Below, piece after piece: positions 1-64,000 of a stretch of DNA of 64,000 nt. The stretch is taken from positions 62,001 through 126,000 of the forward strand of contig PBMB01000017.1 in assembly GCA_002722455.1 (NCBI GenBank), in the 5' to 3' direction. The notes under the pieces were generated by a model, which was not told the origin of the DNA, made no database searches, and saw nothing but the letters and a program-made list of their open reading frames with translations. The stretch is from Chloroflexota bacterium (GTDB taxonomy: Bacteria > Chloroflexota > Dehalococcoidia > Lucifugimonadales > GCA-2722455). The stretch's first letter is position 1, and the number at the start of each line of letters is the position of its first letter. The position numbers and the translations under genes were made by a program.

Positions 1-446
1 GAAAGATATCTATGGTAGACATCTCTAATAAAAATACTACTCTACGTATAGCAAAAGCAACATGTGACGTAATGACATCTCATGAATCTTTCTTAGCAAT
101 CAAAAATAATAAAATTGAAAAAGGTGATGTCATATCTTCAGCACGAATCGCAGGTATATTAGCAGCTAAAAAAACTTCTTCTATTATTCCATTATGCCAT
201 CCAATACTAATTAGTCATATAGAAATCGCCTTTAATCTTGACGAGGCAAATAATGTTATTTCTATAACATCAAAGGTTACATCCTCAGGACAAACTGGTG
301 TAGAAATGGAAGCATTGACGGCTGTAACTATATCAGCATTAACTATTTATGATATGTGTAAAAGTATTGACAAACAAACTACAATCACTAACATTCGTCT
401 CCTTAAAAAAAGTGGCGGTAAAAGTGGAATAATTAACTTTGAATAG
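1..446 (+). CDS. moaC: Cyclic pyranopterin monophosphate synthase MoaC (5' end probably outside window)
   Basis: MoaC turns the GTP-derived cyclic intermediate made by MoaA into cyclic pyranopterin monophosphate, an early step of molybdenum cofactor synthesis. The reading frame shows the family motifs PLCHP, GVEMEALTA, IYDMCK and KSGGKSG, so identity is firm. The first ATG in the window is at 12, but the frame stays open to base 1 (codons Lys-Ile-Ser before the Met). In MoaC proteins the MVD(I/V)S segment normally lies several residues inside the protein. The true start is therefore probably upstream of the window. The TPR lipoprotein gene follows after 3 bases, suggesting one transcript. Confidence 0.93.
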   Translation, partial: KISMVDISNKNTTLRIAKATCDVMTSHESFLAIKNNKIEKGDVISSARIAGILAAKKTSSIIPLCHPILISHIEIAFNLDEANNVISITSKVTSSGQTGVEMEALTAVTISALTIYDMCKSIDKQTTITNIRLLKKSGGKSGIINFE

Positions 447-449
447 CTC

Positions 450-1913
450 ATGTTTAACAGTAACTTTTTTCAAAAACTAATGTTTCATCCTAATATAAAA
501 TACAAAACTTTATTTATACTGTTATTAACATTAATTTTACTTAACTGTAATAATAATCAAACTGAAAAGATAGAAAATACTGCAGATTCAACTGAAATTA
601 CTAATTTAGCTTTAGATCTAAAAAGCCAGGGATTATTTAATGAATCAATAGAGAAGCTAAACGAATCTTTACAAGTGAATCCTAATCAACCCAAAGCTTT
701 ACAAGCACGTGGCGAATCATTACTTCTACTTGGTAAACCTCAGGAAGCATTAAATGATTTCAATAAAACGATAGAAATATCAACTTCATTAGACAATCAA
801 AAGAAACTTGAATTATATCAATTACGTGCACAAGCGTATATTTACTTAGGGGAAAATAGAAAAGCAATTGAAGATTTTACAGAAGCAATCAAATTAGACT
901 CAAACAATGCTAATCTATATTCAAAAAGAGGCAAATCATATCTAGAAGTTATTGAACTTAGACTCTCATTAAAAGATTACGACCAAGCAATAAAAATTGA
1001 TCCATCCAAAGCAGAATATTATGCAGGTAGAGGTGATGTATTCACGAAAAAAGGTGACTACCGAATGGCAATAGAAGATTATGGTATGGCTTTACAACTT
1101 GATCCAAAGCAATCGGCAGATGTTTACTATAATCGAGGCAGTGCGTTTGCTCAAATTGGACAAATGAATGATGCTGTAAAACATCTTACTGCTGCATTAC
1201 GACTAGATCCTGATAATGCTAAACTTCAAACTTATCTAGCAGTTACTTTAGGGGAAATGGGGAATTATTCGAAATCAATTGAAGCTTTTACAGAAGCAAT
1301 ACGAACAGATCCCAAAAATGCTGAACTTTACACTGACAGAGGTAATACTTATGTGTTCTCTGGTAGATATAGTGAAGCTATTAATGACTTCGATATGGCA
1401 ATCTCATTAATTGATAACCGTCCTGAACTTTATGCTGATCGTGGATTAGTGCATCTTCTATTGGAAAACTATGCAAATGCTGAATCAGATTTTTCAAATG
1501 CCTTAGCATTATCACCACAAAATCATATCTACTATACTAGAAGGGGAAATGCTAGAACAGGTTTAAAAGATTATCAGGCTGCAATTGAAGATTATTCTCT
1601 TGCAATACACTATAACCCTGATTTTGTTCAAGCATATAATAATAGAGGTCTTTTATATCGAAATATAAATCGTTTTGATTTAGCTTTAGATGATTTTAGT
1701 CAATCAATCAAAATAAATCCTGATTATCCATATGCTTACGCTAATCGTGCACTTCTAAATACGTTAAGAGGCAAAGACCCTACTAGTCTATTAATCACAC
1801 AGGATATTAAACGTGCTGGAGCCCTTGGATTAGATATATCGCAATTGACAACAGCAGTACAAAAAATTAAAAATGACTTAGAAACTACTAATCAAACTTC
1901 TACGATCAAATAA
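450..1913 (+). CDS. TPR-repeat lipoprotein
   Basis: A predicted lipoprotein: a hydrophobic stretch (TLFILLLTLILLNC) ends in a lipobox cysteine, Cys33 from the ATG at 450 or Cys23 from the ATG at 480. The second ATG gives a more typical signal length. The rest is about eleven tetratricopeptide repeats with the usual G/A and D-P spacing, for example LYSKRGKSYLE and YYNRGSAFAQIGQ. TPR arrays are protein-interaction scaffolds, so it is probably a membrane-anchored adaptor on the outer face. No enzymatic motif is visible and the partner is unknown. It sits between moaC and pth with spacings of 3 and 6 bases. Confidence 0.85.
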   Translation: MFNSNFFQKLMFHPNIKYKTLFILLLTLILLNCNNNQTEKIENTADSTEITNLALDLKSQGLFNESIEKLNESLQVNPNQPKALQARGESLLLLGKPQEALNDFNKTIEISTSLDNQKKLELYQLRAQAYIYLGENRKAIEDFTEAIKLDSNNANLYSKRGKSYLEVIELRLSLKDYDQAIKIDPSKAEYYAGRGDVFTKKGDYRMAIEDYGMALQLDPKQSADVYYNRGSAFAQIGQMNDAVKHLTAALRLDPDNAKLQTYLAVTLGEMGNYSKSIEAFTEAIRTDPKNAELYTDRGNTYVFSGRYSEAINDFDMAISLIDNRPELYADRGLVHLLLENYANAESDFSNALALSPQNHIYYTRRGNARTGLKDYQAAIEDYSLAIHYNPDFVQAYNNRGLLYRNINRFDLALDDFSQSIKINPDYPYAYANRALLNTLRGKDPTSLLITQDIKRAGALGLDISQLTTAVQKIKNDLETTNQTSTIK

Positions 1914-1919
1914 AATATC

Positions 1920-2516
1920 ATGTGCTCCACTGATTACAATACAGAATTACCTATAATAATTTTTGGTATCGGTAATCCTGGCGAAGAATATGCTAAGTCC
2001 AGACATAATTTAGGAATGATGTGTGTACGAAATTTTGCTAAAACTCATCAAATTAAATTTACTAATTCTTCTAAATATACACGTTACGGTAAAGGAATCA
2101 TCTGTCAACAAAATGTAATAGTTGCAAGACCCAAAATATTTGTAAATGAATGTGGAATAGCAATCAATTTTCTGCAAAAAAAATTCTTGACACCATATTC
2201 TAACTTTATAGTTTTAGTTGATGACATGGATATACCTTGCGGTACAATACGTATACGTACATCAGGCAAATCTGGAGGTCATAATGGAATTCGTTCAATT
2301 ATATCTGAATCTGGTACTGATCAATTCACTCGAATACGTATTGGCATAGGGCACCCTCTTGAAAAATCCCATACTATCAATTGGGTACTAGGCAATCCTT
2401 CAAATAAGGAAGTCTTACTATTAAAAAATTCTATCGCTACAACAACAAAAGCTATTACATCCATAATAAAAAATGGTATTAAGCCCTCTATGGATATCTT
2501 TAATCAAAAAAGTTAA
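1920..2516 (+). CDS. pth: Peptidyl-tRNA hydrolase
   Basis: Pth cleaves the ester bond of peptidyl-tRNAs released from stalled ribosomes, recycling tRNA in the cytoplasm. At 198 residues it has the normal family length. Visible motifs are the N-terminal GIGNPGEEYAKSRHNLG, which carries the active-site Asn and the catalytic His, then VDDMDIPCGTIRIR and GKSGGHNGIRS. The usual KP-TYMN-SG element is diverged here to RPKIFVNECG but keeps the Asn. The gene ends 6 bases from the convergent kelch gene, with no obvious terminator between them. Confidence 0.93.
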   Translation: MCSTDYNTELPIIIFGIGNPGEEYAKSRHNLGMMCVRNFAKTHQIKFTNSSKYTRYGKGIICQQNVIVARPKIFVNECGIAINFLQKKFLTPYSNFIVLVDDMDIPCGTIRIRTSGKSGGHNGIRSIISESGTDQFTRIRIGIGHPLEKSHTINWVLGNPSNKEVLLLKNSIATTTKAITSIIKNGIKPSMDIFNQKS

Positions 2517-2522
2517 TCATAA

Positions 2523-4790
2523 TCATTCTTTATATGAAAAAATTTCAGATTTATTCGTGATTCCATAATTCCTTTGTTCTCCACCCGTCACCAAAACGTT
2601 ACCATTATTCAAAAGTGTAACAGCTGGACCTTTTAAACTATTCACCATTTCACCAGCAGGTTTATAAGTTTGAGTAGACATCTTAAAAATATAAGTACTA
2701 TTAGAAAAGTGAGTAGTTACTAATGCATCACCATTATTTAATACTGTAAGACTCCCATCAGCAACAGCAATAGGTAACGATTCAATTGTAGTCCATATAT
2801 CTTCTTTAGGAATATATATATATGACTCTTTTCTTGAAACTCCATTAGAATATCCACCAACTACTAATACAGATCCATTTGTCAAAAGTACTGCATGTGG
2901 TCGAGCTAAATTAATACTCAAATTTGCAACAGATTTCCAAATATTAGATCTATGATCATATATTTCTGTTGCTTTATCTGTACCTCCCAGGATCAATACA
3001 TCTTGATTATTTAGTAATACAGCTACATGATCAGAACGCTTAGTAAGCATATTTTCTACTTCTTCAGATTCACCTTTTACAGGATCGAATATTTCAGCCC
3101 TATTTAATACTCCAGAGTCATTTTGTCCACCCACAATTAATATCTTTCCATTCTCTAAAAGAGTTGCTGTATGTTTCCATCGAGGAACTAACATTTTCCC
3201 TCTGATTTTCCATTGGTTGGTCACGGGATCAAACTCTTCAACTGTATCACGGTAAACAAGAGCACGTCGTTTATCTCCTCTAGGATCAAGTTCGTCTGTT
3301 AGTACCGTTGCAATACCGCCGAATATAAAAACACGACCATTAGCTAATATCGCTACATGACCAGCTCTAGCTTCATTAACTTCACTAGCAAATGTCCATT
3401 CACCTTGATTAATATTATATATTTCAGATTTACTAACAAATCCTACTTCACCAATACCTCCTATATTATCGGATGCTAATCGAGTTCTTCCTCCAACAAC
3501 TAAAACATTTCCATTTTCTAATAAAGTTGCTGAATGATCAGATCGAGAAATATTCATTCCAGATGCATTACGCCAATTATCAATAGTATCGCTTCTTATC
3601 CATCTACGAGTTTGAGGGTCATATATCTCAGCATGAGATTTTGATCCAACATGATCAGATCCTCCAGCAACCAAAACTCTCCCATCTTTTAATAATGTTG
3701 CTGTATGGGCAGCCCTACCCTCTATTAATTCTCCTGAAGGTTCCCATTTACGTGTATTTGTATCATAAAACTCTGCAGAATTATCTGTTTCTCCTCCTCC
3801 TGTCACTAAAACGTTTCCGTTTTTTAATAAAGTTGCCGTATGATCACGTCTATTTTGTTCAATAGGACCTCTTTCAACCCATTCATCCTGTTTAGGATCA
3901 AAAATTTCATAATCAGCACTACCTCCACCAACTACAATTAGGTTTCCATTGTTCAAAAGTGTTGCAGTATGACCAACACGAGACCTGTTTAATTCAGGTC
4001 CTTCTATCCAAGTTCGTTCTACTGGATTAAAAAACTCAACTTCAATCATACCCAATTCTTCATTGCCTCTTCCTCCCACCACCATCACTCTACCATCATT
4101 GATTAACGTAGCTGTATGAAGCCCTCTTGTCATCATCATGCTTGAAGTTAACGTCCAAGTATCATCAACCGGGTCATAAACTTCAGCTGATTTATGTGCT
4201 ACTTCATCCTTTGCACCACCCACTACTAACACTTTCCCATCTTGTAACAGTGTAGCTGTATGAAAATCTCTTTTATATCTCATCCGGCGAACTCTTTTCC
4301 ATGTTCTCGAATCTACATCAAAGATCTCTGCTGTTTTTAAACTATCAGTCGGACTTTTACCTCCAATAACTAATACATTTCCATCCTGTAAAAGTGTGGC
4401 TGTATGAAAAACACGAGCATCATTCATCCTAGAAACTGTTGTCCAAGTATCAATGCTGGGATCATAAATTTCGACCCATGGTTGTGGCCCAATTGAATTA
4501 GATCCACCAGCAACTAATACAGTACCATCTTTTAGTAATGTAGCTGTATGTTCTTGCCGTATTTCATTCATATCATGACGATTAGTTTTAATCTGTTGTT
4601 GAGGGCGAGTAGTTGGAGTCGGAGTAAATACAACTGGAGTTTCACTAGTAACTTGGTTCATATTTTGATTATCTGAACACCCTATACTAATGAAAAAAAC
4701 TATTATGAACAACACATTGATTTTCACAAAATTCTTTACGAAATAACTGCAAATTTTAATCAAATCTACCTCAAAAAAATTTAAAACCAT
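2523..4790 (-). CDS. Kelch-repeat lipoprotein (two predicted beta-propellers)
   Basis: The N-terminus has a hydrophobic segment (INVLFIIVFFISIGC) ending in a lipobox Cys at residue 38, so it is predicted to be exported and lipid-anchored. After a short Thr/Pro linker come about thirteen to fourteen kelch units of the form HTATLL-(D/N)-G-VLV-GG, each about 45-55 residues, enough for two propellers. Three internal units are degenerate, such as HVAILANGRVFIFGG. A TTG at codon 10, with GAGGT just upstream, is an alternative start that would give a shorter signal peptide. Kelch propellers bind proteins or glycans; no catalytic residues are evident. It is divergent from the amidohydrolase gene across about 80 bases. 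Confidence 0.85.
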   Translation of the reverse strand: MVLNFFEVDLIKICSYFVKNFVKINVLFIIVFFISIGCSDNQNMNQVTSETPVVFTPTPTTRPQQQIKTNRHDMNEIRQEHTATLLKDGTVLVAGGSNSIGPQPWVEIYDPSIDTWTTVSRMNDARVFHTATLLQDGNVLVIGGKSPTDSLKTAEIFDVDSRTWKRVRRMRYKRDFHTATLLQDGKVLVVGGAKDEVAHKSAEVYDPVDDTWTLTSSMMMTRGLHTATLINDGRVMVVGGRGNEELGMIEVEFFNPVERTWIEGPELNRSRVGHTATLLNNGNLIVVGGGSADYEIFDPKQDEWVERGPIEQNRRDHTATLLKNGNVLVTGGGETDNSAEFYDTNTRKWEPSGELIEGRAAHTATLLKDGRVLVAGGSDHVGSKSHAEIYDPQTRRWIRSDTIDNWRNASGMNISRSDHSATLLENGNVLVVGGRTRLASDNIGGIGEVGFVSKSEIYNINQGEWTFASEVNEARAGHVAILANGRVFIFGGIATVLTDELDPRGDKRRALVYRDTVEEFDPVTNQWKIRGKMLVPRWKHTATLLENGKILIVGGQNDSGVLNRAEIFDPVKGESEEVENMLTKRSDHVAVLLNNQDVLILGGTDKATEIYDHRSNIWKSVANLSINLARPHAVLLTNGSVLVVGGYSNGVSRKESYIYIPKEDIWTTIESLPIAVADGSLTVLNNGDALVTTHFSNSTYIFKMSTQTYKPAGEMVNSLKGPAVTLLNNGNVLVTGGEQRNYGITNKSEIFSYKE

Positions 4791-4871
4791 ATTAATTATC
4801 TTTTTTATAATATAATCTATTACATTAATTCATCAACAATAATATAGATATTTATCCAACCAGAGGATCAA

Positions 4872-6464
4872 ATGGCTTTCGATTTAATTATTAAAAATGG
4901 TAGTATCATCGATGGATCAGGAAGAAAAAGTTTTCTTGGAGATATTGGAATAGTTCGGGATAAAATTACTGCTATAGGCAAACTATCTTTAGAGAATACA
5001 AAGCATCATATAGACGCCAATGGATTAACTGTATCTCCTGGATTTATTGATACCCATACCCACTCTGAAGGTGACTTACTAATTAACCCCAAACATGAAT
5101 ATGGGATACAGCAAGGAATCACGACTGAATTAATTGGTATTGATGGGATGTCTATTGCTCCTCTTTCACACAAAAATTATTTGATATATCGCAAATGGTT
5201 AAGCGGATTATTAGGACAACCCCCTAAAGACATCGACACTTCTAGCATTAAAGCATTCCTATCAAATTACCATAAAAAAGTTGCAGTTAATACTGCTTAC
5301 CTTATTCCGTTAGGTGCTATTAGGCTAGAGTTAGTAGGGTTCAATGATGTTCCATTAAATAAAGATCAAATTAATAAAGCAAAAAAAATTATTTCAAATG
5401 GATTTGCTGATGGAGCGATTGGCTTTTCAACTGGCTCTGCATACTATCCCGGAATTTGGTCTACTACATCAGAAATACTAGAATTATGCTCTACTGTTCA
5501 AAATGAAAATAGTATTTATATGGTTGAGCCTCGTTCTAGCCTACTAGAACGAGCATTCGGGAACAATGGTATTACAGAAGCATTACATATTGCTAGGAAA
5601 ACTAATGTTTCAATCCATTTTGCTCACCATAGAACAACCGAAGAAACAGCTGGGAATTCTTCTAAAATCATGACTGAAATAGATAAAGCAAAAGAAGAAG
5701 GAGTAGATATATCATTAGATATATATCCTTACCCAAGTGGAAGTACAATACCTATTAGTTTTTTACCCAGTGGCGTTCAAAATGGGGGGCCTGATTCCAT
5801 CTTAAAAAAACTTAAAAACAAACAAGAAAAACAGAAAATTATTGAGTACCTTGATAACACATATTCGAGTAACACAAGACCATTAAGTGAAGTGTCATTT
5901 TCTTATGTGCCTAATAATCCTCATCTAGAAGGTGAGTCACTGATGAATCTAGCAAATAAAAGTAAAAAATCTTTCGGTGAAATTTTAACAGACATCCTCT
6001 TAAAAGAAGAACTTGAAGTTGGATATGTTATGCTTCCTCCCAACAATCCGAAAACTTGTCACTTAATCAGTGAAGATTCAATAAAACTTCTTTCGCGTGA
6101 TGATTATATGGTATGCAGCGATATTACTGCAGCTGGCTCTATGTCGCATCCTAGATCATTTGGAGCTTTCCCAAGATTTTTAGGAAGATTAAGACGTGAA
6201 TTCAATTCAATTAGCCTAGAAAGTATGATTCACAAAATGACTGGATTCCCAGCTGAGAGATTTCAATTATCTAAAAGAGGAAAAATACAAGAAGGGTTTT
6301 TTGCTGATATAGTGATATTTAATCCTGATAGTATAATAGATACAGCGACTTATGATAGTCCTCGCCAATTCCCAATAGGAATAGACCATGTAATAGTAAA
6401 CGGTACAATCGCTTTAAAAAATGGTCAGTCTACTGGATCTATCTCAGGCTATGCAATAACTTAA
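4872..6464 (+). CDS. N-acyl-D-amino-acid deacylase family amidohydrolase
   Basis: A metal-dependent amidohydrolase of the D-aminoacylase family, which hydrolyses N-acyl-D-amino acids or related cyclic amides. The N-terminal segment ends in the metal motif PGFIDTHTHSEGD (His62 and His64), followed by a TIM-barrel body with IHFAHHRTTEE, the active-site Asp in VCSDITAAG, and the family signature HPRSFGAFPRFLGR. The C-terminal beta-sandwich (ADIVIFNPDSI) is also typical. Length 530 fits. There is no signal peptide, so it is cytoplasmic. AGAGGA lies before the ATG. The natural substrate cannot be read from sequence; recycling of D-amino acids from cell-wall debris is a plausible role. Confidence 0.85.
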   Translation: MAFDLIIKNGSIIDGSGRKSFLGDIGIVRDKITAIGKLSLENTKHHIDANGLTVSPGFIDTHTHSEGDLLINPKHEYGIQQGITTELIGIDGMSIAPLSHKNYLIYRKWLSGLLGQPPKDIDTSSIKAFLSNYHKKVAVNTAYLIPLGAIRLELVGFNDVPLNKDQINKAKKIISNGFADGAIGFSTGSAYYPGIWSTTSEILELCSTVQNENSIYMVEPRSSLLERAFGNNGITEALHIARKTNVSIHFAHHRTTEETAGNSSKIMTEIDKAKEEGVDISLDIYPYPSGSTIPISFLPSGVQNGGPDSILKKLKNKQEKQKIIEYLDNTYSSNTRPLSEVSFSYVPNNPHLEGESLMNLANKSKKSFGEILTDILLKEELEVGYVMLPPNNPKTCHLISEDSIKLLSRDDYMVCSDITAAGSMSHPRSFGAFPRFLGRLRREFNSISLESMIHKMTGFPAERFQLSKRGKIQEGFFADIVIFNPDSIIDTATYDSPRQFPIGIDHVIVNGTIALKNGQSTGSISGYAIT

Positions 6465-6486
6465 AATAGGAGGCCTAGAATAATTA

Positions 6487-6777
6487 ATGAAATTAACAAC
6501 TGATGAAGTAAAATATATAGCAAAACTCTCTAAGATTTCATTAACAACTGATGAAATTGAAGTCTTAAGAGTTGAATTATCTCAGATACTAGATTATTTT
6601 AGTATGCTTGAAAAAGTAAATACTGAAAATATATCCCCAACTGGACACGTAGTTGAAACTAAAACTACATTACGAAAAGACATATCCACCCATTCCCCAA
6701 CCAATAGAGAAGATATTTTATCAAATGCCCCAAATAGAAATGGAGATATGATTCAAGTAAAACGAATCATAGAATAA
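6487..6777 (+). CDS. gatC: Asp/Glu-tRNA(Asn/Gln) amidotransferase subunit C
   Basis: The small subunit of the GatCAB complex, which amidates misacylated Asp-tRNA(Asn) and Glu-tRNA(Gln). The 96-residue protein has the family form: an N-terminal helix VKYIAKLSKISLT, the ELSQILDYFSMLEKV helix, and a C-terminal LRKDI extension that wraps GatA. AGGAGG at 6468-6473 lies upstream, though 13 bases from the ATG. gatA follows after 19 bases. gatB is not in the window, so the third subunit must be encoded elsewhere. Confidence 0.92.
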   Translation: MKLTTDEVKYIAKLSKISLTTDEIEVLRVELSQILDYFSMLEKVNTENISPTGHVVETKTTLRKDISTHSPTNREDILSNAPNRNGDMIQVKRIIE

Positions 6778-6796
6778 TACTACTACTTATAAGAAT

Positions 6797-8287
6797 ATGA
6801 ATTTAACGAAATTAACAATTTTAGAAGCACGAAAACTCTTAGATAAAAGAGAGATTTCTTCTGTTGAATTAACTCAATCGACTATTGACAGAATAAAAAA
6901 GATAGATCCTGTAATTGGTGCATTTATTTCTTTTGATGAAGATTTAGCATTAAAACAAGCTAAAAAAGCAGATCAATTAATTTCTTCTGGATCCAGTTAT
7001 CCACTAACTGGAATTCCATTCCAGCTAAAAGATAACATGTGTACTACAGAAATACCTACTACATGTGCCTCAAAAATTTTAAAGAATTTTATCCCCCCAT
7101 ATAATGCTACAGTTACTAACAAAATTTATGATCAGGGAGCTGTTTTAGTTGGAAAAGGTAATCTAGATGAATTTGCAATGGGATCATCCACTGAAAATTC
7201 AGCAATTAAGCAGACCAAAAACCCATGGGATTTTAACTTAGTACCCGGTGGAAGTAGCGGTGGTGGTGCTGCAGCTGTTGCATCTGGAGAATGTATGTTT
7301 GCATTAGGGTCAGATACAGGTGGAAGTATTAGACAGCCAGCTGCTTTCTGTGGAATTGTTGGTTTAAAACCTACGTATGGTCTAGTTAGTCGCTATGGAT
7401 TAATTGCATTTGCTAGTTCATTAGATCAAATTGGACCACTAACAAGAACAGTAGCAGACAACGCTCTAGTGTTAGAAGCTATAGCTGGAAATGATCCACA
7501 TGATGCAACATCAATTACAACTAATTATTTAACAAATTATTTAGATTCTATTAACGAGGATTTAAGTGAAATCCAGATAGGTATTCCAACTGAATATTGG
7601 GAACAAAATATTGAACCAAAATTTAAATCATCTTTAAAAACTGTCATTGAGACATTAAAAGATATTGGAGTAACATTAAAAGAAATTTCTTTACCCCTGA
7701 CTGAGCAAGCATTACCTGTCTACTACCTAATAGCTAATTCAGAAGCATCTTCAAATCTATCTAGATATGATGGAATAAAATATGGATATGTTGCTTCTGA
7801 TACTAAAGATATTTGGGAAACAATTGAAAATACCAAAGGAGAAGGGTTTGGTCCTGAAGTTAAGCGCCGTATATTATTAGGAACATATGCTCTATCTACT
7901 GGGTTTTTTGACCAATATTATTTAAAAGCCCAAAAAGTTCGTACTCTGATTATTGAAGAATTCAAACAAACATTTGATACATGTGATGTAATTATTGCAC
8001 CAACTTCTCCTTCAGTAGCATTTCCAATTGGAAGCAAAATTACTAATCCACTTGACATGTATATGAATGATATATTTACTCAACCTGCAAATATAGCTGG
8101 TATACCAGCTATATCTATACCAGGAGGTTTTCACAACAATTTGCCTTTCGGCATACAATTTATTGGCAACTATCTTTCAGAAAAAACTCTTTTTAAACTT
8201 GCTAATGCTTATGAAAAAGCCTCGTCTTTTACATTAACAAATAATATAATCAATGAAACAATGGAAAATCAGCTTAATAAATTATAA
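6797..8287 (+). CDS. gatA: Asp/Glu-tRNA(Asn/Gln) amidotransferase subunit A
   Basis: The glutaminase subunit of GatCAB, an amidase-signature enzyme that frees ammonia from glutamine. It shows the Lys-cisSer-Ser catalytic elements: the Lys in GIPFQLKDNM, the glycine/serine loop PGGSSGGGAAAVASGE, and GSDTGGSIRQPAAFCG. It also has the C-terminal NIAGIPAISIPGG segment and a length of 496, typical for GatA. The NIAGIPAIS coding segment contains a perfect 24-bp palindrome at 8091-8114. The adjacent gatC supports GatA over a generic amidase, unlike the paralogue at 38867-40291. Confidence 0.95.
   Translation: MNLTKLTILEARKLLDKREISSVELTQSTIDRIKKIDPVIGAFISFDEDLALKQAKKADQLISSGSSYPLTGIPFQLKDNMCTTEIPTTCASKILKNFIPPYNATVTNKIYDQGAVLVGKGNLDEFAMGSSTENSAIKQTKNPWDFNLVPGGSSGGGAAAVASGECMFALGSDTGGSIRQPAAFCGIVGLKPTYGLVSRYGLIAFASSLDQIGPLTRTVADNALVLEAIAGNDPHDATSITTNYLTNYLDSINEDLSEIQIGIPTEYWEQNIEPKFKSSLKTVIETLKDIGVTLKEISLPLTEQALPVYYLIANSEASSNLSRYDGIKYGYVASDTKDIWETIENTKGEGFGPEVKRRILLGTYALSTGFFDQYYLKAQKVRTLIIEEFKQTFDTCDVIIAPTSPSVAFPIGSKITNPLDMYMNDIFTQPANIAGIPAISIPGGFHNNLPFGIQFIGNYLSEKTLFKLANAYEKASSFTLTNNIINETMENQLNKL
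8091..8114. repeat. 24-bp perfect palindrome inside gatA
   Basis: Twelve bases are followed directly by their exact reverse complement (arm ATATAGCTGGTA). It lies in the conserved codons for Asn-Ile-Ala-Gly-Ile-Pro-Ala-Ile. Part of the symmetry comes from the protein sequence, but codon choice completes it. Function unknown. Confidence 0.9.
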
Positions 8288-8300
8288 TGAAGGAATTATT

Positions 8301-9905
8301 ATGAAAAATACAAAACATCCTCAAATGATATTCACAGATGATGCCTGGCTCCTTAGTAGGTCAGCTCCAGTAGTTACATACAAAGATTTCGAAGAATATA
8401 TTGTTAGTAATTTCGCAGGTAAAAATGGGGCATTCTGGTGGTCTGTTGGTGATCATGAAGTTTGGCATTACGAAACTGAAATAGGTGAAAGATTTGGTGA
8501 TGACTACGATATGTTTGATGAAAAACTTCCTTCATTTGTGCATCATGGAACACCTGGAGTATGCGATGCTATAAAAAGAAATCTCACATCCCTTATTAAA
8601 GAATGCGGTGGACCTTTAACGGCAATATCTAAAATATGTAAAGAAAACAATATTCCTTTCTTCCCTCGTGTTCGAATGAATAGTCATTATCCAATTGATA
8701 TTGATCATGTAGCATATGGTAACTTTCGTAGAAACCATCCTGAATTACTCATTGGTAGACCTGGAGAAGAAATTGTTGAAGGTACTATAGAGTATGGAAT
8801 TAGAACAGGTAAAGATTTTGCATACCCAGAAGTACGATCATATATGATTGATATGATCACTGAAACATTCCAGAAATTTGATGTTGATGGAGTTGAATTA
8901 GATTTTTGTAGACACCCTGCAATGTTCAGAACAGAAGAAGCATACAGTAATCGTTATTTAATGACTGAATTAATTCGTGAAGTAAAATCTCGATTAATAC
9001 AGACTGGGAAAGAAAAAAACCGTGATTTAAAATTAGCTGTTCGTGTTCCTCCTACCCTAGATGACTCTGAGAGACTTGGTTTAGATGTTCGAAGATGGAT
9101 TAAGGAAGAATTAGTAGATATAGTAATTGCAGGAATAGGTTTTATTCCGTTTGATACACCTGTTGAAGAATTCGTTAAAGCTACAAAAGGTACTAATTGC
9201 CTAATATATGGATGTATTGAAATGACTCGCCAAGCAGACCCGCTTACATTAAGAGCTTTAGCATATAGATGGTTAAATGCAGGTGCTGCAGGTGTATACC
9301 TTTACAATTTCTATACTATGTCACCTGAATGGAATGATAAAACATTTAATGAATTAACAAATCTTGAAGTTTTATCAAAACTTGATAAAAGATATGAATT
9401 AGCACCTACCGGACCACTTGTTCCATGTGGGAGTATAGGTTGTGCTTTTAGATATGCTAGCCCCCAAACTCAACTACCAATAAATTTACATCCTGAATAT
9501 GTTGAAATAGGTCCTGAATTAAATATTGACATATCAGATCAACATTTAGACACTCCCTCTAAAACTAATTTAAAAGAGGCCTCTCTAACTCTACGCTTAG
9601 AAAACTTAAAAAAAGATGACCAAATTCTAGTTAAAATCAATGGGGAAACTCTTGAACAAAAAACAGCAATTACCACTTTTGGATCATATGAAAGATTAGG
9701 ATCAGCAGGTTTATTTTGGATGAGTTACCCTACAGAAATCGATACAGTTGTTGTTGTTGGTGACAGTATACATTTTCCTATTAAAGAAACTCTGCTTAAA
9801 ACAGGGAATAATAAGATTGAATTGAATTTAAACCGTACCAAAAACACAGATAAAAAACCTGTTACAGTAGTCGGTTCTGAAATTTCATTAAAATTTAAAA
9901 CATAA
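8301..9905 (+). CDS. Glycoside-hydrolase-like TIM-barrel protein, function unknown
   Basis: I choose the ATG at 8301 because AAGGA lies 6 bases upstream, and the longer frame from 8253 would run 35 bases into gatA. The 534-residue protein has no signal peptide. The first about 370 residues resemble family 10 type glycoside-hydrolase-like barrels: FFPRVRMNSHYP, then FDVDGVELDFCRHP, where the Asp/Glu cluster could be catalytic, and LNAGAAGVYLYNFYT near the barrel end. The last about 140 residues look like a beta-sandwich accessory domain (ASLTLRLENLKKDDQILVKI). The substrate is unknown. Translation is probably coupled to gatA by proximity. Confidence 0.6.
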   Translation: MKNTKHPQMIFTDDAWLLSRSAPVVTYKDFEEYIVSNFAGKNGAFWWSVGDHEVWHYETEIGERFGDDYDMFDEKLPSFVHHGTPGVCDAIKRNLTSLIKECGGPLTAISKICKENNIPFFPRVRMNSHYPIDIDHVAYGNFRRNHPELLIGRPGEEIVEGTIEYGIRTGKDFAYPEVRSYMIDMITETFQKFDVDGVELDFCRHPAMFRTEEAYSNRYLMTELIREVKSRLIQTGKEKNRDLKLAVRVPPTLDDSERLGLDVRRWIKEELVDIVIAGIGFIPFDTPVEEFVKATKGTNCLIYGCIEMTRQADPLTLRALAYRWLNAGAAGVYLYNFYTMSPEWNDKTFNELTNLEVLSKLDKRYELAPTGPLVPCGSIGCAFRYASPQTQLPINLHPEYVEIGPELNIDISDQHLDTPSKTNLKEASLTLRLENLKKDDQILVKINGETLEQKTAITTFGSYERLGSAGLFWMSYPTEIDTVVVVGDSIHFPIKETLLKTGNNKIELNLNRTKNTDKKPVTVVGSEISLKFKT

Positions 9906-9925
9906 AATGCTCTAAAACACCCACA

Positions 9926-11074
9926 ATGTTTAATAAACGTATATGGAGTCTTACTTTAATTGGAATTGGGCTAGTTTTGTTAATAATACCATTAGCCTAC
10001 TACACTTATTCTTTTGTCAGTCATTCAAATCTAGACAACTTAAATGTTGAAATTACTGATACTGTATTCAATGATAGAACTATTAAGAGTGTTGAAATTG
10101 AAAAAGATGACAGTTCAGATATAACTAATCTCGAGACAAATTTATATAAAACACCTACAACTTCTACACCTACTACAATAACAAAAGTGGTTACTCCAAT
10201 TCCACAATCAATTCCTCCTAAAAACACAGACGTCGAAACTATACTTCCTACACCTACAACTTCTATAATTGCTACTCCCTTACCAAGCATTATCCATAAA
10301 ACACCTGTACCTCCTCTAACTAAACCCAAAGAATTGAAGCAATCATCAAATTCAATCAATAATACCTCCACCAATAGTTCCACTAATAATTCCAATATCG
10401 ATATTGCACCAACACCTACCGTCGAAAAATCAGTCATTTCAGTTAAGGATAAGGTGCCAATTAAAACTGTCCCAGAAAATCAATCCTCAAAAAATGATCA
10501 AGTATTGTCTTCTCTAGAATCCCCAAAACTTGTTGATCAAATAACTTTATCTTACATTCAAGATTCTATTAAAGAGGCTTCTTCTTATAAATCTATTGAG
10601 TCAGAAACAAAAATTATTGCCAATAGTAACCCTACGAAAATTCGTATACCTACTATTTTAGTCAACTCAGAAATCAACAATTTAAATATTATTAAAAAGG
10701 GAGATTCTTACCAATGGGAAAACCCTAAATGGATAGTTGGTTATATCCCAACTACTTCTAAACCAAATGAAATTGGTACTGGATGGTACTTCGGGCACTT
10801 ACAAAGTTTAATTCGAAATGAAGGAAATGTTTTCAACCGCTTACCAGAACTACCTAGATTATTATCAACAAAATATCCTATATACATATTCTTAGAAACT
10901 GAAGCAACAAAATATCTGTATCAAATATATAAAACCGAAGTCATCCCTCAAGAAAAACTTTTAATTGAAAATCGAACTTCTGATAGAGAAATTGTCTTAG
11001 TAACTTGTGTACCACCTCTAATATATGACCACCGATTAATTGTATCGGCTAAATTAATTGGCATTTCTGAATAG
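9926..11074 (+). CDS. Sortase-family transpeptidase with Thr/Pro-rich stalk
   Basis: Sortases cut a C-terminal sorting signal and join the surface protein to an acceptor at the outer face of the membrane. A single N-terminal membrane segment (LIGIGLVLLIIPLAYY, residues about 10-35) is followed by about 180 residues of Thr/Pro/Ser-rich linker and a C-terminal sortase domain. The catalytic residues are visible: His291 in WYFGHLQS, Cys361 in VLVTCVPP and Arg370 in DHRLIV. The Cys-to-Arg spacing and VTC sequence suggest a class D/E-like enzyme, but the class is not certain. A possible substrate is the surface protein at 48605-49717. The thioredoxin-like gene follows after 12 bases. Confidence 0.82.
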   Translation: MFNKRIWSLTLIGIGLVLLIIPLAYYTYSFVSHSNLDNLNVEITDTVFNDRTIKSVEIEKDDSSDITNLETNLYKTPTTSTPTTITKVVTPIPQSIPPKNTDVETILPTPTTSIIATPLPSIIHKTPVPPLTKPKELKQSSNSINNTSTNSSTNNSNIDIAPTPTVEKSVISVKDKVPIKTVPENQSSKNDQVLSSLESPKLVDQITLSYIQDSIKEASSYKSIESETKIIANSNPTKIRIPTILVNSEINNLNIIKKGDSYQWENPKWIVGYIPTTSKPNEIGTGWYFGHLQSLIRNEGNVFNRLPELPRLLSTKYPIYIFLETEATKYLYQIYKTEVIPQEKLLIENRTSDREIVLVTCVPPLIYDHRLIVSAKLIGISE

Positions 11075-11086
11075 TAATTCAAAAAA

Positions 11087-11677
11087 ATGACTGCTAGAAA
11101 TAAAATAATATCTACATTAATAGTATTAGTCTCGATAACCCTTTTCCTATTTTTATTAGGAAAAGGGTTATCGGCAAAAGAATTATCCCAGCTAACTACT
11201 TCAAATTCATTAATCGGTGAAAAAGCTCCATCATTCTCATTAATGACACTTGGGGAAACTAAAATCCCCCTCTCAAACTATGAAGGAAAAATAATAATTT
11301 TAAATTTTTGGAATCCAAATTGTATCGAATGTAGAATAGAAGCACCTCTGTTACAACAAACTTCTTTAACTTTTAAGGGGAATGACGTAATTTTTCTAGG
11401 AATAGAAGTCCCTACAATGAGAAGTACTCTAAAAGAAACTCTCGATCATATCAAAAAATATGACATTAATTACACAATATTAATAGATAAGGAAGGAATT
11501 ACTACAGTTGATTATGGAATCATATCCATACCTCTAACATTGGTTATTGATCATTGTGGATATATCACACATCAAACTACAGGAAGAATTAATGAAGAAA
11601 CCCTGACCAATCACATTAAATCATTACTAGACATGAAACAAACTTTTAAATGTGATGAAATATACACAAATCTGTAA
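11087..11677 (+). CDS. Membrane-anchored TlpA/ResA-type thioredoxin-like protein
   Basis: A thiol-disulfide oxidoreductase predicted to sit outside the membrane on an N-terminal anchor (residues about 8-28, IISTLIVLVSITLFLFLLG). The redTlp fold is shown by GEKAPSFSLMTLGE, then NFWNPNCIECRIEAP with the CxxC pair Cys79 and Cys82, and a cis-Pro region ISIPLTLVID. Family roles include reducing cytochrome c apoprotein thiols and other extracytoplasmic disulfides. No cytochrome maturation genes are nearby. The coding region for the membrane anchor holds a 17-bp perfect hairpin (11133-11173), which is unusual. Length 196 is normal. Confidence 0.82.
   Translation: MTARNKIISTLIVLVSITLFLFLLGKGLSAKELSQLTTSNSLIGEKAPSFSLMTLGETKIPLSNYEGKIIILNFWNPNCIECRIEAPLLQQTSLTFKGNDVIFLGIEVPTMRSTLKETLDHIKKYDINYTILIDKEGITTVDYGIISIPLTLVIDHCGYITHQTTGRINEETLTNHIKSLLDMKQTFKCDEIYTNL
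11133..11173. repeat. 17-bp perfect inverted repeat with 7-nt loop inside the thioredoxin-like gene
   Basis: Left arm 11133-11149 (CGATAACCCTTTTCCTA) is exactly complementary to 11157-11173, separated by 7 bases. It encodes the membrane-anchor residues ITLFLFLLGKGLS. No T-run follows, so it is not a standard terminator. It could be an mRNA structure near the start codon or a product of hairpin-templated mutation. Confidence 0.9.
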
Positions 11678-11742
11678 ATACTATATATGTGGTATTGTCA
11701 ATTTCTCTTATACAAGTCGTACAAAATAAGTATTTATCATTA

Positions 11743-12417
11743 TTATGAAAAAATACCATCTTTTAATATTTTTGTACTATCCGCTATATCAATTAAAGGT
11801 TGATCATGAGTAACCATTACGAGAGTCATATTATCTTGCCTAGACAATTTACGAAATAAATCACATATTATTCGTGTATTACGTGAATCTAAATGACTTG
11901 TTGGTTCATCAACAAAAAGTATCTTTGGTTTCTTTGCGATTGCTCGAGCAATCGCAACTCTCTGTTGTTCTCCACCTGATAATTCATCTGGCCTATGGGT
12001 TATCCTTGAACCTAAACCAACCTGCTCCAAAGCATCTTTAGTATAACCATCTCTTTCAGGATATTTAATACCAGCGATTCGTAGTTGTAATTCCACGTTC
12101 TCATACGCAGAAAGTAAAGATAATAATCCAAATGTCTGAAAAACAATTCCGATTTTGTTTCTTCGAATAGATAAGGCTTCTCGATTAGTAATTTTAGATA
12201 AATTTACACCATCTAAGGTGATAGTTCCAGCAGTTGGTTGATCTAAACCAGAAATAATATTTAATAAAGTGGTTTTCCCCGAACCTGATTTACCTACTAT
12301 AGCAACTAATTCACCAACATGAACATCAAGATTAATATTATTTAGTGCAATAACATCTCCTGAGGAACTACTATAAACCTTGCTAACATTTTCCATTTTA
12401 ACCATAAGTTCATTCAT
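11743..12417 (-). CDS. ABC transporter ATP-binding protein (MacB/LolD type), second ATPase
   Basis: An ATPase subunit that would energise one or both FtsX-type permeases encoded upstream. All nucleotide-binding motifs are present: Walker A GKSGSGKTTLL, Q-loop VFQTFGLL, signature LSGGEQQRVAIARA, Walker B ILFVDEPTSHLD and the switch His in VMVTHDQ. At 224 residues it is a minimal domain of the LolD/MacB/FtsE group. Its ATG overlaps the stop of the preceding ATPase gene (ATGA), so translation is coupled. The segment encoding AIARAIA contains a 24-bp perfect palindrome. The transported substrate is unknown. Confidence 0.9.
   Translation of the reverse strand: MNELMVKMENVSKVYSSSSGDVIALNNINLDVHVGELVAIVGKSGSGKTTLLNIISGLDQPTAGTITLDGVNLSKITNREALSIRRNKIGIVFQTFGLLSLLSAYENVELQLRIAGIKYPERDGYTKDALEQVGLGSRITHRPDELSGGEQQRVAIARAIAKKPKILFVDEPTSHLDSRNTRIICDLFRKLSRQDNMTLVMVTHDQPLIDIADSTKILKDGIFS
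11934..11957. repeat. 24-bp perfect palindrome inside an ABC ATPase gene
   Basis: Arm TTGCGATTGCTC is followed directly by its exact reverse complement. It covers codons for Val-Ala-Ile-Ala-Arg-Ala-Ile-Ala, just after the ABC signature. The near-symmetric peptide helps, but matching third positions complete it. Confidence 0.9.
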
Positions 12418-13262
12418 TTCAATATTTTCTCCACAGATGAAATCAACAAATCTCCATCACTCAAATCCATACGAACACGACCTTCAAGTTTTTTTGATTT
12501 CATATATTTTTCAGGAATCTGGAGCATATTATTATGATCAACTAAAACAAACTCATTATCTTTAATAATTTCAACACAAGCCCTACCATCTCGAATTAAA
12601 ATGGAACGATCAACAAAAACTGATATGCCAGGATCATGTGTCACAATGACAACAGTAGTCCCCTTTTGTTTATTAACAGTCTTCAAACAATCAAATACAT
12701 TGCTTGCTGACAATGAATCTAATTGTCCTGTAGGTTCATCAGCTAATAACAAAGCAGGATCATTAGCAAGTGCAATAGCGATCGCAATACGCTGTAACTC
12801 CCCACCTGATAACTGCTTTGAATTATTATTAAATTGATCTGTTCTTATCCCAACTAAATCCAATAATTGTTCAGCTTTCTTTTTTTTCTTAAGATTAGTG
12901 TCATCCATTAAATTCATCGGCAACATTACATTCTCAATCACCGAGAGATATGGAAAAAGATTCCACATTGATTCTTGCCACACAAATCCAATTTGTGATC
13001 TCCTGTATTTTTGAATCTCTGTCTGTTTCATTTCATTAAGATTAAATCCAAATACTTTAATCAATCCAGCGGAAGGTTTATCAAAACCTGCTAACATATT
13101 TAAAAAAGTTGATTTCCCACTACCACTAGCACCAACAACTCCAATCATTTCTCCTGAATTAATGGTTAAATCTAGACCTCGTAATGCTACAACATCTATA
13201 CCTGATGCTCGATAAATTTTAAATAAATCTTCACATAAAATATCTCTATTTTGATCAGTCAC
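12414..13262 (-). CDS. ABC transporter ATP-binding protein (MacB/LolD type), first ATPase
   Basis: A 282-residue ATPase with Walker A GASGSGKSTFLN, Q-loop VWQESMWNL, signature LSGGELQRIAIAIA, Walker B LLLADEPTGQLDS and switch His in VIVTHDP. About 60 residues follow the standard domain, ending DLSDGDLLISSVEKILK; this tail does not resemble a known regulatory domain and is unlike the shorter second ATPase. The start is GTG with GAGGGT upstream, only 1 base from the end of the permease gene. Two different ATPases with two permeases suggest either a heterodimeric motor or two pumps made together. Confidence 0.9.
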   Translation of the reverse strand: MTDQNRDILCEDLFKIYRASGIDVVALRGLDLTINSGEMIGVVGASGSGKSTFLNMLAGFDKPSAGLIKVFGFNLNEMKQTEIQKYRRSQIGFVWQESMWNLFPYLSVIENVMLPMNLMDDTNLKKKKKAEQLLDLVGIRTDQFNNNSKQLSGGELQRIAIAIALANDPALLLADEPTGQLDSLSASNVFDCLKTVNKQKGTTVVIVTHDPGISVFVDRSILIRDGRACVEIIKDNEFVLVDHNNMLQIPEKYMKSKKLEGRVRMDLSDGDLLISSVEKILK

Positions 13263-13263
13263 A

Positions 13264-16200
13264 TTACCCTCGAATTCTTAAATGACTTTGAATATTAATT
13301 CTTGAACCTATAAATACTACAAAATTAATTATAATTAACACTAACAAAATCGCACAGTACAGGATACCTACTAAGCTCCAGTCCATCGAAAACATTGTTG
13401 TAGGCACTACATGATTACCCAGATTATCGAATACAAAATATGGAATAATTGTTTTTGACATATAATACCCTATCCACGTACCTATAAAAACTCCAATCAC
13501 GGATAAAACACTAATTTGTAAAATGAAAATACTAGCTACTTGTCTAACAGAACACCCTAATGCTAATAACACTGCCATTTGATACAGATAATTCTTAAAT
13601 ATTACATAAGCAAAAGTTAACAACCCAACCATGACTAAAAATAAAACACCAATAAAAATAAATTTTAAATTTAAATCCCATCCTATATAAATAAAAGGAT
13701 CAATAGCAAACTGATTTACCAATTTATCTCTATCGATAATCCTGCCAGGAGTATAATTAACAACATTTAACAAATTAGCTAGCAATTGTTGCTTATTTAT
13801 TTCACTAGCACCTGTAGAAATCCACACTTCATTTGGTTCTATTTCAGCCTGTGCATCTGCTATGATGTTACTCACATTTGCATAATATAAAATATGCTTC
13901 AAATCTGATACTAAATATTTCGGTTTCTTCCCAATCATTGTAGGGAAAAAATCAACCTCTCCTACTATAGACACAGGTACATTTTGTCTTTTTATTGAGA
14001 TTTCAAAAACATCACCAATTTCCTTATCATTCTCTAATAAAAACTCTTCACTAGCTAATACTCCTACGGGAGTATTGAAACTAGTAGTTGATATACCACG
14101 TGGAACAAATGAAGAACCAGGTCCCCATGAAAAGATAATACCTCCTGATTCAAAATCATTAATAATACTATCGCCACCAGCATCAGGACTTGATTTCAAT
14201 ACTGCGATATTATCACTGTTATTTTCATCTAAAACCACCAATTTTTCGCCTTCACCATTAACAGTCCAAATTCCATTTAAAAGAATTGAGCCTCCATCGA
14301 ATAAAACATCAGTGTTTCTGGAATATATTCTTAAAGCAATTAATGAAGGGGGGCCTCCTTCACCCCATAACTCATCATTTCGCCTAATTCTTACTCTACT
14401 CACCAATCCATCCGGATTAACCAAAGAACCCAAATTATACCCAATATACCTGCCATTTGAATTCCTTAACAACACAGAAACAAATACATTGGGACGTGAA
14501 CGCTGAGGTTTAAGATCTACTACCAAATACTGCATATTTTCTGGCAAAACTATACCATTGGGTATCGTATCTAAGCTCAAAGAGTCAATTAAATCAAGAA
14601 TTGAACCATTCGCAAAATCTGATCTGATCCATGCAATATCCTTAATTATATCTGTATCAACTGCCAAAAGTTCAAAATCACGAACATAATAAGTTGATAA
14701 ATCAAATGCTTTCTCTCTTAAACCTAAACTAAAGGAACCAACATCTATAATTTCTTCATATTGCATCCGTACTGATTCTTGAAAAATTCTACTAGGTCTC
14801 ACTTGCCTCCTTTCAATTTTCCTATATTGACGTCCCATAGGAGAATGCTGTGCTCCTAACGTGGTATTTCTCAAATTTTCTAATCTAATATCTGCACCTG
14901 AAGAATATAAAGCTTGATCCATCATACTTTGATTAATGGTTTGAGCAAATCCCCCAACAAAAACAGCAACGCTCGTAAGTATTACCAAAAGAGTTACTAT
15001 TCTTGTTCTTAACAATGAAGTTCTCGCCATCTCACACATAGACAGAAAAATTGAAGTCGATGATGTTTTTGAAACAATAAAAAGTAATAAATTAAATAAA
15101 AGGGGCAATCCTCTCAATATAATTATTAAACTAACTAATAACATTAAAACAGGTAATAAGAAAGATAACTGCTGAAAAAGACTATTATTAACTAGCCCCT
15201 TTACTAAAATAGAATCTTCACCTAATAACTGGAAAAGTATCACTACTGAAATTATCAATAATATTAAATCTATATAATACCGTTGAAAAAAATTCTTATG
15301 TTGTAATACAGGGACTCCACTTAATTTTGAATGGAATTCAGTTCTCAAAATACTAATTAAAGGTAGTTCCAAGGTAACAAAACTGATTAGAGCACCAAGT
15401 AAACTTAAAACAAAAATGTCTAGAGATGGCCAAATAAAAATTAGTCCTGTCGAATATACACCGGATCCTATAGCAAAATAGCCAAAAATACTAACAAGAA
15501 ATGCAGCAAGCCACGGAGCAAAACATACGAGTATAAACGAAATTAAAAATGCTTCAATTGTAGGTGTTTTTAGTATTTGAATATATGTAGCTCCACGTGC
15601 AAACATCCTAGTAATATCTATTTGACGTTCTTGAGCTAAGACAACGGAAAATATACCTACACAATAAAGAATCACCACACCAATAGTAAACATCACTAAC
15701 AATATAGGAGTTTTCTTTAATAATACTTGTTGCTCGTAATCAGTTAGTGCAAGATCTAAATTAGATGTCTGATCATACTGTTTTAAAGTACTGCCTAAAA
15801 CTAAACGGTTTATTCTTAAATTTTCTTTTATTTGATAAAAATTATCTGGTGTTATTTTTGTTAAATCTATTTCTACGGCAACCCCATGATGACTTCCCAT
15901 AGATGGTAATTTATTACCCAAAAAATCAACCGTATCAGTTTCCAATATTAAAAATGGAATAGTTTGAAAACTATCACTAATATCTGAATATATGAATTTT
16001 TGTTGAAACTTAAAAAATTCTGTATCTTCCTTAGGCATAGAGAAAAAATCAACTACTCTTACCTCTACATATTCCTTATTGGCACTTGTTGGTAATATTA
16101 CAGAAATTTGATCACCAATATGAATATCAAACTCATTTGCAACATCTTGAGGTACGAATACATCAATTTTATCAGTATCAACAAATTGTGCAGCTAAGCT

Positions 16201-16632
16201 TTTTTTCTCATTTAACTCTGGAATATAGTAATGTACTGCATCAAAATAAGTAAAATATCCCCTTAATAATGAAGACGCTGCCTCCTTTTCAAAGCCTGGC
16301 TTACTTAAAAACATTGTAGGGCTACGCAAGCCAGTAATTGGCTTATTTCGAACGATGTCTCCTAAATTATAAGTTATATAATCTAAAAATATATTATTAG
16401 TATGTTTATGTTCTATATAATGAAAACCAGGAGTTACACTCTTAATAATTACGCTATCAGAATCTACATATTTATCTATAGTTTGGTGCAGTGTTAAAGC
16501 ACGTAAAAACTCATAATAAATTGGTCCAGTACATATTAATGTAACACCTGCTAATAAACCTATAGCAACTACCACAACTAATTTCCACTGAGCTTTAGTT
16601 GAACCAAAAGTTATTTTTAATAAAGATATCAA
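13264..16632 (-). CDS. Large FtsX/MacB-type ABC permease (1122 residues)
   Basis: A membrane subunit of the neighbouring ABC system. An N-terminal membrane helix (LVVVVAIGLLAGVTLICTG) is followed by a large outside domain of about 270 residues. Then come a central block of hydrophobic helices (about residues 310-580), a second outside domain of about 400 residues, and three C-terminal helices (LNLKFIFIGVLFLVMVGLL onward). This duplicated FtsX layout is typical of ten-helix lipoprotein or mechanotransmission ABC permeases. The start appears to be TTG, with GGTG upstream. The substrate cannot be told from sequence. Related but clearly diverged from the next gene upstream. Confidence 0.8.
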   Translation of the reverse strand: MISLLKITFGSTKAQWKLVVVVAIGLLAGVTLICTGPIYYEFLRALTLHQTIDKYVDSDSVIIKSVTPGFHYIEHKHTNNIFLDYITYNLGDIVRNKPITGLRSPTMFLSKPGFEKEAASSLLRGYFTYFDAVHYYIPELNEKKSLAAQFVDTDKIDVFVPQDVANEFDIHIGDQISVILPTSANKEYVEVRVVDFFSMPKEDTEFFKFQQKFIYSDISDSFQTIPFLILETDTVDFLGNKLPSMGSHHGVAVEIDLTKITPDNFYQIKENLRINRLVLGSTLKQYDQTSNLDLALTDYEQQVLLKKTPILLVMFTIGVVILYCVGIFSVVLAQERQIDITRMFARGATYIQILKTPTIEAFLISFILVCFAPWLAAFLVSIFGYFAIGSGVYSTGLIFIWPSLDIFVLSLLGALISFVTLELPLISILRTEFHSKLSGVPVLQHKNFFQRYYIDLILLIISVVILFQLLGEDSILVKGLVNNSLFQQLSFLLPVLMLLVSLIIILRGLPLLFNLLLFIVSKTSSTSIFLSMCEMARTSLLRTRIVTLLVILTSVAVFVGGFAQTINQSMMDQALYSSGADIRLENLRNTTLGAQHSPMGRQYRKIERRQVRPSRIFQESVRMQYEEIIDVGSFSLGLREKAFDLSTYYVRDFELLAVDTDIIKDIAWIRSDFANGSILDLIDSLSLDTIPNGIVLPENMQYLVVDLKPQRSRPNVFVSVLLRNSNGRYIGYNLGSLVNPDGLVSRVRIRRNDELWGEGGPPSLIALRIYSRNTDVLFDGGSILLNGIWTVNGEGEKLVVLDENNSDNIAVLKSSPDAGGDSIINDFESGGIIFSWGPGSSFVPRGISTTSFNTPVGVLASEEFLLENDKEIGDVFEISIKRQNVPVSIVGEVDFFPTMIGKKPKYLVSDLKHILYYANVSNIIADAQAEIEPNEVWISTGASEINKQQLLANLLNVVNYTPGRIIDRDKLVNQFAIDPFIYIGWDLNLKFIFIGVLFLVMVGLLTFAYVIFKNYLYQMAVLLALGCSVRQVASIFILQISVLSVIGVFIGTWIGYYMSKTIIPYFVFDNLGNHVVPTTMFSMDWSLVGILYCAILLVLIIINFVVFIGSRINIQSHLRIRG

Positions 16633-16663
16633 TACTACACCAAAATCAGTTATTAGATAAAAA

Positions 16664-19600
16664 CTATATATCTTTTGTCATTTTGCTAAAAAATCGTGAA
16701 ATATAAAAACTATATATAATCCACATGCTAATTAATACAATCGAAAAAATTATTAATATGTCAGTATTTAATACAAATGTATGTGGAATGATATGCCTGG
16801 ATAGAGAAAGCTCGATCGTTATCAAATCATTCAATACATTAACAAAATAAGACCCAATTAAAGCGCCTATGAGTAAAGATATAATCCCAATAACAAAAAA
16901 TTCAAAAATTGCTAAACAAACTAAAGATTTTTGCGACATTCCTAAATTCCACAATATCCAATAAGCTTTACCTATACGTCTCTTTAAACGAATAACAAAT
17001 ACTAGGTACAAGACCCCTGCAAGCAATATAGATATGAAAAAACAAAATAATATCAAATTTGTTTTAGATACACGAAGATTAAAATAATCTAGGGTTTCAC
17101 TTACAATAGCTTCTTCTATTGAATCTAAATTATCAGACCCAAAATTTCTAGCAGAAATAACACCTGGAGACATAGAGCTTTGATCATTAAATTGCACGAA
17201 TAATTCATTAGGTGAAATCAGATTTTTACCTGTAACAAACTTAAGATAATCACTGATTACCCGAATATCAAAAATAATAAAATGTCCATTTTCGAGATCT
17301 ATAGTAGAAAAATATTTCGTTGCCCCTTTAATCTCCAGGGGTAATAAAATTTCATCGATTTCTATAAAAATCTTGTTAATACCTTTGTCTAAAAATTGAT
17401 TCTCAAGACTGTTGCTGACAATAACAGGTATATATTTGAAATTAGTTGGAATATATATCCCTCGAATATTATTATTACTAAATTCTGGTAAAGAAACTTT
17501 TAAAACATCTCCTCGAATTATATCTTGGTGTTTATCTACAAAGTCTTTATCTAAAGAAAATGGTAGCGGCATTAACTCCCACTCATATTCATCGGTAAAA
17601 ACATCTAATTCTCTGCTCTCTCCATAGTTAGAAAGAACATGAATATCATCCAATAATACATCCCCTATTTGTAAGGTACCAGAGGTACCTGGCTGAAAAA
17701 ACTGAATCCCTATAACACTGGTAGTACCTGTTAAATCTTCAGGAATTGTTGCATTTAATAAATTCCATTCCACTCCTTTAACTTTACCAAGCGATACAAC
17801 TTTAACTTGTTCATTTGAATCGATTAAAACAACCCATACTGCAAGTTCAGCAAATATATCAAGCGATTTTGCCCATAATCTTATTTCTGTCGAGTATTGT
17901 GGTAACGTTATTTTCTTAGTATACTGCCCCGCCATAATCAAATTCATCAATTCGGTCATATTTGTATCAGAAAAATCATCTCTATGGAACCAAGATTGAT
18001 CGAGTATTTCATTTGGATTAATGGCAAAAACTTGTCCCGTATCACCTTCCAAATTAAAACTACTTCTCCATCCTCTAGAAAAATTATCAATATTAAGATT
18101 TGTATTTACTTTTTCCAAAACATTATCAAAAGAACCTACTCCAAAAGTACCAATATTGGTAACTCTTAAATCAACTCCTCTTCTATATTGAATTGAATCA
18201 GATAATTGTTTTTCCATAGTAATCCATAAAGTTGTTACAAATACTATCAATACTCCAACTATGGATAAACTTAAACTTATCCATCTATGCTCACTCGAAA
18301 ACCTTCTTAAAAACATACTAAAAACATAGAAGTCTGGACTAATAAACTCCATTTTTCTAGTACAGTAACTAACGATTTCTATCAAAAGTCTGATAGAAAA
18401 TAGTGCTGCTGCTAAAATAATAAAAATAAAGATGGCACTAGATGCTAAACCGCTTAAAAAACTTATATTATCTAATGAGAGTAATACTAAAGATTGATTC
18501 TGTATTTGCCAATAAAAAAACATTCCAATACTTACTACAAAAATATCTATAAAATAGATAGGTGCCTTGAAAAGTTGTCTCTGAACTAAAGACGGTATTT
18601 GATTTGTTCGATAGAACACTAGACCAGCAGAAATCCATCCAATTGACATATAGAAAACAGCACTAACCAAACCAATGAATAAACTAATAAACACCACATA
18701 CTGAGCTTGAAAGATAATATATCTTAATGTATCCATTAGGTGCTGTAGTACGCCCAATTGTGAATAAGAATATTGTATGATTCCCAAATTAATTAACAGG
18801 CTACCTATTACAGTTACAAAAAATATTACGATACTCTCTGCAAAATATTGTTGCGTTAAATCTTTAAACTTCGCTCCACGCAAACACAATATACACATAG
18901 TAAACCATCTTTTATTTGCAATCTGTATCGAAACTATCGATAAAGTGATGACTGATATAGTTAAAATGAGTGTATAAAAAATTCTATCCACAAATGCTGT
19001 AATTCTCTTCCTCTCCAAAACAACATCCAAAAGACCATCAAGGGTTTGGTAAGAAATATTCGATCCAGGCATTTCTCTAATCATGGATTCTCTAAAAAAA
19101 ACAAGGTTTGATTTTAAATCTTTTGGATCCATATTGCTTAAAAAGTCTTTATCTAAAACTATGTTCCAAATTGGAAATAATATATTAGTATCTGCTCTAG
19201 GAGTTATACGATAAAATGATTCTTTATCAACAAAAAATGCCAACAATGGATCATTTGTATCAACGTTAACTCCTATCGGAGGAGGAGAACTAAATGTAGG
19301 TGCTGCCTGCGGATTAATAAACAAATGAAAATTATCTGTAACAGAATTATTTATCATTTTTTTATCGATTATTCCGAGAATTCTAATGTTGGTCCACTCA
19401 TAATTCTTATCAATACCTCGAATTACACGAAGATAATCCCCCTGCTTTACACCATACCATTGAGCAACTTCAGCACCAATCATGGCATCGATCACTTCAG
19501 GATTTTTCTTATAATCAACAATAGTCGTCGCAATTTCTTGATTTCCAGCAAAAGTTTGATGCCAATCAACATTCGAAATATATGCAAAATATCCTCTTGT

Positions 19601-19960
19601 AATTGGATCCCCCTGAGAAATCATTTGATTAAAGGAATCATCAGGTTTTTCAACCAACATCGTAGAAGAAGACATGTAACCTTGGTGATATCTATAAGCA
19701 TTTCCAAAAACATTATTTGTTTCTTTAAATAAAAATTGATCCTTTAAATCAAATTGTGTTTTATCAGTATTGAGAGGAGAGCCAATAATAGAAATTTTTA
19801 ATTCATCATCATAGTGGGTTTTCAGTTGAATCATAAATGATAACTGAGTACTGATTTTTTCATGGGCAAATAAATGGACTAGGGTTACACTAATTATTAA
19901 AACAACTAATAACCAAACGAAAAAAAAATGTCTCTCTTTAAAATACATCCATTTAATCAA
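16664..19960 (-). CDS. Large FtsX/MacB-type ABC permease (1098 residues)
   Basis: The second permease of the operon, with the same architecture: N-terminal helix (FFFVWLLVVLIISVTLVHLF), outside domain with GAEVAQWYGVKQGDYLRV, a multi-helix centre (about residues 320-580), a second outside domain with a lectin-like beta-rich segment (about residues 620-800), and C-terminal helices. Start is TTG with GGTGG upstream; an ATG four codons in (19948) is the alternative. It lies 31 bases before the other permease. The pair probably forms a heterodimer, driven by the two ATPases downstream. Confidence 0.8.
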   Translation of the reverse strand: MIKWMYFKERHFFFVWLLVVLIISVTLVHLFAHEKISTQLSFMIQLKTHYDDELKISIIGSPLNTDKTQFDLKDQFLFKETNNVFGNAYRYHQGYMSSSTMLVEKPDDSFNQMISQGDPITRGYFAYISNVDWHQTFAGNQEIATTIVDYKKNPEVIDAMIGAEVAQWYGVKQGDYLRVIRGIDKNYEWTNIRILGIIDKKMINNSVTDNFHLFINPQAAPTFSSPPPIGVNVDTNDPLLAFFVDKESFYRITPRADTNILFPIWNIVLDKDFLSNMDPKDLKSNLVFFRESMIREMPGSNISYQTLDGLLDVVLERKRITAFVDRIFYTLILTISVITLSIVSIQIANKRWFTMCILCLRGAKFKDLTQQYFAESIVIFFVTVIGSLLINLGIIQYSYSQLGVLQHLMDTLRYIIFQAQYVVFISLFIGLVSAVFYMSIGWISAGLVFYRTNQIPSLVQRQLFKAPIYFIDIFVVSIGMFFYWQIQNQSLVLLSLDNISFLSGLASSAIFIFIILAAALFSIRLLIEIVSYCTRKMEFISPDFYVFSMFLRRFSSEHRWISLSLSIVGVLIVFVTTLWITMEKQLSDSIQYRRGVDLRVTNIGTFGVGSFDNVLEKVNTNLNIDNFSRGWRSSFNLEGDTGQVFAINPNEILDQSWFHRDDFSDTNMTELMNLIMAGQYTKKITLPQYSTEIRLWAKSLDIFAELAVWVVLIDSNEQVKVVSLGKVKGVEWNLLNATIPEDLTGTTSVIGIQFFQPGTSGTLQIGDVLLDDIHVLSNYGESRELDVFTDEYEWELMPLPFSLDKDFVDKHQDIIRGDVLKVSLPEFSNNNIRGIYIPTNFKYIPVIVSNSLENQFLDKGINKIFIEIDEILLPLEIKGATKYFSTIDLENGHFIIFDIRVISDYLKFVTGKNLISPNELFVQFNDQSSMSPGVISARNFGSDNLDSIEEAIVSETLDYFNLRVSKTNLILFCFFISILLAGVLYLVFVIRLKRRIGKAYWILWNLGMSQKSLVCLAIFEFFVIGIISLLIGALIGSYFVNVLNDLITIELSLSRHIIPHTFVLNTDILIIFSIVLISMWIIYSFYISRFFSKMTKDI

Positions 19961-19998
19961 AATACACCACCATTATTAACCAACCCAAGTTATTTGTT

Positions 19999-22113
19999 TT
20001 AAATAGAAATTTGTCCATTTTTTAATCGAAAATTATCAATATTTGTGTCGATATACTTACGCATAATTTTTTGAATCTCAAAAACAAACATATCTGTCGT
20101 TGGCCCTTCTAGTCGAACTTCAAACCCATATTTACCAAAACCTACATTGAGATCATCTTTAACAAGGCCTTCAGGACCATCAAAATAATAAGTTTTTGTG
20201 TCCTCCAATTCTTTGGGCATATTATTCCATTGATCCCGATAAATATTAGTATTAGCTAAAACTACAGTAGGTATATCTCCAAAAAAATTTTGATCTTTTC
20301 TATTCACAATGACATCACCAAGTACTACATTTTTTTTCAATTCAGGTGCCCATGGCATTACTCTATAACTCATACCTGGAAAAATCCAAGGAGATATTTG
20401 CGCAATCACTCGTTCAAATTCATGCCATCTAACTAATTCAGGCAATCTATTTGAAGGTAATATATTATTATCAGCCCATTCACCAATTTTATGTCCTGAT
20501 CTAGCATAATTAAATGCAGCAAACCAATTTGCTACACTCCTCATAGCTCTAGAAGTTCTCATAAAATCATCTCCCATAAATACGTTTTTCTGAGATGATT
20601 GACTATAGGGATTACTAATCGGTCTATTCGCACCATCAACAACAATAATGTGTGGCATATCATGATTTAGCTTACTAACAAATTCTGTTGGAAATATATG
20701 AGGAACTGTCATTCTCATACTTGCACCAGAACGGATATACTGATATTTAACCGTCGCCCAATCTGTTATATATGGTTCAATTAACTCTATAACCCATTGT
20801 CTTCCATACCGTTCATTACCAATAATAATAATATCTCTACTAGTATGACTCTTAAATTTTTCTAAGAATGACAAAAAACACATCGCTTCATATGCACATC
20901 GAAAAGCATTATTTTTTTGGATTTCTGTAATTTCCACTGACTTTGATTTCTTAGAAATTGGTAAGGTCTTAAGTCTATTGAATCCTTCATATATATTCGG
21001 AATTGTGAACCTAGATAACTGTAAATCACGTCTATGAAAATCCCAATCATTATATGAAAAGCCTAGTGTTTCTCTATATAAATTCCGCACAAAGCTTTCA
21101 AAATGTTTAAACTCTAATTCTTTTTGTATTAAATTATTTGGAATAAATTGCCCATTAATAGTTTCTGCTCTATAGTAATCTAAACGTTCCAAAAGGATTT
21201 CAATTTTTGTATCTTTTTGGGCTAAATAATTAATTATCTGAGGTGTTAACACTACACCATCATAATTTGTCCATGTATTAACATCACTTAACCAATTAGA
21301 AATAGAATGAAATCTATGTAAAATTTCATTGATGTCAAAATTCTCAACAAATATTTCTAATAGATTAATATCTAACAAAGAATCTTTTGACATCTCTTTT
21401 ATACCAAATGGAATTCCCAGTTTTTCTGCTTCTACAACTAATTTAGACATAGAAAATATTTGGACAGATATAAAAACGGGATAAAATTTCTGAAATATAT
21501 CTTTATCAGATATTAATTTTTTTTGTTCTTGTTGACATGTTGAAAGATGATTCAAAGCCAATGCTATTTCTCTTGGAACTGTTAATACTGTTTGAATATT
21601 AAGTGATCCTTTTAGAATTTCTTGATACCAATAAACCATGATTTGTTCAAAAAACTCGCCGTAATCCTCTAAGTCATCTAAAAAACCCTTAGAGTCTAAT
21701 TCTTCAGTAAAAACACAGGCCACCTTAACTGCTGATATCTTTCCAAGAACAACTAAATTATCGAATTCCTGCCGTACAGAATTACAAATATAGAACCGCC
21801 ATTTAAAATAATCTACTAAAAAAAGAGACTCTTGATGACTGATTCGAGAACATTGATATCCTTCGATAATGTGACATATGCCCTTTAATACATCAATAGG
21901 CTCTTCTGAATATACTTCATTAAAGGCCTTAATTTGATTAAGAACTAATGATAAATTATCTTCTACATTAAAAAAATCTACTAATGAATTCTTGCTATTT
22001 TCTACAAAGATCACCTTTGCAAAATAATCACTAACTTCAGTATGTTTTACTTTATCTAACTCCCATTGACGAAAAGTCTTTAATAACTTGTCAATTTTCG
22101 ATAAAGAGATCAT
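19999..22113 (-). CDS. Uncharacterised 704-residue protein at the head of the ABC/FtsX operon
   Basis: I do not recognise a family. The protein is soluble by appearance, with no signal peptide or membrane segment. The first about 400 residues are helix-rich. The centre has two buried strands, RDIIIIGNERYGRQWVIE and PHIIVVDGANRP, spaced like a Rossmann-type or phosphoribosyltransferase-like fold, followed by a helical region with SRAMRSVANWFAAFNYAR. The C-terminal part has VVLGDVIVNRKDQNFFGD and a conserved-looking YYFDGPEGLV. ATG start; the first permease gene begins 38 bases downstream, so the two are probably cotranscribed. A cytoplasmic partner of the transporter or an enzyme making its substrate are both possible. 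Confidence 0.55.
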   Translation of the reverse strand: MISLSKIDKLLKTFRQWELDKVKHTEVSDYFAKVIFVENSKNSLVDFFNVEDNLSLVLNQIKAFNEVYSEEPIDVLKGICHIIEGYQCSRISHQESLFLVDYFKWRFYICNSVRQEFDNLVVLGKISAVKVACVFTEELDSKGFLDDLEDYGEFFEQIMVYWYQEILKGSLNIQTVLTVPREIALALNHLSTCQQEQKKLISDKDIFQKFYPVFISVQIFSMSKLVVEAEKLGIPFGIKEMSKDSLLDINLLEIFVENFDINEILHRFHSISNWLSDVNTWTNYDGVVLTPQIINYLAQKDTKIEILLERLDYYRAETINGQFIPNNLIQKELEFKHFESFVRNLYRETLGFSYNDWDFHRRDLQLSRFTIPNIYEGFNRLKTLPISKKSKSVEITEIQKNNAFRCAYEAMCFLSFLEKFKSHTSRDIIIIGNERYGRQWVIELIEPYITDWATVKYQYIRSGASMRMTVPHIFPTEFVSKLNHDMPHIIVVDGANRPISNPYSQSSQKNVFMGDDFMRTSRAMRSVANWFAAFNYARSGHKIGEWADNNILPSNRLPELVRWHEFERVIAQISPWIFPGMSYRVMPWAPELKKNVVLGDVIVNRKDQNFFGDIPTVVLANTNIYRDQWNNMPKELEDTKTYYFDGPEGLVKDDLNVGFGKYGFEVRLEGPTTDMFVFEIQKIMRKYIDTNIDNFRLKNGQISI

Positions 22114-22190
22114 AATTTACTTACCGCTATATCAAATATTTCACATTATACCCTATAAAAAATAGCAATACATAACATACAGGAATATAC

Positions 22191-22505
22191 TTGGAAAATC
22201 TTTCAATTACTGACATAAAATTACTGCAGTCTCATATTTCAATCACTTGGAATAATGGACATACATCTATTTTTAGTTCTCGCAAGATAAGACTTAATTG
22301 TAAATGCGCCCAATGTGTAGATGAAATTACACAAGAAAATTTAATTGATGAAACCACGATTTCAGAAATACTATATGCTGAAGACCATTTGATAGTAGGG
22401 AAATACGCAATACAATTTCTTTGGAGCGATGGTCACTCTACTGGTATTTATCCCTTTGATACATTACTCAAACTATGCCAGTGTCAAATATGTAATAATC
22501 AATGA
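22191..22505 (+). CDS. DUF971 (gamma-butyrobetaine-hydroxylase N-terminal-like) protein
   Basis: A 104-residue stand-alone DUF971 domain: the pattern ITWNNGHTSIFSSRKIRLNC, then VGKYAIQFLWSDGHSTGIYP, matches the domain found at the N-terminus of gamma-butyrobetaine hydroxylases and as single proteins near iron-sulfur scaffold genes. It carries two close cysteine clusters, Cys37/39/42 (CKCAQC) and Cys96/98/101 (CQCQIC), suggesting bound zinc or iron-sulfur. The start is TTG with AGGAAT upstream. The 3' end overlaps the convergent surE gene by 7 bases. The cellular role of stand-alone DUF971 proteins is not settled. Confidence 0.8.
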   Translation: MENLSITDIKLLQSHISITWNNGHTSIFSSRKIRLNCKCAQCVDEITQENLIDETTISEILYAEDHLIVGKYAIQFLWSDGHSTGIYPFDTLLKLCQCQICNNQ

Positions 22506-23275
22506 TCTGAAAAAACGATATCTGGCCACTTAACAGTCTCGATAAACGAAGAAGGAAATTTTTCCACAAACTTTGGTTCTATCTGGCTAACAGAAATATA
22601 TCCTTGATCAGTAGCATTTATATCACTCATTTCAGAATGGACTACCTGGGTAATTCGTTTTCTACCAATTTGAACAATATTATTATCTTTGTCATTTTTA
22701 ATAATATCCTCTACATATAGTCTGCCACCAAGAACAGAATTATGAATTCCACAAATTTTATCTCTTGATAAATTAGGTACATTTATATTTAATACTTTAA
22801 AAAAAGGATTCTTTTTATCTCTAACTAATTTGGCAAAATACATTGCTATGTCTGATGCAACAGAATAATTTACATCAGTAATAGCACATACAGAAATTGC
22901 TATAGAAGGAATATTGTATAAAGAACCCATCATCGCAGCACTAACAGTACCAGAACTAATACAATCCAATCCAAGATTGGAACCAGCATTTATACCAGAA
23001 ATTAATAAGTCAAATTTATCATCTTCGAGATATTCCATACCAATACAAACACAATCTGATGGGGTGCCATCAACTATAAAAGTGGATACCTTAGAAAATA
23101 AAGAACTACTTTTTTTAATCTTGATATCTGTTTGCAAAGTAAATGCAGCTCCTATACCACTCTTATCAGAACTAGGAACAATAACAGTTACATCAAATAA
23201 TAAAGATAATTTTTCGACTAAACTACTTAGTCCATCGGACTGAAAGCCATCATCGTTAGTTACTAAAATTTTCAA
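22499..23275 (-). CDS. surE: 5'/3'-nucleotidase SurE
   Basis: SurE is a metal-dependent phosphatase acting on nucleoside 5'- and 3'-monophosphates. The N-terminus ILVTNDDGFQSDGLSSL holds the metal-binding Asp pair. GTPSDCVCIG and LISGINAGSNLG are the next signature elements, and GTVSAAMMGSLYNIPSIAIS completes the fold. Length 258 is typical. Translation starts at a TTG that overlaps the panC stop (TTGA), so it is coupled to panC. It forms the last gene of panB-panC-surE. Confidence 0.93.
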   Translation of the reverse strand: MKILVTNDDGFQSDGLSSLVEKLSLLFDVTVIVPSSDKSGIGAAFTLQTDIKIKKSSSLFSKVSTFIVDGTPSDCVCIGMEYLEDDKFDLLISGINAGSNLGLDCISSGTVSAAMMGSLYNIPSIAISVCAITDVNYSVASDIAMYFAKLVRDKKNPFFKVLNINVPNLSRDKICGIHNSVLGGRLYVEDIIKNDKDNNIVQIGRKRITQVVHSEMSDINATDQGYISVSQIEPKFVEKFPSSFIETVKWPDIVFSDH

Positions 23276-24114
23276 AATTTAACCCCAGTATTATCTAACA
23301 CCAAATTATCAATTAAACGCACCTTACCAACATAAGCAGCAATACTAATTAAACATTTCTTCTCAATTAAGTTTAGCTCTTCCAATGTATCCGGGTCAGA
23401 AATGTTAACATAATCAATTTGAATTAAAGGCTCTTTTGCCAATGCTGATGAAATAGCATTTTTTAATTCTTCTGGAGTGCTACTCTTAAGACCTTGTAAG
23501 TTTTCAAGCGATTGATATAAAGTCCTTGCAGCTTTTCTTTCATTGCTAGATAAATACTTATTACGACTACTAAATGCAACTCCATCTACATCACGTACAG
23601 TAGGAATGGTAACGATTGAGCCCCCCAAATTTAAATCTCTATTCATTTGTCGAATCAATAATACCTGTTGTGCATCTTTCTGACCAAAATAAGCATAATC
23701 AGGTCGACATAAAACTAATAATTTACAAACAACAGTTGCAACTCCACGAAAATGTCCTGGCCGTGATTTACCTTCCAGCTTATCACTAAATTTTTCTACA
23801 TCAATATATGTACTAAACCCAGGTGGATAAAATTCATCAATAGTAGGTATAAAAACAAGATCTACATTAAGATCTTTTAATATCTCTAAGTCTCTATCTA
23901 TATTTCGAGGATATTCTTCAAAATCCTCATTAGGTAAAAACTGAAGAGGATTTACAAAAATAGAAACAATTGTACTTACATTGTCAGTACTGGAACAATT
24001 TATTAACTCCTGATGTCCTTGATGTAGATCTCCCATTGTTGGAACTAATCCTATAGAACGAGGTAATTTAAATATACTCTCCCGCATATCTTTTACACTA
24101 GTTATAACTTCCAT
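23272..24114 (-). CDS. panC: Pantothenate synthetase
   Basis: PanC joins pantoate and beta-alanine using ATP, the last step of vitamin B5 synthesis. The adenylate-forming motifs are visible: VPTMGDLHQGHQELI (HIGH-like), SIFVNPLQF, and GVAFSSRNKYLS (KMSKS-like), with FGQKDAQQV in between. Length 280 fits. It is preceded by panB by about 40 bases and overlaps surE, a common arrangement for pathway and housekeeping coupling. panD is not in the window. Confidence 0.95.
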   Translation of the reverse strand: MEVITSVKDMRESIFKLPRSIGLVPTMGDLHQGHQELINCSSTDNVSTIVSIFVNPLQFLPNEDFEEYPRNIDRDLEILKDLNVDLVFIPTIDEFYPPGFSTYIDVEKFSDKLEGKSRPGHFRGVATVVCKLLVLCRPDYAYFGQKDAQQVLLIRQMNRDLNLGGSIVTIPTVRDVDGVAFSSRNKYLSSNERKAARTLYQSLENLQGLKSSTPEELKNAISSALAKEPLIQIDYVNISDPDTLEELNLIEKKCLISIAAYVGKVRLIDNLVLDNTGVKF

Positions 24115-24153
24115 AATTTTAAACTAAATTAATAACAAATACAGTTTGTTGTT

Positions 24154-24999
24154 TTAACATAAATCAATATCCCCTTTCATTGCGGCTAATTCTGTGGGAG
24201 AAAGATGATATATTTGTTGTTCTGTAGGAAAATTGTTGCCTTTAACATCATTAACATAATCTTTAACAGCAAGTAAAACTGAATCATAAAGATTTCCATA
24301 ATTTTTAGCATGCCGAGGAACAAAATCTTTAAATAACCCCATTAAATCATGAAAAACTTGTACTTGACCATCACAAAAACTTCCTGCTCCAATACCTATC
24401 GTAGGAATTGGAAAACTTTTAGTAATAATTTTACTGATTTCACTAGGAATAGCTTCCAAAACAAGTGCATATACCCCAGCCTCAACCAAAGATTCTGCAT
24501 CCTTTAATATTTTTTTAGCTGATTCAGGATTTCTACCTTGTATTCGATAACCTCCAATTTGATTTACCGATTGAGGTGTTAGTCCAATATGTCCCATAAC
24601 TGGAATACCTGCATTAACTAAAACATTAACTTTAGATGCTACCTCAACACCTCCTTCCATTTTGACTGATTGAACACCTCCTTCCTTCATTAAACGTGCT
24701 GCATTTCGAAGTGCTTGCACTACTGTAGCTTGATAACTCATAAATGGCATATCAGCTACTACATGAATTTTTTGGGTGCCACGTATTACAGCCTTAGCAT
24801 GATGTAATATATCGTCCATAGTAACCGAAACAGTTGTTTCATAACCTAATACTACCTGCCCTAAACTATCTCCAACTAATACCAATGGAATTTCAGCCTC
24901 TTCTAAAATTTTTGCACTGGTATAATCATATGCAGTTACCATAGGAATTGGTTCTCCTGCAACTTTCATTTGTTTAAATAAATTGATGGTATTTCTCAT
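24154..24999 (-). CDS. panB: 3-methyl-2-oxobutanoate hydroxymethyltransferase
   Basis: PanB adds a hydroxymethyl group from methylene-tetrahydrofolate to alpha-ketoisovalerate, making ketopantoate. Diagnostic segments are MVTAYDYTSAKILEEA, VLVGDSLGQVVLGYETT, VVADMPFMSYQ, VKMEGGV, GHIGLTPQSVNQIGGYRIQG, and IGIGAGSFCDGQVQVFHDLMG. Length 281 is normal. ATG start with GAGGT upstream. Its substrate alpha-ketoisovalerate also comes from the ilv pathway encoded in part at 50096-53384. Confidence 0.96.
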   Translation of the reverse strand: MRNTINLFKQMKVAGEPIPMVTAYDYTSAKILEEAEIPLVLVGDSLGQVVLGYETTVSVTMDDILHHAKAVIRGTQKIHVVADMPFMSYQATVVQALRNAARLMKEGGVQSVKMEGGVEVASKVNVLVNAGIPVMGHIGLTPQSVNQIGGYRIQGRNPESAKKILKDAESLVEAGVYALVLEAIPSEISKIITKSFPIPTIGIGAGSFCDGQVQVFHDLMGLFKDFVPRHAKNYGNLYDSVLLAVKDYVNDVKGNNFPTEQQIYHLSPTELAAMKGDIDLC

Positions 25000-25390
25000 C
25001 TGTATACCTCAAATTTCATGCCAAAATTTTCACCTTGAACATAAATTCCACAAAAATCAAAAATACAATCAAGTCATAGAAAAAACGGTAAAACACAAAG
25101 ATATTATTTCTCTTCTACTAATTACATGCTCACCTATCTATATTTGACTTGGCTGCATCAGAATATTAACAACTTCTAGGGAAAACCTCAATAGTTTTAC
25201 AGTAATCAAAATGAAATAGCAATCTCTCATTGCGTTCTTACTTATACATATTGATTGAATGGAACTACCTTAATGGTGTAGAATTAGAGTTTATCACGTA
25301 GTGAATACATTCACTTAACGTCATCTTAAATATGTTAAAGATTTAAATTTAACATATCTTAAAGTACATTTAATTTTTAAGGATTATAAA
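25000..25390. other. 391-bp divergent intergenic region between panB and lpdA
   Basis: No gene, tRNA or known riboswitch could be recognised. It must hold the promoters of the divergent panB and pdh transcripts. I see no consensus promoter pair I would defend. The clearest element is an inverted repeat at 25330-25357. Confidence 0.6.
25330..25357. promoter_or_regulatory. 10-8-10 inverted repeat upstream of lpdA, possible operator
   Basis: ATATGTTAAA (25330-25339) is repeated in inverse at 25348-25357, 33 bases before the TTG start of lpdA. Its dyad symmetry and location fit a repressor site or a weak hairpin in the leader of the pyruvate dehydrogenase operon. A 10-bp stem in AT-rich DNA can occur by chance. 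Confidence 0.35.
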
Positions 25391-26788
25391 TTGAACGATT
25401 ATGATTTAACAATTATTGGGAGTGGACCTGGTGGATATGTATGTGCAATTCGTGCAGCACAATTAGGACTCAAAGTTTGTATAGTGGAAAAAGATAATGT
25501 TGGTGGAGTTTGTTTAAATTGGGGATGTATACCTAGTAAAGCACTATTACGTAACGCTGAAATTCTAGATCTATTTCAACATGCAGCATCTTTTGGCATC
25601 TCTTATGAAAATTTAAAGTCAGATTACGGGCATGCAATAGATAGAAGTCGATCTATTGTAGATCAGCTTACTAGAGGAATAGCATCTCTTTTGAGAAAAA
25701 ATCAAGTCACTTATATCAACGGTAGTGCTGAAATATTAGATAAAAATACTATTATGATTTCAGAAAAAAATGTTACAGAAAAAAAGGAAATCCATTCAAC
25801 AAATATTGTAATCGCAACTGGAGCAACACCAAAATCTCTACCTTCTTTACCCCTAGATAACAATACCGTCGTTACTAGTAAAGAAGCTTTATTTGAAAAA
25901 AAACTTCCAGCACATATTGTCATTATAGGTGGAGGCGCTACAGGAGTTGAGTTTGCTTTTATTTATCGTAAATATGGTGTTGATGTAACAATTATTGAAG
26001 CAATGCCCTCAATATTACCTAATGAAGACTCTGATATAAGCGAAGCTCTAAAAAAGTCCTTGACTGAACAAGGAATTTCCATTTTTACTGATTTCCGTAT
26101 AACAAATGCCGATATCACAGATAATTCTGCAAATCTTACTATTTCCAATTCATCCGAAGAAAAAGTCCTCAGTTGTGACAAAATACTTGTTGCCATAGGT
26201 GCATCTGCAAATATTCAATCGTTAGGATTAGAAAATATAGATATTCAAACAACAACAAATGGGTTTATCGAAGTTGATGACTATATGTCTACTAATGTCA
26301 AAGGAATATATGCTATCGGTGATGTAACTGGAAAATTACTCCTTGCACATGTTGCATCTGCACAAGGCGTCCTTGTAGCTGAAACTATAGCTGGACTAGA
26401 TAGTCCTAAAATTGATTACGTCTCTGTACCTCGAGCAGTATATTGCCAACCCCAAGTTGCAAGTCTTGGACTCTCAGAAAAAGAGGCTGTCGATCAAGGA
26501 TATGATGTTAAAATTGGAGTGTTCCCTCTTAGCGCAAACGGTAAAGCTCTTGCAACGGAACACCGTAATGGTTTTGTGAAAATAGTTTCTGACTCAGAAA
26601 TTGGTGATATACTTGGTGTACACATGATTGGCCATGAGGTTACTGAACTGATATCGCATATTGCTATGACAAAACTTCTTGAAGGAACTACACAAGAACT
26701 AGGCTGGCTAATTCACCCTCATCCAACCATCTCTGAAACAATTAAAGAAGCTGCATTAGCCACTGAAAAACAGGCTATTCATATTTAA
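25391..26788 (+). CDS. lpdA: Dihydrolipoamide dehydrogenase (E3)
   Basis: E3 reoxidises the dihydrolipoyl group of E2 and passes electrons to NAD. The FAD motif GSGPGGYVCAIRAAQLG, the redox disulfide GGVCLNWGCIPSKALL, the NAD motif VIIGGGATGVEFAFIY, the GDVTGKLLLAHVASAQG segment and the C-terminal HPHPTISE with its catalytic His are all present. Length 465 is typical. TTG start with AAGGAT upstream. It is the first of four genes encoding a whole pyruvate dehydrogenase complex in the order E3-E1 alpha-E1 beta-E2. Confidence 0.95.
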   Translation: MNDYDLTIIGSGPGGYVCAIRAAQLGLKVCIVEKDNVGGVCLNWGCIPSKALLRNAEILDLFQHAASFGISYENLKSDYGHAIDRSRSIVDQLTRGIASLLRKNQVTYINGSAEILDKNTIMISEKNVTEKKEIHSTNIVIATGATPKSLPSLPLDNNTVVTSKEALFEKKLPAHIVIIGGGATGVEFAFIYRKYGVDVTIIEAMPSILPNEDSDISEALKKSLTEQGISIFTDFRITNADITDNSANLTISNSSEEKVLSCDKILVAIGASANIQSLGLENIDIQTTTNGFIEVDDYMSTNVKGIYAIGDVTGKLLLAHVASAQGVLVAETIAGLDSPKIDYVSVPRAVYCQPQVASLGLSEKEAVDQGYDVKIGVFPLSANGKALATEHRNGFVKIVSDSEIGDILGVHMIGHEVTELISHIAMTKLLEGTTQELGWLIHPHPTISETIKEAALATEKQAIHI

Positions 26789-26845
26789 AACAGTCTATAT
26801 ATAAAGTTTACTTCTCATAAAATAATATTTTTTAACATATAGAGC

Positions 26846-27817
26846 ATGACTACAGATACACTAGATAAAACAATATTAAACAAATATTACGAGCAAATGT
26901 TTTTAATTCGTATATTTGAAGAATACTGCGATAGATTATATAAACAAGGTAACATCAAGGGATTTTGTCATTTGTATATAGGGCAAGAAGCAATAGCAGT
27001 TGGTTCAATAAATGCTCTAACTAAAAACGACTATATAATTACTCACTATAGAGACCATGGACATGCACTCGCTAGAGGAATGGATCCAAATATAATTATG
27101 TCAGAATTAATGGGAAAAACCACTGGTAGTAGCAGAGGAAAAGGTGGATCAATGCACCTATTTGATACTAACTTAAATTTCATGGGAGGGCATGCAATAG
27201 TTGGTGGACATTTACCAATAGCGACTGGACTAGCATTAGGATTAAAATACAGAAAAGAAAACGGTACAGTTGTGTGTTTTTTTGGAGATGGTGCTGTTAA
27301 CGAAGGTGAATTCCATGAATCTATGAACTTAGCTGCAATATGGAACCTTCCTGTTATTTTCTTTCTAGAAAATAATTACTATGGAATGGGAAGTCATATT
27401 AGTCGAACTCATTCGATGGGTGAAAATATAAGTAAAATTGCTGATTCTTATTCAGTCAAATCTATACAAGCAGATGGTATGGATGTACTAGATGTTGCAA
27501 AAAAGACAAAATCAGCAATAGAAAAAATTCGTAAAGGAAATGGTCCTGTATTAATTGAAGCTAAATGTTATAGATTTAGAGGGCATTCCGTACAAGATCC
27601 TCAATTTTATAGAGATAAAGAGGAAATAGAAAAATGGTCCAACCGTGACCCAATTCAGACATTTAAAAATTTCTTAATCGAATCCGGTACATTATTTGAG
27701 GATGAAATACAAAAAACTGAAAGAAAAATTCGTGAACAAGTAGAGGTTGCTGTTAAATTTGCCCAAGACAGCCCATTACCTCATATAGAATCTGCATATG
27801 AGCATATTTATGCCTAA
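26846..27817 (+). CDS. pdhA: Pyruvate dehydrogenase E1 component, alpha subunit
   Basis: With the beta subunit, it decarboxylates a 2-oxoacid on thiamine diphosphate and reductively acetylates E2. The thiamine diphosphate motif runs GDGAVNEGEFHESMN to FFLENN. Other signatures are GFCHLYIGQEAIAVG, HYRDHGHALARG, GKGGSMHLF, and YRFRGHSVQDP, the phosphorylation-loop equivalent. Length 323 fits PdhA of the heterotetrameric type. A branched-chain or acetoin dehydrogenase cannot be fully excluded, but the four-gene set favours pyruvate. Confidence 0.92.
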   Translation: MTTDTLDKTILNKYYEQMFLIRIFEEYCDRLYKQGNIKGFCHLYIGQEAIAVGSINALTKNDYIITHYRDHGHALARGMDPNIIMSELMGKTTGSSRGKGGSMHLFDTNLNFMGGHAIVGGHLPIATGLALGLKYRKENGTVVCFFGDGAVNEGEFHESMNLAAIWNLPVIFFLENNYYGMGSHISRTHSMGENISKIADSYSVKSIQADGMDVLDVAKKTKSAIEKIRKGNGPVLIEAKCYRFRGHSVQDPQFYRDKEEIEKWSNRDPIQTFKNFLIESGTLFEDEIQKTERKIREQVEVAVKFAQDSPLPHIESAYEHIYA

Positions 27818-27840
27818 ATTCCATTCGAGGAGATAATAAT

Positions 27841-28818
27841 ATGCCTAAAATGACGCTCAGAGAAGCAATAAGTTTTGGTTTAACAGAAGCATTAGATAAT
27901 GATAGTGATGTTTTCCTCATGGGAGAAGATGTTGGCAAATTTGAAGGATCATATGCTGTAACAAAAGGATTTTTAGATAAATATGGGAAAGACCGTGTTC
28001 GTGACACACCTATTTCTGAATCTGCAATTGTGGGCTCTGGTATTGGTGCGGCACTAATTGGACTTAAACCGATTATTGAAATCATGACTATCAATTTTGC
28101 TTTATTAGCTATTGATCAAATTGTTAATCATGCAGCAAAATTAAGCTACATGTCAGATGGCCAGCTTCAAGTTCCAATAGTAATTAGAACTGTTACAGGT
28201 GGTGGTGCACAATTAGGAGCTACTCACTCACAAAATTTTGAAAATTGGTTTGCTTCTGTCCCTGGATTGACTGTCGTAACACCATCTGATCCTTATGACG
28301 CACTAGGGTTGTTAAGAACATCAATTAATTCACCAAATCCTGTTATTTTCACTGAACACGCAACTCTATATCGCACTCAAGGTGATGTGCCTAAAAAACC
28401 TTATAGCATTCCTTTTGGGAAAGCAAAAATCAAAAAATCAGGAACCGATATTACATTAATTGCATATTCTAAAAGTGTACATACCGCACTAGAAGCAGCA
28501 GATTTACTAGCACTCAAAGGAATTAGTACAGAAGTTATTGATCTACGTACATTAAATCCACTAGATACTGAAACCATTGTAAATTCAATTAAAAAAACCA
28601 ACCGTGCCATAGTAATAGAAGAAACATGGAAAACCGGAGGTTTTAATGGTGAGTTAATTGCAAGAATCCAAGAAAATGTTTTTGATTCTCTAGATGGACC
28701 TGTTGGACGTATTAATAGTGATGATGTTCCATCTCCATATTCTGGTAATTTAGAATCTTCTATATTACCCTCTGCGAATAAAATAGTTGATTTAGCACAC
28801 GACCTATATGGTATTTAA
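27841..28818 (+). CDS. pdhB: Pyruvate dehydrogenase E1 component, beta subunit
   Basis: The partner of the alpha subunit. Diagnostic segments are FLMGEDVGKFEGSYAVTKG, TPISESAIVGSGIGAALIG, GGAQLGATHSQNFENWF and the C-terminal transketolase-fold part with VIDLRTLNPLDTETI and VIEETWKTGGF. The length of 325 is typical. GAGGAGATAATA precedes the ATG, with 23 bases after pdhA. Confidence 0.94.
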   Translation: MPKMTLREAISFGLTEALDNDSDVFLMGEDVGKFEGSYAVTKGFLDKYGKDRVRDTPISESAIVGSGIGAALIGLKPIIEIMTINFALLAIDQIVNHAAKLSYMSDGQLQVPIVIRTVTGGGAQLGATHSQNFENWFASVPGLTVVTPSDPYDALGLLRTSINSPNPVIFTEHATLYRTQGDVPKKPYSIPFGKAKIKKSGTDITLIAYSKSVHTALEAADLLALKGISTEVIDLRTLNPLDTETIVNSIKKTNRAIVIEETWKTGGFNGELIARIQENVFDSLDGPVGRINSDDVPSPYSGNLESSILPSANKIVDLAHDLYGI

Positions 28819-28902
28819 TGATATAAGTTATGTTGTTTTGTAGAATAGCCACTAATATAATACAATCAGTAATTAATAAAGAATAATTCAGGAGAATAAG
28901 TT

Positions 28903-30168
28903 TTGGCTGAAGATATAAATATGCCTCAAATGGGATACGATATGACAGAAGGAACTGTAGTTCGTTGGATGAAATCTGAAGGTGAAAGTGTTTCAACTGG
29001 AGAAATTATTGCAGAAATCGAAACAGATAAAGCAATCGTTGAATTTGAAGCACCTACTACAGGGACATTACTAAAAATTACCGCAAAAGAGGGAACTACC
29101 GTTCCTGTGGGAAACCCTATCGGATTAATTGGTGATTCTGGAGAAAAAATCCCTTCGAGTACTATGAATGAAGATTCTAACGACAATACATCTCCTAATA
29201 TAACCAAACCATCTCCGCCAAATGTTACAAAAACACCACCCCCTTTATCTAAATCTACATCAACTAAAAAACAATCAATTAAAATTTCTCCTATAGCTCG
29301 CCAAATTGCAGAAGAAAATTCCATTGATATTACTCAACTCATTGGAACTGGACCAGGAAATCGTATTAATAAAAAAGATGTATTAGACGCAATTGACGAC
29401 ACGTCAGAAACTACTATCAATGAAACTAGCCTGCCTAATACCAAAACCGAAGATCTTCCTGCAGAAATCAATGCATCTCCTGAACCTCAGCAACTCGATA
29501 AAATGAGACAACAAATTGCAAGAGTTACTACAAAAAGTAAACAGGAAATTCCTCATTTTTATGTATCTACTGAAATCAATATGTCAAACACATTAGAACT
29601 AAGAAAACAATTAAATGAAGCGTTATCTTCTGACAATACACGGGTAAGCATTAATGATATTCTCATCAAAGCGAGTGTAATGGCTTTAAAAGCATTTCCC
29701 AAACTAAATGCATCTTTTATTAATGAAACTATTCAACAACATAGCCAAATTAATATTGGAATAGCAATTGGTAATACTAATGGACTAATAATGCCAGCAA
29801 TTCTTGATTGCCAAAATAAAAGCTTAGAGGAAATAGCTATAGCAACTAAAGATTTAATTGCTAGATCTAAAAATGGATCATTGCGTAGTGAAGAGTATTC
29901 TGGAGGAACTTTTAGCATAAGTAACTTAGGTACATTTGACGTAGATAATTTTATTGCAATTATTCAACCTCCCCAATCTGCAGTTTTGGCGGTAGGGAAA
30001 ATAATCAAAAAACCTGTAATTAAGGATGATCAAATTAAAATTGCCCCTATTCTTACTGCAACTATATCAGCAGACCATAGAATCGCTGACGGTGTTGATG
30101 GAGCACAACTTTTAACTGAAATTAAACGTTTACTTGAATCACCTTTACTAATGCTTTTAAATGAATAG
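28903..30168 (+). CDS. pdhC: Dihydrolipoamide acetyltransferase (E2) of pyruvate dehydrogenase
   Basis: The core subunit moving the acetyl group to coenzyme A. One lipoyl domain is at the N-terminus, with the lipoylated Lys43 in EIETDKAIVEF. A Pro/Ser/Thr linker is followed by a peripheral subunit-binding domain (ISPIARQIAEENSIDITQL) and the catalytic domain ending in ISADHRIADGVDGAQ, with the active-site His and Asp. Start is TTG with CAGGAG upstream. Length 421. The separation of 84 bases from pdhB is the widest within the operon. Confidence 0.94.
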   Translation: MAEDINMPQMGYDMTEGTVVRWMKSEGESVSTGEIIAEIETDKAIVEFEAPTTGTLLKITAKEGTTVPVGNPIGLIGDSGEKIPSSTMNEDSNDNTSPNITKPSPPNVTKTPPPLSKSTSTKKQSIKISPIARQIAEENSIDITQLIGTGPGNRINKKDVLDAIDDTSETTINETSLPNTKTEDLPAEINASPEPQQLDKMRQQIARVTTKSKQEIPHFYVSTEINMSNTLELRKQLNEALSSDNTRVSINDILIKASVMALKAFPKLNASFINETIQQHSQINIGIAIGNTNGLIMPAILDCQNKSLEEIAIATKDLIARSKNGSLRSEEYSGGTFSISNLGTFDVDNFIAIIQPPQSAVLAVGKIIKKPVIKDDQIKIAPILTATISADHRIADGVDGAQLLTEIKRLLESPLLMLLNE

Positions 30169-30249
30169 CAAAGATACTCTATATATTATGAAACCATTTA
30201 TACAGAGTATGATATGATGATTTTAAAAATGATTGAGAACAACTAACTA

Positions 30250-31050
30250 ATGCAATATATATCTGACCCACAAGTTCGCTTAGTTACACGTCCTAGTATA
30301 AATTGGGCTGCAATTGCTGATTTCCTTGATAGTGAAGGCCTACCACCAATACCAGACAGTATTCGATCAGGGGATGATGAATCTTCTGCAGTCGTTGAAA
30401 TATCAGCACGCCTTTGTTACATGAGTTACGGTCGAGGTAGAAAAGATATTTCTGATTTTATCAATAATCTGCTTTCAAAAGGTGATGGAAGTGTTTTTGA
30501 ACATGTAAATTACGGATTTGTAATTTCAGGCATTTCTCGATCTTTGACTCATGAATTAGTCAGGCATCGGGCCGGCTTTGCTTATAGTCAAAGATCACAA
30601 CGTTACGTAGATGAATCAGAATCTGATTTTATTATCCCGCCTGCTTTAAATGAGAATGATGCCAAAACAATCAAAGCTGCGGACGTAATGAAAGCTGCTA
30701 TGGAATCGTCCTTGTCTTCTTATAAAAACTTAGTTTCTGAATTAGATAAAATTATTCCAGAAGAACAATTCGAATCACTTAGCGATCGCAGAAAAGCTAT
30801 ACGCCAAGCAGCAAGATCTGTATTACCCAATGCAACCGAAACTAAGATTTTTGTTACAGCAAATGTTCGTGCTTGGCGACATTTCATTGAAATGCGTGGA
30901 GCTGGATTTGCTGACTGGGAAATTAGAAATCTTGCAATTATTATTTTAAAAATCCTAGAGCAAGAGTCTCCTCTTCTCTTTTCTGATTTTACTATTGATA
31001 AATTACCTGACGGAACATTAACCGCCAAACCAAAATATTCTAAAATTTAA
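30250..31050 (+). CDS. thyX: Flavin-dependent thymidylate synthase
   Basis: ThyX makes dTMP from dUMP using methylene-tetrahydrofolate and reduced FAD, instead of ThyA. The signature region reads LVRHRAGFAYSQRSQRYV. This has one residue more between RHR and the serine than the textbook RHRX7S form, a variant I believe occurs in other ThyX groups. Other conserved elements are SVFEHVNYGFVISGISR, RKAIRQAARSVLPNATETKI and ANVRAWRHFIEMR. Length 266. A short inverted repeat spans its stop codon (31033-31058). Confidence 0.92.
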   Translation: MQYISDPQVRLVTRPSINWAAIADFLDSEGLPPIPDSIRSGDDESSAVVEISARLCYMSYGRGRKDISDFINNLLSKGDGSVFEHVNYGFVISGISRSLTHELVRHRAGFAYSQRSQRYVDESESDFIIPPALNENDAKTIKAADVMKAAMESSLSSYKNLVSELDKIIPEEQFESLSDRRKAIRQAARSVLPNATETKIFVTANVRAWRHFIEMRGAGFADWEIRNLAIIILKILEQESPLLFSDFTIDKLPDGTLTAKPKYSKI

Positions 31051-31097
31051 GAATATTTAATAAATCCTTAACATTAATCGTAAGTAGTTTATATAAC

Positions 31098-32879
31098 ATG
31101 AGTATAATTGATGATATAAAAACGAAAGCAGAGATCGTACAAATTGTTTCCCCTTATGTAACTCTGCAACAAACAGGCAAAAACCTGAAAGGATTATGTC
31201 CGTTCCATTCTGAAAAAACCCCATCATTTTTTATTAGTCCTGAACGGCAAACATGGCGTTGTTTTGGTGCATGTTCTGATGGGGGAGACATCATATCATT
31301 TATGATGAAAATTGAAAATAAAGAATTTGCGGAAACAATACAATCTTTAGCTAACACCTTAGGCATAGATAATCAATTAAATATTCAAAAAGATATTTCA
31401 AAAAATTCTGAATTATTTGAAATTAATGAATTAGCAGCAAATTTCTTTTCCAATTTACTGGAATCTCAAGAAGGAAATACCGGTCGAGAATATTTAATTG
31501 AAAGAGGGCTCAATACAAAAACTATCAAACAATTTAAATTAGGACTTAGTCCTAAACAACCAACAGCATTAATAGAATATTTTAGATCTATTAACATACC
31601 AGGTTCTATGCTTGCACAAGTTGGATTAGCCTCTGAAAATCAAAAAGTGTTCCGCGATTTTTTCTCGAACCGGATTATGTTCCCAATTCAAAACCCTAAA
31701 AATAAAATCATAGGATTTGGAGGAAGATCTCTAAATAACAATGGACCCAAATACTTAAATACTCCTACCACTTCAATTTTTGATAAAAAATCAACACTTT
31801 ATGCCTATAATCATATCGGCCGTTTACTTGCCTCGAATCAACCAATTATCATTGTCGAAGGATATATGGATGCAATTACTGCACATCAGCATGGGTATGA
31901 CAATGTAGTTGCATCACTCGGAACATCGATCACTAAACAACACTTATCTCAACTTAAAAAAGTGTCTAAAAAAATTATACAAGCATTAGATCCAGATCAA
32001 GCTGGACAAAATGCTACTTTAAGAAGCCTTGAATCTACTTATTCAATATTTGAAGAAGGATACTTGGGACAAAGAAAAGAAATTGAACTGCACATTGCAT
32101 CTCTACCTGCAAATGAAGATCCAGACTCCTTAATTCGAAATAATGGAGCAAAATGGAAATCAACATTAGATCAATCTTTACCTTTTATCGAATTCTTAAT
32201 CAATGGAATCGGAACTTTATTTGTTATGAATACATCAAACGATAAAACAAAAATCGCAGAAAAATTATTGCCATTTATTGCTCATACTCGTAATTCCTTC
32301 GAACAAGAAAAATATTTCACATCTCTTGCCAAAAAACTAAATGTGAAAGAACAAACTCTGAAAGTATCAATACATGATATTAGCAATTCTAAAACTAGAC
32401 CAAAAAATAATACCCTACAACCCAGCAAGATGGTTTTAAAACAAACTGACATACGAAGCACCTATTATTTAGAAGATTATTTAACTGCTTTATTAATCCA
32501 AAGACCTGAGCTTAAAGAACAATATTTCAAACTTGATATTTCTCAGTTTACAAGCATCGAAAACAAAGAACTCCTTCTTAGTTGGGAAAAAGCTAATTGT
32601 GAAATCACTAATCTGAAAACACCTTCAATCGCCTTAAAAGAACATTTAGAATACATAAAATCTATTAATCTACACAAGATATCTAACTCTTCTTCCTTGC
32701 CAACATTTCGTATTATATCAGGGAGATTATCAGAACAACATCTACGTAATACTCAAGAATTATTACTCTCGTCGACTGACAATCTTGAACCATTACCTAC
32801 TAAATTAGAATCACAAATCATATCGGTAAATGAGCAATTACGTAATATAATGTATAAAGATAAAGATCTTAATAAATGA
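31098..32879 (+). CDS. dnaG: DNA primase
   Basis: DnaG lays RNA primers at replication forks. An N-terminal CHC2 zinc domain is visible: Cys34, His37, Cys55 and Cys59, with a C-x3-C spacing at the second pair (RCFGACSDGG) instead of the usual C-x2-C. The catalytic TOPRIM domain follows, with IGFGGRSLNNNGPKYLNTP, IIVEGYMDAITAHQ and IQALDPDQAGQNAT. The C-terminal helicase-interacting part is diverged. Length 593. rpoD follows after 27 bases, matching the classical macromolecular synthesis operon (dnaG-rpoD). Confidence 0.95.
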   Translation: MSIIDDIKTKAEIVQIVSPYVTLQQTGKNLKGLCPFHSEKTPSFFISPERQTWRCFGACSDGGDIISFMMKIENKEFAETIQSLANTLGIDNQLNIQKDISKNSELFEINELAANFFSNLLESQEGNTGREYLIERGLNTKTIKQFKLGLSPKQPTALIEYFRSINIPGSMLAQVGLASENQKVFRDFFSNRIMFPIQNPKNKIIGFGGRSLNNNGPKYLNTPTTSIFDKKSTLYAYNHIGRLLASNQPIIIVEGYMDAITAHQHGYDNVVASLGTSITKQHLSQLKKVSKKIIQALDPDQAGQNATLRSLESTYSIFEEGYLGQRKEIELHIASLPANEDPDSLIRNNGAKWKSTLDQSLPFIEFLINGIGTLFVMNTSNDKTKIAEKLLPFIAHTRNSFEQEKYFTSLAKKLNVKEQTLKVSIHDISNSKTRPKNNTLQPSKMVLKQTDIRSTYYLEDYLTALLIQRPELKEQYFKLDISQFTSIENKELLLSWEKANCEITNLKTPSIALKEHLEYIKSINLHKISNSSSLPTFRIISGRLSEQHLRNTQELLLSSTDNLEPLPTKLESQIISVNEQLRNIMYKDKDLNK

Positions 32880-32906
32880 ATTTTAAAAATTATTAGCAGG
32901 TAAATA

Positions 32907-34439
32907 ATGAAAAAAAATAATAATACAAACTATTCAGAATTCAATGGAAAAAACATTGTTACCGATTCTCAAGAGCAATACGATGAATTTAATGAATCCA
33001 ATAGTGAAAAAGAAATCAATTCAAATGTTTCTACTGAAAAAGATGAATCTCCTGAAACCTTTGACATCTTTGAATTAGAAGAAAATAATTTAGAAACAGA
33101 AGAAACTGTAGTAAAATCCTTACTTTCAGAAAATTGGAACACAACACCTACTAAAGATGAAATAATCGATGACCCTGTAAGAATGTATCTGCGAGAAATT
33201 GGCAAAGTCACATTACTCAAGGCAGCTGACGAACGTAATCTCGCTGAAAAAATAGAATCTGCTAATTTCTTGATAAAAATAGAAAAAGAAATATCAAACG
33301 AATCTAGTCTCGCTCCGAAACCATATGAAATTATTATCCATATGCTAACTAGTTTGCAAAAAATTGCTCCATTGCTACAACAATTAAAAAATCTGCTCGA
33401 TATCAAAGAAAAGCAAATATTAGGAGATTTAATTAATCATACTGTAATAAGAGATGCCCTAGATAACAAACCAATTGATGAATTAATAGAAAAATTATCT
33501 GCTGAATTGGAAGAGGATCCTGAAATAACTAAAAGCAATGTTGAAACGCTATCACTTTGTACTAGGCTACTACCTCCTGAATTAAATGAATTTATTGCAT
33601 CTATTAAAAGTCCTGAGAATTTAAAATCCAAACTTGCTAAGAAAAGTACTATCACTAATTTCAAAACATTTGATTTGCGCTGGGTCAGGTACTTTAATAA
33701 TATAAAGATAGAGGGAGAGAGTGCCCAAAAACATTTAACTGAAGCAAACCTAAGGTTGGTTGTAAGCGTAGCAAAGAAATATATCGGACGAGGAATGTCC
33801 CTCTTAGACTTGATACAGGAAGGTAACATAGGTCTACTGAGAGCTGTAGAAAAATTTGATTATAGAAAAGGATATAAATTTAGTACTTATGCAACCTGGT
33901 GGATACGGCAGGCAATTACAAGGGCTATTGCTGACCAAGCAAGGACAATCAGAATACCTGTTCATATGGTTGAAACTATTAATAAACTAATGCGTGCATC
34001 ACGTCGACTAATTCAAGAATATGGGAGAGAACCTACAGAAAAAGAAATCGGTGAAGGTCTAGATTTACCTCCAGAAAAAGTTCGAGAGATTTTGAAATTA
34101 GCACAAGAACCTGTTTCTCTTGAAACTCCAATTGGAGAAGAAGAAGATAGTCGTCTCGGTGATTTTATAGAAGACAAGAATACCCTAGCACCTGTAGATG
34201 CTGCATCTCATCAACTACTTAAAGAACAGGTTGAAGATGTTCTAGACAGTTTGAGTGAACGAGAGGCACATGTTTTAAAACTTAGATTTGGACTTGAAGA
34301 TGGACGCCAAAGAACTCTAGAAGAAGTTGGGAAAGTTTTTGGTGTAACACGTGAACGAATACGTCAAATTGAATCAAAAGCTTTACGTAAACTCCGTAAT
34401 CCTATCCGAGCAACTAAATTAAAAGACTTTCTTGACTAA
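32907..34439 (+). CDS. rpoD: Primary RNA polymerase sigma factor (RpoD/SigA)
   Basis: The housekeeping sigma factor. Residues about 1-85 are acidic and diverged (region 1.1-like). [16 protein letters not shown] is region 1.2. Region 2 runs [18 protein letters not shown] through [19 protein letters not shown] and [16 protein letters not shown]. Region 3 includes [14 protein letters not shown]. Region 4 ends [18 protein letters not shown]. Intact regions 2.4 and 4.2 imply ordinary -10 and -35 recognition, consistent with the promoter I see at 44538. Length 510. Confidence 0.96.
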
Positions 34440-34481
34440 ACTATTATCTTCTTTTACTGACTGGGGTTATTTACACAAAAA

Positions 34482-35555
34482 ATGAGTACTGTAGCTGTCA
34501 TACGAGTAAATCCAGATAATGTTTTGGATGGAATTAGTCGTGGAATGAATTTAGTAGAATACAAAAAAAGTTTAGAGAAAAAAAATACTACCATATTAAA
34601 AACTAACATCTCATGGCAACATTTTTTTCCTGCATGTTCCACAACTCCTTGGCAATTTGATGGGGTTATTTCAGAATTAAAATCAGCAAACTATAATAAT
34701 CTCTTACCTGCGTACAACGGTACTGTAGTAGTTAACCCAATTGATGGTGCAAAAAATAATAAACATACAGCAGTTGAAGAAAAACATGGACTAAAGAGTA
34801 TTATCCTTGATTTTCCTCCTACAAAGTGGATTGAATATACGCCTAAATCAAAATTATTAGTTTTAGATACCATTTTCCCCGAAGGAATTAGAATACCTGA
34901 AGTATTTATAGGTTCTAATATTATTCATCTTCCTACTGCTAAAACTCATGTTTTTACTACTATGACAGGTGCAATGAAAAATGCTTTTGGGGGTTTACTG
35001 AATCGTAAACGTCATTGGACTCACTCTGTAATTCATGAAACTCTCGTTGATTTGCTTAGAATTCAGAAAGAAATTCATCCTGAAATACTTGCTGTTACCG
35101 ATGCTACATTCGCTGGTGATGGCCCTGGTCCCCGTGCAATGCAGTGGCACATAAAAAACTTGATTCTCGTGAGTAAAGATCAAGTTGCTATAGATGCTGT
35201 ATGTGCACATCTTATGGGATTTGATCCTTTTACTATAAAATTTATTAAGCTAGCACATGATGAAGGCCTTGGTTGTGGAGACATTAACAAAATTCAAATC
35301 GTTGGCGACTCGATTAATAATGAAAAATGGAATTTTAATTCTGGAATGGATACGCTGGCAAGTAAAGGTCAGAAAATGATCTATTGGGGACCACTTAAAA
35401 AACTTGAAAAAATATTATTACAATCTCCTATCGTTCCTTGGTCATTTTGGGCATCAAATTTTTATTACAATACATATTGGATGCAATTCATTGGGAAAAA
35501 ACGTGTGAACCTTGCGATGAAAACTGAATGGGGAGAATTATTCAGGCAATACTAG
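34482..35555 (+). CDS. DUF362 domain protein
   Basis: Recognised by the DUF362 layout: an N-terminal VAVIRVNPDNVLDGI, ILKTNISWQHFFPACSTTP, a central IIHLPTAKTHVFTTMTGAMKNAFGG, and IKNLILVSKDQVAIDAVCAHLMGFDPFTIKFI. Many DUF362 proteins carry a C-terminal ferredoxin domain; this one (357 residues) has none and shows no CxxCxxC cluster. The function of the family is not established, though links to radical or corrinoid/iron-sulfur chemistry have been suggested. It lies 42 bases after rpoD and faces proA. Confidence 0.82.
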   Translation: MSTVAVIRVNPDNVLDGISRGMNLVEYKKSLEKKNTTILKTNISWQHFFPACSTTPWQFDGVISELKSANYNNLLPAYNGTVVVNPIDGAKNNKHTAVEEKHGLKSIILDFPPTKWIEYTPKSKLLVLDTIFPEGIRIPEVFIGSNIIHLPTAKTHVFTTMTGAMKNAFGGLLNRKRHWTHSVIHETLVDLLRIQKEIHPEILAVTDATFAGDGPGPRAMQWHIKNLILVSKDQVAIDAVCAHLMGFDPFTIKFIKLAHDEGLGCGDINKIQIVGDSINNEKWNFNSGMDTLASKGQKMIYWGPLKKLEKILLQSPIVPWSFWASNFYYNTYWMQFIGKKRVNLAMKTEWGELFRQY

Positions 35556-35560
35556 AACTC

Positions 35561-35597
35561 AATGGTCAAATTAATCACTTGCTCTAATTTGACCATT
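35561..35597. terminator. Hairpin between convergent DUF362 and proA genes
   Basis: AATGGTCAAATTA (35561-35573) pairs perfectly with 35585-35597 across an 11-base loop. It starts 5 bases after the DUF362 stop and covers the stop and last codons of proA. Its position suits a two-way transcription stop, but neither side has a strong T-run. Confidence 0.5.
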
Positions 35598-36833
35598 ACC
35601 TAAAACTATCCATTTATATGATAACAATGATTCCATTCCCATTGGACCTCTAGCATGAAATTTTTCCGTACTTATTGCCACTTCTGACCCCAATCCTAAT
35701 TGCCCACCATCATTAAAAGCAGTGCTAGCATTAACAACAACCACAGCACTATCAACTTCATCTAAAAATTGATTGGATGCCGAAGCATTTGTAGTCAATA
35801 TACCATCAGTATGTCCCGAACTAAATTGCCATATATGTCTTATAGCTTCATCAATAGAATCAACTATTTTAATTGCTATCTTTAAAGACAGGAATTCCTT
35901 ACCCCAATCGTCATCAGCAACCTTAAACGCATTTGGGGTTTCATGCAATATAGAAAATGCATTCTCATCACAAAGCAACTCCACATTCTTCCATTCAGGA
36001 TTTAAAGAGATGGATAAGAGTATTTCTTTAGCACTTGATGAGTGTATGAGTATAGTATCTAACGCATTACAAGCATACGGCCTAGATAATTTCGAATTAG
36101 TTAATACTTTTGTTGCAACAGACACATCAACCTCATTATCAACATACATATGACATACTCCCACTCCACCTGTAATAGCAGGCATTGTAGCTTCTCTAGC
36201 AACCTTATAAACTAAATTTGCACTGCCTCTAGGAATTAATAAATCGATATATTGGTTCATTTTTAAGATACCATCTACAATTTTCCGATCTTTATCTTGG
36301 ATGAATTGAATAGAATCTTTTGGTAATCCAACTAAAACAATACTATCAATAATAACTTTCGCTAAAGCTAAATTCGACTCAAATGCCTCAGAGCCACCTC
36401 GTAAAATCAATGCATTCCCAGTTTTAATACATAATACAGATACATCTACCGTGACATTAGGACGACTTTCATAAATAACAGAAATAACACCAAGTGGAAC
36501 TCGTTTTTTCGTAACATGTAATCCATTAGGCATTTCTTTAGTATCAAACCAACTTCCTAATGGATCAGGCATATTCCGGATTTTTTGAACATCTTTTGCA
36601 AGAGAATCGATTTTTGTTGACGTTAATTCTAAACGTTTTAATGCAGCATCATCTATGTTATTTGCTATAGCCATCTTGCAATCTTTAGTGTTTGCATCAA
36701 GTAATTCTTTCTTTCTAATAATAAGATTCTTAGCTATTTGATCTAAAGCTTTATCTCTTAAAGCAGCATCTGCTGATAGCATTTCTTGCAAACTAGTTTT
36801 TGCTTTTTTCCCTATTAATTCTAAGTCAACCAT
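35571..36833 (-). CDS. proA: Gamma-glutamyl phosphate reductase
   Basis: ProA reduces gamma-glutamyl phosphate with NADPH to glutamate semialdehyde, the second step of proline synthesis. Family signatures are VPLGVISVIYESRPNVTVD, GNALILRGGSEAFESN, LIPRGSANLVYKVARE and the active-site Cys in SRPYACNALDTILI. Length 420. It follows proB by 34 bases. Its last coding bases lie in a 13-bp hairpin shared with the convergent DUF362 gene. Confidence 0.95.
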   Translation of the reverse strand: MVDLELIGKKAKTSLQEMLSADAALRDKALDQIAKNLIIRKKELLDANTKDCKMAIANNIDDAALKRLELTSTKIDSLAKDVQKIRNMPDPLGSWFDTKEMPNGLHVTKKRVPLGVISVIYESRPNVTVDVSVLCIKTGNALILRGGSEAFESNLALAKVIIDSIVLVGLPKDSIQFIQDKDRKIVDGILKMNQYIDLLIPRGSANLVYKVAREATMPAITGGVGVCHMYVDNEVDVSVATKVLTNSKLSRPYACNALDTILIHSSSAKEILLSISLNPEWKNVELLCDENAFSILHETPNAFKVADDDWGKEFLSLKIAIKIVDSIDEAIRHIWQFSSGHTDGILTTNASASNQFLDEVDSAVVVVNASTAFNDGGQLGLGSEVAISTEKFHARGPMGMESLLSYKWIVLGNGQIRASD

Positions 36834-36867
36834 TAATATATCTATCCTTGTTTATTAAACAAATCCC

Positions 36868-37989
36868 CTAAAGATTTATAACCATATTATGGTTATAAAT
36901 CACTTCATTACCATATGTGCTACCTTGTATCATTGAATTTTCGTTATAATTGCCCATTATGATTTGAGCAATTTCATCTACATTATAATTAACTATACCT
37001 AATGCAATAGTCTTACTGTTAGGGTTTGAAATAGATACTATATCGCCTCTACTAAATGTACCAATAACTTGAATGATTTCTCTAGATAACAAATCTTCAG
37101 ACTTTCCAAGAATAGATTTTGCCCCTTTATCAGTGATTTTTATTACTGCAGAATCTACTGCCTGGCTTAACATCCATTTTTTCTTACTCTCTATTTTTGT
37201 AATAGATGCAGGAAACCAAGTACCAATATCTTCGTTGCCCACCAACCTTGTTAAAATATTTTTTTCTAAGCCACTAGCAATAATTACATCAACACCAGAA
37301 GTAGTGGCAACTTTGGCCGCATCTATCTTTGTAATCATTCCTCCTTGTCCTTTACTATCAATCGACCCACTACCCATATTAAGAATATCATCACTAATAT
37401 TTTCAACTTTGCGAACTAACTTTGCAGTAGGATCAATATTAGGATCAGATGTATACAAACCATCTAGTTCTCCTAGAAGAATTAATAGATCTGCGTCAAC
37501 AACCTTAGAAACCATTGCAGATAAAGTGTCATTGTCCCCAAAATGTATCCCAACTAATTCATCTATTGCTACAACATCATTTTCATTTACTATAGGAACA
37601 ACTCCAATCATCAATAAATTTAAAAGTGTATTTTTGAAATTAAGATAACTAACTTTATTTATAATATCAGCACGTGTTAGCAATGTTTGAGCAACTTTTA
37701 AATCATAATTTTCAAATAATTCACTATATTTGTTTACTAAGACACTTTGACCCACTGCAGCAAAAACTTGTTTTAACTTTACATTAGTACTGTCATCAGT
37801 AGAATTCAAAACTTGTTTACCTGCAGCTACGGCACCAGAAGAAACTAATATGACTTCAATATTATTAGACATTAGATAATCTATTTGTTTAATCAACTGT
37901 GTCATAACTTTTGTAGATATACTGTCACTGTTATGTGTTATTAAGGCTGAACCAACCTTAACTACTATTCTTTTATATTTTTTATTCAC
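36868..37989 (-). CDS. proB: Glutamate 5-kinase with PUA domain
   Basis: ProB phosphorylates glutamate, the first and feedback-controlled step of proline synthesis. The kinase domain starts RIVVKVGSALITHN and includes VILVSSGAVAAGKQVL, VVPIVNENDVVAIDE, FGDNDTLSAMVSKVV and GSGSIDSKGQGGMITKIDAA. A C-terminal PUA domain follows. The frame is open to a TTG at 38043 and an ATG at 38022. I prefer the GTG at 37989, which has GAGGA upstream and gives the usual short N-terminus and 373 residues. The 3' end contains a 14-1-14 perfect inverted repeat. Confidence 0.93.
   Translation of the reverse strand: MNKKYKRIVVKVGSALITHNSDSISTKVMTQLIKQIDYLMSNNIEVILVSSGAVAAGKQVLNSTDDSTNVKLKQVFAAVGQSVLVNKYSELFENYDLKVAQTLLTRADIINKVSYLNFKNTLLNLLMIGVVPIVNENDVVAIDELVGIHFGDNDTLSAMVSKVVDADLLILLGELDGLYTSDPNIDPTAKLVRKVENISDDILNMGSGSIDSKGQGGMITKIDAAKVATTSGVDVIIASGLEKNILTRLVGNEDIGTWFPASITKIESKKKWMLSQAVDSAVIKITDKGAKSILGKSEDLLSREIIQVIGTFSRGDIVSISNPNSKTIALGIVNYNVDEIAQIIMGNYNENSMIQGSTYGNEVIYNHNMVINL
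36873..36901. repeat. 14-1-14 perfect inverted repeat at the 3' end of proB
   Basis: Arm GATTTATAACCATA, one base, then its exact reverse complement. It encodes the C-terminal residues VIYNHNMVIN, a segment conserved in ProB proteins as E-V-I-H-R-(D/N). On the minus strand a moderately T-rich stretch follows past the stop, so it may weakly attenuate between proB and proA. Confidence 0.88.
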
Positions 37990-38148
37990 AGCTTTCTCTA
38001 TCCTCAGACAAACTTCATACATCCATAAATATTTATTAACCAAATATACTTCTACAAACTATTATACTCCTACTAAACGTTTCACCTTCATTTTAATTAT
38101 GAAGTACAATAAAGCAAATTCTTTATATCTAGAAAAATACTATTACCA

Positions 38149-38874
38149 ATGTTAATAGCATCATACTTATTTTTTAGTTTTTTAATAGCCGTTGCTACAT
38201 ATTTCACTCCACTATTATTTTCAAACCAACCAAGTAACCCTATGTCTATTAACAGTATGAAAAAAACAAACATGACTTTTTTCATACTGTTAATTTCATC
38301 TGTAGCAGGTTTGTTATTATTAAGTTCAAAATTTGGTTATCATGATAATCTACTAAGCTATACCATAGTTTTATACTTCTTGATATCAATTGGCTTTCTA
38401 GATCAAAAATTAAATATAATTCCTAATAAGATCGTTATTCCTTTAATCCTATTTCTTCTTCTCCAACATGCATTCCAATGGAATATTAGTTTCTTGAATA
38501 TATTATGGGAGTCAGGACATCAATATAATATCATTAACGCCATACTAACAAGTCTTTGGATTTTTTTATTCTTAAGTTCAATAAACCTTGCCAAACCTAG
38601 AAGTATTGGAAAAGGAGATATCAAATACTCGATTTTAATAAGCTTACTCCTTGGATTTCCTCTTGCAATCATAGCGTTAGTAACAAGTATTATATCGTGT
38701 ACAATCTATACATATATGCAAATTGCATTCACTAAAAGGAAAATATTAAAACTACCTTTAGGACCTTATCTCTCATTTGGTACTTTTTTGTCAATAATAA
38801 TTGGTAATGAAGTATTAAATTACTACCTAACCTTACGTGAACAAATTGCAACACTTATCTATACAATTAATTAA
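38149..38874 (+). CDS. Prepilin peptidase (A24 type), short form
   Basis: A membrane aspartic protease that cuts type IV prepilin or related leader peptides. The two catalytic aspartates are visible: Asp85 in FLDQKLNIIPNK and Asp157 in the GxGD motif IGKGDIKYS. About seven hydrophobic segments are seen. The N-terminal cysteine-rich methyltransferase domain of classical PilD is missing, so the protein (241 residues) is a peptidase-only form. No pilin or secretion ATPase genes are in the window. I see no clear ribosome site at this ATG; an internal ATG at 38258 is a possible start. The region holds an 18-bp perfect hairpin. The 3' end overlaps the convergent amidase by 8 bases. Confidence 0.8.
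   Translation: MLIASYLFFSFLIAVATYFTPLLFSNQPSNPMSINSMKKTNMTFFILLISSVAGLLLLSSKFGYHDNLLSYTIVLYFLISIGFLDQKLNIIPNKIVIPLILFLLLQHAFQWNISFLNILWESGHQYNIINAILTSLWIFLFLSSINLAKPRSIGKGDIKYSILISLLLGFPLAIIALVTSIISCTIYTYMQIAFTKRKILKLPLGPYLSFGTFLSIIIGNEVLNYYLTLREQIATLIYTIN
38248..38294. repeat. 18-bp perfect inverted repeat with 11-nt loop in the prepilin peptidase gene
   Basis: Left arm 38248-38265 (ATTAACAGTATGAAAAAA) is exactly complementary to 38277-38294. It spans the codons INSMKKTNMTFFILLI at the start of a membrane helix. No T-run lies beyond either arm. Confidence 0.92.
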
Positions 38875-40291
38875 TTTGTGTTGGTCTTAATTGAATCCAC
38901 GGATTTAATTTTTCAAAAGCTCTTGAGAATGCTAAAATTTTTCCTTCTTCACCTATATTTGCAATAACTTGGAGACCAACTGGCATACCATTCTTGGTAA
39001 ATCCACATGGAATACTTGCAGCAGGGAATCCAATCATATTAATAGGGAAGGTAAATGGAAATGCCCCATAAAAAGGATTAATATCCTCATCATTAATTTG
39101 AGTTGGCGGGCAACCAACTGGAAATGCTTCAACTGTCATAGTAGGAGTTAATACTAGATCATATGATTCAAATTTTAATGAAAACTTGTGTTTCAATAAA
39201 TCAATTTTACCTAATGCACTGCTATATTCTGACCCAGAAACTTTAGCTCCATATTCTAAAGCATCAATTGTATACCAGGTTAAATCACTCTTATTCTCAC
39301 TTAATAACCAAGAATATTTAGTATAAAAATTTGCTGTAAATATTTGCCAAAATTCTGAAAAATGATCTTCAATATTTATTTCAATGAAATCAGAGGTGTG
39401 AACTAAAGATTTAATTGAAAGAAGTGCATTTCTAATAACATCCATAACACTGTTATCTACAGGTGAAAACCCAAACTTGGAACACCATCCTACTTTAAAA
39501 TGATTTATTGAATTATTGAGTTCATTTATAAAATCTGGGACTGGATCTTTGATAGATCTAGGGTCACGTTCATCATAACCTGACATTACTTCTAATAATA
39601 TAGCTGCATCTTCTACTGAACGAGAAATCGGACCTGATTGACTAAACTGATTAGGTGTTTCTTGTCTGTTTGAAGTAGCAAGAAGGGGAATCCTATTTTG
39701 TGTTGGCTTTAAACCATAAACTCCGCAAAAACTTGCAGGATTACGAATTGATCCTCCACCATCACTTCCTTGAGCTAGAACACATAAACCCGCAGATACT
39801 GCGGCAGCGGCACCTCCACTTGATCCTCCACTTGTACGTTCTAAATTCCAAGGATTACGACAATGATCTCCCAGTTTATTCTCGGTATGACCAAGGAGAC
39901 CAAATTCAGAAGTATTTGTTTTACCCAAAATAATGGCACCTGAATTCTTTATCCGTTCTATTATAATAGAATCCTGTTTTGATATATAATCTTGAAAAAC
40001 TAGAGATCCAAAGGTAGTTCTAATGCCTCTCACTGCATCTAAATCTTTAACGGATATAGGAATTCCATGCAAGGGCCCCAATACAGAATCTTTATCCATA
40101 ACAGCCTTTTCAGCTTGTTTTGCTTGACCAATCGCATAATCATACATAACTGTTAAATAACTATTAATTAGTGGATTAAGGGAGTCAATCCTTCTTAAAT
40201 ATCCTTCGGTAAGTTCAACTGGAGATAACTTTTTTGATACAATAAGATTTCTTAATTCAGTAACTGTAGAAAAAGCAAGAATTTCATCCAT
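38867..40291 (-). CDS. Amidase-signature family enzyme
   Basis: A hydrolase of the amidase-signature family, paralogous to GatA in this window but not clustered with gatC. The catalytic Lys is in HGIPISVKDLD, the glycine/serine loop in RTSGGSSGGAAAAVSAG, and the nucleophile region in GSDGGGSIRNPASFCG. The TPTMTVEAFPVGCPP segment is usual for generic amidases. I take the ATG at 40291, with GAGGAT 7 bases upstream, over the in-frame TTG at 40303. Length 474. Substrate unknown; short-chain amides or carbamates are possible. Confidence 0.88.
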   Translation of the reverse strand: MDEILAFSTVTELRNLIVSKKLSPVELTEGYLRRIDSLNPLINSYLTVMYDYAIGQAKQAEKAVMDKDSVLGPLHGIPISVKDLDAVRGIRTTFGSLVFQDYISKQDSIIIERIKNSGAIILGKTNTSEFGLLGHTENKLGDHCRNPWNLERTSGGSSGGAAAAVSAGLCVLAQGSDGGGSIRNPASFCGVYGLKPTQNRIPLLATSNRQETPNQFSQSGPISRSVEDAAILLEVMSGYDERDPRSIKDPVPDFINELNNSINHFKVGWCSKFGFSPVDNSVMDVIRNALLSIKSLVHTSDFIEINIEDHFSEFWQIFTANFYTKYSWLLSENKSDLTWYTIDALEYGAKVSGSEYSSALGKIDLLKHKFSLKFESYDLVLTPTMTVEAFPVGCPPTQINDEDINPFYGAFPFTFPINMIGFPAASIPCGFTKNGMPVGLQVIANIGEEGKILAFSRAFEKLNPWIQLRPTQIN

Positions 40292-40412
40292 CTTTATCCT
40301 CAATATTATTTAATATTTCTGCTAACTATAATAATAACAAATGCCTACCACTTAAAGGTATTCTGTAATAAAATACACTAAAGACAATTCAATAATTCAA
40401 TAAGGTTATATT

Positions 40413-40751
40413 ATGGCTACAATACGTATCATGTATTGGAAAGAAATCCCTGTACAAATTCAAATATTAGATGGCCCTAACAGCAAGTCAATTCAATTAG
40501 ACTCTCGATTTCAAGAAGGAGTTGATGCAATAGCAATGTTTGATGGGTCTGCTGGAACTGATGCCTATATAGATTCTTGGCATTGGGGTAAAGAACAAAA
40601 TATAACAACAAATGCTGAGACTGAATCTAAAAATTTAGCTGACCAATATAATAAGAATTTCCCAAATGACTTCGTCAAACGTATTCGTGATTTGCATAGA
40701 TCTGGAACTCGTAAACCATCACCTGGTGCTGTAGACCACTGGCTAAACTAA
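40413..40751 (+). CDS. Small protein of the 'virulence factor' family (PF13769-like)
   Basis: A 112-residue soluble protein matching, from memory, the family labelled virulence factor: the start ATIRIMYWKEIPVQIQ, then RFQEGVDAIAMFDGSAGTD and AYIDSWHWG are its characteristic strings. The name comes from an early mutant screen and says nothing about biochemistry. Family members are often seen beside corrinoid and folate methyl-transfer genes, as here, where it opens the cluster. A structural or assembly role in that system is an inference. AAGG lies before the ATG. It is divergent from the amidase gene. Confidence 0.75.
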   Translation: MATIRIMYWKEIPVQIQILDGPNSKSIQLDSRFQEGVDAIAMFDGSAGTDAYIDSWHWGKEQNITTNAETESKNLADQYNKNFPNDFVKRIRDLHRSGTRKPSPGAVDHWLN

Positions 40752-40773
40752 TAAATAACCATTTAATAAAATC

Positions 40774-41652
40774 ATGAATCTACTAAATATAATATCCAAC
40801 TCATCTATATTTATATCAGATGGAGCTATGGGAACAAACTTACAATCTCGAGGCCTCGAAGCTGGAGGGTGTCCTGAATCATTTAACTTGCTCCATCCAG
40901 AAATAGTATCTAATATTGCAAAAAGTTTCTTTGATGCAGGTTCCCAAATGGTATTATCTAACACATTTGGTGCAAATCGGTTTATGTTAAAAAAATATGG
41001 TTATGGAAATAAAGTTAGCGAATTCAATTCACTTGCTATCAAAAATGCTTCAATCCACAAACCAGACAACCGATTTGTACTAGGAGCTATAGGACCAACT
41101 GGTGAAATTCTTAAATCTAATAGCGGATTAACTGAAGATGCTGAAGTTCTCGATGTATTTACAGAACAAACATCAGAATTATATAACGCTGGGGCTGATG
41201 GAATAATTATTGAAACTATGATTTCTACTGAAGAAGCATGCCTTGCCGTTAAAGCTACAAAGGCTACTTCTAACTTACCAATATTTACAACTATGATGTT
41301 TAATAAAGGTCCTCGTGGTTGGTTTACAATGATGGGAGACTCTCCTGCTAAAGCTATATCAAAATTAGAAAATGCTGGAGCTGATGTTGTGGGGGCCAAT
41401 TGTGGTAATGGAATTGTCGCTATGGTAGAATTAGCACAAGAAATAAGAGACTCTACAGACCAGCTTACATTAATTCATTCTAATGCTGGGATACCATCAA
41501 TACGTAAAAATGAATTGATTTACCCAGAATCACCACAATATATGGTTGAAGGATTTCTTAAAATGAAAAATATTGGAATTAATATTGTGGGAGGCTGCTG
41601 TGGTACAACTCCTGAGCATATCAATTCTCTTTCCAAAGAATTGAAAATATAA
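40774..41652 (+). CDS. Homocysteine S-methyltransferase-type zinc protein (MetH module-1 / BHMT family)
   Basis: A single TIM-barrel homocysteine-binding domain of 292 residues. The N-terminus SDGAMGTNLQSRGLEAGG is typical. The three zinc-binding cysteines are present: Cys210 in GANCGNG, and Cys275-Cys276 in GGCCGTTPEHI. Members transfer a methyl group to the thiolate of homocysteine or to a similar thiol. Here the donor is probably the methylated corrinoid protein encoded at 44624, since the other methionine synthase modules are encoded downstream as separate proteins. Alternatives are a betaine- or S-methylmethionine-dependent enzyme. Confidence 0.85.
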   Translation: MNLLNIISNSSIFISDGAMGTNLQSRGLEAGGCPESFNLLHPEIVSNIAKSFFDAGSQMVLSNTFGANRFMLKKYGYGNKVSEFNSLAIKNASIHKPDNRFVLGAIGPTGEILKSNSGLTEDAEVLDVFTEQTSELYNAGADGIIIETMISTEEACLAVKATKATSNLPIFTTMMFNKGPRGWFTMMGDSPAKAISKLENAGADVVGANCGNGIVAMVELAQEIRDSTDQLTLIHSNAGIPSIRKNELIYPESPQYMVEGFLKMKNIGINIVGGCCGTTPEHINSLSKELKI

Positions 41653-41708
41653 TTAAATCAGATTACTATATACAAATACATTATTTGATATTTTATAAAT
41701 AGGATATT

Positions 41709-42377
41709 ATGAGTAAAAAACTTAGCATAGTAGAAGATACGATACAGAAATATGGTAATTGTGAAAGCCTAATTTCGATAGATCCTAATTTCCATGAAAT
41801 ATCTATTTCTCTCTTCATAAAAGATAATATAGCTACAGTTTGGTCTTTCAGTCATAAAAAAGGGATTGATCAGCGAATAGAACAAATACGAGATCAGTTA
41901 ATTCATTTAGGGGGAATGACACCTATTCCTGGAACTCATAATCAAGCACAGTTTCCTAATGGAGAAATGTATAAAAGACCACTAAAGTTTTTAATAAGAC
42001 AAGCAGTTGAAAAACCGGCTGATTTCAGACATCCTGCCGGACCCATTAGAATAAAAGATCTCCGCTCTCCATTAACTATTGAGATAATACCTCAGGAAGT
42101 TTCTGGATGTTGTGTTTATGAAGTAACAACTATAGGAGAACACAAAACTGCTGAAATACGAAAACGTGCTATTGTTCAAGGATTAGTTCGTTATGGTGAT
42201 ATGGAAAAAGTTGAACCTACCAAAGCAATTTTCCCTAATGGTTATAGACGAGACGAACTTGTCCGCATTGTACTTCCTTATGCACGTAATATTACAGGTA
42301 CTCAAGATATGTTAGAAGCTGATTCTATGCGAGGACAGATGACTACTGGAACATTAGGATTTTCCCCTCCAGTATAA
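41709..42377 (+). CDS. Uncharacterised 222-residue protein of the corrinoid cluster
   Basis: I do not recognise a named family. The protein is soluble, with an N-terminal sensor-like beta segment (LISIDPNFHEISISLFI) and a basic, likely conserved centre with IRDQLIHLGGMTPIPGTHN, RPLKFLIRQAVEKPADFRHP and RIKDLRSP. The C-terminal part has RKRAIVQGLVRYGDMEKV and YRRDELVRIVLPYARNITG. Only two cysteines occur, adjacent, in SGCCVYEV. AGGA precedes the ATG. Its place between the homocysteine and UroD-type methyltransferase genes, all on one strand, suggests a role in the pathway. Confidence 0.6.
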   Translation: MSKKLSIVEDTIQKYGNCESLISIDPNFHEISISLFIKDNIATVWSFSHKKGIDQRIEQIRDQLIHLGGMTPIPGTHNQAQFPNGEMYKRPLKFLIRQAVEKPADFRHPAGPIRIKDLRSPLTIEIIPQEVSGCCVYEVTTIGEHKTAEIRKRAIVQGLVRYGDMEKVEPTKAIFPNGYRRDELVRIVLPYARNITGTQDMLEADSMRGQMTTGTLGFSPPV

Positions 42378-42420
42378 TTTTTTCAAATATCAGATAAATT
42401 TCTACATTTAAGGAGAAAAA

Positions 42421-43455
42421 ATGACTTTTAAAGAAACTATGAACCCTAAAGAGAGATGCCTGAATGCTCTCTCTGGTTTAAAAGTAGATCGTCCTCCAAT
42501 ATTGAACCCAACAAACGTAGCAACTGTAGAATTAATGGATCTTGTTGATGCTCCTTTTCCTGATGCTTGCAGAGACCCTGAACTGAATGCACGTCTTGCT
42601 GCTACAGAATATACTGAGCTTGGTTTTGATTGTATTACTCCATATTTTTCTATAATACAAGAATCTTCTGCGCTTGGTTGTGAAATTCAATGGGAACAAA
42701 AAGACAATTGGCCAACCGTTAGAATGACTAATCCCATTTGGAAAAATCCAGAAGATGTTATGATACCTCCTAATTTTCTTAAACATCAAGATTCTATTGC
42801 AATCACAGATTCTATCAAAATCCTTAAAGAACAATATGGAGAAGAAGTTGCAATTGTAGGTAAAACTATGGGCCCTTGGACTTTAGCCTATCACGTTTTT
42901 GGTGTTGAAAGGTTTCTCTTAATGTCAATAGATAATCCTAAAGAAACTCTGGACTGCCTACATAGACTTAAAGAAATATCTGTTCTCTTTGGTGAAGCCC
43001 AAATCGATGCCGGAGCAGATGTTTTAACTTTTCCAGACCATGCAACTGGAGATCTAGTTAGTGGTAAATACTACGAAGACTTCTTGCTCGAAATACACCA
43101 GGAAATGGTTGAAAAACTACCTGTTCCTTTAATTTTACATATATGCGGTAAAACAACAGACAGAATGGGGTATATTGCACAATCAGGAATGGCAGCTTTT
43201 CACTTTGATTCTAAAAATGACCCCCAGGAATCAATGGATATTGTAGATGGTAAAATTCGTCTAGTAGGTAACATTAATAATCCAGAAACACTATATTCAA
43301 AAGGCCCAGCAGAAGTTCGTGCAGAAGTATACCAGTGTATGGATGCAGGAGTACAAATGATTGCACCTGAATGTGCTATACCCTTGGCCACTCCTTTAGA
43401 AAATCTATTGGAAATACCAAAAGCAGTCCGAGATTGGTGCTCTGAGCGTAAATGA
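42421..43455 (+). CDS. UroD/MtaA-family zinc methyltransferase
   Basis: A uroporphyrinogen-decarboxylase-fold protein of the methyltransferase branch (MtaA, MtbA, MtvB). The zinc ligands expected of that branch are visible: His240 and Cys242 in LILHICGKT, and Cys318 in APECAIPLATPLENL. True UroD lacks this site, so decarboxylation of uroporphyrinogen is unlikely. Members move methyl groups between a methylated small molecule, a corrinoid protein and a thiol or other acceptor; MtvB starts vanillate demethylation this way. AAGGAGA precedes the ATG. The substrate cannot be read from the sequence. Confidence 0.85.
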   Translation: MTFKETMNPKERCLNALSGLKVDRPPILNPTNVATVELMDLVDAPFPDACRDPELNARLAATEYTELGFDCITPYFSIIQESSALGCEIQWEQKDNWPTVRMTNPIWKNPEDVMIPPNFLKHQDSIAITDSIKILKEQYGEEVAIVGKTMGPWTLAYHVFGVERFLLMSIDNPKETLDCLHRLKEISVLFGEAQIDAGADVLTFPDHATGDLVSGKYYEDFLLEIHQEMVEKLPVPLILHICGKTTDRMGYIAQSGMAAFHFDSKNDPQESMDIVDGKIRLVGNINNPETLYSKGPAEVRAEVYQCMDAGVQMIAPECAIPLATPLENLLEIPKAVRDWCSERK

Positions 43456-43471
43456 AACAAGTAGTTATACC

Positions 43472-44509
43472 ATGAGTCAAATCGTCAATCAAGCGCCTGA
43501 TTTTATCATCATAGGTGAAAATATTCACGCAACACGTGTTTTGTTACGAAATGGTAAAAGAGCAAAAACACTCCCTGATACATCTGAAGTTGTTCCATTC
43601 ATTAATTCATCGAATACAGAAGATTATTTAGTAGTACCTCCATGGTTTCGTGAAACTCAACCATATCAACAAAATCAAATCAAACATTTTATGATTGCAT
43701 TTATGAACGGAATCAAGGGAAATGATCAAGAAAAAAATATTGCTTCGGAATATATAGGATATGAGGTTCGAAGACAAGAATCCGCTGGAGCACACTATTT
43801 AGATATTAATGTTGATGAAATTCACTATGATTTAGAAATACAAAAACGAGCAATGAAATGGGTTGTCTCGACAGTAGAAAGTTATTCTTCAATACCTCTT
43901 TGTATCGACTCCTCTAATTCTGACATAATACTTGCTGGACTCTCAGAATATAAAGGTAAAAATGGACCACCAATAATTAATTCATATGCCGTAGAAAGAC
44001 CTGAGGTCCTTGAGATGCTGAAAGAATACGGTGGAAAAGTTATTACAATGGCTACAAGTGGCACAGGTATGCCTCAAAATTCAGAAGAGCGAATTGAAAA
44101 TGCTAAAATTGTAATAGACAACCTTCTAAAAATTGATATTCCACTAAATGATATTTTTCTTGATGCTATTATTTTCCCAATATCAGTTGACCCTCAAAAT
44201 GGTAATCACTACCTTGAAGCTGTAAACAAACTCAGAAACATATATGGAAATGACCTCTATATTGGAATGGGCCTAAGTAATGTTTCTTTCGGTATGCCTA
44301 AACGAAAATTAATTAATTTAGCTTTTATTCACTTATGTATCAAAGCTGGTATTAACGCTGGTATTACCGACCCAATTCAAACAAAAGTTAATGACGCACT
44401 TACAATTAATCCTGAATCATACCCTGTAAAATATGCCATTGATATGTTATTAGGTAAGGATGACTTTTGTATGAACTATATCTCTGCATTTAGAGAGGGA
44501 AAGCTATAA
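43472..44509 (+). CDS. Pterin-binding methyltransferase (MtrH / AcsE / MetH module-2-like)
   Basis: A dihydropteroate-synthase-fold domain that carries methyl-tetrahydrofolate. Signature elements are FIIGENIHATRVLLRNG, SAGAHYLDINVDEI, IPLCIDSSNSDIILAGL, GPPIINSYAVE, IFLDAIIFPISVDP and IGMGLSNVSFGMPKR. These match the folate-binding module of methionine synthase and the CFeSP methyltransferase. In this cluster it should exchange methyl groups between tetrahydrofolate and the corrinoid protein. Length 345, starting 16 bases after the UroD-type gene. About 114 bases then separate it from the corrinoid gene. Confidence 0.88.
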   Translation: MSQIVNQAPDFIIIGENIHATRVLLRNGKRAKTLPDTSEVVPFINSSNTEDYLVVPPWFRETQPYQQNQIKHFMIAFMNGIKGNDQEKNIASEYIGYEVRRQESAGAHYLDINVDEIHYDLEIQKRAMKWVVSTVESYSSIPLCIDSSNSDIILAGLSEYKGKNGPPIINSYAVERPEVLEMLKEYGGKVITMATSGTGMPQNSEERIENAKIVIDNLLKIDIPLNDIFLDAIIFPISVDPQNGNHYLEAVNKLRNIYGNDLYIGMGLSNVSFGMPKRKLINLAFIHLCIKAGINAGITDPIQTKVNDALTINPESYPVKYAIDMLLGKDDFCMNYISAFREGKL

Positions 44510-44537
44510 ATTGTTAAATGTATACTATTCTTTATAA

Positions 44538-44566
44538 TTGACAAGCTATTTGGAGAATAATAATAT
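44538..44566 (+). promoter_or_regulatory. Consensus-like sigma-70 promoter before the corrinoid protein gene
   Basis: TTGACA at 44538-44543 and TAATAT at 44561-44566 are separated by 17 bases, the ideal spacing, and end 57 bases before the corrinoid gene start. It is the best promoter match I saw in the window. It suggests the second half of the cluster can be transcribed on its own. Confidence 0.6.
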
Positions 44567-44623
44567 TTTCATAACACATAAATATTTCCCTGGAATTTAT
44601 TTTTAAAGGACTCACAAAAAACT

Positions 44624-45361
44624 ATGCCAATAACTAATCCCCAACTTGAATCTGAAATGGTGCATATCGCTAAACCATCCGAGGTTGAACATATTCGTAA
44701 ATTATTCAAAGATGCAGATCCATTAATGCAAGAAATCGCATATGCTCTAATTACTGGAAATGATTCTGAAGTAAGCTCTCTGTCAAAAAAAGCTTTAGAA
44801 GAAGGATTTGATGCAAATACCGTACTTGACGATGGCCTGATTGCAGGAATGGCTATAGTAGGAATAAAATTTAGAGACAACATTATATTTGTTCCAGAAG
44901 TCCTTATTTCCGCACGTGCTATGAAAGCAGGAATGGCCCACATTGAACCAATTCTTTCTGCATCTGGGGTGGAACCAAAAGGTACAGTTGTGATGGGAAC
45001 TGTAAAAGGGGATCTTCATGATATCGGAAAAAATTTATGCATCATGATGCTACGTGGTAATGGTTATGTGGTACATGATCTTGGCGTAGACACAAAATCT
45101 GAAGATTTTATCAATGCAGTTGTAGAGTATGAGGCTCCTATTATGGGAATGTCTGCTTTACTTACTACAACTATGCCGAATATGGGAAGAGTAATTGAAG
45201 CATTTGATGATGAAGGTTTACGTGAAACAGTAAAAATTATGGTTGGAGGAGCTCCAGTTACTCAGGAATTTGCCGAAGATATGGGAGCTGATGGTTATGG
45301 AAAAGATGCTATTTCCTGTGTAGACTTAGCTAACGATTTCATACAATCTGAAGAATCTTAA
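44624..45361 (+). CDS. Corrinoid (cobalamin-binding) methyl-carrier protein
   Basis: The methyl shuttle of the cluster. An N-terminal helical cap domain (about residues 15-105, LMQEIAYALITGNDSEV, GLIAGMAIVGIKFRDN, FVPEVLISARAMKAG) is followed by a Rossmann-type cobalamin domain. The latter contains the DxHxxG motif Asp130-Leu-His132-Asp-Ile-Gly135, whose His coordinates cobalt, then MSALLTTTMPNMG and VGGAPVTQEFAEDMGADGYGKDA. This is the MtaC/MtvC/MetH module-3 type. AAAGGA lies upstream, and a near-consensus promoter precedes it. Length 245. Confidence 0.93.
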   Translation: MPITNPQLESEMVHIAKPSEVEHIRKLFKDADPLMQEIAYALITGNDSEVSSLSKKALEEGFDANTVLDDGLIAGMAIVGIKFRDNIIFVPEVLISARAMKAGMAHIEPILSASGVEPKGTVVMGTVKGDLHDIGKNLCIMMLRGNGYVVHDLGVDTKSEDFINAVVEYEAPIMGMSALLTTTMPNMGRVIEAFDDEGLRETVKIMVGGAPVTQEFAEDMGADGYGKDAISCVDLANDFIQSEES

Positions 45362-45365
45362 AAAA

Positions 45366-45632
45366 ATGCATTCAGTTAATAAATCCCGCTATGAAAAAAG
45401 TTTGAAAACTTTATATACGATCTTTCAGGATATTTCTAAAACTACAAATCAAGTCTCTAGATCACGATGCCCTTATAAAAACGTTAAATCAAATTGTACA
45501 GCTTCTTTTGGCTGTAGAAATCAACAGAAAATCATTAAATCCAATCAAAGTTATTTAAAATGTATTGGCAGTGACAATCTTAATTATCAGGATGCATGGC
45601 AAAATTCACCAATAACACCTGCTAGTAAATAA
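45366..45632 (+). CDS. Small four-cysteine protein following the corrinoid gene
   Basis: An 88-residue basic protein, starting 4 bases after the corrinoid stop. It has exactly four cysteines in the order C-x8-C-x5-C-x15-C (RCPYKN, NCTASFGC, KCIG), a likely zinc or iron-sulfur site, and ends with NLNYQDAW, which looks conserved. I do not know the family. Tight coupling to the corrinoid gene suggests it is an electron carrier, a chaperone or an accessory subunit for the corrinoid protein. Codon use and base composition are like its neighbours. Confidence 0.6.
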   Translation: MHSVNKSRYEKSLKTLYTIFQDISKTTNQVSRSRCPYKNVKSNCTASFGCRNQQKIIKSNQSYLKCIGSDNLNYQDAWQNSPITPASK

Positions 45633-45759
45633 CCATCTTAATTAACAAATACTATTCTATCTATTCTTGGCGAAATTGGATAAAATCATAAAAATCCAAT
45701 TAATATTATTTATTATCCAACAAACATAAGATTATGACTACAGATATACTAATACTACA

Positions 45760-47379
45760 ATGCTAATACTTGGTAACAAAAAGGCAAATCTAGTAACCGG
45801 AAAATCCATATTTGATTATGCAGATGACTTGAAAGTTCGTGTGCCAACTTCTTGTGGTCGTAGTGGTAAATGCCATGAATGCATAGTAGAAATCAAAAAC
45901 GGATACAATAAACTAACACAACCCACAAACAAAGAGTCTTTTCTTAAAGAACCATATCGCTTAGCTTGTCAAACTAAAATAGATTCAACAGATGAACCGA
46001 TAGAGGTATCTGTTTTAAAAAGACAACCTCGAATATTAGTAGATTCTAAAATGTCTAGTAATTACCCATCTTTTTCTCCCACAATTAAAAAAATTGGAAA
46101 TTATGTATTTCACAATGAAGCACAAATTGATACTTATAAAGATTGTATTTACGGTCTTGCCATAGATTTAGGCACAACCACAGTAGCAATGAACCTCGTA
46201 AATCTTGAATCAGGAGAGATTATAACTACTACATCATTTGAAAACCCACAAAAATTTGGTGGAAGTGATGTTATGAATAGAATTTCTTACGATTCAACTG
46301 AATTTCAGGGTGAATTGCAAAAAGTGATTATATCTTCAATCAATTTTGAAATTGGAGAACTATCGCGACGACTTAAATTTCATAGAAGAAGAATATATGA
46401 AATCGTTATTGTTGGTAATTCAACTATGAGGGACATCTTTTTTGGTTTAAACGTACAAACAATTGGAGAAAAACCATATAAGTCTACCACTGAACTAGAA
46501 TTTGAAAAGGGTACAAAGTCATCTACAACGCTTGAAACTCGTGCAAAATCAATTGGTCTTCGAATATTTCCAAACGCACCCATATATGGTGGTCCGCTAA
46601 TTGGATGCCATATTGGATCTGATATAGCAGCAGGTATGGCTACACTCAATTTTGAAAAAAGCGAAAAACATATTATGCTGATAGATATCGGGACAAATAC
46701 AGAAGTAGTAATCGGCAACAGCAATCATATAATTGCTGCATCATGTCCAGCAGGCCCTGCATTTGAAGGAAATGGTATTGTATATGGAATGCCTGGATAT
46801 GATGGTGCAATTGAAAAAATTAATATTGCTAACGGAACAATAAAATATCAAACGATTGGGGGAGTTGAACCTCAGGGCATTTGTGGCTCAGGGTTAATCG
46901 ACTTATTAGCTAATCTTAGGAATAATGATCTAATGAACCCTCTTGGGGTTTTTAAAGATACATCAAATGAATATATCTTTGCACCAAAACAGCAAATGTC
47001 TATATCTCGTTCTGATATAAGTATTCTTGCACAAGCTAAATCAGCCAATTACTGTGGTCAATATATTGCCCTTAGATCTTATGGAATTCCTTTAAATAAA
47101 ATAGAAAAACTATATTTAGCTGGTGGATTTGCAAATTATATTTCTATAGATAACGCTATTGATATAGGCTTCTTGGCTAATATAGACCCTTTACGTATTG
47201 AAAAAATCGGTAATTCTGCACTACATGGTGCGACTATCTTATTGCTTTCAAAAGAAAAACGATCTTCCATCGAACAGCTAGTACCAAAAATTGAACATAT
47301 TGAACTCGAAACTACACCAGATTTTTTTGATATCTTTGTAGAAGGATGTCAGTTCAAACCAATGATAGATATCAAATAA
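45760..47379 (+). CDS. Ferredoxin-ASKHA reductive activator of corrinoid proteins (RACE/RamA-like, DUF4445)
   Basis: An ATP-dependent enzyme that re-reduces inactive Co(II) corrinoid to Co(I). The N-terminus has a [2Fe-2S] ferredoxin domain with Cys32, Cys38, Cys41 and Cys70 (TSCGRSGKCHECIVE, RLACQT). A linker is followed by the ASKHA ATPase fold, with GLAIDLGTTTVAMNLVNLE, HIMLIDIGTNTEVVIG and KLYLAGGFANYIS. Length 539. No clear ribosome site precedes the ATG at 45760. Its presence shows that the corrinoid protein here relies on ATP-driven rather than SAM-dependent reactivation. Confidence 0.9.
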   Translation: MLILGNKKANLVTGKSIFDYADDLKVRVPTSCGRSGKCHECIVEIKNGYNKLTQPTNKESFLKEPYRLACQTKIDSTDEPIEVSVLKRQPRILVDSKMSSNYPSFSPTIKKIGNYVFHNEAQIDTYKDCIYGLAIDLGTTTVAMNLVNLESGEIITTTSFENPQKFGGSDVMNRISYDSTEFQGELQKVIISSINFEIGELSRRLKFHRRRIYEIVIVGNSTMRDIFFGLNVQTIGEKPYKSTTELEFEKGTKSSTTLETRAKSIGLRIFPNAPIYGGPLIGCHIGSDIAAGMATLNFEKSEKHIMLIDIGTNTEVVIGNSNHIIAASCPAGPAFEGNGIVYGMPGYDGAIEKINIANGTIKYQTIGGVEPQGICGSGLIDLLANLRNNDLMNPLGVFKDTSNEYIFAPKQQMSISRSDISILAQAKSANYCGQYIALRSYGIPLNKIEKLYLAGGFANYISIDNAIDIGFLANIDPLRIEKIGNSALHGATILLLSKEKRSSIEQLVPKIEHIELETTPDFFDIFVEGCQFKPMIDIK

Positions 47380-47398
47380 TAAACATCAGGAGGTATTT

Positions 47399-48394
47399 AT
47401 GAATCCAACCGTACTTATTACTGATTACGTATGGCCATCGATAGATGCAGAAAAACGTATATTGAAAGAAATTAATGCAAATATTTTAATTGCCCCTACA
47501 GGTGACGAATCAACATTAATTAAAATGGCAACTAAAGCAGATGCTATAATTACATGTTTTGCGCAAGTAACTGACAAGGTTATTCTCTCTGCAAAAAACT
47601 GTAAAATAATTAGTCGTTATGGAGTAGGTGTTGACAATATTAATGTTGACACAGCCACGAAAGAAAATATTATCGTAACTTATGTACCTGATTATTGCAT
47701 ACCTGAAGTATCGGATCATGTTATAGCAATGATGTTAACGTGGAATCGTAAAATCCTTAAACACCATAACCAAACAAAAACACAAGGATGGAGTAGTGTT
47801 TCGTTGAATGACAGAATAATGCGTCTTAACGATAAATATCTAGGGATAATTGGATATGGTAGGATTGGCAAAACTGTTGCGTCCAAAGCTAGTGCATTCG
47901 GTTTAAATATATTAGTATATGACCCTCTGATTCCAGAAGAAACACAAGATTCATTGGTAACATTTGTATCACTTGAAGAACTACTAACAAAATGTCATTT
48001 CATAACTTTACATGCACCTCTGTTAGAAAGCACAAAAGATTTAATGAATGAAGACCAATTCTCTCTTATGAGGCCTGATGCTTTTTTAATTAATGCAGCA
48101 AGAGGTGGTTTAATTAATGAAAAAGCCTTATATAATGCTATTACTTCTAAGAAAATCGCTGGCGCTGGACTAGATGTACTAGTAGACATTGACCCGCCCA
48201 TTGATCATCGGATTATTAATCTCGAAAATGTAATTATCACCCCCCATACTGCTTTCTTTTCCCAAGAATCTGTCATTGAACTAGAAGAAAGGGCTGCAAA
48301 AGAAGTAGTACGTGTAATTAAAGGAGAAATGCCAGATAATATTATTAATCCTAATGTTATCAGTACTTCAAGGGCAAATATAACAACTAAATAA
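47399..48394 (+). CDS. D-isomer-specific 2-hydroxyacid dehydrogenase (CtBP / PGDH-like)
   Basis: An NAD-dependent dehydrogenase reducing or oxidising a 2-hydroxyacid. The NAD motif is GIIGYGRIGKTVASKA, with the catalytic Arg in INAARGGLINEKAL and the His in ITPHTAFFSQES. The sequence resembles C-terminal-binding-protein type phosphoglycerate dehydrogenases, but the ACT domain of SerA is absent (331 residues). A strong AGGAGG lies at 47388-47393. It closes the methyl-transfer cluster. If it is a 3-phosphoglycerate dehydrogenase, it could supply serine-derived C1 units, but a different hydroxyacid is equally possible. Confidence 0.8.
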   Translation: MNPTVLITDYVWPSIDAEKRILKEINANILIAPTGDESTLIKMATKADAIITCFAQVTDKVILSAKNCKIISRYGVGVDNINVDTATKENIIVTYVPDYCIPEVSDHVIAMMLTWNRKILKHHNQTKTQGWSSVSLNDRIMRLNDKYLGIIGYGRIGKTVASKASAFGLNILVYDPLIPEETQDSLVTFVSLEELLTKCHFITLHAPLLESTKDLMNEDQFSLMRPDAFLINAARGGLINEKALYNAITSKKIAGAGLDVLVDIDPPIDHRIINLENVIITPHTAFFSQESVIELEERAAKEVVRVIKGEMPDNIINPNVISTSRANITTK

Positions 48395-48604
48395 TTGTAT
48401 TCAAACCTAAGAATTCAATTAACCAAACATATCTACTATAGTAAATCAATGTCCTATGTGATAGAATAAATCTAATTTAATAACATAATAAATAATGAAA
48501 ACTAGCAAAGTTAAGGCCTGTTTTTATCATAGATAGTATGTTACTGTAATCGTATTATTATAAGAATTAGAACCTTTCTCTCGTAGCAGGAGGAACAAGA
48601 AAAA

Positions 48605-49717
48605 ATGACCAAATTGAAGTTAATATTATCAATCTCTCTTATTATTGGTGTAGCAATTCCAACGTTACATGTATATGCTGCGTCAAGCACAACTGGTACT
48701 GCTATTATATTTGACTCACTTTCAAAAAGTGATGCAATTGTTTACTCTATCGAAAATGCTGTTACCCCAGATAGTGGTAAAGAATTAGTTGGATGGCTAG
48801 TATCAGATGATGCAAAAACAAATAAATCGACTGGTGCAATGACTATCTCGGATACTGGTGCAATTGCACATACTTTCGACCAATCATCTACTGGGTACAA
48901 TGGTGATAATTTGCTCGATTCTTTTGCAAGTATAGTTATCACTCAAGAAACTATTGGGTCTAATCCTACTGCACCATCAAGTAATATCGTTCATTCATAT
49001 TCAGTGCCGTCGGGGTCTATTTCTCATATACGTAAATTAACAACCGATTTCACTTCAATAACTTCTGAGCTAAACATTGCTATTACTGAAGCTTCTAAAG
49101 CTTCTAGTTCCTCATCTCTTGCTGCAGGAAATCAAGTGTTAGAAAAAGTAGTTAATGCTATAGAAGGTCCTAACGGTTCAAACTATGGTGATCTTGATAA
49201 AAATGGAACGACAGAATCTGTTGGAGATGGCACAGGGCTTTTAGTTCACTTAGCAGCTGCAACGTCAGCAAATGCTATTAGTGGTGCCGGAGGAAATGCC
49301 ACAGTTGATACTCACGGTAAACTTGTAGACACTAATACAGCGAATGCAAATTCGTTGCTTGTTCAAGCTCGTGATGAAGCTATTGCACTTAGTTCTGAAA
49401 CTAATTCAACTATCTTTAATCTTAATGTTGCTAGAATTGCTGTCCTTTTACAAAATGCTCGCGATGGGATAGATGCTGATGCAAGCGGCACAATAGAATC
49501 AACTACAGGTGAAGGCGCTGTTAGGCAAGCTTATGTAGAAACACAAAAAATGGCTACCTTCAATATAACTGGAGATGCAACTCCGGTAACACCAGTTGTT
49601 GGGACACCTAGTGTTGGAGACTCACTTGTTCCTGTGTCAATTAAATTAGTGCTAGTATTTGCTGCGTTATTATTAGTGATGGGTACTGGTTCGTTATTAG
49701 CAAGAAAACTAATCTAA
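48605..49717 (+). CDS. Exported surface protein with C-terminal membrane anchor and Ca-loop-like motifs
   Basis: A signal peptide (LILSISLIIGVAIPTLHVYAA) precedes an outside domain whose start, with KELVGWLVSDDAK and MTISDTGAIAHTF, resembles the C-terminal domain of anti-sigma factors such as RskA. Two Asp-rich loops follow, DLDKNGTTES and DADASGTIES, like dockerin or EF-hand calcium loops. The C-terminus has PSVGDSLVP, one hydrophobic helix and a basic tail (LLARKLI), the layout of a sortase sorting signal, though without a standard LPxTG. A strong ribosome site (AGGAGG) suggests high expression. Function unknown. Confidence 0.65.
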   Translation: MTKLKLILSISLIIGVAIPTLHVYAASSTTGTAIIFDSLSKSDAIVYSIENAVTPDSGKELVGWLVSDDAKTNKSTGAMTISDTGAIAHTFDQSSTGYNGDNLLDSFASIVITQETIGSNPTAPSSNIVHSYSVPSGSISHIRKLTTDFTSITSELNIAITEASKASSSSSLAAGNQVLEKVVNAIEGPNGSNYGDLDKNGTTESVGDGTGLLVHLAAATSANAISGAGGNATVDTHGKLVDTNTANANSLLVQARDEAIALSSETNSTIFNLNVARIAVLLQNARDGIDADASGTIESTTGEGAVRQAYVETQKMATFNITGDATPVTPVVGTPSVGDSLVPVSIKLVLVFAALLLVMGTGSLLARKLI

Positions 49718-49751
49718 GTATTTTTTGCAAGTAACTGAATCTCCTCCCCGG

Positions 49752-49776
49752 TATATTAGTATTTATTACTAATATA
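49752..49776 (+). terminator. Possible terminator hairpin after the surface-protein gene
   Basis: TATATTAGTA (49752-49761), a 5-base loop and the exact reverse complement (49767-49776), 34 bases after the stop. The stem is AT-rich and the following GATTCATTGTTTTACT is only partly T-rich, so termination would be weak. Confidence 0.35.
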
Positions 49777-49826
49777 GATTCATTGTTTTACTAATAACAT
49801 AATACTGATTAATTAACCAAATATTT

Positions 49827-49970
49827 ATGCATATTACACATATTTTTTCCAATAATGAATTAGTCTGTCTTCAGTATACCTGCGACATATGTGAAAGTGA
49901 GATGTTAGAAATTCAATGCAAGATTATATGTAAGAAATGCGGTTATGCTAGAGATTGTTCAGATCCATAA
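49827..49970 (+). CDS. Small zinc-ribbon protein (47 residues)
   Basis: A short frame with an ATG at 49827 and a TAA at 49968-49970. Six of its seven cysteines are in zinc-ribbon order: YTCDICESE, QCKIICKKCGY, RDCSDP. This closely resembles the tiny stand-alone zinc-ribbon proteins ending C-G-Y-x-x-x-C-S-D found in several phyla. There is no clear ribosome site. Its target is unknown; such proteins may bind nucleic acid or act as adaptors. The cysteine spacing makes a chance frame unlikely. Confidence 0.7.
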   Translation: MHITHIFSNNELVCLQYTCDICESEMLEIQCKIICKKCGYARDCSDP

Positions 49971-50021
49971 TTTAGAAATTATTACATAAAAAAACAATTT
50001 CTATTTTCATAATGGAAAAAG

Positions 50022-50051
50022 TGGTTAGTCTAACCAATATCATTGTATAAT
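50022..50051 (+). promoter_or_regulatory. Putative ilvB promoter with overlapping palindrome
   Basis: A TATAAT box at 50046-50051 lies 44 bases before the TTG start of ilvB. The -35 region is poor and coincides with the palindrome TGGTTAG-T-CTAACCA at 50022-50036. A transcription factor bound there could repress or activate the branched-chain amino acid operon. No leader peptide or T-box was seen. Confidence 0.5.
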
Positions 50052-50095
50052 TTAAATAGACACATTAGCAATAATTAAGATTTAGGAGACCTATA

Positions 50096-51790
50096 TTGAA
50101 ACTTACTGGTTCACAAATGGTATGCGAGTCCTTAATTCAAGAAGGAGTCGATGTTATTTTTGGGCTCCCTGGGGGAGCTATATTACCACTATACCAAACA
50201 TTGCCTGAATATCCAGCTTTACGTCACATATTAGTACGACACGAACAAGGTGCTGCTCACGCTGCAGATGGATACGCTCGTGCAACAGGTAAGCCTGGTG
50301 TCGCATGGGCAACTTCAGGTCCTGGGGCAACAAATCTCGTTACTGGAATTGCAACAGCTCAAATGGATTCTGTACCATTGGTCCTAATAACAGGGCAGGT
50401 AACACGTGCTGCTATCGGGTCTGATGCTTTCCAAGAAACAGATACTACAGGCATTACATTGCCAATAACTAAGCATAATTATCTCGTTATGAACGCAACT
50501 GATATTCCCAGGGTAATTAAAGAAGCATTTCATATTGCATCTACTGGTAGACCTGGTCCTGTACTTATAGATCTTCCTAAAGACGTACTACAAGAATTGG
50601 CAGAATTTAAATACCCTGAAACTTTGAATTTACCTGGATATAAACCAGCTACAGGAGGTCATCCTTCACAAATTACTAAGGCTGCATCTTTAATAAATCA
50701 ATCCAACAAGCCAGTTATATTAGCTGGACATGGAATTATTATTTCAAATGCATTTAACGAATTAAAAGCTCTAGCAGAAAAAGCACAAATCCCTGTTATT
50801 ACAACATTGCTTGGGATCAGTTCTTTCCCAGAAGATCACCTGCTTTCTGTAGGTATGCCTGGTATGCATGGAGTTGCTTATGCAAGCTTAGCAATTGAGG
50901 AATCGGATTTGTTAATTGCTGTAGGTATGCGATTTGACGATAGAATTACAGGTAAACCTAGTGCCTTTGCTACAAATTCAAAAAAGATACATATAGATAT
51001 AGATCCATCTGAAATAGGGAAAAATATAGATGTAGAAGTTCCTATTGTAGGTGATTTAAAAATTGTTTTAGATAAACTAAATACAAAAATTAAACCAAAT
51101 ACTCACAAACAGTGGCTCTCTCAAATTGATGAATTAAAATCTAATCATCCTTCTCTTGACATTCGTGATACTAAAAAATTACTACCTCAATTTGTTATAA
51201 AAGAATTATGGGAGGCTACAAAAGGCGAATCTGTCATCGTAACGGGTGTAGGTCAACATCAAATGTGGGCAGCTCAACATTATCAGTACACAGAACCTAG
51301 AACGTGGATCACGTCAGGTGGATCTGGTGCAATGGGATTTGAAGTTCCAGGCGCAATGGGTGCCCAAGTAGGAGCTCCCTCAAAAGTTGTTTGGTCCATT
51401 GCCGGAGATGGTGGTTTTCAAATGACTATGGGAGAAATAGCGACCATGGTAGAAAATAAGATTCCTGTGAAATTCGCAATTATAAATAATGGAAATCTAG
51501 GAATGGTTCGTCAATGGCAAGAATTTTTCTATAAAAAAGATTATGTAGCAACTATATATAAAAACAACCCTGATTTCACTAAATTGGCTGAGGCATTTAA
51601 TATTCTTGGTATAAGAGTAACGCGTAAAGATCAAGTTAAACCCGCTATTCTTGAGGCTATGGAGTATCCTGGTCCTGTAATTGTCGATTTCGTAGTTGAA
51701 GAAGAAGAAAACGTTTATCCTATGATTCCTGCAGGGCAAACTGTTGGCGACATGGTAGAAGAACCTCGTACGACAAAGGCAAAATTATAA
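50096..51790 (+). CDS. ilvB: Acetolactate synthase, large subunit
   Basis: The catalytic subunit condensing two pyruvates, or pyruvate and 2-oxobutyrate, on thiamine diphosphate: first common step to valine, leucine and isoleucine. Motifs are VIFGLPGGAILPLYQ, the active-site Glu in VRHEQGAAHAADGYAR, the FAD/quinone region VGMRFDDRITG, and the thiamine motif GDGGFQMTMGE to NNGNLGMVRQWQ, the last typical of true AHAS. TTG start with AGGAGA upstream. Length 564. The regulatory subunit gene starts 2 bases later. Confidence 0.96.
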   Translation: MKLTGSQMVCESLIQEGVDVIFGLPGGAILPLYQTLPEYPALRHILVRHEQGAAHAADGYARATGKPGVAWATSGPGATNLVTGIATAQMDSVPLVLITGQVTRAAIGSDAFQETDTTGITLPITKHNYLVMNATDIPRVIKEAFHIASTGRPGPVLIDLPKDVLQELAEFKYPETLNLPGYKPATGGHPSQITKAASLINQSNKPVILAGHGIIISNAFNELKALAEKAQIPVITTLLGISSFPEDHLLSVGMPGMHGVAYASLAIEESDLLIAVGMRFDDRITGKPSAFATNSKKIHIDIDPSEIGKNIDVEVPIVGDLKIVLDKLNTKIKPNTHKQWLSQIDELKSNHPSLDIRDTKKLLPQFVIKELWEATKGESVIVTGVGQHQMWAAQHYQYTEPRTWITSGGSGAMGFEVPGAMGAQVGAPSKVVWSIAGDGGFQMTMGEIATMVENKIPVKFAIINNGNLGMVRQWQEFFYKKDYVATIYKNNPDFTKLAEAFNILGIRVTRKDQVKPAILEAMEYPGPVIVDFVVEEEENVYPMIPAGQTVGDMVEEPRTTKAKL

Positions 51791-51792
51791 TT

Positions 51793-52362
51793 ATGAATAA
51801 TCATTCCCAAACATCAAAACACACTATTTCTGCTTTGGTTCTAGATAAACCTGGAGTACTTAATCGAATTTCAAGTATGTTTAGAAGAAGAGGGTTTAAT
51901 ATTGCTAGCTTAGCTGTCGGTCAAAGCGAAAACCCAGATCTTTCTCGAATGACTTTTGTCGTAGTAGGAAATAACTCTGTTGTTGAACAAGTAACTAAGC
52001 ATTTAAATAAACTAATTGATGTGATCAAAGTATTAGATTTATCATCTGAAAACGTAATATCTCGTGAATTAGCCTTGTTTCGAATAAATTCTTCATCTCA
52101 AGCCCGTAGTGAGATAATGAATTTATCTAATATTTTCCGTGCTAATGTAGTTGATATAGCTCGTAATACTATGATACTTGAAATTACTGGAGATGAAGAA
52201 AAAATTGTTGCTTTTGAAGAAATGCTACGTCCATTCGGTATTATCGAAATTATGAGAACGGGGACTATATCTCTGAAACGTGGGATGGATGCATCAACAT
52301 CTCTACCACAACCTAAAGAAAGAAAAAATCAATCCAGCTGGGGAGAAGCTGCATCAGTATAG
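51793..52362 (+). CDS. ilvN: Acetolactate synthase, small (regulatory) subunit
   Basis: The ACT-domain subunit that raises catalytic activity and senses valine. The N-terminal ACT domain reads ISALVLDKPGVLNRISSMF and FNIASLAVGQSENPDLSRMT; the second half, with FRANVVDIARNTMILEITG and RPFGIIEIMRTGTISLKRG, is the IlvN/IlvH C-terminal domain. Length 189 includes a short extra tail rich in Pro, Lys and Ser. The tight 2-base spacing to ilvB implies coupled translation and equal stoichiometry. Confidence 0.95.
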   Translation: MNNHSQTSKHTISALVLDKPGVLNRISSMFRRRGFNIASLAVGQSENPDLSRMTFVVVGNNSVVEQVTKHLNKLIDVIKVLDLSSENVISRELALFRINSSSQARSEIMNLSNIFRANVVDIARNTMILEITGDEEKIVAFEEMLRPFGIIEIMRTGTISLKRGMDASTSLPQPKERKNQSSWGEAASV

Positions 52363-52385
52363 CAAATTAGAGGAGAAATATTTCA

Positions 52386-53384
52386 ATGACGACTATTTAT
52401 TATAATAATGACGCTAACCTTGATTTACTAAAAAACAAAGTTATAGGTATCATAGGTTATGGAAGCCAAGGACATGCACATGCCCTAAACTTAAAAGATA
52501 ACGGTCAAAATGTATTAATAGGATTATATCAAGGAAGTAAAAGTTGGGAAAAAGCTGTTTCTGACGGACTAGAAGTTACTCTTGTAGATGATTTAGCCAA
52601 AAGAGCAGACATAATCATGATGTTGCTACCAGACCACACTATGGCATCAGTATATAAGGAATCTATAGAACCTTACCTGTCAACTGATAAGACGCTTATG
52701 TTTGCCCATGGATTTAATATACATTATAAAGCTATTGTTCCACCCAACAATGTTGATGTTTCAATGGTTGCACCTAAGGCTCCTGGCCATAGAATGCGTG
52801 AGGTTTTCATAAAGGACTCAGGAGTTCCTGGTTTATTAGCGATCCATAACGATGCTTCTGGAAAAGCAAAAGAAATTGCATTAGCTTATTCAAAAGGTGT
52901 TGGTTGTACTAGGGCAGGTGTACTCAATACAACCTTTAAAGAAGAAACTGAAACAGACTTATTTGGAGAACAAACAATATTGTGTGGCGGAGTAACAGCT
53001 TTAATTAAAGCTGGCTTTGAAACCTTAATCGAAGCTGGATATCAACCTGAGTCTGCTTATTTTGAGTGTATGCATGAGTTGAAGCTTATAGTTGATTTAC
53101 TTTACCAAGGTGGAATGGAATATATGCGCTATTCAGTCAGTGACACAGCAGAATATGGAGATTATTCTAGAGGACCTATGGTGATTGATTCTTCTGTCAA
53201 AGAAAAAATGAAAGATGTATTGAAGTCAATCCAGGATGGAAGCTTTGCTCGAGAATGGATCGCTGAAAATGATGAAGGTCGTGCACGTTTCAATCAACTC
53301 AGAAAATCAAATGCTCAACACCCTATCGAAGTCGTAGGTAAAGAATTAAGGGGTATGATGAGTTTTCTGAATGACTCAGATTAA
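52386..53384 (+). CDS. ilvC: Ketol-acid reductoisomerase (class I)
   Basis: IlvC isomerises and reduces acetolactate with NADPH. The cofactor motif is [20 protein letters not shown]. The Mg-binding and catalytic segments are [13 protein letters not shown] and the Glu in [16 protein letters not shown], then [12 protein letters not shown]. Length 332 corresponds to the short class I enzyme. GAGGAG precedes the ATG. It lies 23 bases after ilvN and 46 before leuA. Confidence 0.96.
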
Positions 53385-53430
53385 ATGTACTGTGATATAT
53401 GTTGTCACCTAGCAGGAGGAATGATTTCTC

Positions 53431-54963
53431 ATGACAAAAAAACAGGTTCTAATATTTGACACCACTCTAAGGGATGGAGAACAATCCGCTGGTGCTGGAT
53501 TAACTACTCATGATAAATTAGAAGTCGCGCGTTATTTAGATTTATTGGGTGTCGATATAATTGAATCAGGATTTGCTGCTAGTTCTCCTGCAGATTTCGA
53601 AGCCGTCCGTACAATATCAGAAGAAATTCAAAGACCAACTATTGCATCCCTAGCAAGATGTAATTTCAAAGATATAGATTCTGCATGGGATGCAATTAAA
53701 AATGCTCAGAACCCTCGAATTCATGTCTTTATATCAAGCTCTGATGTTCAAATATGGCACCAATTAAAAAGTAATCCTGAAGAGGTCCTTGATCTTGCTA
53801 TATCATCCGTACAACATGCTCGTCAATATTGCGAAGATGTAGAGTTTTCACCAATGGATGCTACACGAACAGACCCTCAGTATCTATATGCTTTGCTTGA
53901 AGCTGTTATTAAAGCTGGTGCTTCAACAGTCAACATTGCTGACACTGTTGGTTATTCAATACCTTCAGAATTTGGAAAATTAATCAATTCAGTCCGTAAA
54001 AATGTTCCTTCAATTAACAAGGCGACTATCAGCGTACATTGTCATAATGACCTTGGCAATGCTTCAGCTAATAGTATCTCTGCAATAGAAAACGGAGCTA
54101 CTCAAATTGAAGGATGTATTAACGGCTTAGGAGAACGTGCAGGCAATGCTGCTCTTGAAGAAGTAATTATGACTATCGAAACTCGCCAACAAAAACTTGG
54201 TGTTCATACTAATATTGATACTACAAAATTATTCCGTACCAGTAGATTAGTCAGTGATATCTTTGGTTTCCCAATCCAGGCAAATAAAGCTATAGTTGGT
54301 GCAAATGCATTTCGTCATGCATCTGGTATACACCAAGATGGTATTTTAAAAGAACGTACAACCTTTGAAATAATGAGTGCTGAATCAATTGGATGGCCCA
54401 GCAATTCATTGGTTCTTGGAAAACTAAGTGGACGTGCCGGGTTAAAATCTAGATTAGAAGAACTGGGGTATAGGCTTAGCAAAGACCAGTTAAATCAAAC
54501 ATTTACAGAATTTAAGCTCTTGGCAGATCGTAAAAGAGAAGTAACCGATGCTGACCTTGAAGCACTAATGTCTAGTCAACGCGATGCAGCTAACACATTA
54601 ACTATGTATGCATTAGATACGATTCAAGTAACTTGTGGTAATCATCAAACTCCCACTGCTACTATAACTATCATTGACCCAGAAGGTAATCCTCATACTA
54701 ATACATCTACTGGAACTGGACCAATTGATGCTGTATATAAATCAATTAATTCTATTGTTAATGTTGCTAATGAATTAACTGAATTCCGAGTAGAAGCTGT
54801 TACCGAGGGAATCGATGCTCTTGGAGGAGTCACTGTACGTATAGCACATGAAGGCAACACATATGTAGGAAGAGGGTCGGATACCGATATTATTATTGCT
54901 AGTGCAAAAGCATACTTAAACGGACTTAATAGATTACTCTCAGCCACATCTCTAAAAAATTAA
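53431..54963 (+). CDS. leuA: 2-isopropylmalate synthase
   Basis: LeuA condenses alpha-ketoisovalerate with acetyl-CoA, the first committed step to leucine. The catalytic barrel starts FDTTLRDGEQSAGAGL and holds ISVHCHNDLGNASANS and EGCINGLGERAGNAAL. The C-terminal LeuA regulatory domain (about residues 390-505, including TGTGPIDAVYKSIN and GSDTDIIIASAKAYLN) mediates leucine feedback. Length 510. A homocitrate or citramalate synthase is less likely given the adjacent leuCD. Strong AGGAGG upstream. Confidence 0.93.
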   Translation: MTKKQVLIFDTTLRDGEQSAGAGLTTHDKLEVARYLDLLGVDIIESGFAASSPADFEAVRTISEEIQRPTIASLARCNFKDIDSAWDAIKNAQNPRIHVFISSSDVQIWHQLKSNPEEVLDLAISSVQHARQYCEDVEFSPMDATRTDPQYLYALLEAVIKAGASTVNIADTVGYSIPSEFGKLINSVRKNVPSINKATISVHCHNDLGNASANSISAIENGATQIEGCINGLGERAGNAALEEVIMTIETRQQKLGVHTNIDTTKLFRTSRLVSDIFGFPIQANKAIVGANAFRHASGIHQDGILKERTTFEIMSAESIGWPSNSLVLGKLSGRAGLKSRLEELGYRLSKDQLNQTFTEFKLLADRKREVTDADLEALMSSQRDAANTLTMYALDTIQVTCGNHQTPTATITIIDPEGNPHTNTSTGTGPIDAVYKSINSIVNVANELTEFRVEAVTEGIDALGGVTVRIAHEGNTYVGRGSDTDIIIASAKAYLNGLNRLLSATSLKN

Positions 54964-54989
54964 AAGATTAAAAGGTTTAATTTATCATT

Positions 54990-56399
54990 ATGGACAAAAC
55001 TATGTTCGACAAAATTTGGGATTCACATGTTGTCCATAAAATATCTGAAAAAGAATTCATCCTTTATGTAGATTTACACCTTATACATGAAGTAACCTCA
55101 CCTCAAGCATTTGACGGTATTCGACTTGCAAAAAGAACTGTTCGTCGTCCTGATCTCACTCTTGCAACTACAGATCACAATACCCCTACGATAAACCGGA
55201 ATCAACCTTTAAAAGACAAAATAGCTGAACTACAACTCAAAACTCTGGCAAAAAACTGTAAAGACTTTGGAATAACTCTCTATGATATGAAAAGTCCTTT
55301 CCAGGGTATTGTTCACGTCATAGCACCAGAACAAGGGTTAACTCATCCTGGTAAAATTATCGTATGTGGGGACAGTCATACATCTACACACGGTGCTTTT
55401 GGTACATTTGCAATTGGTATCGGAACATCTGAAGTTGAGCATGTATTTGCTACTCAAACCATTAGACAATTTAAACCAAAAACAATGCAAATAAATTTAA
55501 CCGGTTCATTACCATCTGGTATTTCATCCAAAGATTGTATTTTGTGGATAATCTCTCAAATTGGCATTAGTGGGGCTCGAGAACATGTTGTTGAATATAC
55601 AGGAAATTGTATAGAATCTTTTTCGATGGAAAGTAGAATGACCCTATGTAATATGTCCATTGAAGCTGGTGCACGTGCTGGCATGATAGCTCCTGACAAC
55701 ATTACTTTTGAATACTTAAAGAATCGAAAACACTCTCCTAATCACCAGTCTTTTGAAAAAGCTGTGAAAATTTGGTCTACATTAAAATCTGATCCAAATG
55801 CAAAATACGATAAAGTAGTAGATATTTCAGTAGAAGATATTGAACCTATGGTGACTTGGGGGACAAACCCTGGCATGTCAACACCTATATCGGGTAAAAT
55901 CCCTGAGCTCGCCTCTTTTGGGTCAGAAGCTGAACAATTGCCTATAAAACGAGCATTGCAATATATGAACCTTGAAGCAGAACAACCCATTTCAGAAATA
56001 AATATAGATCGTGTATTCATTGGATCTTGTACAAATTCTAGAATTGAAGACCTAAGAATAGTACGAGATATTGTTGCAGGATATGCAGTGAATAAAACCG
56101 TTCAAGCAATGGTAGTACCTGGTTCAACTTCAGTAAAAAAACAAGCTGAAAATGAGGGTATTGATAAAGTAATTAAAGATGCTGGATTTGAATGGCGAGA
56201 TGCTGGTTGTTCTATGTGTCTTGGAATGAATGAAGATGTTTTAAAACCGTATGAACGATGTGCTTCAACTTCAAATCGTAACTTTGAAGGCAGGCAGGGA
56301 CACAATGGAAGAACTCACTTAGTAAGCCCTGCAATGGCAGCAGCATCTGCAATTAAAGGACATTTTACTGATATTCGTTCCTGGAAATTTAAAACATAG
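54990..56399 (+). CDS. leuC: 3-isopropylmalate dehydratase, large subunit
   Basis: Forms with LeuD the [4Fe-4S] isomerase that interconverts 2- and 3-isopropylmalate. The cluster cysteines are seen in FIGSCTNSRIEDLR and AGCSMCLGMN. Others are YVDLHLIHEVTSPQAFDG, TTDHNTPT, VCGDSHTSTHGAFG and NFEGRQGHNGRTHLVSP. Length 469 matches the bacterial LeuC type. It is followed by leuD after 24 bases. Confidence 0.96.
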   Translation: MDKTMFDKIWDSHVVHKISEKEFILYVDLHLIHEVTSPQAFDGIRLAKRTVRRPDLTLATTDHNTPTINRNQPLKDKIAELQLKTLAKNCKDFGITLYDMKSPFQGIVHVIAPEQGLTHPGKIIVCGDSHTSTHGAFGTFAIGIGTSEVEHVFATQTIRQFKPKTMQINLTGSLPSGISSKDCILWIISQIGISGAREHVVEYTGNCIESFSMESRMTLCNMSIEAGARAGMIAPDNITFEYLKNRKHSPNHQSFEKAVKIWSTLKSDPNAKYDKVVDISVEDIEPMVTWGTNPGMSTPISGKIPELASFGSEAEQLPIKRALQYMNLEAEQPISEINIDRVFIGSCTNSRIEDLRIVRDIVAGYAVNKTVQAMVVPGSTSVKKQAENEGIDKVIKDAGFEWRDAGCSMCLGMNEDVLKPYERCASTSNRNFEGRQGHNGRTHLVSPAMAAASAIKGHFTDIRSWKFKT

Positions 56400-56423
56400 A
56401 CGCTTAACATTTTATATTGAGAT

Positions 56424-57041
56424 ATGAAACCTTTTAAAAAACTTACAAGTACAATTCTCCCATTAGATAGGTCTGACATAGATACTGATCAGATTATTCC
56501 AAAACAATTCTTGAAAAGAATTACTAAGTCAGGATATGGAGAATTCCTTTTTTATAACTGGAGATATAACTCAAAAGGCAATCCAAATCTTTCGTTTGAG
56601 CTAAATGACCTGAAATATAAAGATTCACAAATCCTGCTTACTGGTAACAATTTTGGATCCGGGTCTTCAAGAGAACATGCTGCGTGGGCTCTATTAGATT
56701 ATGGGTTTAAATGTATAATCGCACCCAGTTTTGCTGATATTTTCTACAACAATTGCTTTGAAAATGGAATTTTGCCAATCAGTTTACCAAATAAAATTAT
56801 TGAGCCCCTTATGCTGAAGTGTATCAATAAACCAACTTTTAAAATTACCATTAATCTTTTAGACCAAACAATCACAAATATATCTTCTTCTAAATCATTA
56901 ATAAAATTTGAAATAGACTCTGCTAGAAAAAACACGCTGCTCAAAGGAATAGATAATATAGGTGAAACACTTCACTATGAGAGCAAAATTAAAGCATTTG
57001 AGGATAAACAAGGAAAGCATAAAGGAATCTTGCCTTTCTAA
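56424..57041 (+). CDS. leuD: 3-isopropylmalate dehydratase, small subunit
   Basis: The swivelling-domain partner of LeuC. Typical segments are LDRSDIDTDQIIPKQFLK, GNNFGSGSSREHAAWALLDYG, and CIIAPSFADIFYNNCFENGILPI (split here between two conserved blocks). Length 205 fits. It is the last gene of the ilv-leu operon and converges on the accDA gene, only 8 bases apart, with no clear terminator. leuB, needed for the next step, is not adjacent. Confidence 0.95.
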   Translation: MKPFKKLTSTILPLDRSDIDTDQIIPKQFLKRITKSGYGEFLFYNWRYNSKGNPNLSFELNDLKYKDSQILLTGNNFGSGSSREHAAWALLDYGFKCIIAPSFADIFYNNCFENGILPISLPNKIIEPLMLKCINKPTFKITINLLDQTITNISSSKSLIKFEIDSARKNTLLKGIDNIGETLHYESKIKAFEDKQGKHKGILPF

Positions 57042-57049
57042 TATAATTT

Positions 57050-58783
57050 CTACTTCCTATCGTTAAATTTTCTAGAAAGCAACTGCTGAATACCAACAAA
57101 TTCTTGATAAACAATTGCTTTGACCTTTGAATTATATTCTCCTACTTTTCTAAATCGATTCTTTCGTTCTCGTAATAAACGTCTGCTAGATTTACTTTGT
57201 AATTCAGCTAATGTACTAATTAATATTCTTATCAGGTCAAAAGACACTTCCTTTATATTAGTGTGAGCCCCTAAAACAGGTTCTTGTACAATATAGTCAA
57301 CAACACCAAATTTTTGACAATCTAACGCTGTTAACTTAAACCATTTCGCTAATTCTTCTGCTTTATTAGCATCCTGAAAAATCAAACTTGCTGCATCTTC
57401 TAACAAAGTAACAGAAAACACTGAATGTTCTAACATCAAAACTCGATCAGCAACAACTAAAGGCAATGAAGCTTCTCCTCCAATTTCTCCAATAATAATA
57501 GATATTGATGGTGAATTTAACTGGGCCATTTGTGAAATGGTTTTTCCTACTTCAACTGCTAAACCACCTTGTTCCGCACTTAAACTCGTTTCCACATCAG
57601 AAATATCAATAAATGACAAAAGAGGTAACTTAAATTTCTCTGCAAGTCTAATCCCTCTCTGTATTTTACGAAACATTTCTGGGGTAATAGAATTGATAGT
57701 TTTAACTGGCTGTTTAACATCACTATATCTCTCTTGTCCAATCACAATCACTGATTGCCCAGACAATTCAGCAATGCCCAGCGTAACAGAAGAATCATCG
57801 TTGTTAACCCTGTCACCATGTATCTCAAAAAAGCGATTTCCAATCGCATCTATATATTGCCTAGCAGTAGGTCTGTTTTTTATTCTTGCTAAACTAACTG
57901 ATTTCCAAGCATCCACGTCTTTTTTCCTTGATGGTTGAATAGATGTTTTTCTTTTTTTTATACGATTAGACATAGAGAGCAAGCCCATTATATGGGCAAG
58001 AATAGATCTGTGGTTTTCTCTATCCACAACCATGTCAATCATTCCTGTTTCAAACAAATTCTCAGAAGTGTAATTGCTAATTAATTGATCTGATAATTGT
58101 TTGTGTTTTTTACTTTCGTTCATCAACCCTAACGGAGACAGCCCTATAACTGATCCCGGTTCTGCAAAAATAAAATCCGCACGAGCAGCAAATGAAGCAT
58201 ATGCCTGTCCTGTAGTGGGGTTTGCTAAAATTGAAATAAATGGAATATCTTTATTTTCAAGACTATCAATTGCCATTGAAATCTTAGCCATCTGCATTAT
58301 AGAAAGAAGGCCTTCTTCTATTCTTGAACCACTACTTGTAACTACAGCAATTAGAGGAACATTCATTCGAACAGATCTTTCAATGGCAAGTGTTATTTTT
58401 TCACCTACGACACATCCTACACTCCCACTCATAAATCCAAAGTCAAATACTATGATAACCGCAGGATTTCCTCCAATCTCACACGTACCTGTGATGACCC
58501 CTTCAGATAAACTTGTTCTTTTCTGTTCTCTTTGAATTACAGTCTTATAAGATTCTTTAGGAGAAAAACCTATTGGATCTATTGATACAACTCCTCGCGA
58601 AATTTCTCTAAAGGTACCTTCGTCTACAATCATACTGATTCTTACTAGTGCAGACAGACTATAGTGAAATTTACAATGAGGACAAACTTTAAACTGCGTA
58701 AAATATTCGGATTCTTCCAAAGAACCGTTACAAACCAAACAGCTCGTTTTTATATCTTCAGTTACTTCAAAAGCACCTTCCAT
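57050..58783 (-). CDS. accDA: Acetyl-CoA carboxylase carboxyltransferase, fused beta-alpha (AccD-AccA) chain
   Basis: One 577-residue chain carries both halves of the carboxyltransferase that makes malonyl-CoA. Residues 1-285 are AccD-like, with a zinc ribbon (Cys15, Cys18, Cys34, Cys37), SGSVGCVVGEKITLAIE and TSSGSRIEEGLLSIMQMAKI. Residues about 295-577 are AccA-like, with ARQYIDAIGNRFFEIHGDR, GGEASLPLVVADRVLMLEHS and VTLLEDAASLIF. In most bacteria these are two proteins. Biotin carboxylase and carrier genes are not in the window. acpP lies further up the same strand. Confidence 0.93.
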   Translation of the reverse strand: MEGAFEVTEDIKTSCLVCNGSLEESEYFTQFKVCPHCKFHYSLSALVRISMIVDEGTFREISRGVVSIDPIGFSPKESYKTVIQREQKRTSLSEGVITGTCEIGGNPAVIIVFDFGFMSGSVGCVVGEKITLAIERSVRMNVPLIAVVTSSGSRIEEGLLSIMQMAKISMAIDSLENKDIPFISILANPTTGQAYASFAARADFIFAEPGSVIGLSPLGLMNESKKHKQLSDQLISNYTSENLFETGMIDMVVDRENHRSILAHIMGLLSMSNRIKKRKTSIQPSRKKDVDAWKSVSLARIKNRPTARQYIDAIGNRFFEIHGDRVNNDDSSVTLGIAELSGQSVIVIGQERYSDVKQPVKTINSITPEMFRKIQRGIRLAEKFKLPLLSFIDISDVETSLSAEQGGLAVEVGKTISQMAQLNSPSISIIIGEIGGEASLPLVVADRVLMLEHSVFSVTLLEDAASLIFQDANKAEELAKWFKLTALDCQKFGVVDYIVQEPVLGAHTNIKEVSFDLIRILISTLAELQSKSSRRLLRERKNRFRKVGEYNSKVKAIVYQEFVGIQQLLSRKFNDRK

Positions 58784-58836
58784 ACTCCCACCCCGTTATT
58801 GATGATATTAATATTATTATCTCAAAGTATGTAAGA

Positions 58837-61107
58837 TTATAAAAGAACTTCTCTGGATTTCACACCATCGCTAGGACCAATAATCCCTTTTTCCTCAAGC
58901 TGATCCATTAATCTGGCAGCTCGAGGATATCCAATACGCAATTTTCTTTGTAATAAAGATGTAGATATTCTCTTATCTGTTCGAGAAATAATTATAGCCT
59001 TTTCTATTAAACTATCTTCGCTCATTCCATCTATGAGGTTTGATCCTTCTATCTCTGTAGAGTTGCTATCATCAGGTAGTAGCTGTAAAGAAAATCCATC
59101 TTCACTTATTTGGGTATTTTCCCAAAACTTAACAATTTCGTTAATCTCATCATCTGAAACGTATACTGCTTGAATTCTAGTAGGCCTACTATCATCGACT
59201 CCCAAATACAGCATGTCTCCTTTTCCTAATAATTTTTCTGCACCTGTTGTATCTAGAATGGTTCTCGAATCAATATGAGACGTTACTCCAAAGCTTGCTC
59301 TCGTAGGAAAATTCGCTTTAATCAAACCAGTTACAACATCAACAGATGGCCGTTGGGTAGCTACAATAAGATGGATGCCTGTAGCTCTGCCAAGTTGAGC
59401 AAGTCTACAAATTGATTGTTCAACATCAAAAGAAGCTGTCATCATTAGATCTGCAAGCTCATCAACGGCAACCACTAAATATGGCATGTTTTCTCCAGTC
59501 TTTTTATTGTATGCTTCAATATTTTTTGTCTGAACTTCTTGCATTCTTCTATAACGATCTAACATTTCATTAATAACCGACTTAAGTACGGTCACCACTT
59601 TCTCTGTCTCAACAACAGGAGGAACTACTAGATGAGGAACCCCAGAATATGGTGTTAGTTCAACTCGTTTAGGATCAATTAATATTAATTTTAATTTTTC
59701 TGGGCTCATCGACATTAAAAGACAGCATATTACTGCATTTATAAACACACTTTTGCCGCTTCCTGTAGATCCTGCTATTAATAAATGAGGCATCTTAGTT
59801 AAATCCATAACTTCCGCTTCACCAGAATTATTTTTACCCAGAACTATTGGCAATCCAAGTTGTTGATTATAGACTTTTTGAAAAGCAAAACATTCTATCA
59901 TCGATTTCATGGAAACAATTGAAGAAGTTGAATTTGGAACCTCAAGACCTAATAAAGATTTACCCATAACAGGGGTTTCAAGTCTAATATTAGGTGTTTT
60001 CAAAGCCAAGGCTAAATCTTTTTCACGAGAAATTATATTATCAACCTTAACTCTTGTTTTCTCTTCTATCATATGAAAAACTTTCTTCCCATTATCATCA
60101 AGGATAGGTTTACCGTTAGAATCAAGAGAAGGAACTTTTTTTTGTCTTATTATCCATCCTGGAATGATGCCGTACATTGTTACGGTAGGACCAGACTGTA
60201 CCTCACCAATTTCTATGTCAATACCAAAGTCCGCAAGAGTTGTTTTAATTTTTTTACTTGTTTCTTCAATTTCTTTTTCCGAAATCCCTTTTTCGACTAT
60301 AGTCTCCAAAATATCTGTACTAGGAATTTCTCCACTATACAAATTATCTTTCTTGAGATTTAAGTCTTTATTCAAGTTAATATCAAGCTTTGTTTGTTTT
60401 AAATTATTTGGCTCCGTTGAACTGGAAGTGTTTTTTGAAATTATACCTTCATTTATCTCTGCAAAATCATCTAACTGATTAATGTTTTCTTGCTGAGATA
60501 ATTTAATTCTAACTGGCTTCGAATTTTCAGTGCCAGAAATCATATTGTCAGTACTTTTGATTTGTTTTCTATCACGTACAAACTTGATAAATGCTAATAA
60601 TAAGTACATTAAAACCCTAGTACCTTTAGTCACCAATCTCACTGAATCTCTAGGAAATATAATAACAACCATGCATAATCCTAGGCCAATAATTCTAATA
60701 ATTGGAAAAATAGTTGAATTGTTCGTATTTCCTACTAATTGTCTGCCAACTATACCGCCCATAGATATGTCTGCTACAAAATAATCATATAATTTTAGTT
60801 TTTCAATCAAGTGAAAAACATCATCTAAGTATGTGGATGACGCAAGTAAAAAGAACAAAAATGGGAAAGAAGCTATCCAATAACTAGTCTTACGAAACCA
60901 TGTTCGTTTAGAAACAATAACACCTATAAAAAAACTGAACCATAAAATAACAATTGAGACACCTATTCCAAAATATTCTGTTAAGAATTTTTGCCAGCTA
61001 GATAGTGTGTTATATAATGCGTCCTGATAATAAATAATTAATGAAAAAAGTATAACAAATAACAGTGTACATACTGTTGATATAAATATTTTCGACTTAT
61101 GCTTCAT
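58837..61107 (-). CDS. ftsK: FtsK/SpoIIIE-type DNA translocase
   Basis: A membrane-anchored hexameric pump that moves chromosome DNA through the closing septum. About four N-terminal membrane helices (residues 5-160), a charged linker, and the motor domain with Walker A IAGSTGSGKSVFIN, VELTPYSGVPHL, VVAVDELADLM and ATQRPSVDVVTGLIKANFP. The C-terminal winged-helix gamma domain (ISTSLLQRKLRIGYPRAARL) reads DNA polarity motifs. I choose the ATG at 61107 because the longer frame to 61146 overlaps the terminator after RNase J and adds an atypical Cys-rich start. Length 756. Confidence 0.93.
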   Translation of the reverse strand: MKHKSKIFISTVCTLLFVILFSLIIYYQDALYNTLSSWQKFLTEYFGIGVSIVILWFSFFIGVIVSKRTWFRKTSYWIASFPFLFFLLASSTYLDDVFHLIEKLKLYDYFVADISMGGIVGRQLVGNTNNSTIFPIIRIIGLGLCMVVIIFPRDSVRLVTKGTRVLMYLLLAFIKFVRDRKQIKSTDNMISGTENSKPVRIKLSQQENINQLDDFAEINEGIISKNTSSSTEPNNLKQTKLDINLNKDLNLKKDNLYSGEIPSTDILETIVEKGISEKEIEETSKKIKTTLADFGIDIEIGEVQSGPTVTMYGIIPGWIIRQKKVPSLDSNGKPILDDNGKKVFHMIEEKTRVKVDNIISREKDLALALKTPNIRLETPVMGKSLLGLEVPNSTSSIVSMKSMIECFAFQKVYNQQLGLPIVLGKNNSGEAEVMDLTKMPHLLIAGSTGSGKSVFINAVICCLLMSMSPEKLKLILIDPKRVELTPYSGVPHLVVPPVVETEKVVTVLKSVINEMLDRYRRMQEVQTKNIEAYNKKTGENMPYLVVAVDELADLMMTASFDVEQSICRLAQLGRATGIHLIVATQRPSVDVVTGLIKANFPTRASFGVTSHIDSRTILDTTGAEKLLGKGDMLYLGVDDSRPTRIQAVYVSDDEINEIVKFWENTQISEDGFSLQLLPDDSNSTEIEGSNLIDGMSEDSLIEKAIIISRTDKRISTSLLQRKLRIGYPRAARLMDQLEEKGIIGPSDGVKSREVLL

Positions 61108-61140
61108 CTCGTCTACCCTTGCCCAACAATAAAAACAACC

Positions 61141-61163
61141 AGACAAAATTTGCTATTTTGTCT
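61141..61163 (-). terminator. Intrinsic terminator overlapping the RNase J stop codon
   Basis: On the minus strand the stem AGACAAAAT, loop AGCAA and exact complement ATTTTGTCT are followed by GGTTGTTTTTATTG. The stem contains the last codon and stop of the RNase J gene. Stem AT-richness makes it weak, and ftsK may still be read through. Confidence 0.5.
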
Positions 61164-62814
61164 TATTTGGATTTATTATATTTATCCTAATCATAGGACG
61201 GAGAATATTTTTCATAGTTAAGTACTGATCAACCCTTTGAATCATCAAGCTATCTAGTCTGTCTAACTTTATCCCATCGGCTACTGCTGTTTCTAGCGTT
61301 TCTTGGGTGTAATCTTTAATATTTTTCAAAACATCTTGACTTGCTGTAAATTCAACTTGATCAACGAAACATTTCAATTCTCTATTTTCATTAGATAAGT
61401 TGATTAATAATGATATTGTTAAAACACCATTTCCTCCAACATCATTGATGTCGTCAATAACTGATGAATCTATAATATGTCGAGCTGTTCCTTTCAAAAA
61501 AACCAATCCAGAAGGAACGGGAGACATCAACTCAGATCCTTTTGAGGAAATTTGTAAAACGTTACCTCTCTCTAAAATACAAATGTTTTTTCTTGATATA
61601 CCTGCCTCTTTAGCAATCAATAAATGCTCTAATAAATGCTCATACTGCCCATGAATCGGAATAAAATATTCAGGTTGAAAAATCTTTATTAATTCCTTTA
61701 AATCATCCTTTAATGCATGGCCCCTAACATGGATTTTAGCTTTTGTTTGATCAATAACTTTTACCCCTTTTACAGACAATTTTTGAATCATTTCTGCTAC
61801 TTTTAGTTCATTTCCAGGTACTATAGATGATGAAAGCACAAGACAATCGCCTGAAGAAATTTCTATTCCTTTAAATTTTCCTCGAGTTAATCTCATCAAC
61901 GCAGAATTTTTTTCACCCTGACTACCTGTGACAATTAACATAAACTTGTGACTAGGAAGACTTTTTAATTTATCAACGGAAATTACAGTGTTTTCAAAAC
62001 CAGGAAGATACCCCAATTTTCTCGCTATATTTATTTTTTTAGACATACTGTCTCCTAATATTGAAGCTTGCCTACCATGATCTTTTGCTACTTTAAGTGC
62101 CTGTTTAATGCGACCAATAGATGAAGAAAAAGTGCTAAGAAATATTTTTGTTCGTGTTTTTTTAACTATATCTGCTAAATGCGGTTCTACTATTTGGTCT
62201 GGTTCTGAATTTCCTGAAACTATTGAATAAGTTGAATCAGAACATAAAACACGAACTCTACTAGGTAGTCTTTCATAAAGCATCTTCCAATTGATTGAGT
62301 TAGTTCCAATTAAAGGTTTTCCTCTCTTAAAATCACCTGTGTGTAGAAGAATTCCTGCCTTTGTATAAAGAATAATTCCGGTTGAGTCAGGTGTGGAGTG
62401 ATTAACTGGGAAAAATTCTACTTTAATATCACCAAGTTGATAATAGTCTCCAATTATGATTTTATTTAACCACTTTTCATATTTCCCTTTAATTTTTTGT
62501 TTAATCAAATGATATGCAAATGGAGGTGCATATATAGGGACTTGAACCTGGCTAAATAAATATGGTAATGCGCCTATATGGTCTTCGTGGCCATGAGTTA
62601 TTAGAATAGCACGTAATCTTTTTTGGTTCTCTTTTAAATAACTGATGTTTGGAACAATAATTTCTACTCCAGAGGTGTTTTCTGGAGGAAAACCTAACCC
62701 GGCATCAATGACAACTATATCCTCTCCAGATTCAATAGCCATCATGTTGCATCCAAACTCTCCCAATCCGCCTAAAATCACAATTTTAATTGAGGGAGAA
62801 TCTAGTTTAATCAT
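61153..62814 (-). CDS. rnj: Ribonuclease J
   Basis: A metallo-beta-lactamase/beta-CASP nuclease with 5'-exo and endo activity in RNA maturation and decay. The N-terminus VILGGLGEFGCNMMAIES is typical, then the metal motif THGHEDHIGALPYL, NHSTPDSTGI, HTGDFK, the CASP motifs LVTGSQGE, and IHVRGHALKDDL with PIHGQYEHL. The ATG at 62814 gives 553 residues, the usual size. It overlaps the end of the uracil-DNA glycosylase gene by 8 bases, so translation is likely coupled. The longer frame to 62868 begins with TTG and is less likely. Confidence 0.93.
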   Translation of the reverse strand: MIKLDSPSIKIVILGGLGEFGCNMMAIESGEDIVVIDAGLGFPPENTSGVEIIVPNISYLKENQKRLRAILITHGHEDHIGALPYLFSQVQVPIYAPPFAYHLIKQKIKGKYEKWLNKIIIGDYYQLGDIKVEFFPVNHSTPDSTGIILYTKAGILLHTGDFKRGKPLIGTNSINWKMLYERLPSRVRVLCSDSTYSIVSGNSEPDQIVEPHLADIVKKTRTKIFLSTFSSSIGRIKQALKVAKDHGRQASILGDSMSKKINIARKLGYLPGFENTVISVDKLKSLPSHKFMLIVTGSQGEKNSALMRLTRGKFKGIEISSGDCLVLSSSIVPGNELKVAEMIQKLSVKGVKVIDQTKAKIHVRGHALKDDLKELIKIFQPEYFIPIHGQYEHLLEHLLIAKEAGISRKNICILERGNVLQISSKGSELMSPVPSGLVFLKGTARHIIDSSVIDDINDVGGNGVLTISLLINLSNENRELKCFVDQVEFTASQDVLKNIKDYTQETLETAVADGIKLDRLDSLMIQRVDQYLTMKNILRPMIRINIINPNKTK

Positions 62815-63418
62815 CGAAAAATGATAGTTGAATTGATTCTGGGTTATCGGTAATTGGAGATTCCTCAACAGGTTTTTCTTCTAAAAATTGTACCATTTGT
62901 TGAAAATCATTTTTTAGTAAATCGTAGAATTTAGTATTTCTCAAAGCTGCTGCTGGATGGTATACAGGATAAATATTTTGATTGTTCCACTTTAAAAGTT
63001 TGCCTCGAACTTTCCCAATTTGTAAAGTAGGGAAAAAGTAACTAAGAGAAAATCTACCAAGCGTAACTATAATGTTAGGTTGTATTTTTTTTAGCTGTTT
63101 TTCTAAAAACGGAGTACATGCCTTAATTTCAGCAGGCAAGGGGTCTCTATTATTTGGAGGACGACATTTCAAAATATTAGTGATAAATACATCCTGTCTT
63201 TCAAAACCCACTTGTGAAAGCAAGCCATCTAACAAACGTCCTGCCGCGCCTACAAAAGGCTTACCTTGTAAATCTTCATTATGCCCTGGAGCTTCACCTA
63301 TAAAAACTATTGAAGCTGAATAAGGACCTTCTCCCGGAACAGTATTGGTTCTCTCGCAACCTAACGAACATTTCCTGCAATTATTGATTTCTTCAGCTAA
63401 ATACTGAATCTCATTCAT
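62807..63418 (-). CDS. Family 4 uracil-DNA glycosylase (iron-sulfur type)
   Basis: Removes uracil from DNA after cytosine deamination or misincorporation. The N-terminal CRKCSLGCERT gives two cluster cysteines; the other two lie in LKCRPPNNRDPLPAE and the following KACTPFL. Catalytic motif A is VFIGEAPGHNEDLQGKPFVG and motif B is YHPAAALRN. Length 203. These four cysteines coordinate a [4Fe-4S] cluster in the family. It is second from acpP in the minus-strand operon and overlaps the RNase J gene. Confidence 0.92.
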   Translation of the reverse strand: MNEIQYLAEEINNCRKCSLGCERTNTVPGEGPYSASIVFIGEAPGHNEDLQGKPFVGAAGRLLDGLLSQVGFERQDVFITNILKCRPPNNRDPLPAEIKACTPFLEKQLKKIQPNIIVTLGRFSLSYFFPTLQIGKVRGKLLKWNNQNIYPVYHPAAALRNTKFYDLLKNDFQQMVQFLEEKPVEESPITDNPESIQLSFFDD

Positions 63419-63472
63419 AAGTTACCTAAAACCAAAGGTTAACAGATAACATTCTACAATAAACCAATAAAT

Positions 63473-63730
63473 TTAATCAGATATGCCTTTTGACTTAAGA
63501 AAATCTACAGCTGCCTGAACAGTCATGATCGACTCAGCTTCTTCATCACTAATTTCTAATTGTGATTCATCGGAACTAAATTCTTCTTCAAACGCCATTA
63601 TTAATTCAACTAAATCTAAAGAGTCTGCACTTAGATCTTCTGTAAAAGAAGCTTCTGGAACTACTTTATCAGTTTCCACACTTAATTTTTCTGCAACTAC
63701 TTGCTGAACTCTTTCTAAAACTGTCGCCAT
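63473..63730 (-). CDS. acpP: Acyl carrier protein
   Basis: The small acidic carrier of growing fatty acids. The phosphopantetheine site is the Ser in [18 protein letters not shown]. The N-terminus [13 protein letters not shown] and the C-terminal [14 protein letters not shown] are typical. I take the ATG at 63730, with GGGAGG 11 bases upstream, over an ATG six codons earlier; this gives 85 residues. It lies just after nusB on the same strand. Confidence 0.95.
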
Positions 63731-63763
63731 TTTGAGAACCTCCCTCAATCCTTTTTGTTCATT

Positions 63764-64000
63764 TTAAACTTTTAATTGATCGCTTTTCTTTAATATCTCC
63801 CCTAAAACTCCATGTACAAATTTTGAAGCATTTTCTCCTCCAAATATTTTAGATAATTCTATAGCTTCATTAATAGCAATTTTGTTTGGTATATCTGTAT
63901 ATTGTATCTCAAAAAGAGCAATCCGAATAATGTTTTTTTCTATATACGGAATTTGGTCAATTGGCCACCTAGTTGCGACCCTATTAATTAGTAAATCAAA
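63764..64000 (-). CDS. nusB: Transcription antitermination factor NusB, C-terminal part
   Basis: The frame is open from the window edge to a stop at 63764-63766. The 78 visible residues contain RWPIDQIPYIEKNIIRIALF, then the conserved IPNKIAINEAIELSKIFGG and FVHGVLGEIL, which are the C-terminal helices of NusB. NusB binds boxA RNA with NusE (S10) for rRNA antitermination. The start lies outside the window. It probably heads or precedes the acpP-udg-rnj-ftsK-accDA group. Confidence 0.9.
   Translation of the reverse strand, partial: FDLLINRVATRWPIDQIPYIEKNIIRIALFEIQYTDIPNKIAINEAIELSKIFGGENASKFVHGVLGEILKKSDQLKV

Follow-up and report, generated by a model that had tools for sequence, protein, structure and literature searches.

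The window analyzed here, a stretch of 64,000 nucleotides from a Chloroflexota bacterium, holds a methyl-transfer gene cluster on its plus strand that includes a small gene (45366..45632) for a protein with four cysteines. The cluster opens with a PF13769 protein (40413..40751), a recurrent first gene of these clusters whose family name, 'Virulence_fact', looks misleading in this setting, and continues with a homocysteine S-methyltransferase domain protein (40774..41652), a 222-amino-acid protein that is conserved in the cluster and falls in no Pfam or NCBIfam family (41709..42377), an MtaA/CmuA-family (URO-D) methyltransferase scoring above the TIGR01463 cut-off (42421..43455), a pterin-binding (methyl-folate:corrinoid) methyltransferase (43472..44509) and a corrinoid protein built of B12-binding_2 and B12-binding domains (44624..45361), whose best NCBIfam model is of the MtgC type and below its cut-off. 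The small gene follows, and then a RACo/RamA-like reductive activator (45760..47379) and a D-2-hydroxyacid dehydrogenase (47399..48394), often the next gene after the activator. In most loci outside the Poribacteria the 222-residue protein adjoins the URO-D gene, making it a second undescribed component of the cluster. A search of the plus strand from the corrinoid gene to the activator gave no excess of promoters and no terminator, which is weak evidence on whether these genes form an operon. The corrinoid protein is the only PF02607 match in its own genome, which has no other MetH-like corrinoid protein and a single gene of the MetE C-terminal type (PF01717); the latter encodes a stand-alone protein of 344 amino acids (G000:C9:48480-49454) that is a possible core methionine synthase. 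Judging from the neighboring genes, the methyl chemistry served by the cluster is most likely that of a methionine synthase in split form, of a demethylase acting on a methyl donor, or of both.

Translating 45366-45632 gives a stop-free frame of 88 residues with the spacing C-x8-C-x5-C-x15-C, and the ATG at 45366 lies 4 nucleotides beyond the end of the corrinoid frame at 45361, both as given in the preliminary description of this DNA. The cysteines are Cys35 (codon 45468..45470), Cys44 (45495..45497), Cys50 (45513..45515) and Cys66 (45561..45563), and they stand within a conserved block, RCPYKN-x5-CTA-x-F-x-CRNQ ... C-x-GSD-x-LDY-x-x-AW, that is preceded by an N-terminal helix at about residues 6-32. 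The gene is single-copy in its own genome, where a second match on contig C2 (E 0.02) was treated as chance, and among the other 58 genomes from this order 27 have a homologue at 41-55% identity (E<1e-14), so that 28 of the 59 order genomes (own included, 41 families) match below 1e-14. A wider scan of genome contigs yielded 247 confirmed relatives, and 80 of these were taken for reading; by their record titles these come mostly from SAR202/Dehalococcoidia, then from Poribacteria, Acidobacteriota (including Bryobacterales), SAR324 and Entotheonella. All 80 carry C-x8-C-x5-C-x(13-18)-C, the last spacing of 15 being the window's own and 13 or 14 that of most relatives. The scan was seeded by two peptide patterns, of which one includes a pair of the four cysteines and the second lacks all four, and the search of the order genomes, which involved no cysteine seeding, gives the same four. 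All four are invariant columns in both alignments: the 27-row alignment is invariant at R34-C35-P36-Y37-K38, C44, A46, F48, C50, N52-Q53, C66, G68, Y74, A77-W78 and S12, and the clean 79-row alignment at the same set minus S12 and G68 (L027, with undetermined bases, was left out of alignment A1, and L062, with an undetermined base, and L074, the same domain as L071, out of alignment A2). The reading frame is intact in the relatives, and dN/dS for ten close pairs is 0.008-0.24, an eleventh pair being saturated at synonymous sites; the gene is under purifying selection. Sequence searches of Pfam, NCBIfam and the PDB returned chance matches only, neither a family nor a solved chain matching the four-cysteine domain, and we found no description of the protein in open-licence PMC papers. 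The family is thus real and conserved, and its four cysteines, whose conservation the preliminary description had asked to be checked, are invariant. One homologue (L128 5394-5999) has a long insertion between the third and fourth cysteines that repeats a CxNQRPL-like motif.

The neighborhood is conserved as well. The corrinoid gene is the nearest recognized upstream neighbor at 78 of the 80 listed loci, at a distance of more than 250 nt in 9 of those 78, and the linkage noted from the window alone therefore extends across the family; the two exceptions are L087, with no recognized neighbor, and L093, with a pterin methyltransferase. PF12225 and MTHFR genes separate the corrinoid gene from the small gene in L048 and L073. 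Downstream, the activator is the nearest neighbor at 50 of the 66 listed loci with a solo small gene, up to 4.1 kb away, and at L037 (4419-6389) a homocysteine S-methyltransferase fused to MTHFR lies between the two.

The activator matches PF14574, PF17651, Fer2 and the PDB entries 3zyy and 4c1n, and so holds the [2Fe-2S], middle and ASKHA domains (Fer2, Raco_middle and RACo_C_ter) of a RACo-type activator; the four Fer2 cysteines are invariant across 51 activators (alignment A3: the 14 fused proteins described below, the window's own and 36 solo activators out of those found). It resembles RACo/RamA/AcsV-type activators in its domains, but lacks a match to the RACo_linker (PF17650), as do the activators of L083, L106, L095, L128 and L119, whereas those of L112, L115 and L124 match it. 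The idea that the small protein substitutes for the missing linker yielded no rule, since the activator of L119 (the same region as L138), which is paired with a DUF1638 protein, is also without it. In the related activating enzyme of Acetobacterium dehalogenans, ATP lifts the cobalt potential so that the [2Fe-2S] cluster can pass an electron to Co(II), according to the part of that report available to us (PMC6739815).

It is to this activator that the small protein is most closely tied. At 14 of the 80 listed loci, 13 from Poribacteria and one from an 'uncultured bacterium', the small domain forms the N-terminus of a RACo/RamA-like activator of 631-653 amino acids and is followed directly by the [2Fe-2S] domain, and all 14 rows fall on one side of a branch of the activator tree (SH-aLRT 90), indicating one origin of the fusion. 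The Poribacteria cluster runs corrinoid protein, fused activator, homocysteine methyltransferase, and the small module thus stays with the activator with or without adjacent URO-D and pterin genes. Within the order, PF14574 is found in 27 of 59 genomes and the small gene in all 27 of these, and only one of the 32 genomes without PF14574 (G036) has the small gene, these being raw genome counts, uncorrected for phylogeny and not independent of the 80 listed loci, with which they partly share contigs; family f10 shows the pattern in miniature, one of its genomes having both genes and the other neither. PF14574 is also present in 48 of the 49 small-gene genomes reached from 50 loci (that of L107 left out), the exception being the genome of L087, again G036, in which no PF14574 was detected. 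In several genomes of the order (among them G021, G029, G001 and G005) the two genes lie on separate contigs or far apart, and the association is therefore more than operon hitch-hiking. Of 251 genomes sampled evenly across the phylum, 88 have PF14574 and 4 have the small gene, all 4 with PF14574: the small gene nearly always occurs with an activator, yet most activators of the phylum do without it. The preliminary description had proposed a dedicated redox or assembly partner of the corrinoid protein; the conserved linkage speaks for a tie to that protein, but the fusion, the near-perfect co-occurrence and the presence of the small gene where the activator is encoded elsewhere make the reductive activator the closer partner. 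The assembly half of that proposal, in which the small protein would insert the [2Fe-2S] cluster or the corrinoid into a partner without being a working part of reactivation itself, would suit a gene that adjoins both partners and encodes invariant cysteines, but covalent fusion to the activator better suits a permanent working subunit, and we regard an assembly role as quite improbable.

A known system offers a counterpart for such a subunit. Phaeobacter inhibens has a split methionine synthase that depends on both a RamA-like protein (ferredoxin-DUF4445) and a DUF1638 protein, mutants in the DUF1638 and RamA-like genes resemble those in the split MetH, and DUF1638 is encoded after the corrinoid gene, the authors offering no specific function for it in the part of the report available (PMC5764234); in Ruegeria pomeroyi the DUF1638 and RamA-like proteins are more abundant on N-osmolytes, as stated in the accessible text of a second study (PMC12478193). 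DUF1638 (PF07796), known from the split methionine synthase of Phaeobacter and Ruegeria and from their glycine betaine demethylase, also sits just after the corrinoid gene or in the slot between corrinoid and activator, and like the small protein it co-occurs with a ferredoxin plus DUF4445 activator. Conserved cysteines are a further shared trait, DUF1638 having two such columns, one kept in 16 of 16 rows and one in 15 of 16. The two differ in size (about 200-250 amino acids in DUF1638, 75-90 in the small protein). A DUF1638 search over 27 members of the small family gave no match, and a relationship between the two was rejected at an hhalign probability of 0.2%. Their distributions are nearly, not strictly, exclusive: DUF1638 is in none of the 59 order genomes, in 44 of the 251 phylum genomes and in none of the 4 among these with the small gene, and it accompanies the small gene in 2 of the 49 small-gene genomes (L066 and L069, from G332 and G333). 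G332 also carries two activators. Among other Chloroflexota, five clusters whose activators are relatives of the window's (L134-L138) have DUF1638 within the cluster, and L138 encodes corrinoid protein, DUF1638 and activator in that order on one strand without the small gene. In the activator tree, to which 10 further activators from Chloroflexota relatives had been added, the small-gene clade includes L138 and excludes L134-L137 (support 99 for a 53-row clade and 98 for a 38-row clade), so that at least one exchange between the two accessories is suggested, with the reservation that the genome of L138 is listed at 8% contamination. The small gene takes the operon slot that DUF1638 occupies in related activator operons of the same subfamily, and the best reading of this position and distribution is that the small protein may functionally replace DUF1638.

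What the four cysteines do is approached through structure and spacing. AlphaFold predicts the N-terminal helix (6-32) confidently and the cysteine region, with a two-strand hairpin, weakly (mean pLDDT 72.8, about 62-74 in the cysteine region); in a model of the fused protein the cysteine region falls to about 40 and no interface is visible. Queries with this weak model found little in the PDB, Foldseek returning a best E of 4.8 and VIA a single row at Z 2.2, results that point neither to a known fold nor to a new one. Zinc ribbons usually have CxxC or CxxxC knuckles, and plant-type [2Fe-2S] ferredoxins have the motif C-x4/5-C-x2-C...C. A classical zinc ribbon was rejected, CxxC-type knuckles being absent from C-x8-C-x5-C-x13-18-C in all 80 listed relatives, and so was a plant-type ferredoxin, whose motif and Fer2 match are missing from the small protein and found in the neighboring activator; the MTHFR C-terminal cysteine protein PF12225 gave no match and is encoded on its own in L048 and L073. 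Judged from their invariance and spacing, the four cysteines likely form a metal site, and we lean toward an iron-sulfur cluster because the knuckle typical of zinc ribbons is absent. The same absence weighs against the strongest competing explanation, in which the small protein is a structural zinc adaptor that holds the activator against the corrinoid protein and passes no electrons. The invariant cysteines, together with invariant R34, N52, Q53, Y74 and W78, would fit a binding surface, the roughly 27-residue helix is confidently predicted, and a small zinc-ribbon protein, MtrI, does bind a corrinoid protein (PMC12774963, in the part available); we give the adaptor a real but minority chance.

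MtrI of Methanosarcina mazei deserves comparison, since it is likewise shorter than 100 amino acids, has four cysteines in a metal-site region and acts on a corrinoid protein. As described in the accessible part of its report, it is a four-helix protein of Methanosarcinales only, with an N-terminal 15-residue zinc ribbon and a gene outside the mtr operon, which binds its corrinoid protein upon O2 exposure and places Cys40 on the cobalt (PMC12774963). It differs from our protein in being archaeal and not operon-linked, it did not match in the PDB sequence search, and an MtrI-like identity was rejected, the hosts here being bacterial and the cysteine block spanning 32 residues in mid-protein. 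MtrI is nevertheless the precedent for an oxygen-stress guard that would cap or sense the oxidized corrinoid and hand it over to the activator with no part in electron transfer, a role that the marine SAR202-type hosts (by record titles), the small size and the adjacency to the corrinoid gene would suit. The taxonomic confinement of MtrI and its location apart from the operon detract from the parallel, however, as does the tie of the small family to the activator by fusion and in every activator genome of the order, and we consider such a guard unlikely.

We therefore favor, with some confidence, the view that the small protein works as an accessory module alongside the RACo/RamA-type activator, in the ATP-driven step that brings the corrinoid cobalt from Co(II) back to Co(I). 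When the corrinoid protein is accidentally oxidized, the activator would return Co(II) to Co(I) at the expense of ATP; by analogy with DUF1638 in Phaeobacter the small protein would be needed for this step, its four cysteines binding one metal center, and it may sit between the [2Fe-2S] domain of the activator and the corrinoid protein, where it could pass electrons as a point of entry or present the oxidized corrinoid protein to the activator. Counted against this accessory role are the weak model of the cysteine region, the presence of both accessories in the genomes of L066 and L069, the lack of a detected activator in G036, and the disparity across the phylum between 88 activator genomes and 4 small-gene genomes. 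A bolder and more tentative version, to which we give a minority chance, is that the family represents a kind of redox subunit not described before: a four-cysteine (Fe-S) protein in the DUF1638 role that gives ATP-driven cob(II)alamin reduction an additional site for electron entry or gating.

Every cobalamin methyltransferase is limited by the reactivation of its oxidized corrinoid, and if the redox-subunit version is true, it would explain how oxygen-sensitive cobalamin chemistry runs in oxic water in aerobic marine bacteria. With a much smaller putative replacement for DUF1638, one that occurs naturally as part of the activator chain, the role of this third component of the Phaeobacter system becomes testable on a module of about 80 residues. 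The family appears, from record titles, to be widespread in SAR202, Poribacteria and other largely uncultured groups, and in these the small gene would mark out operons that encode a split methionine synthase or a demethylase.
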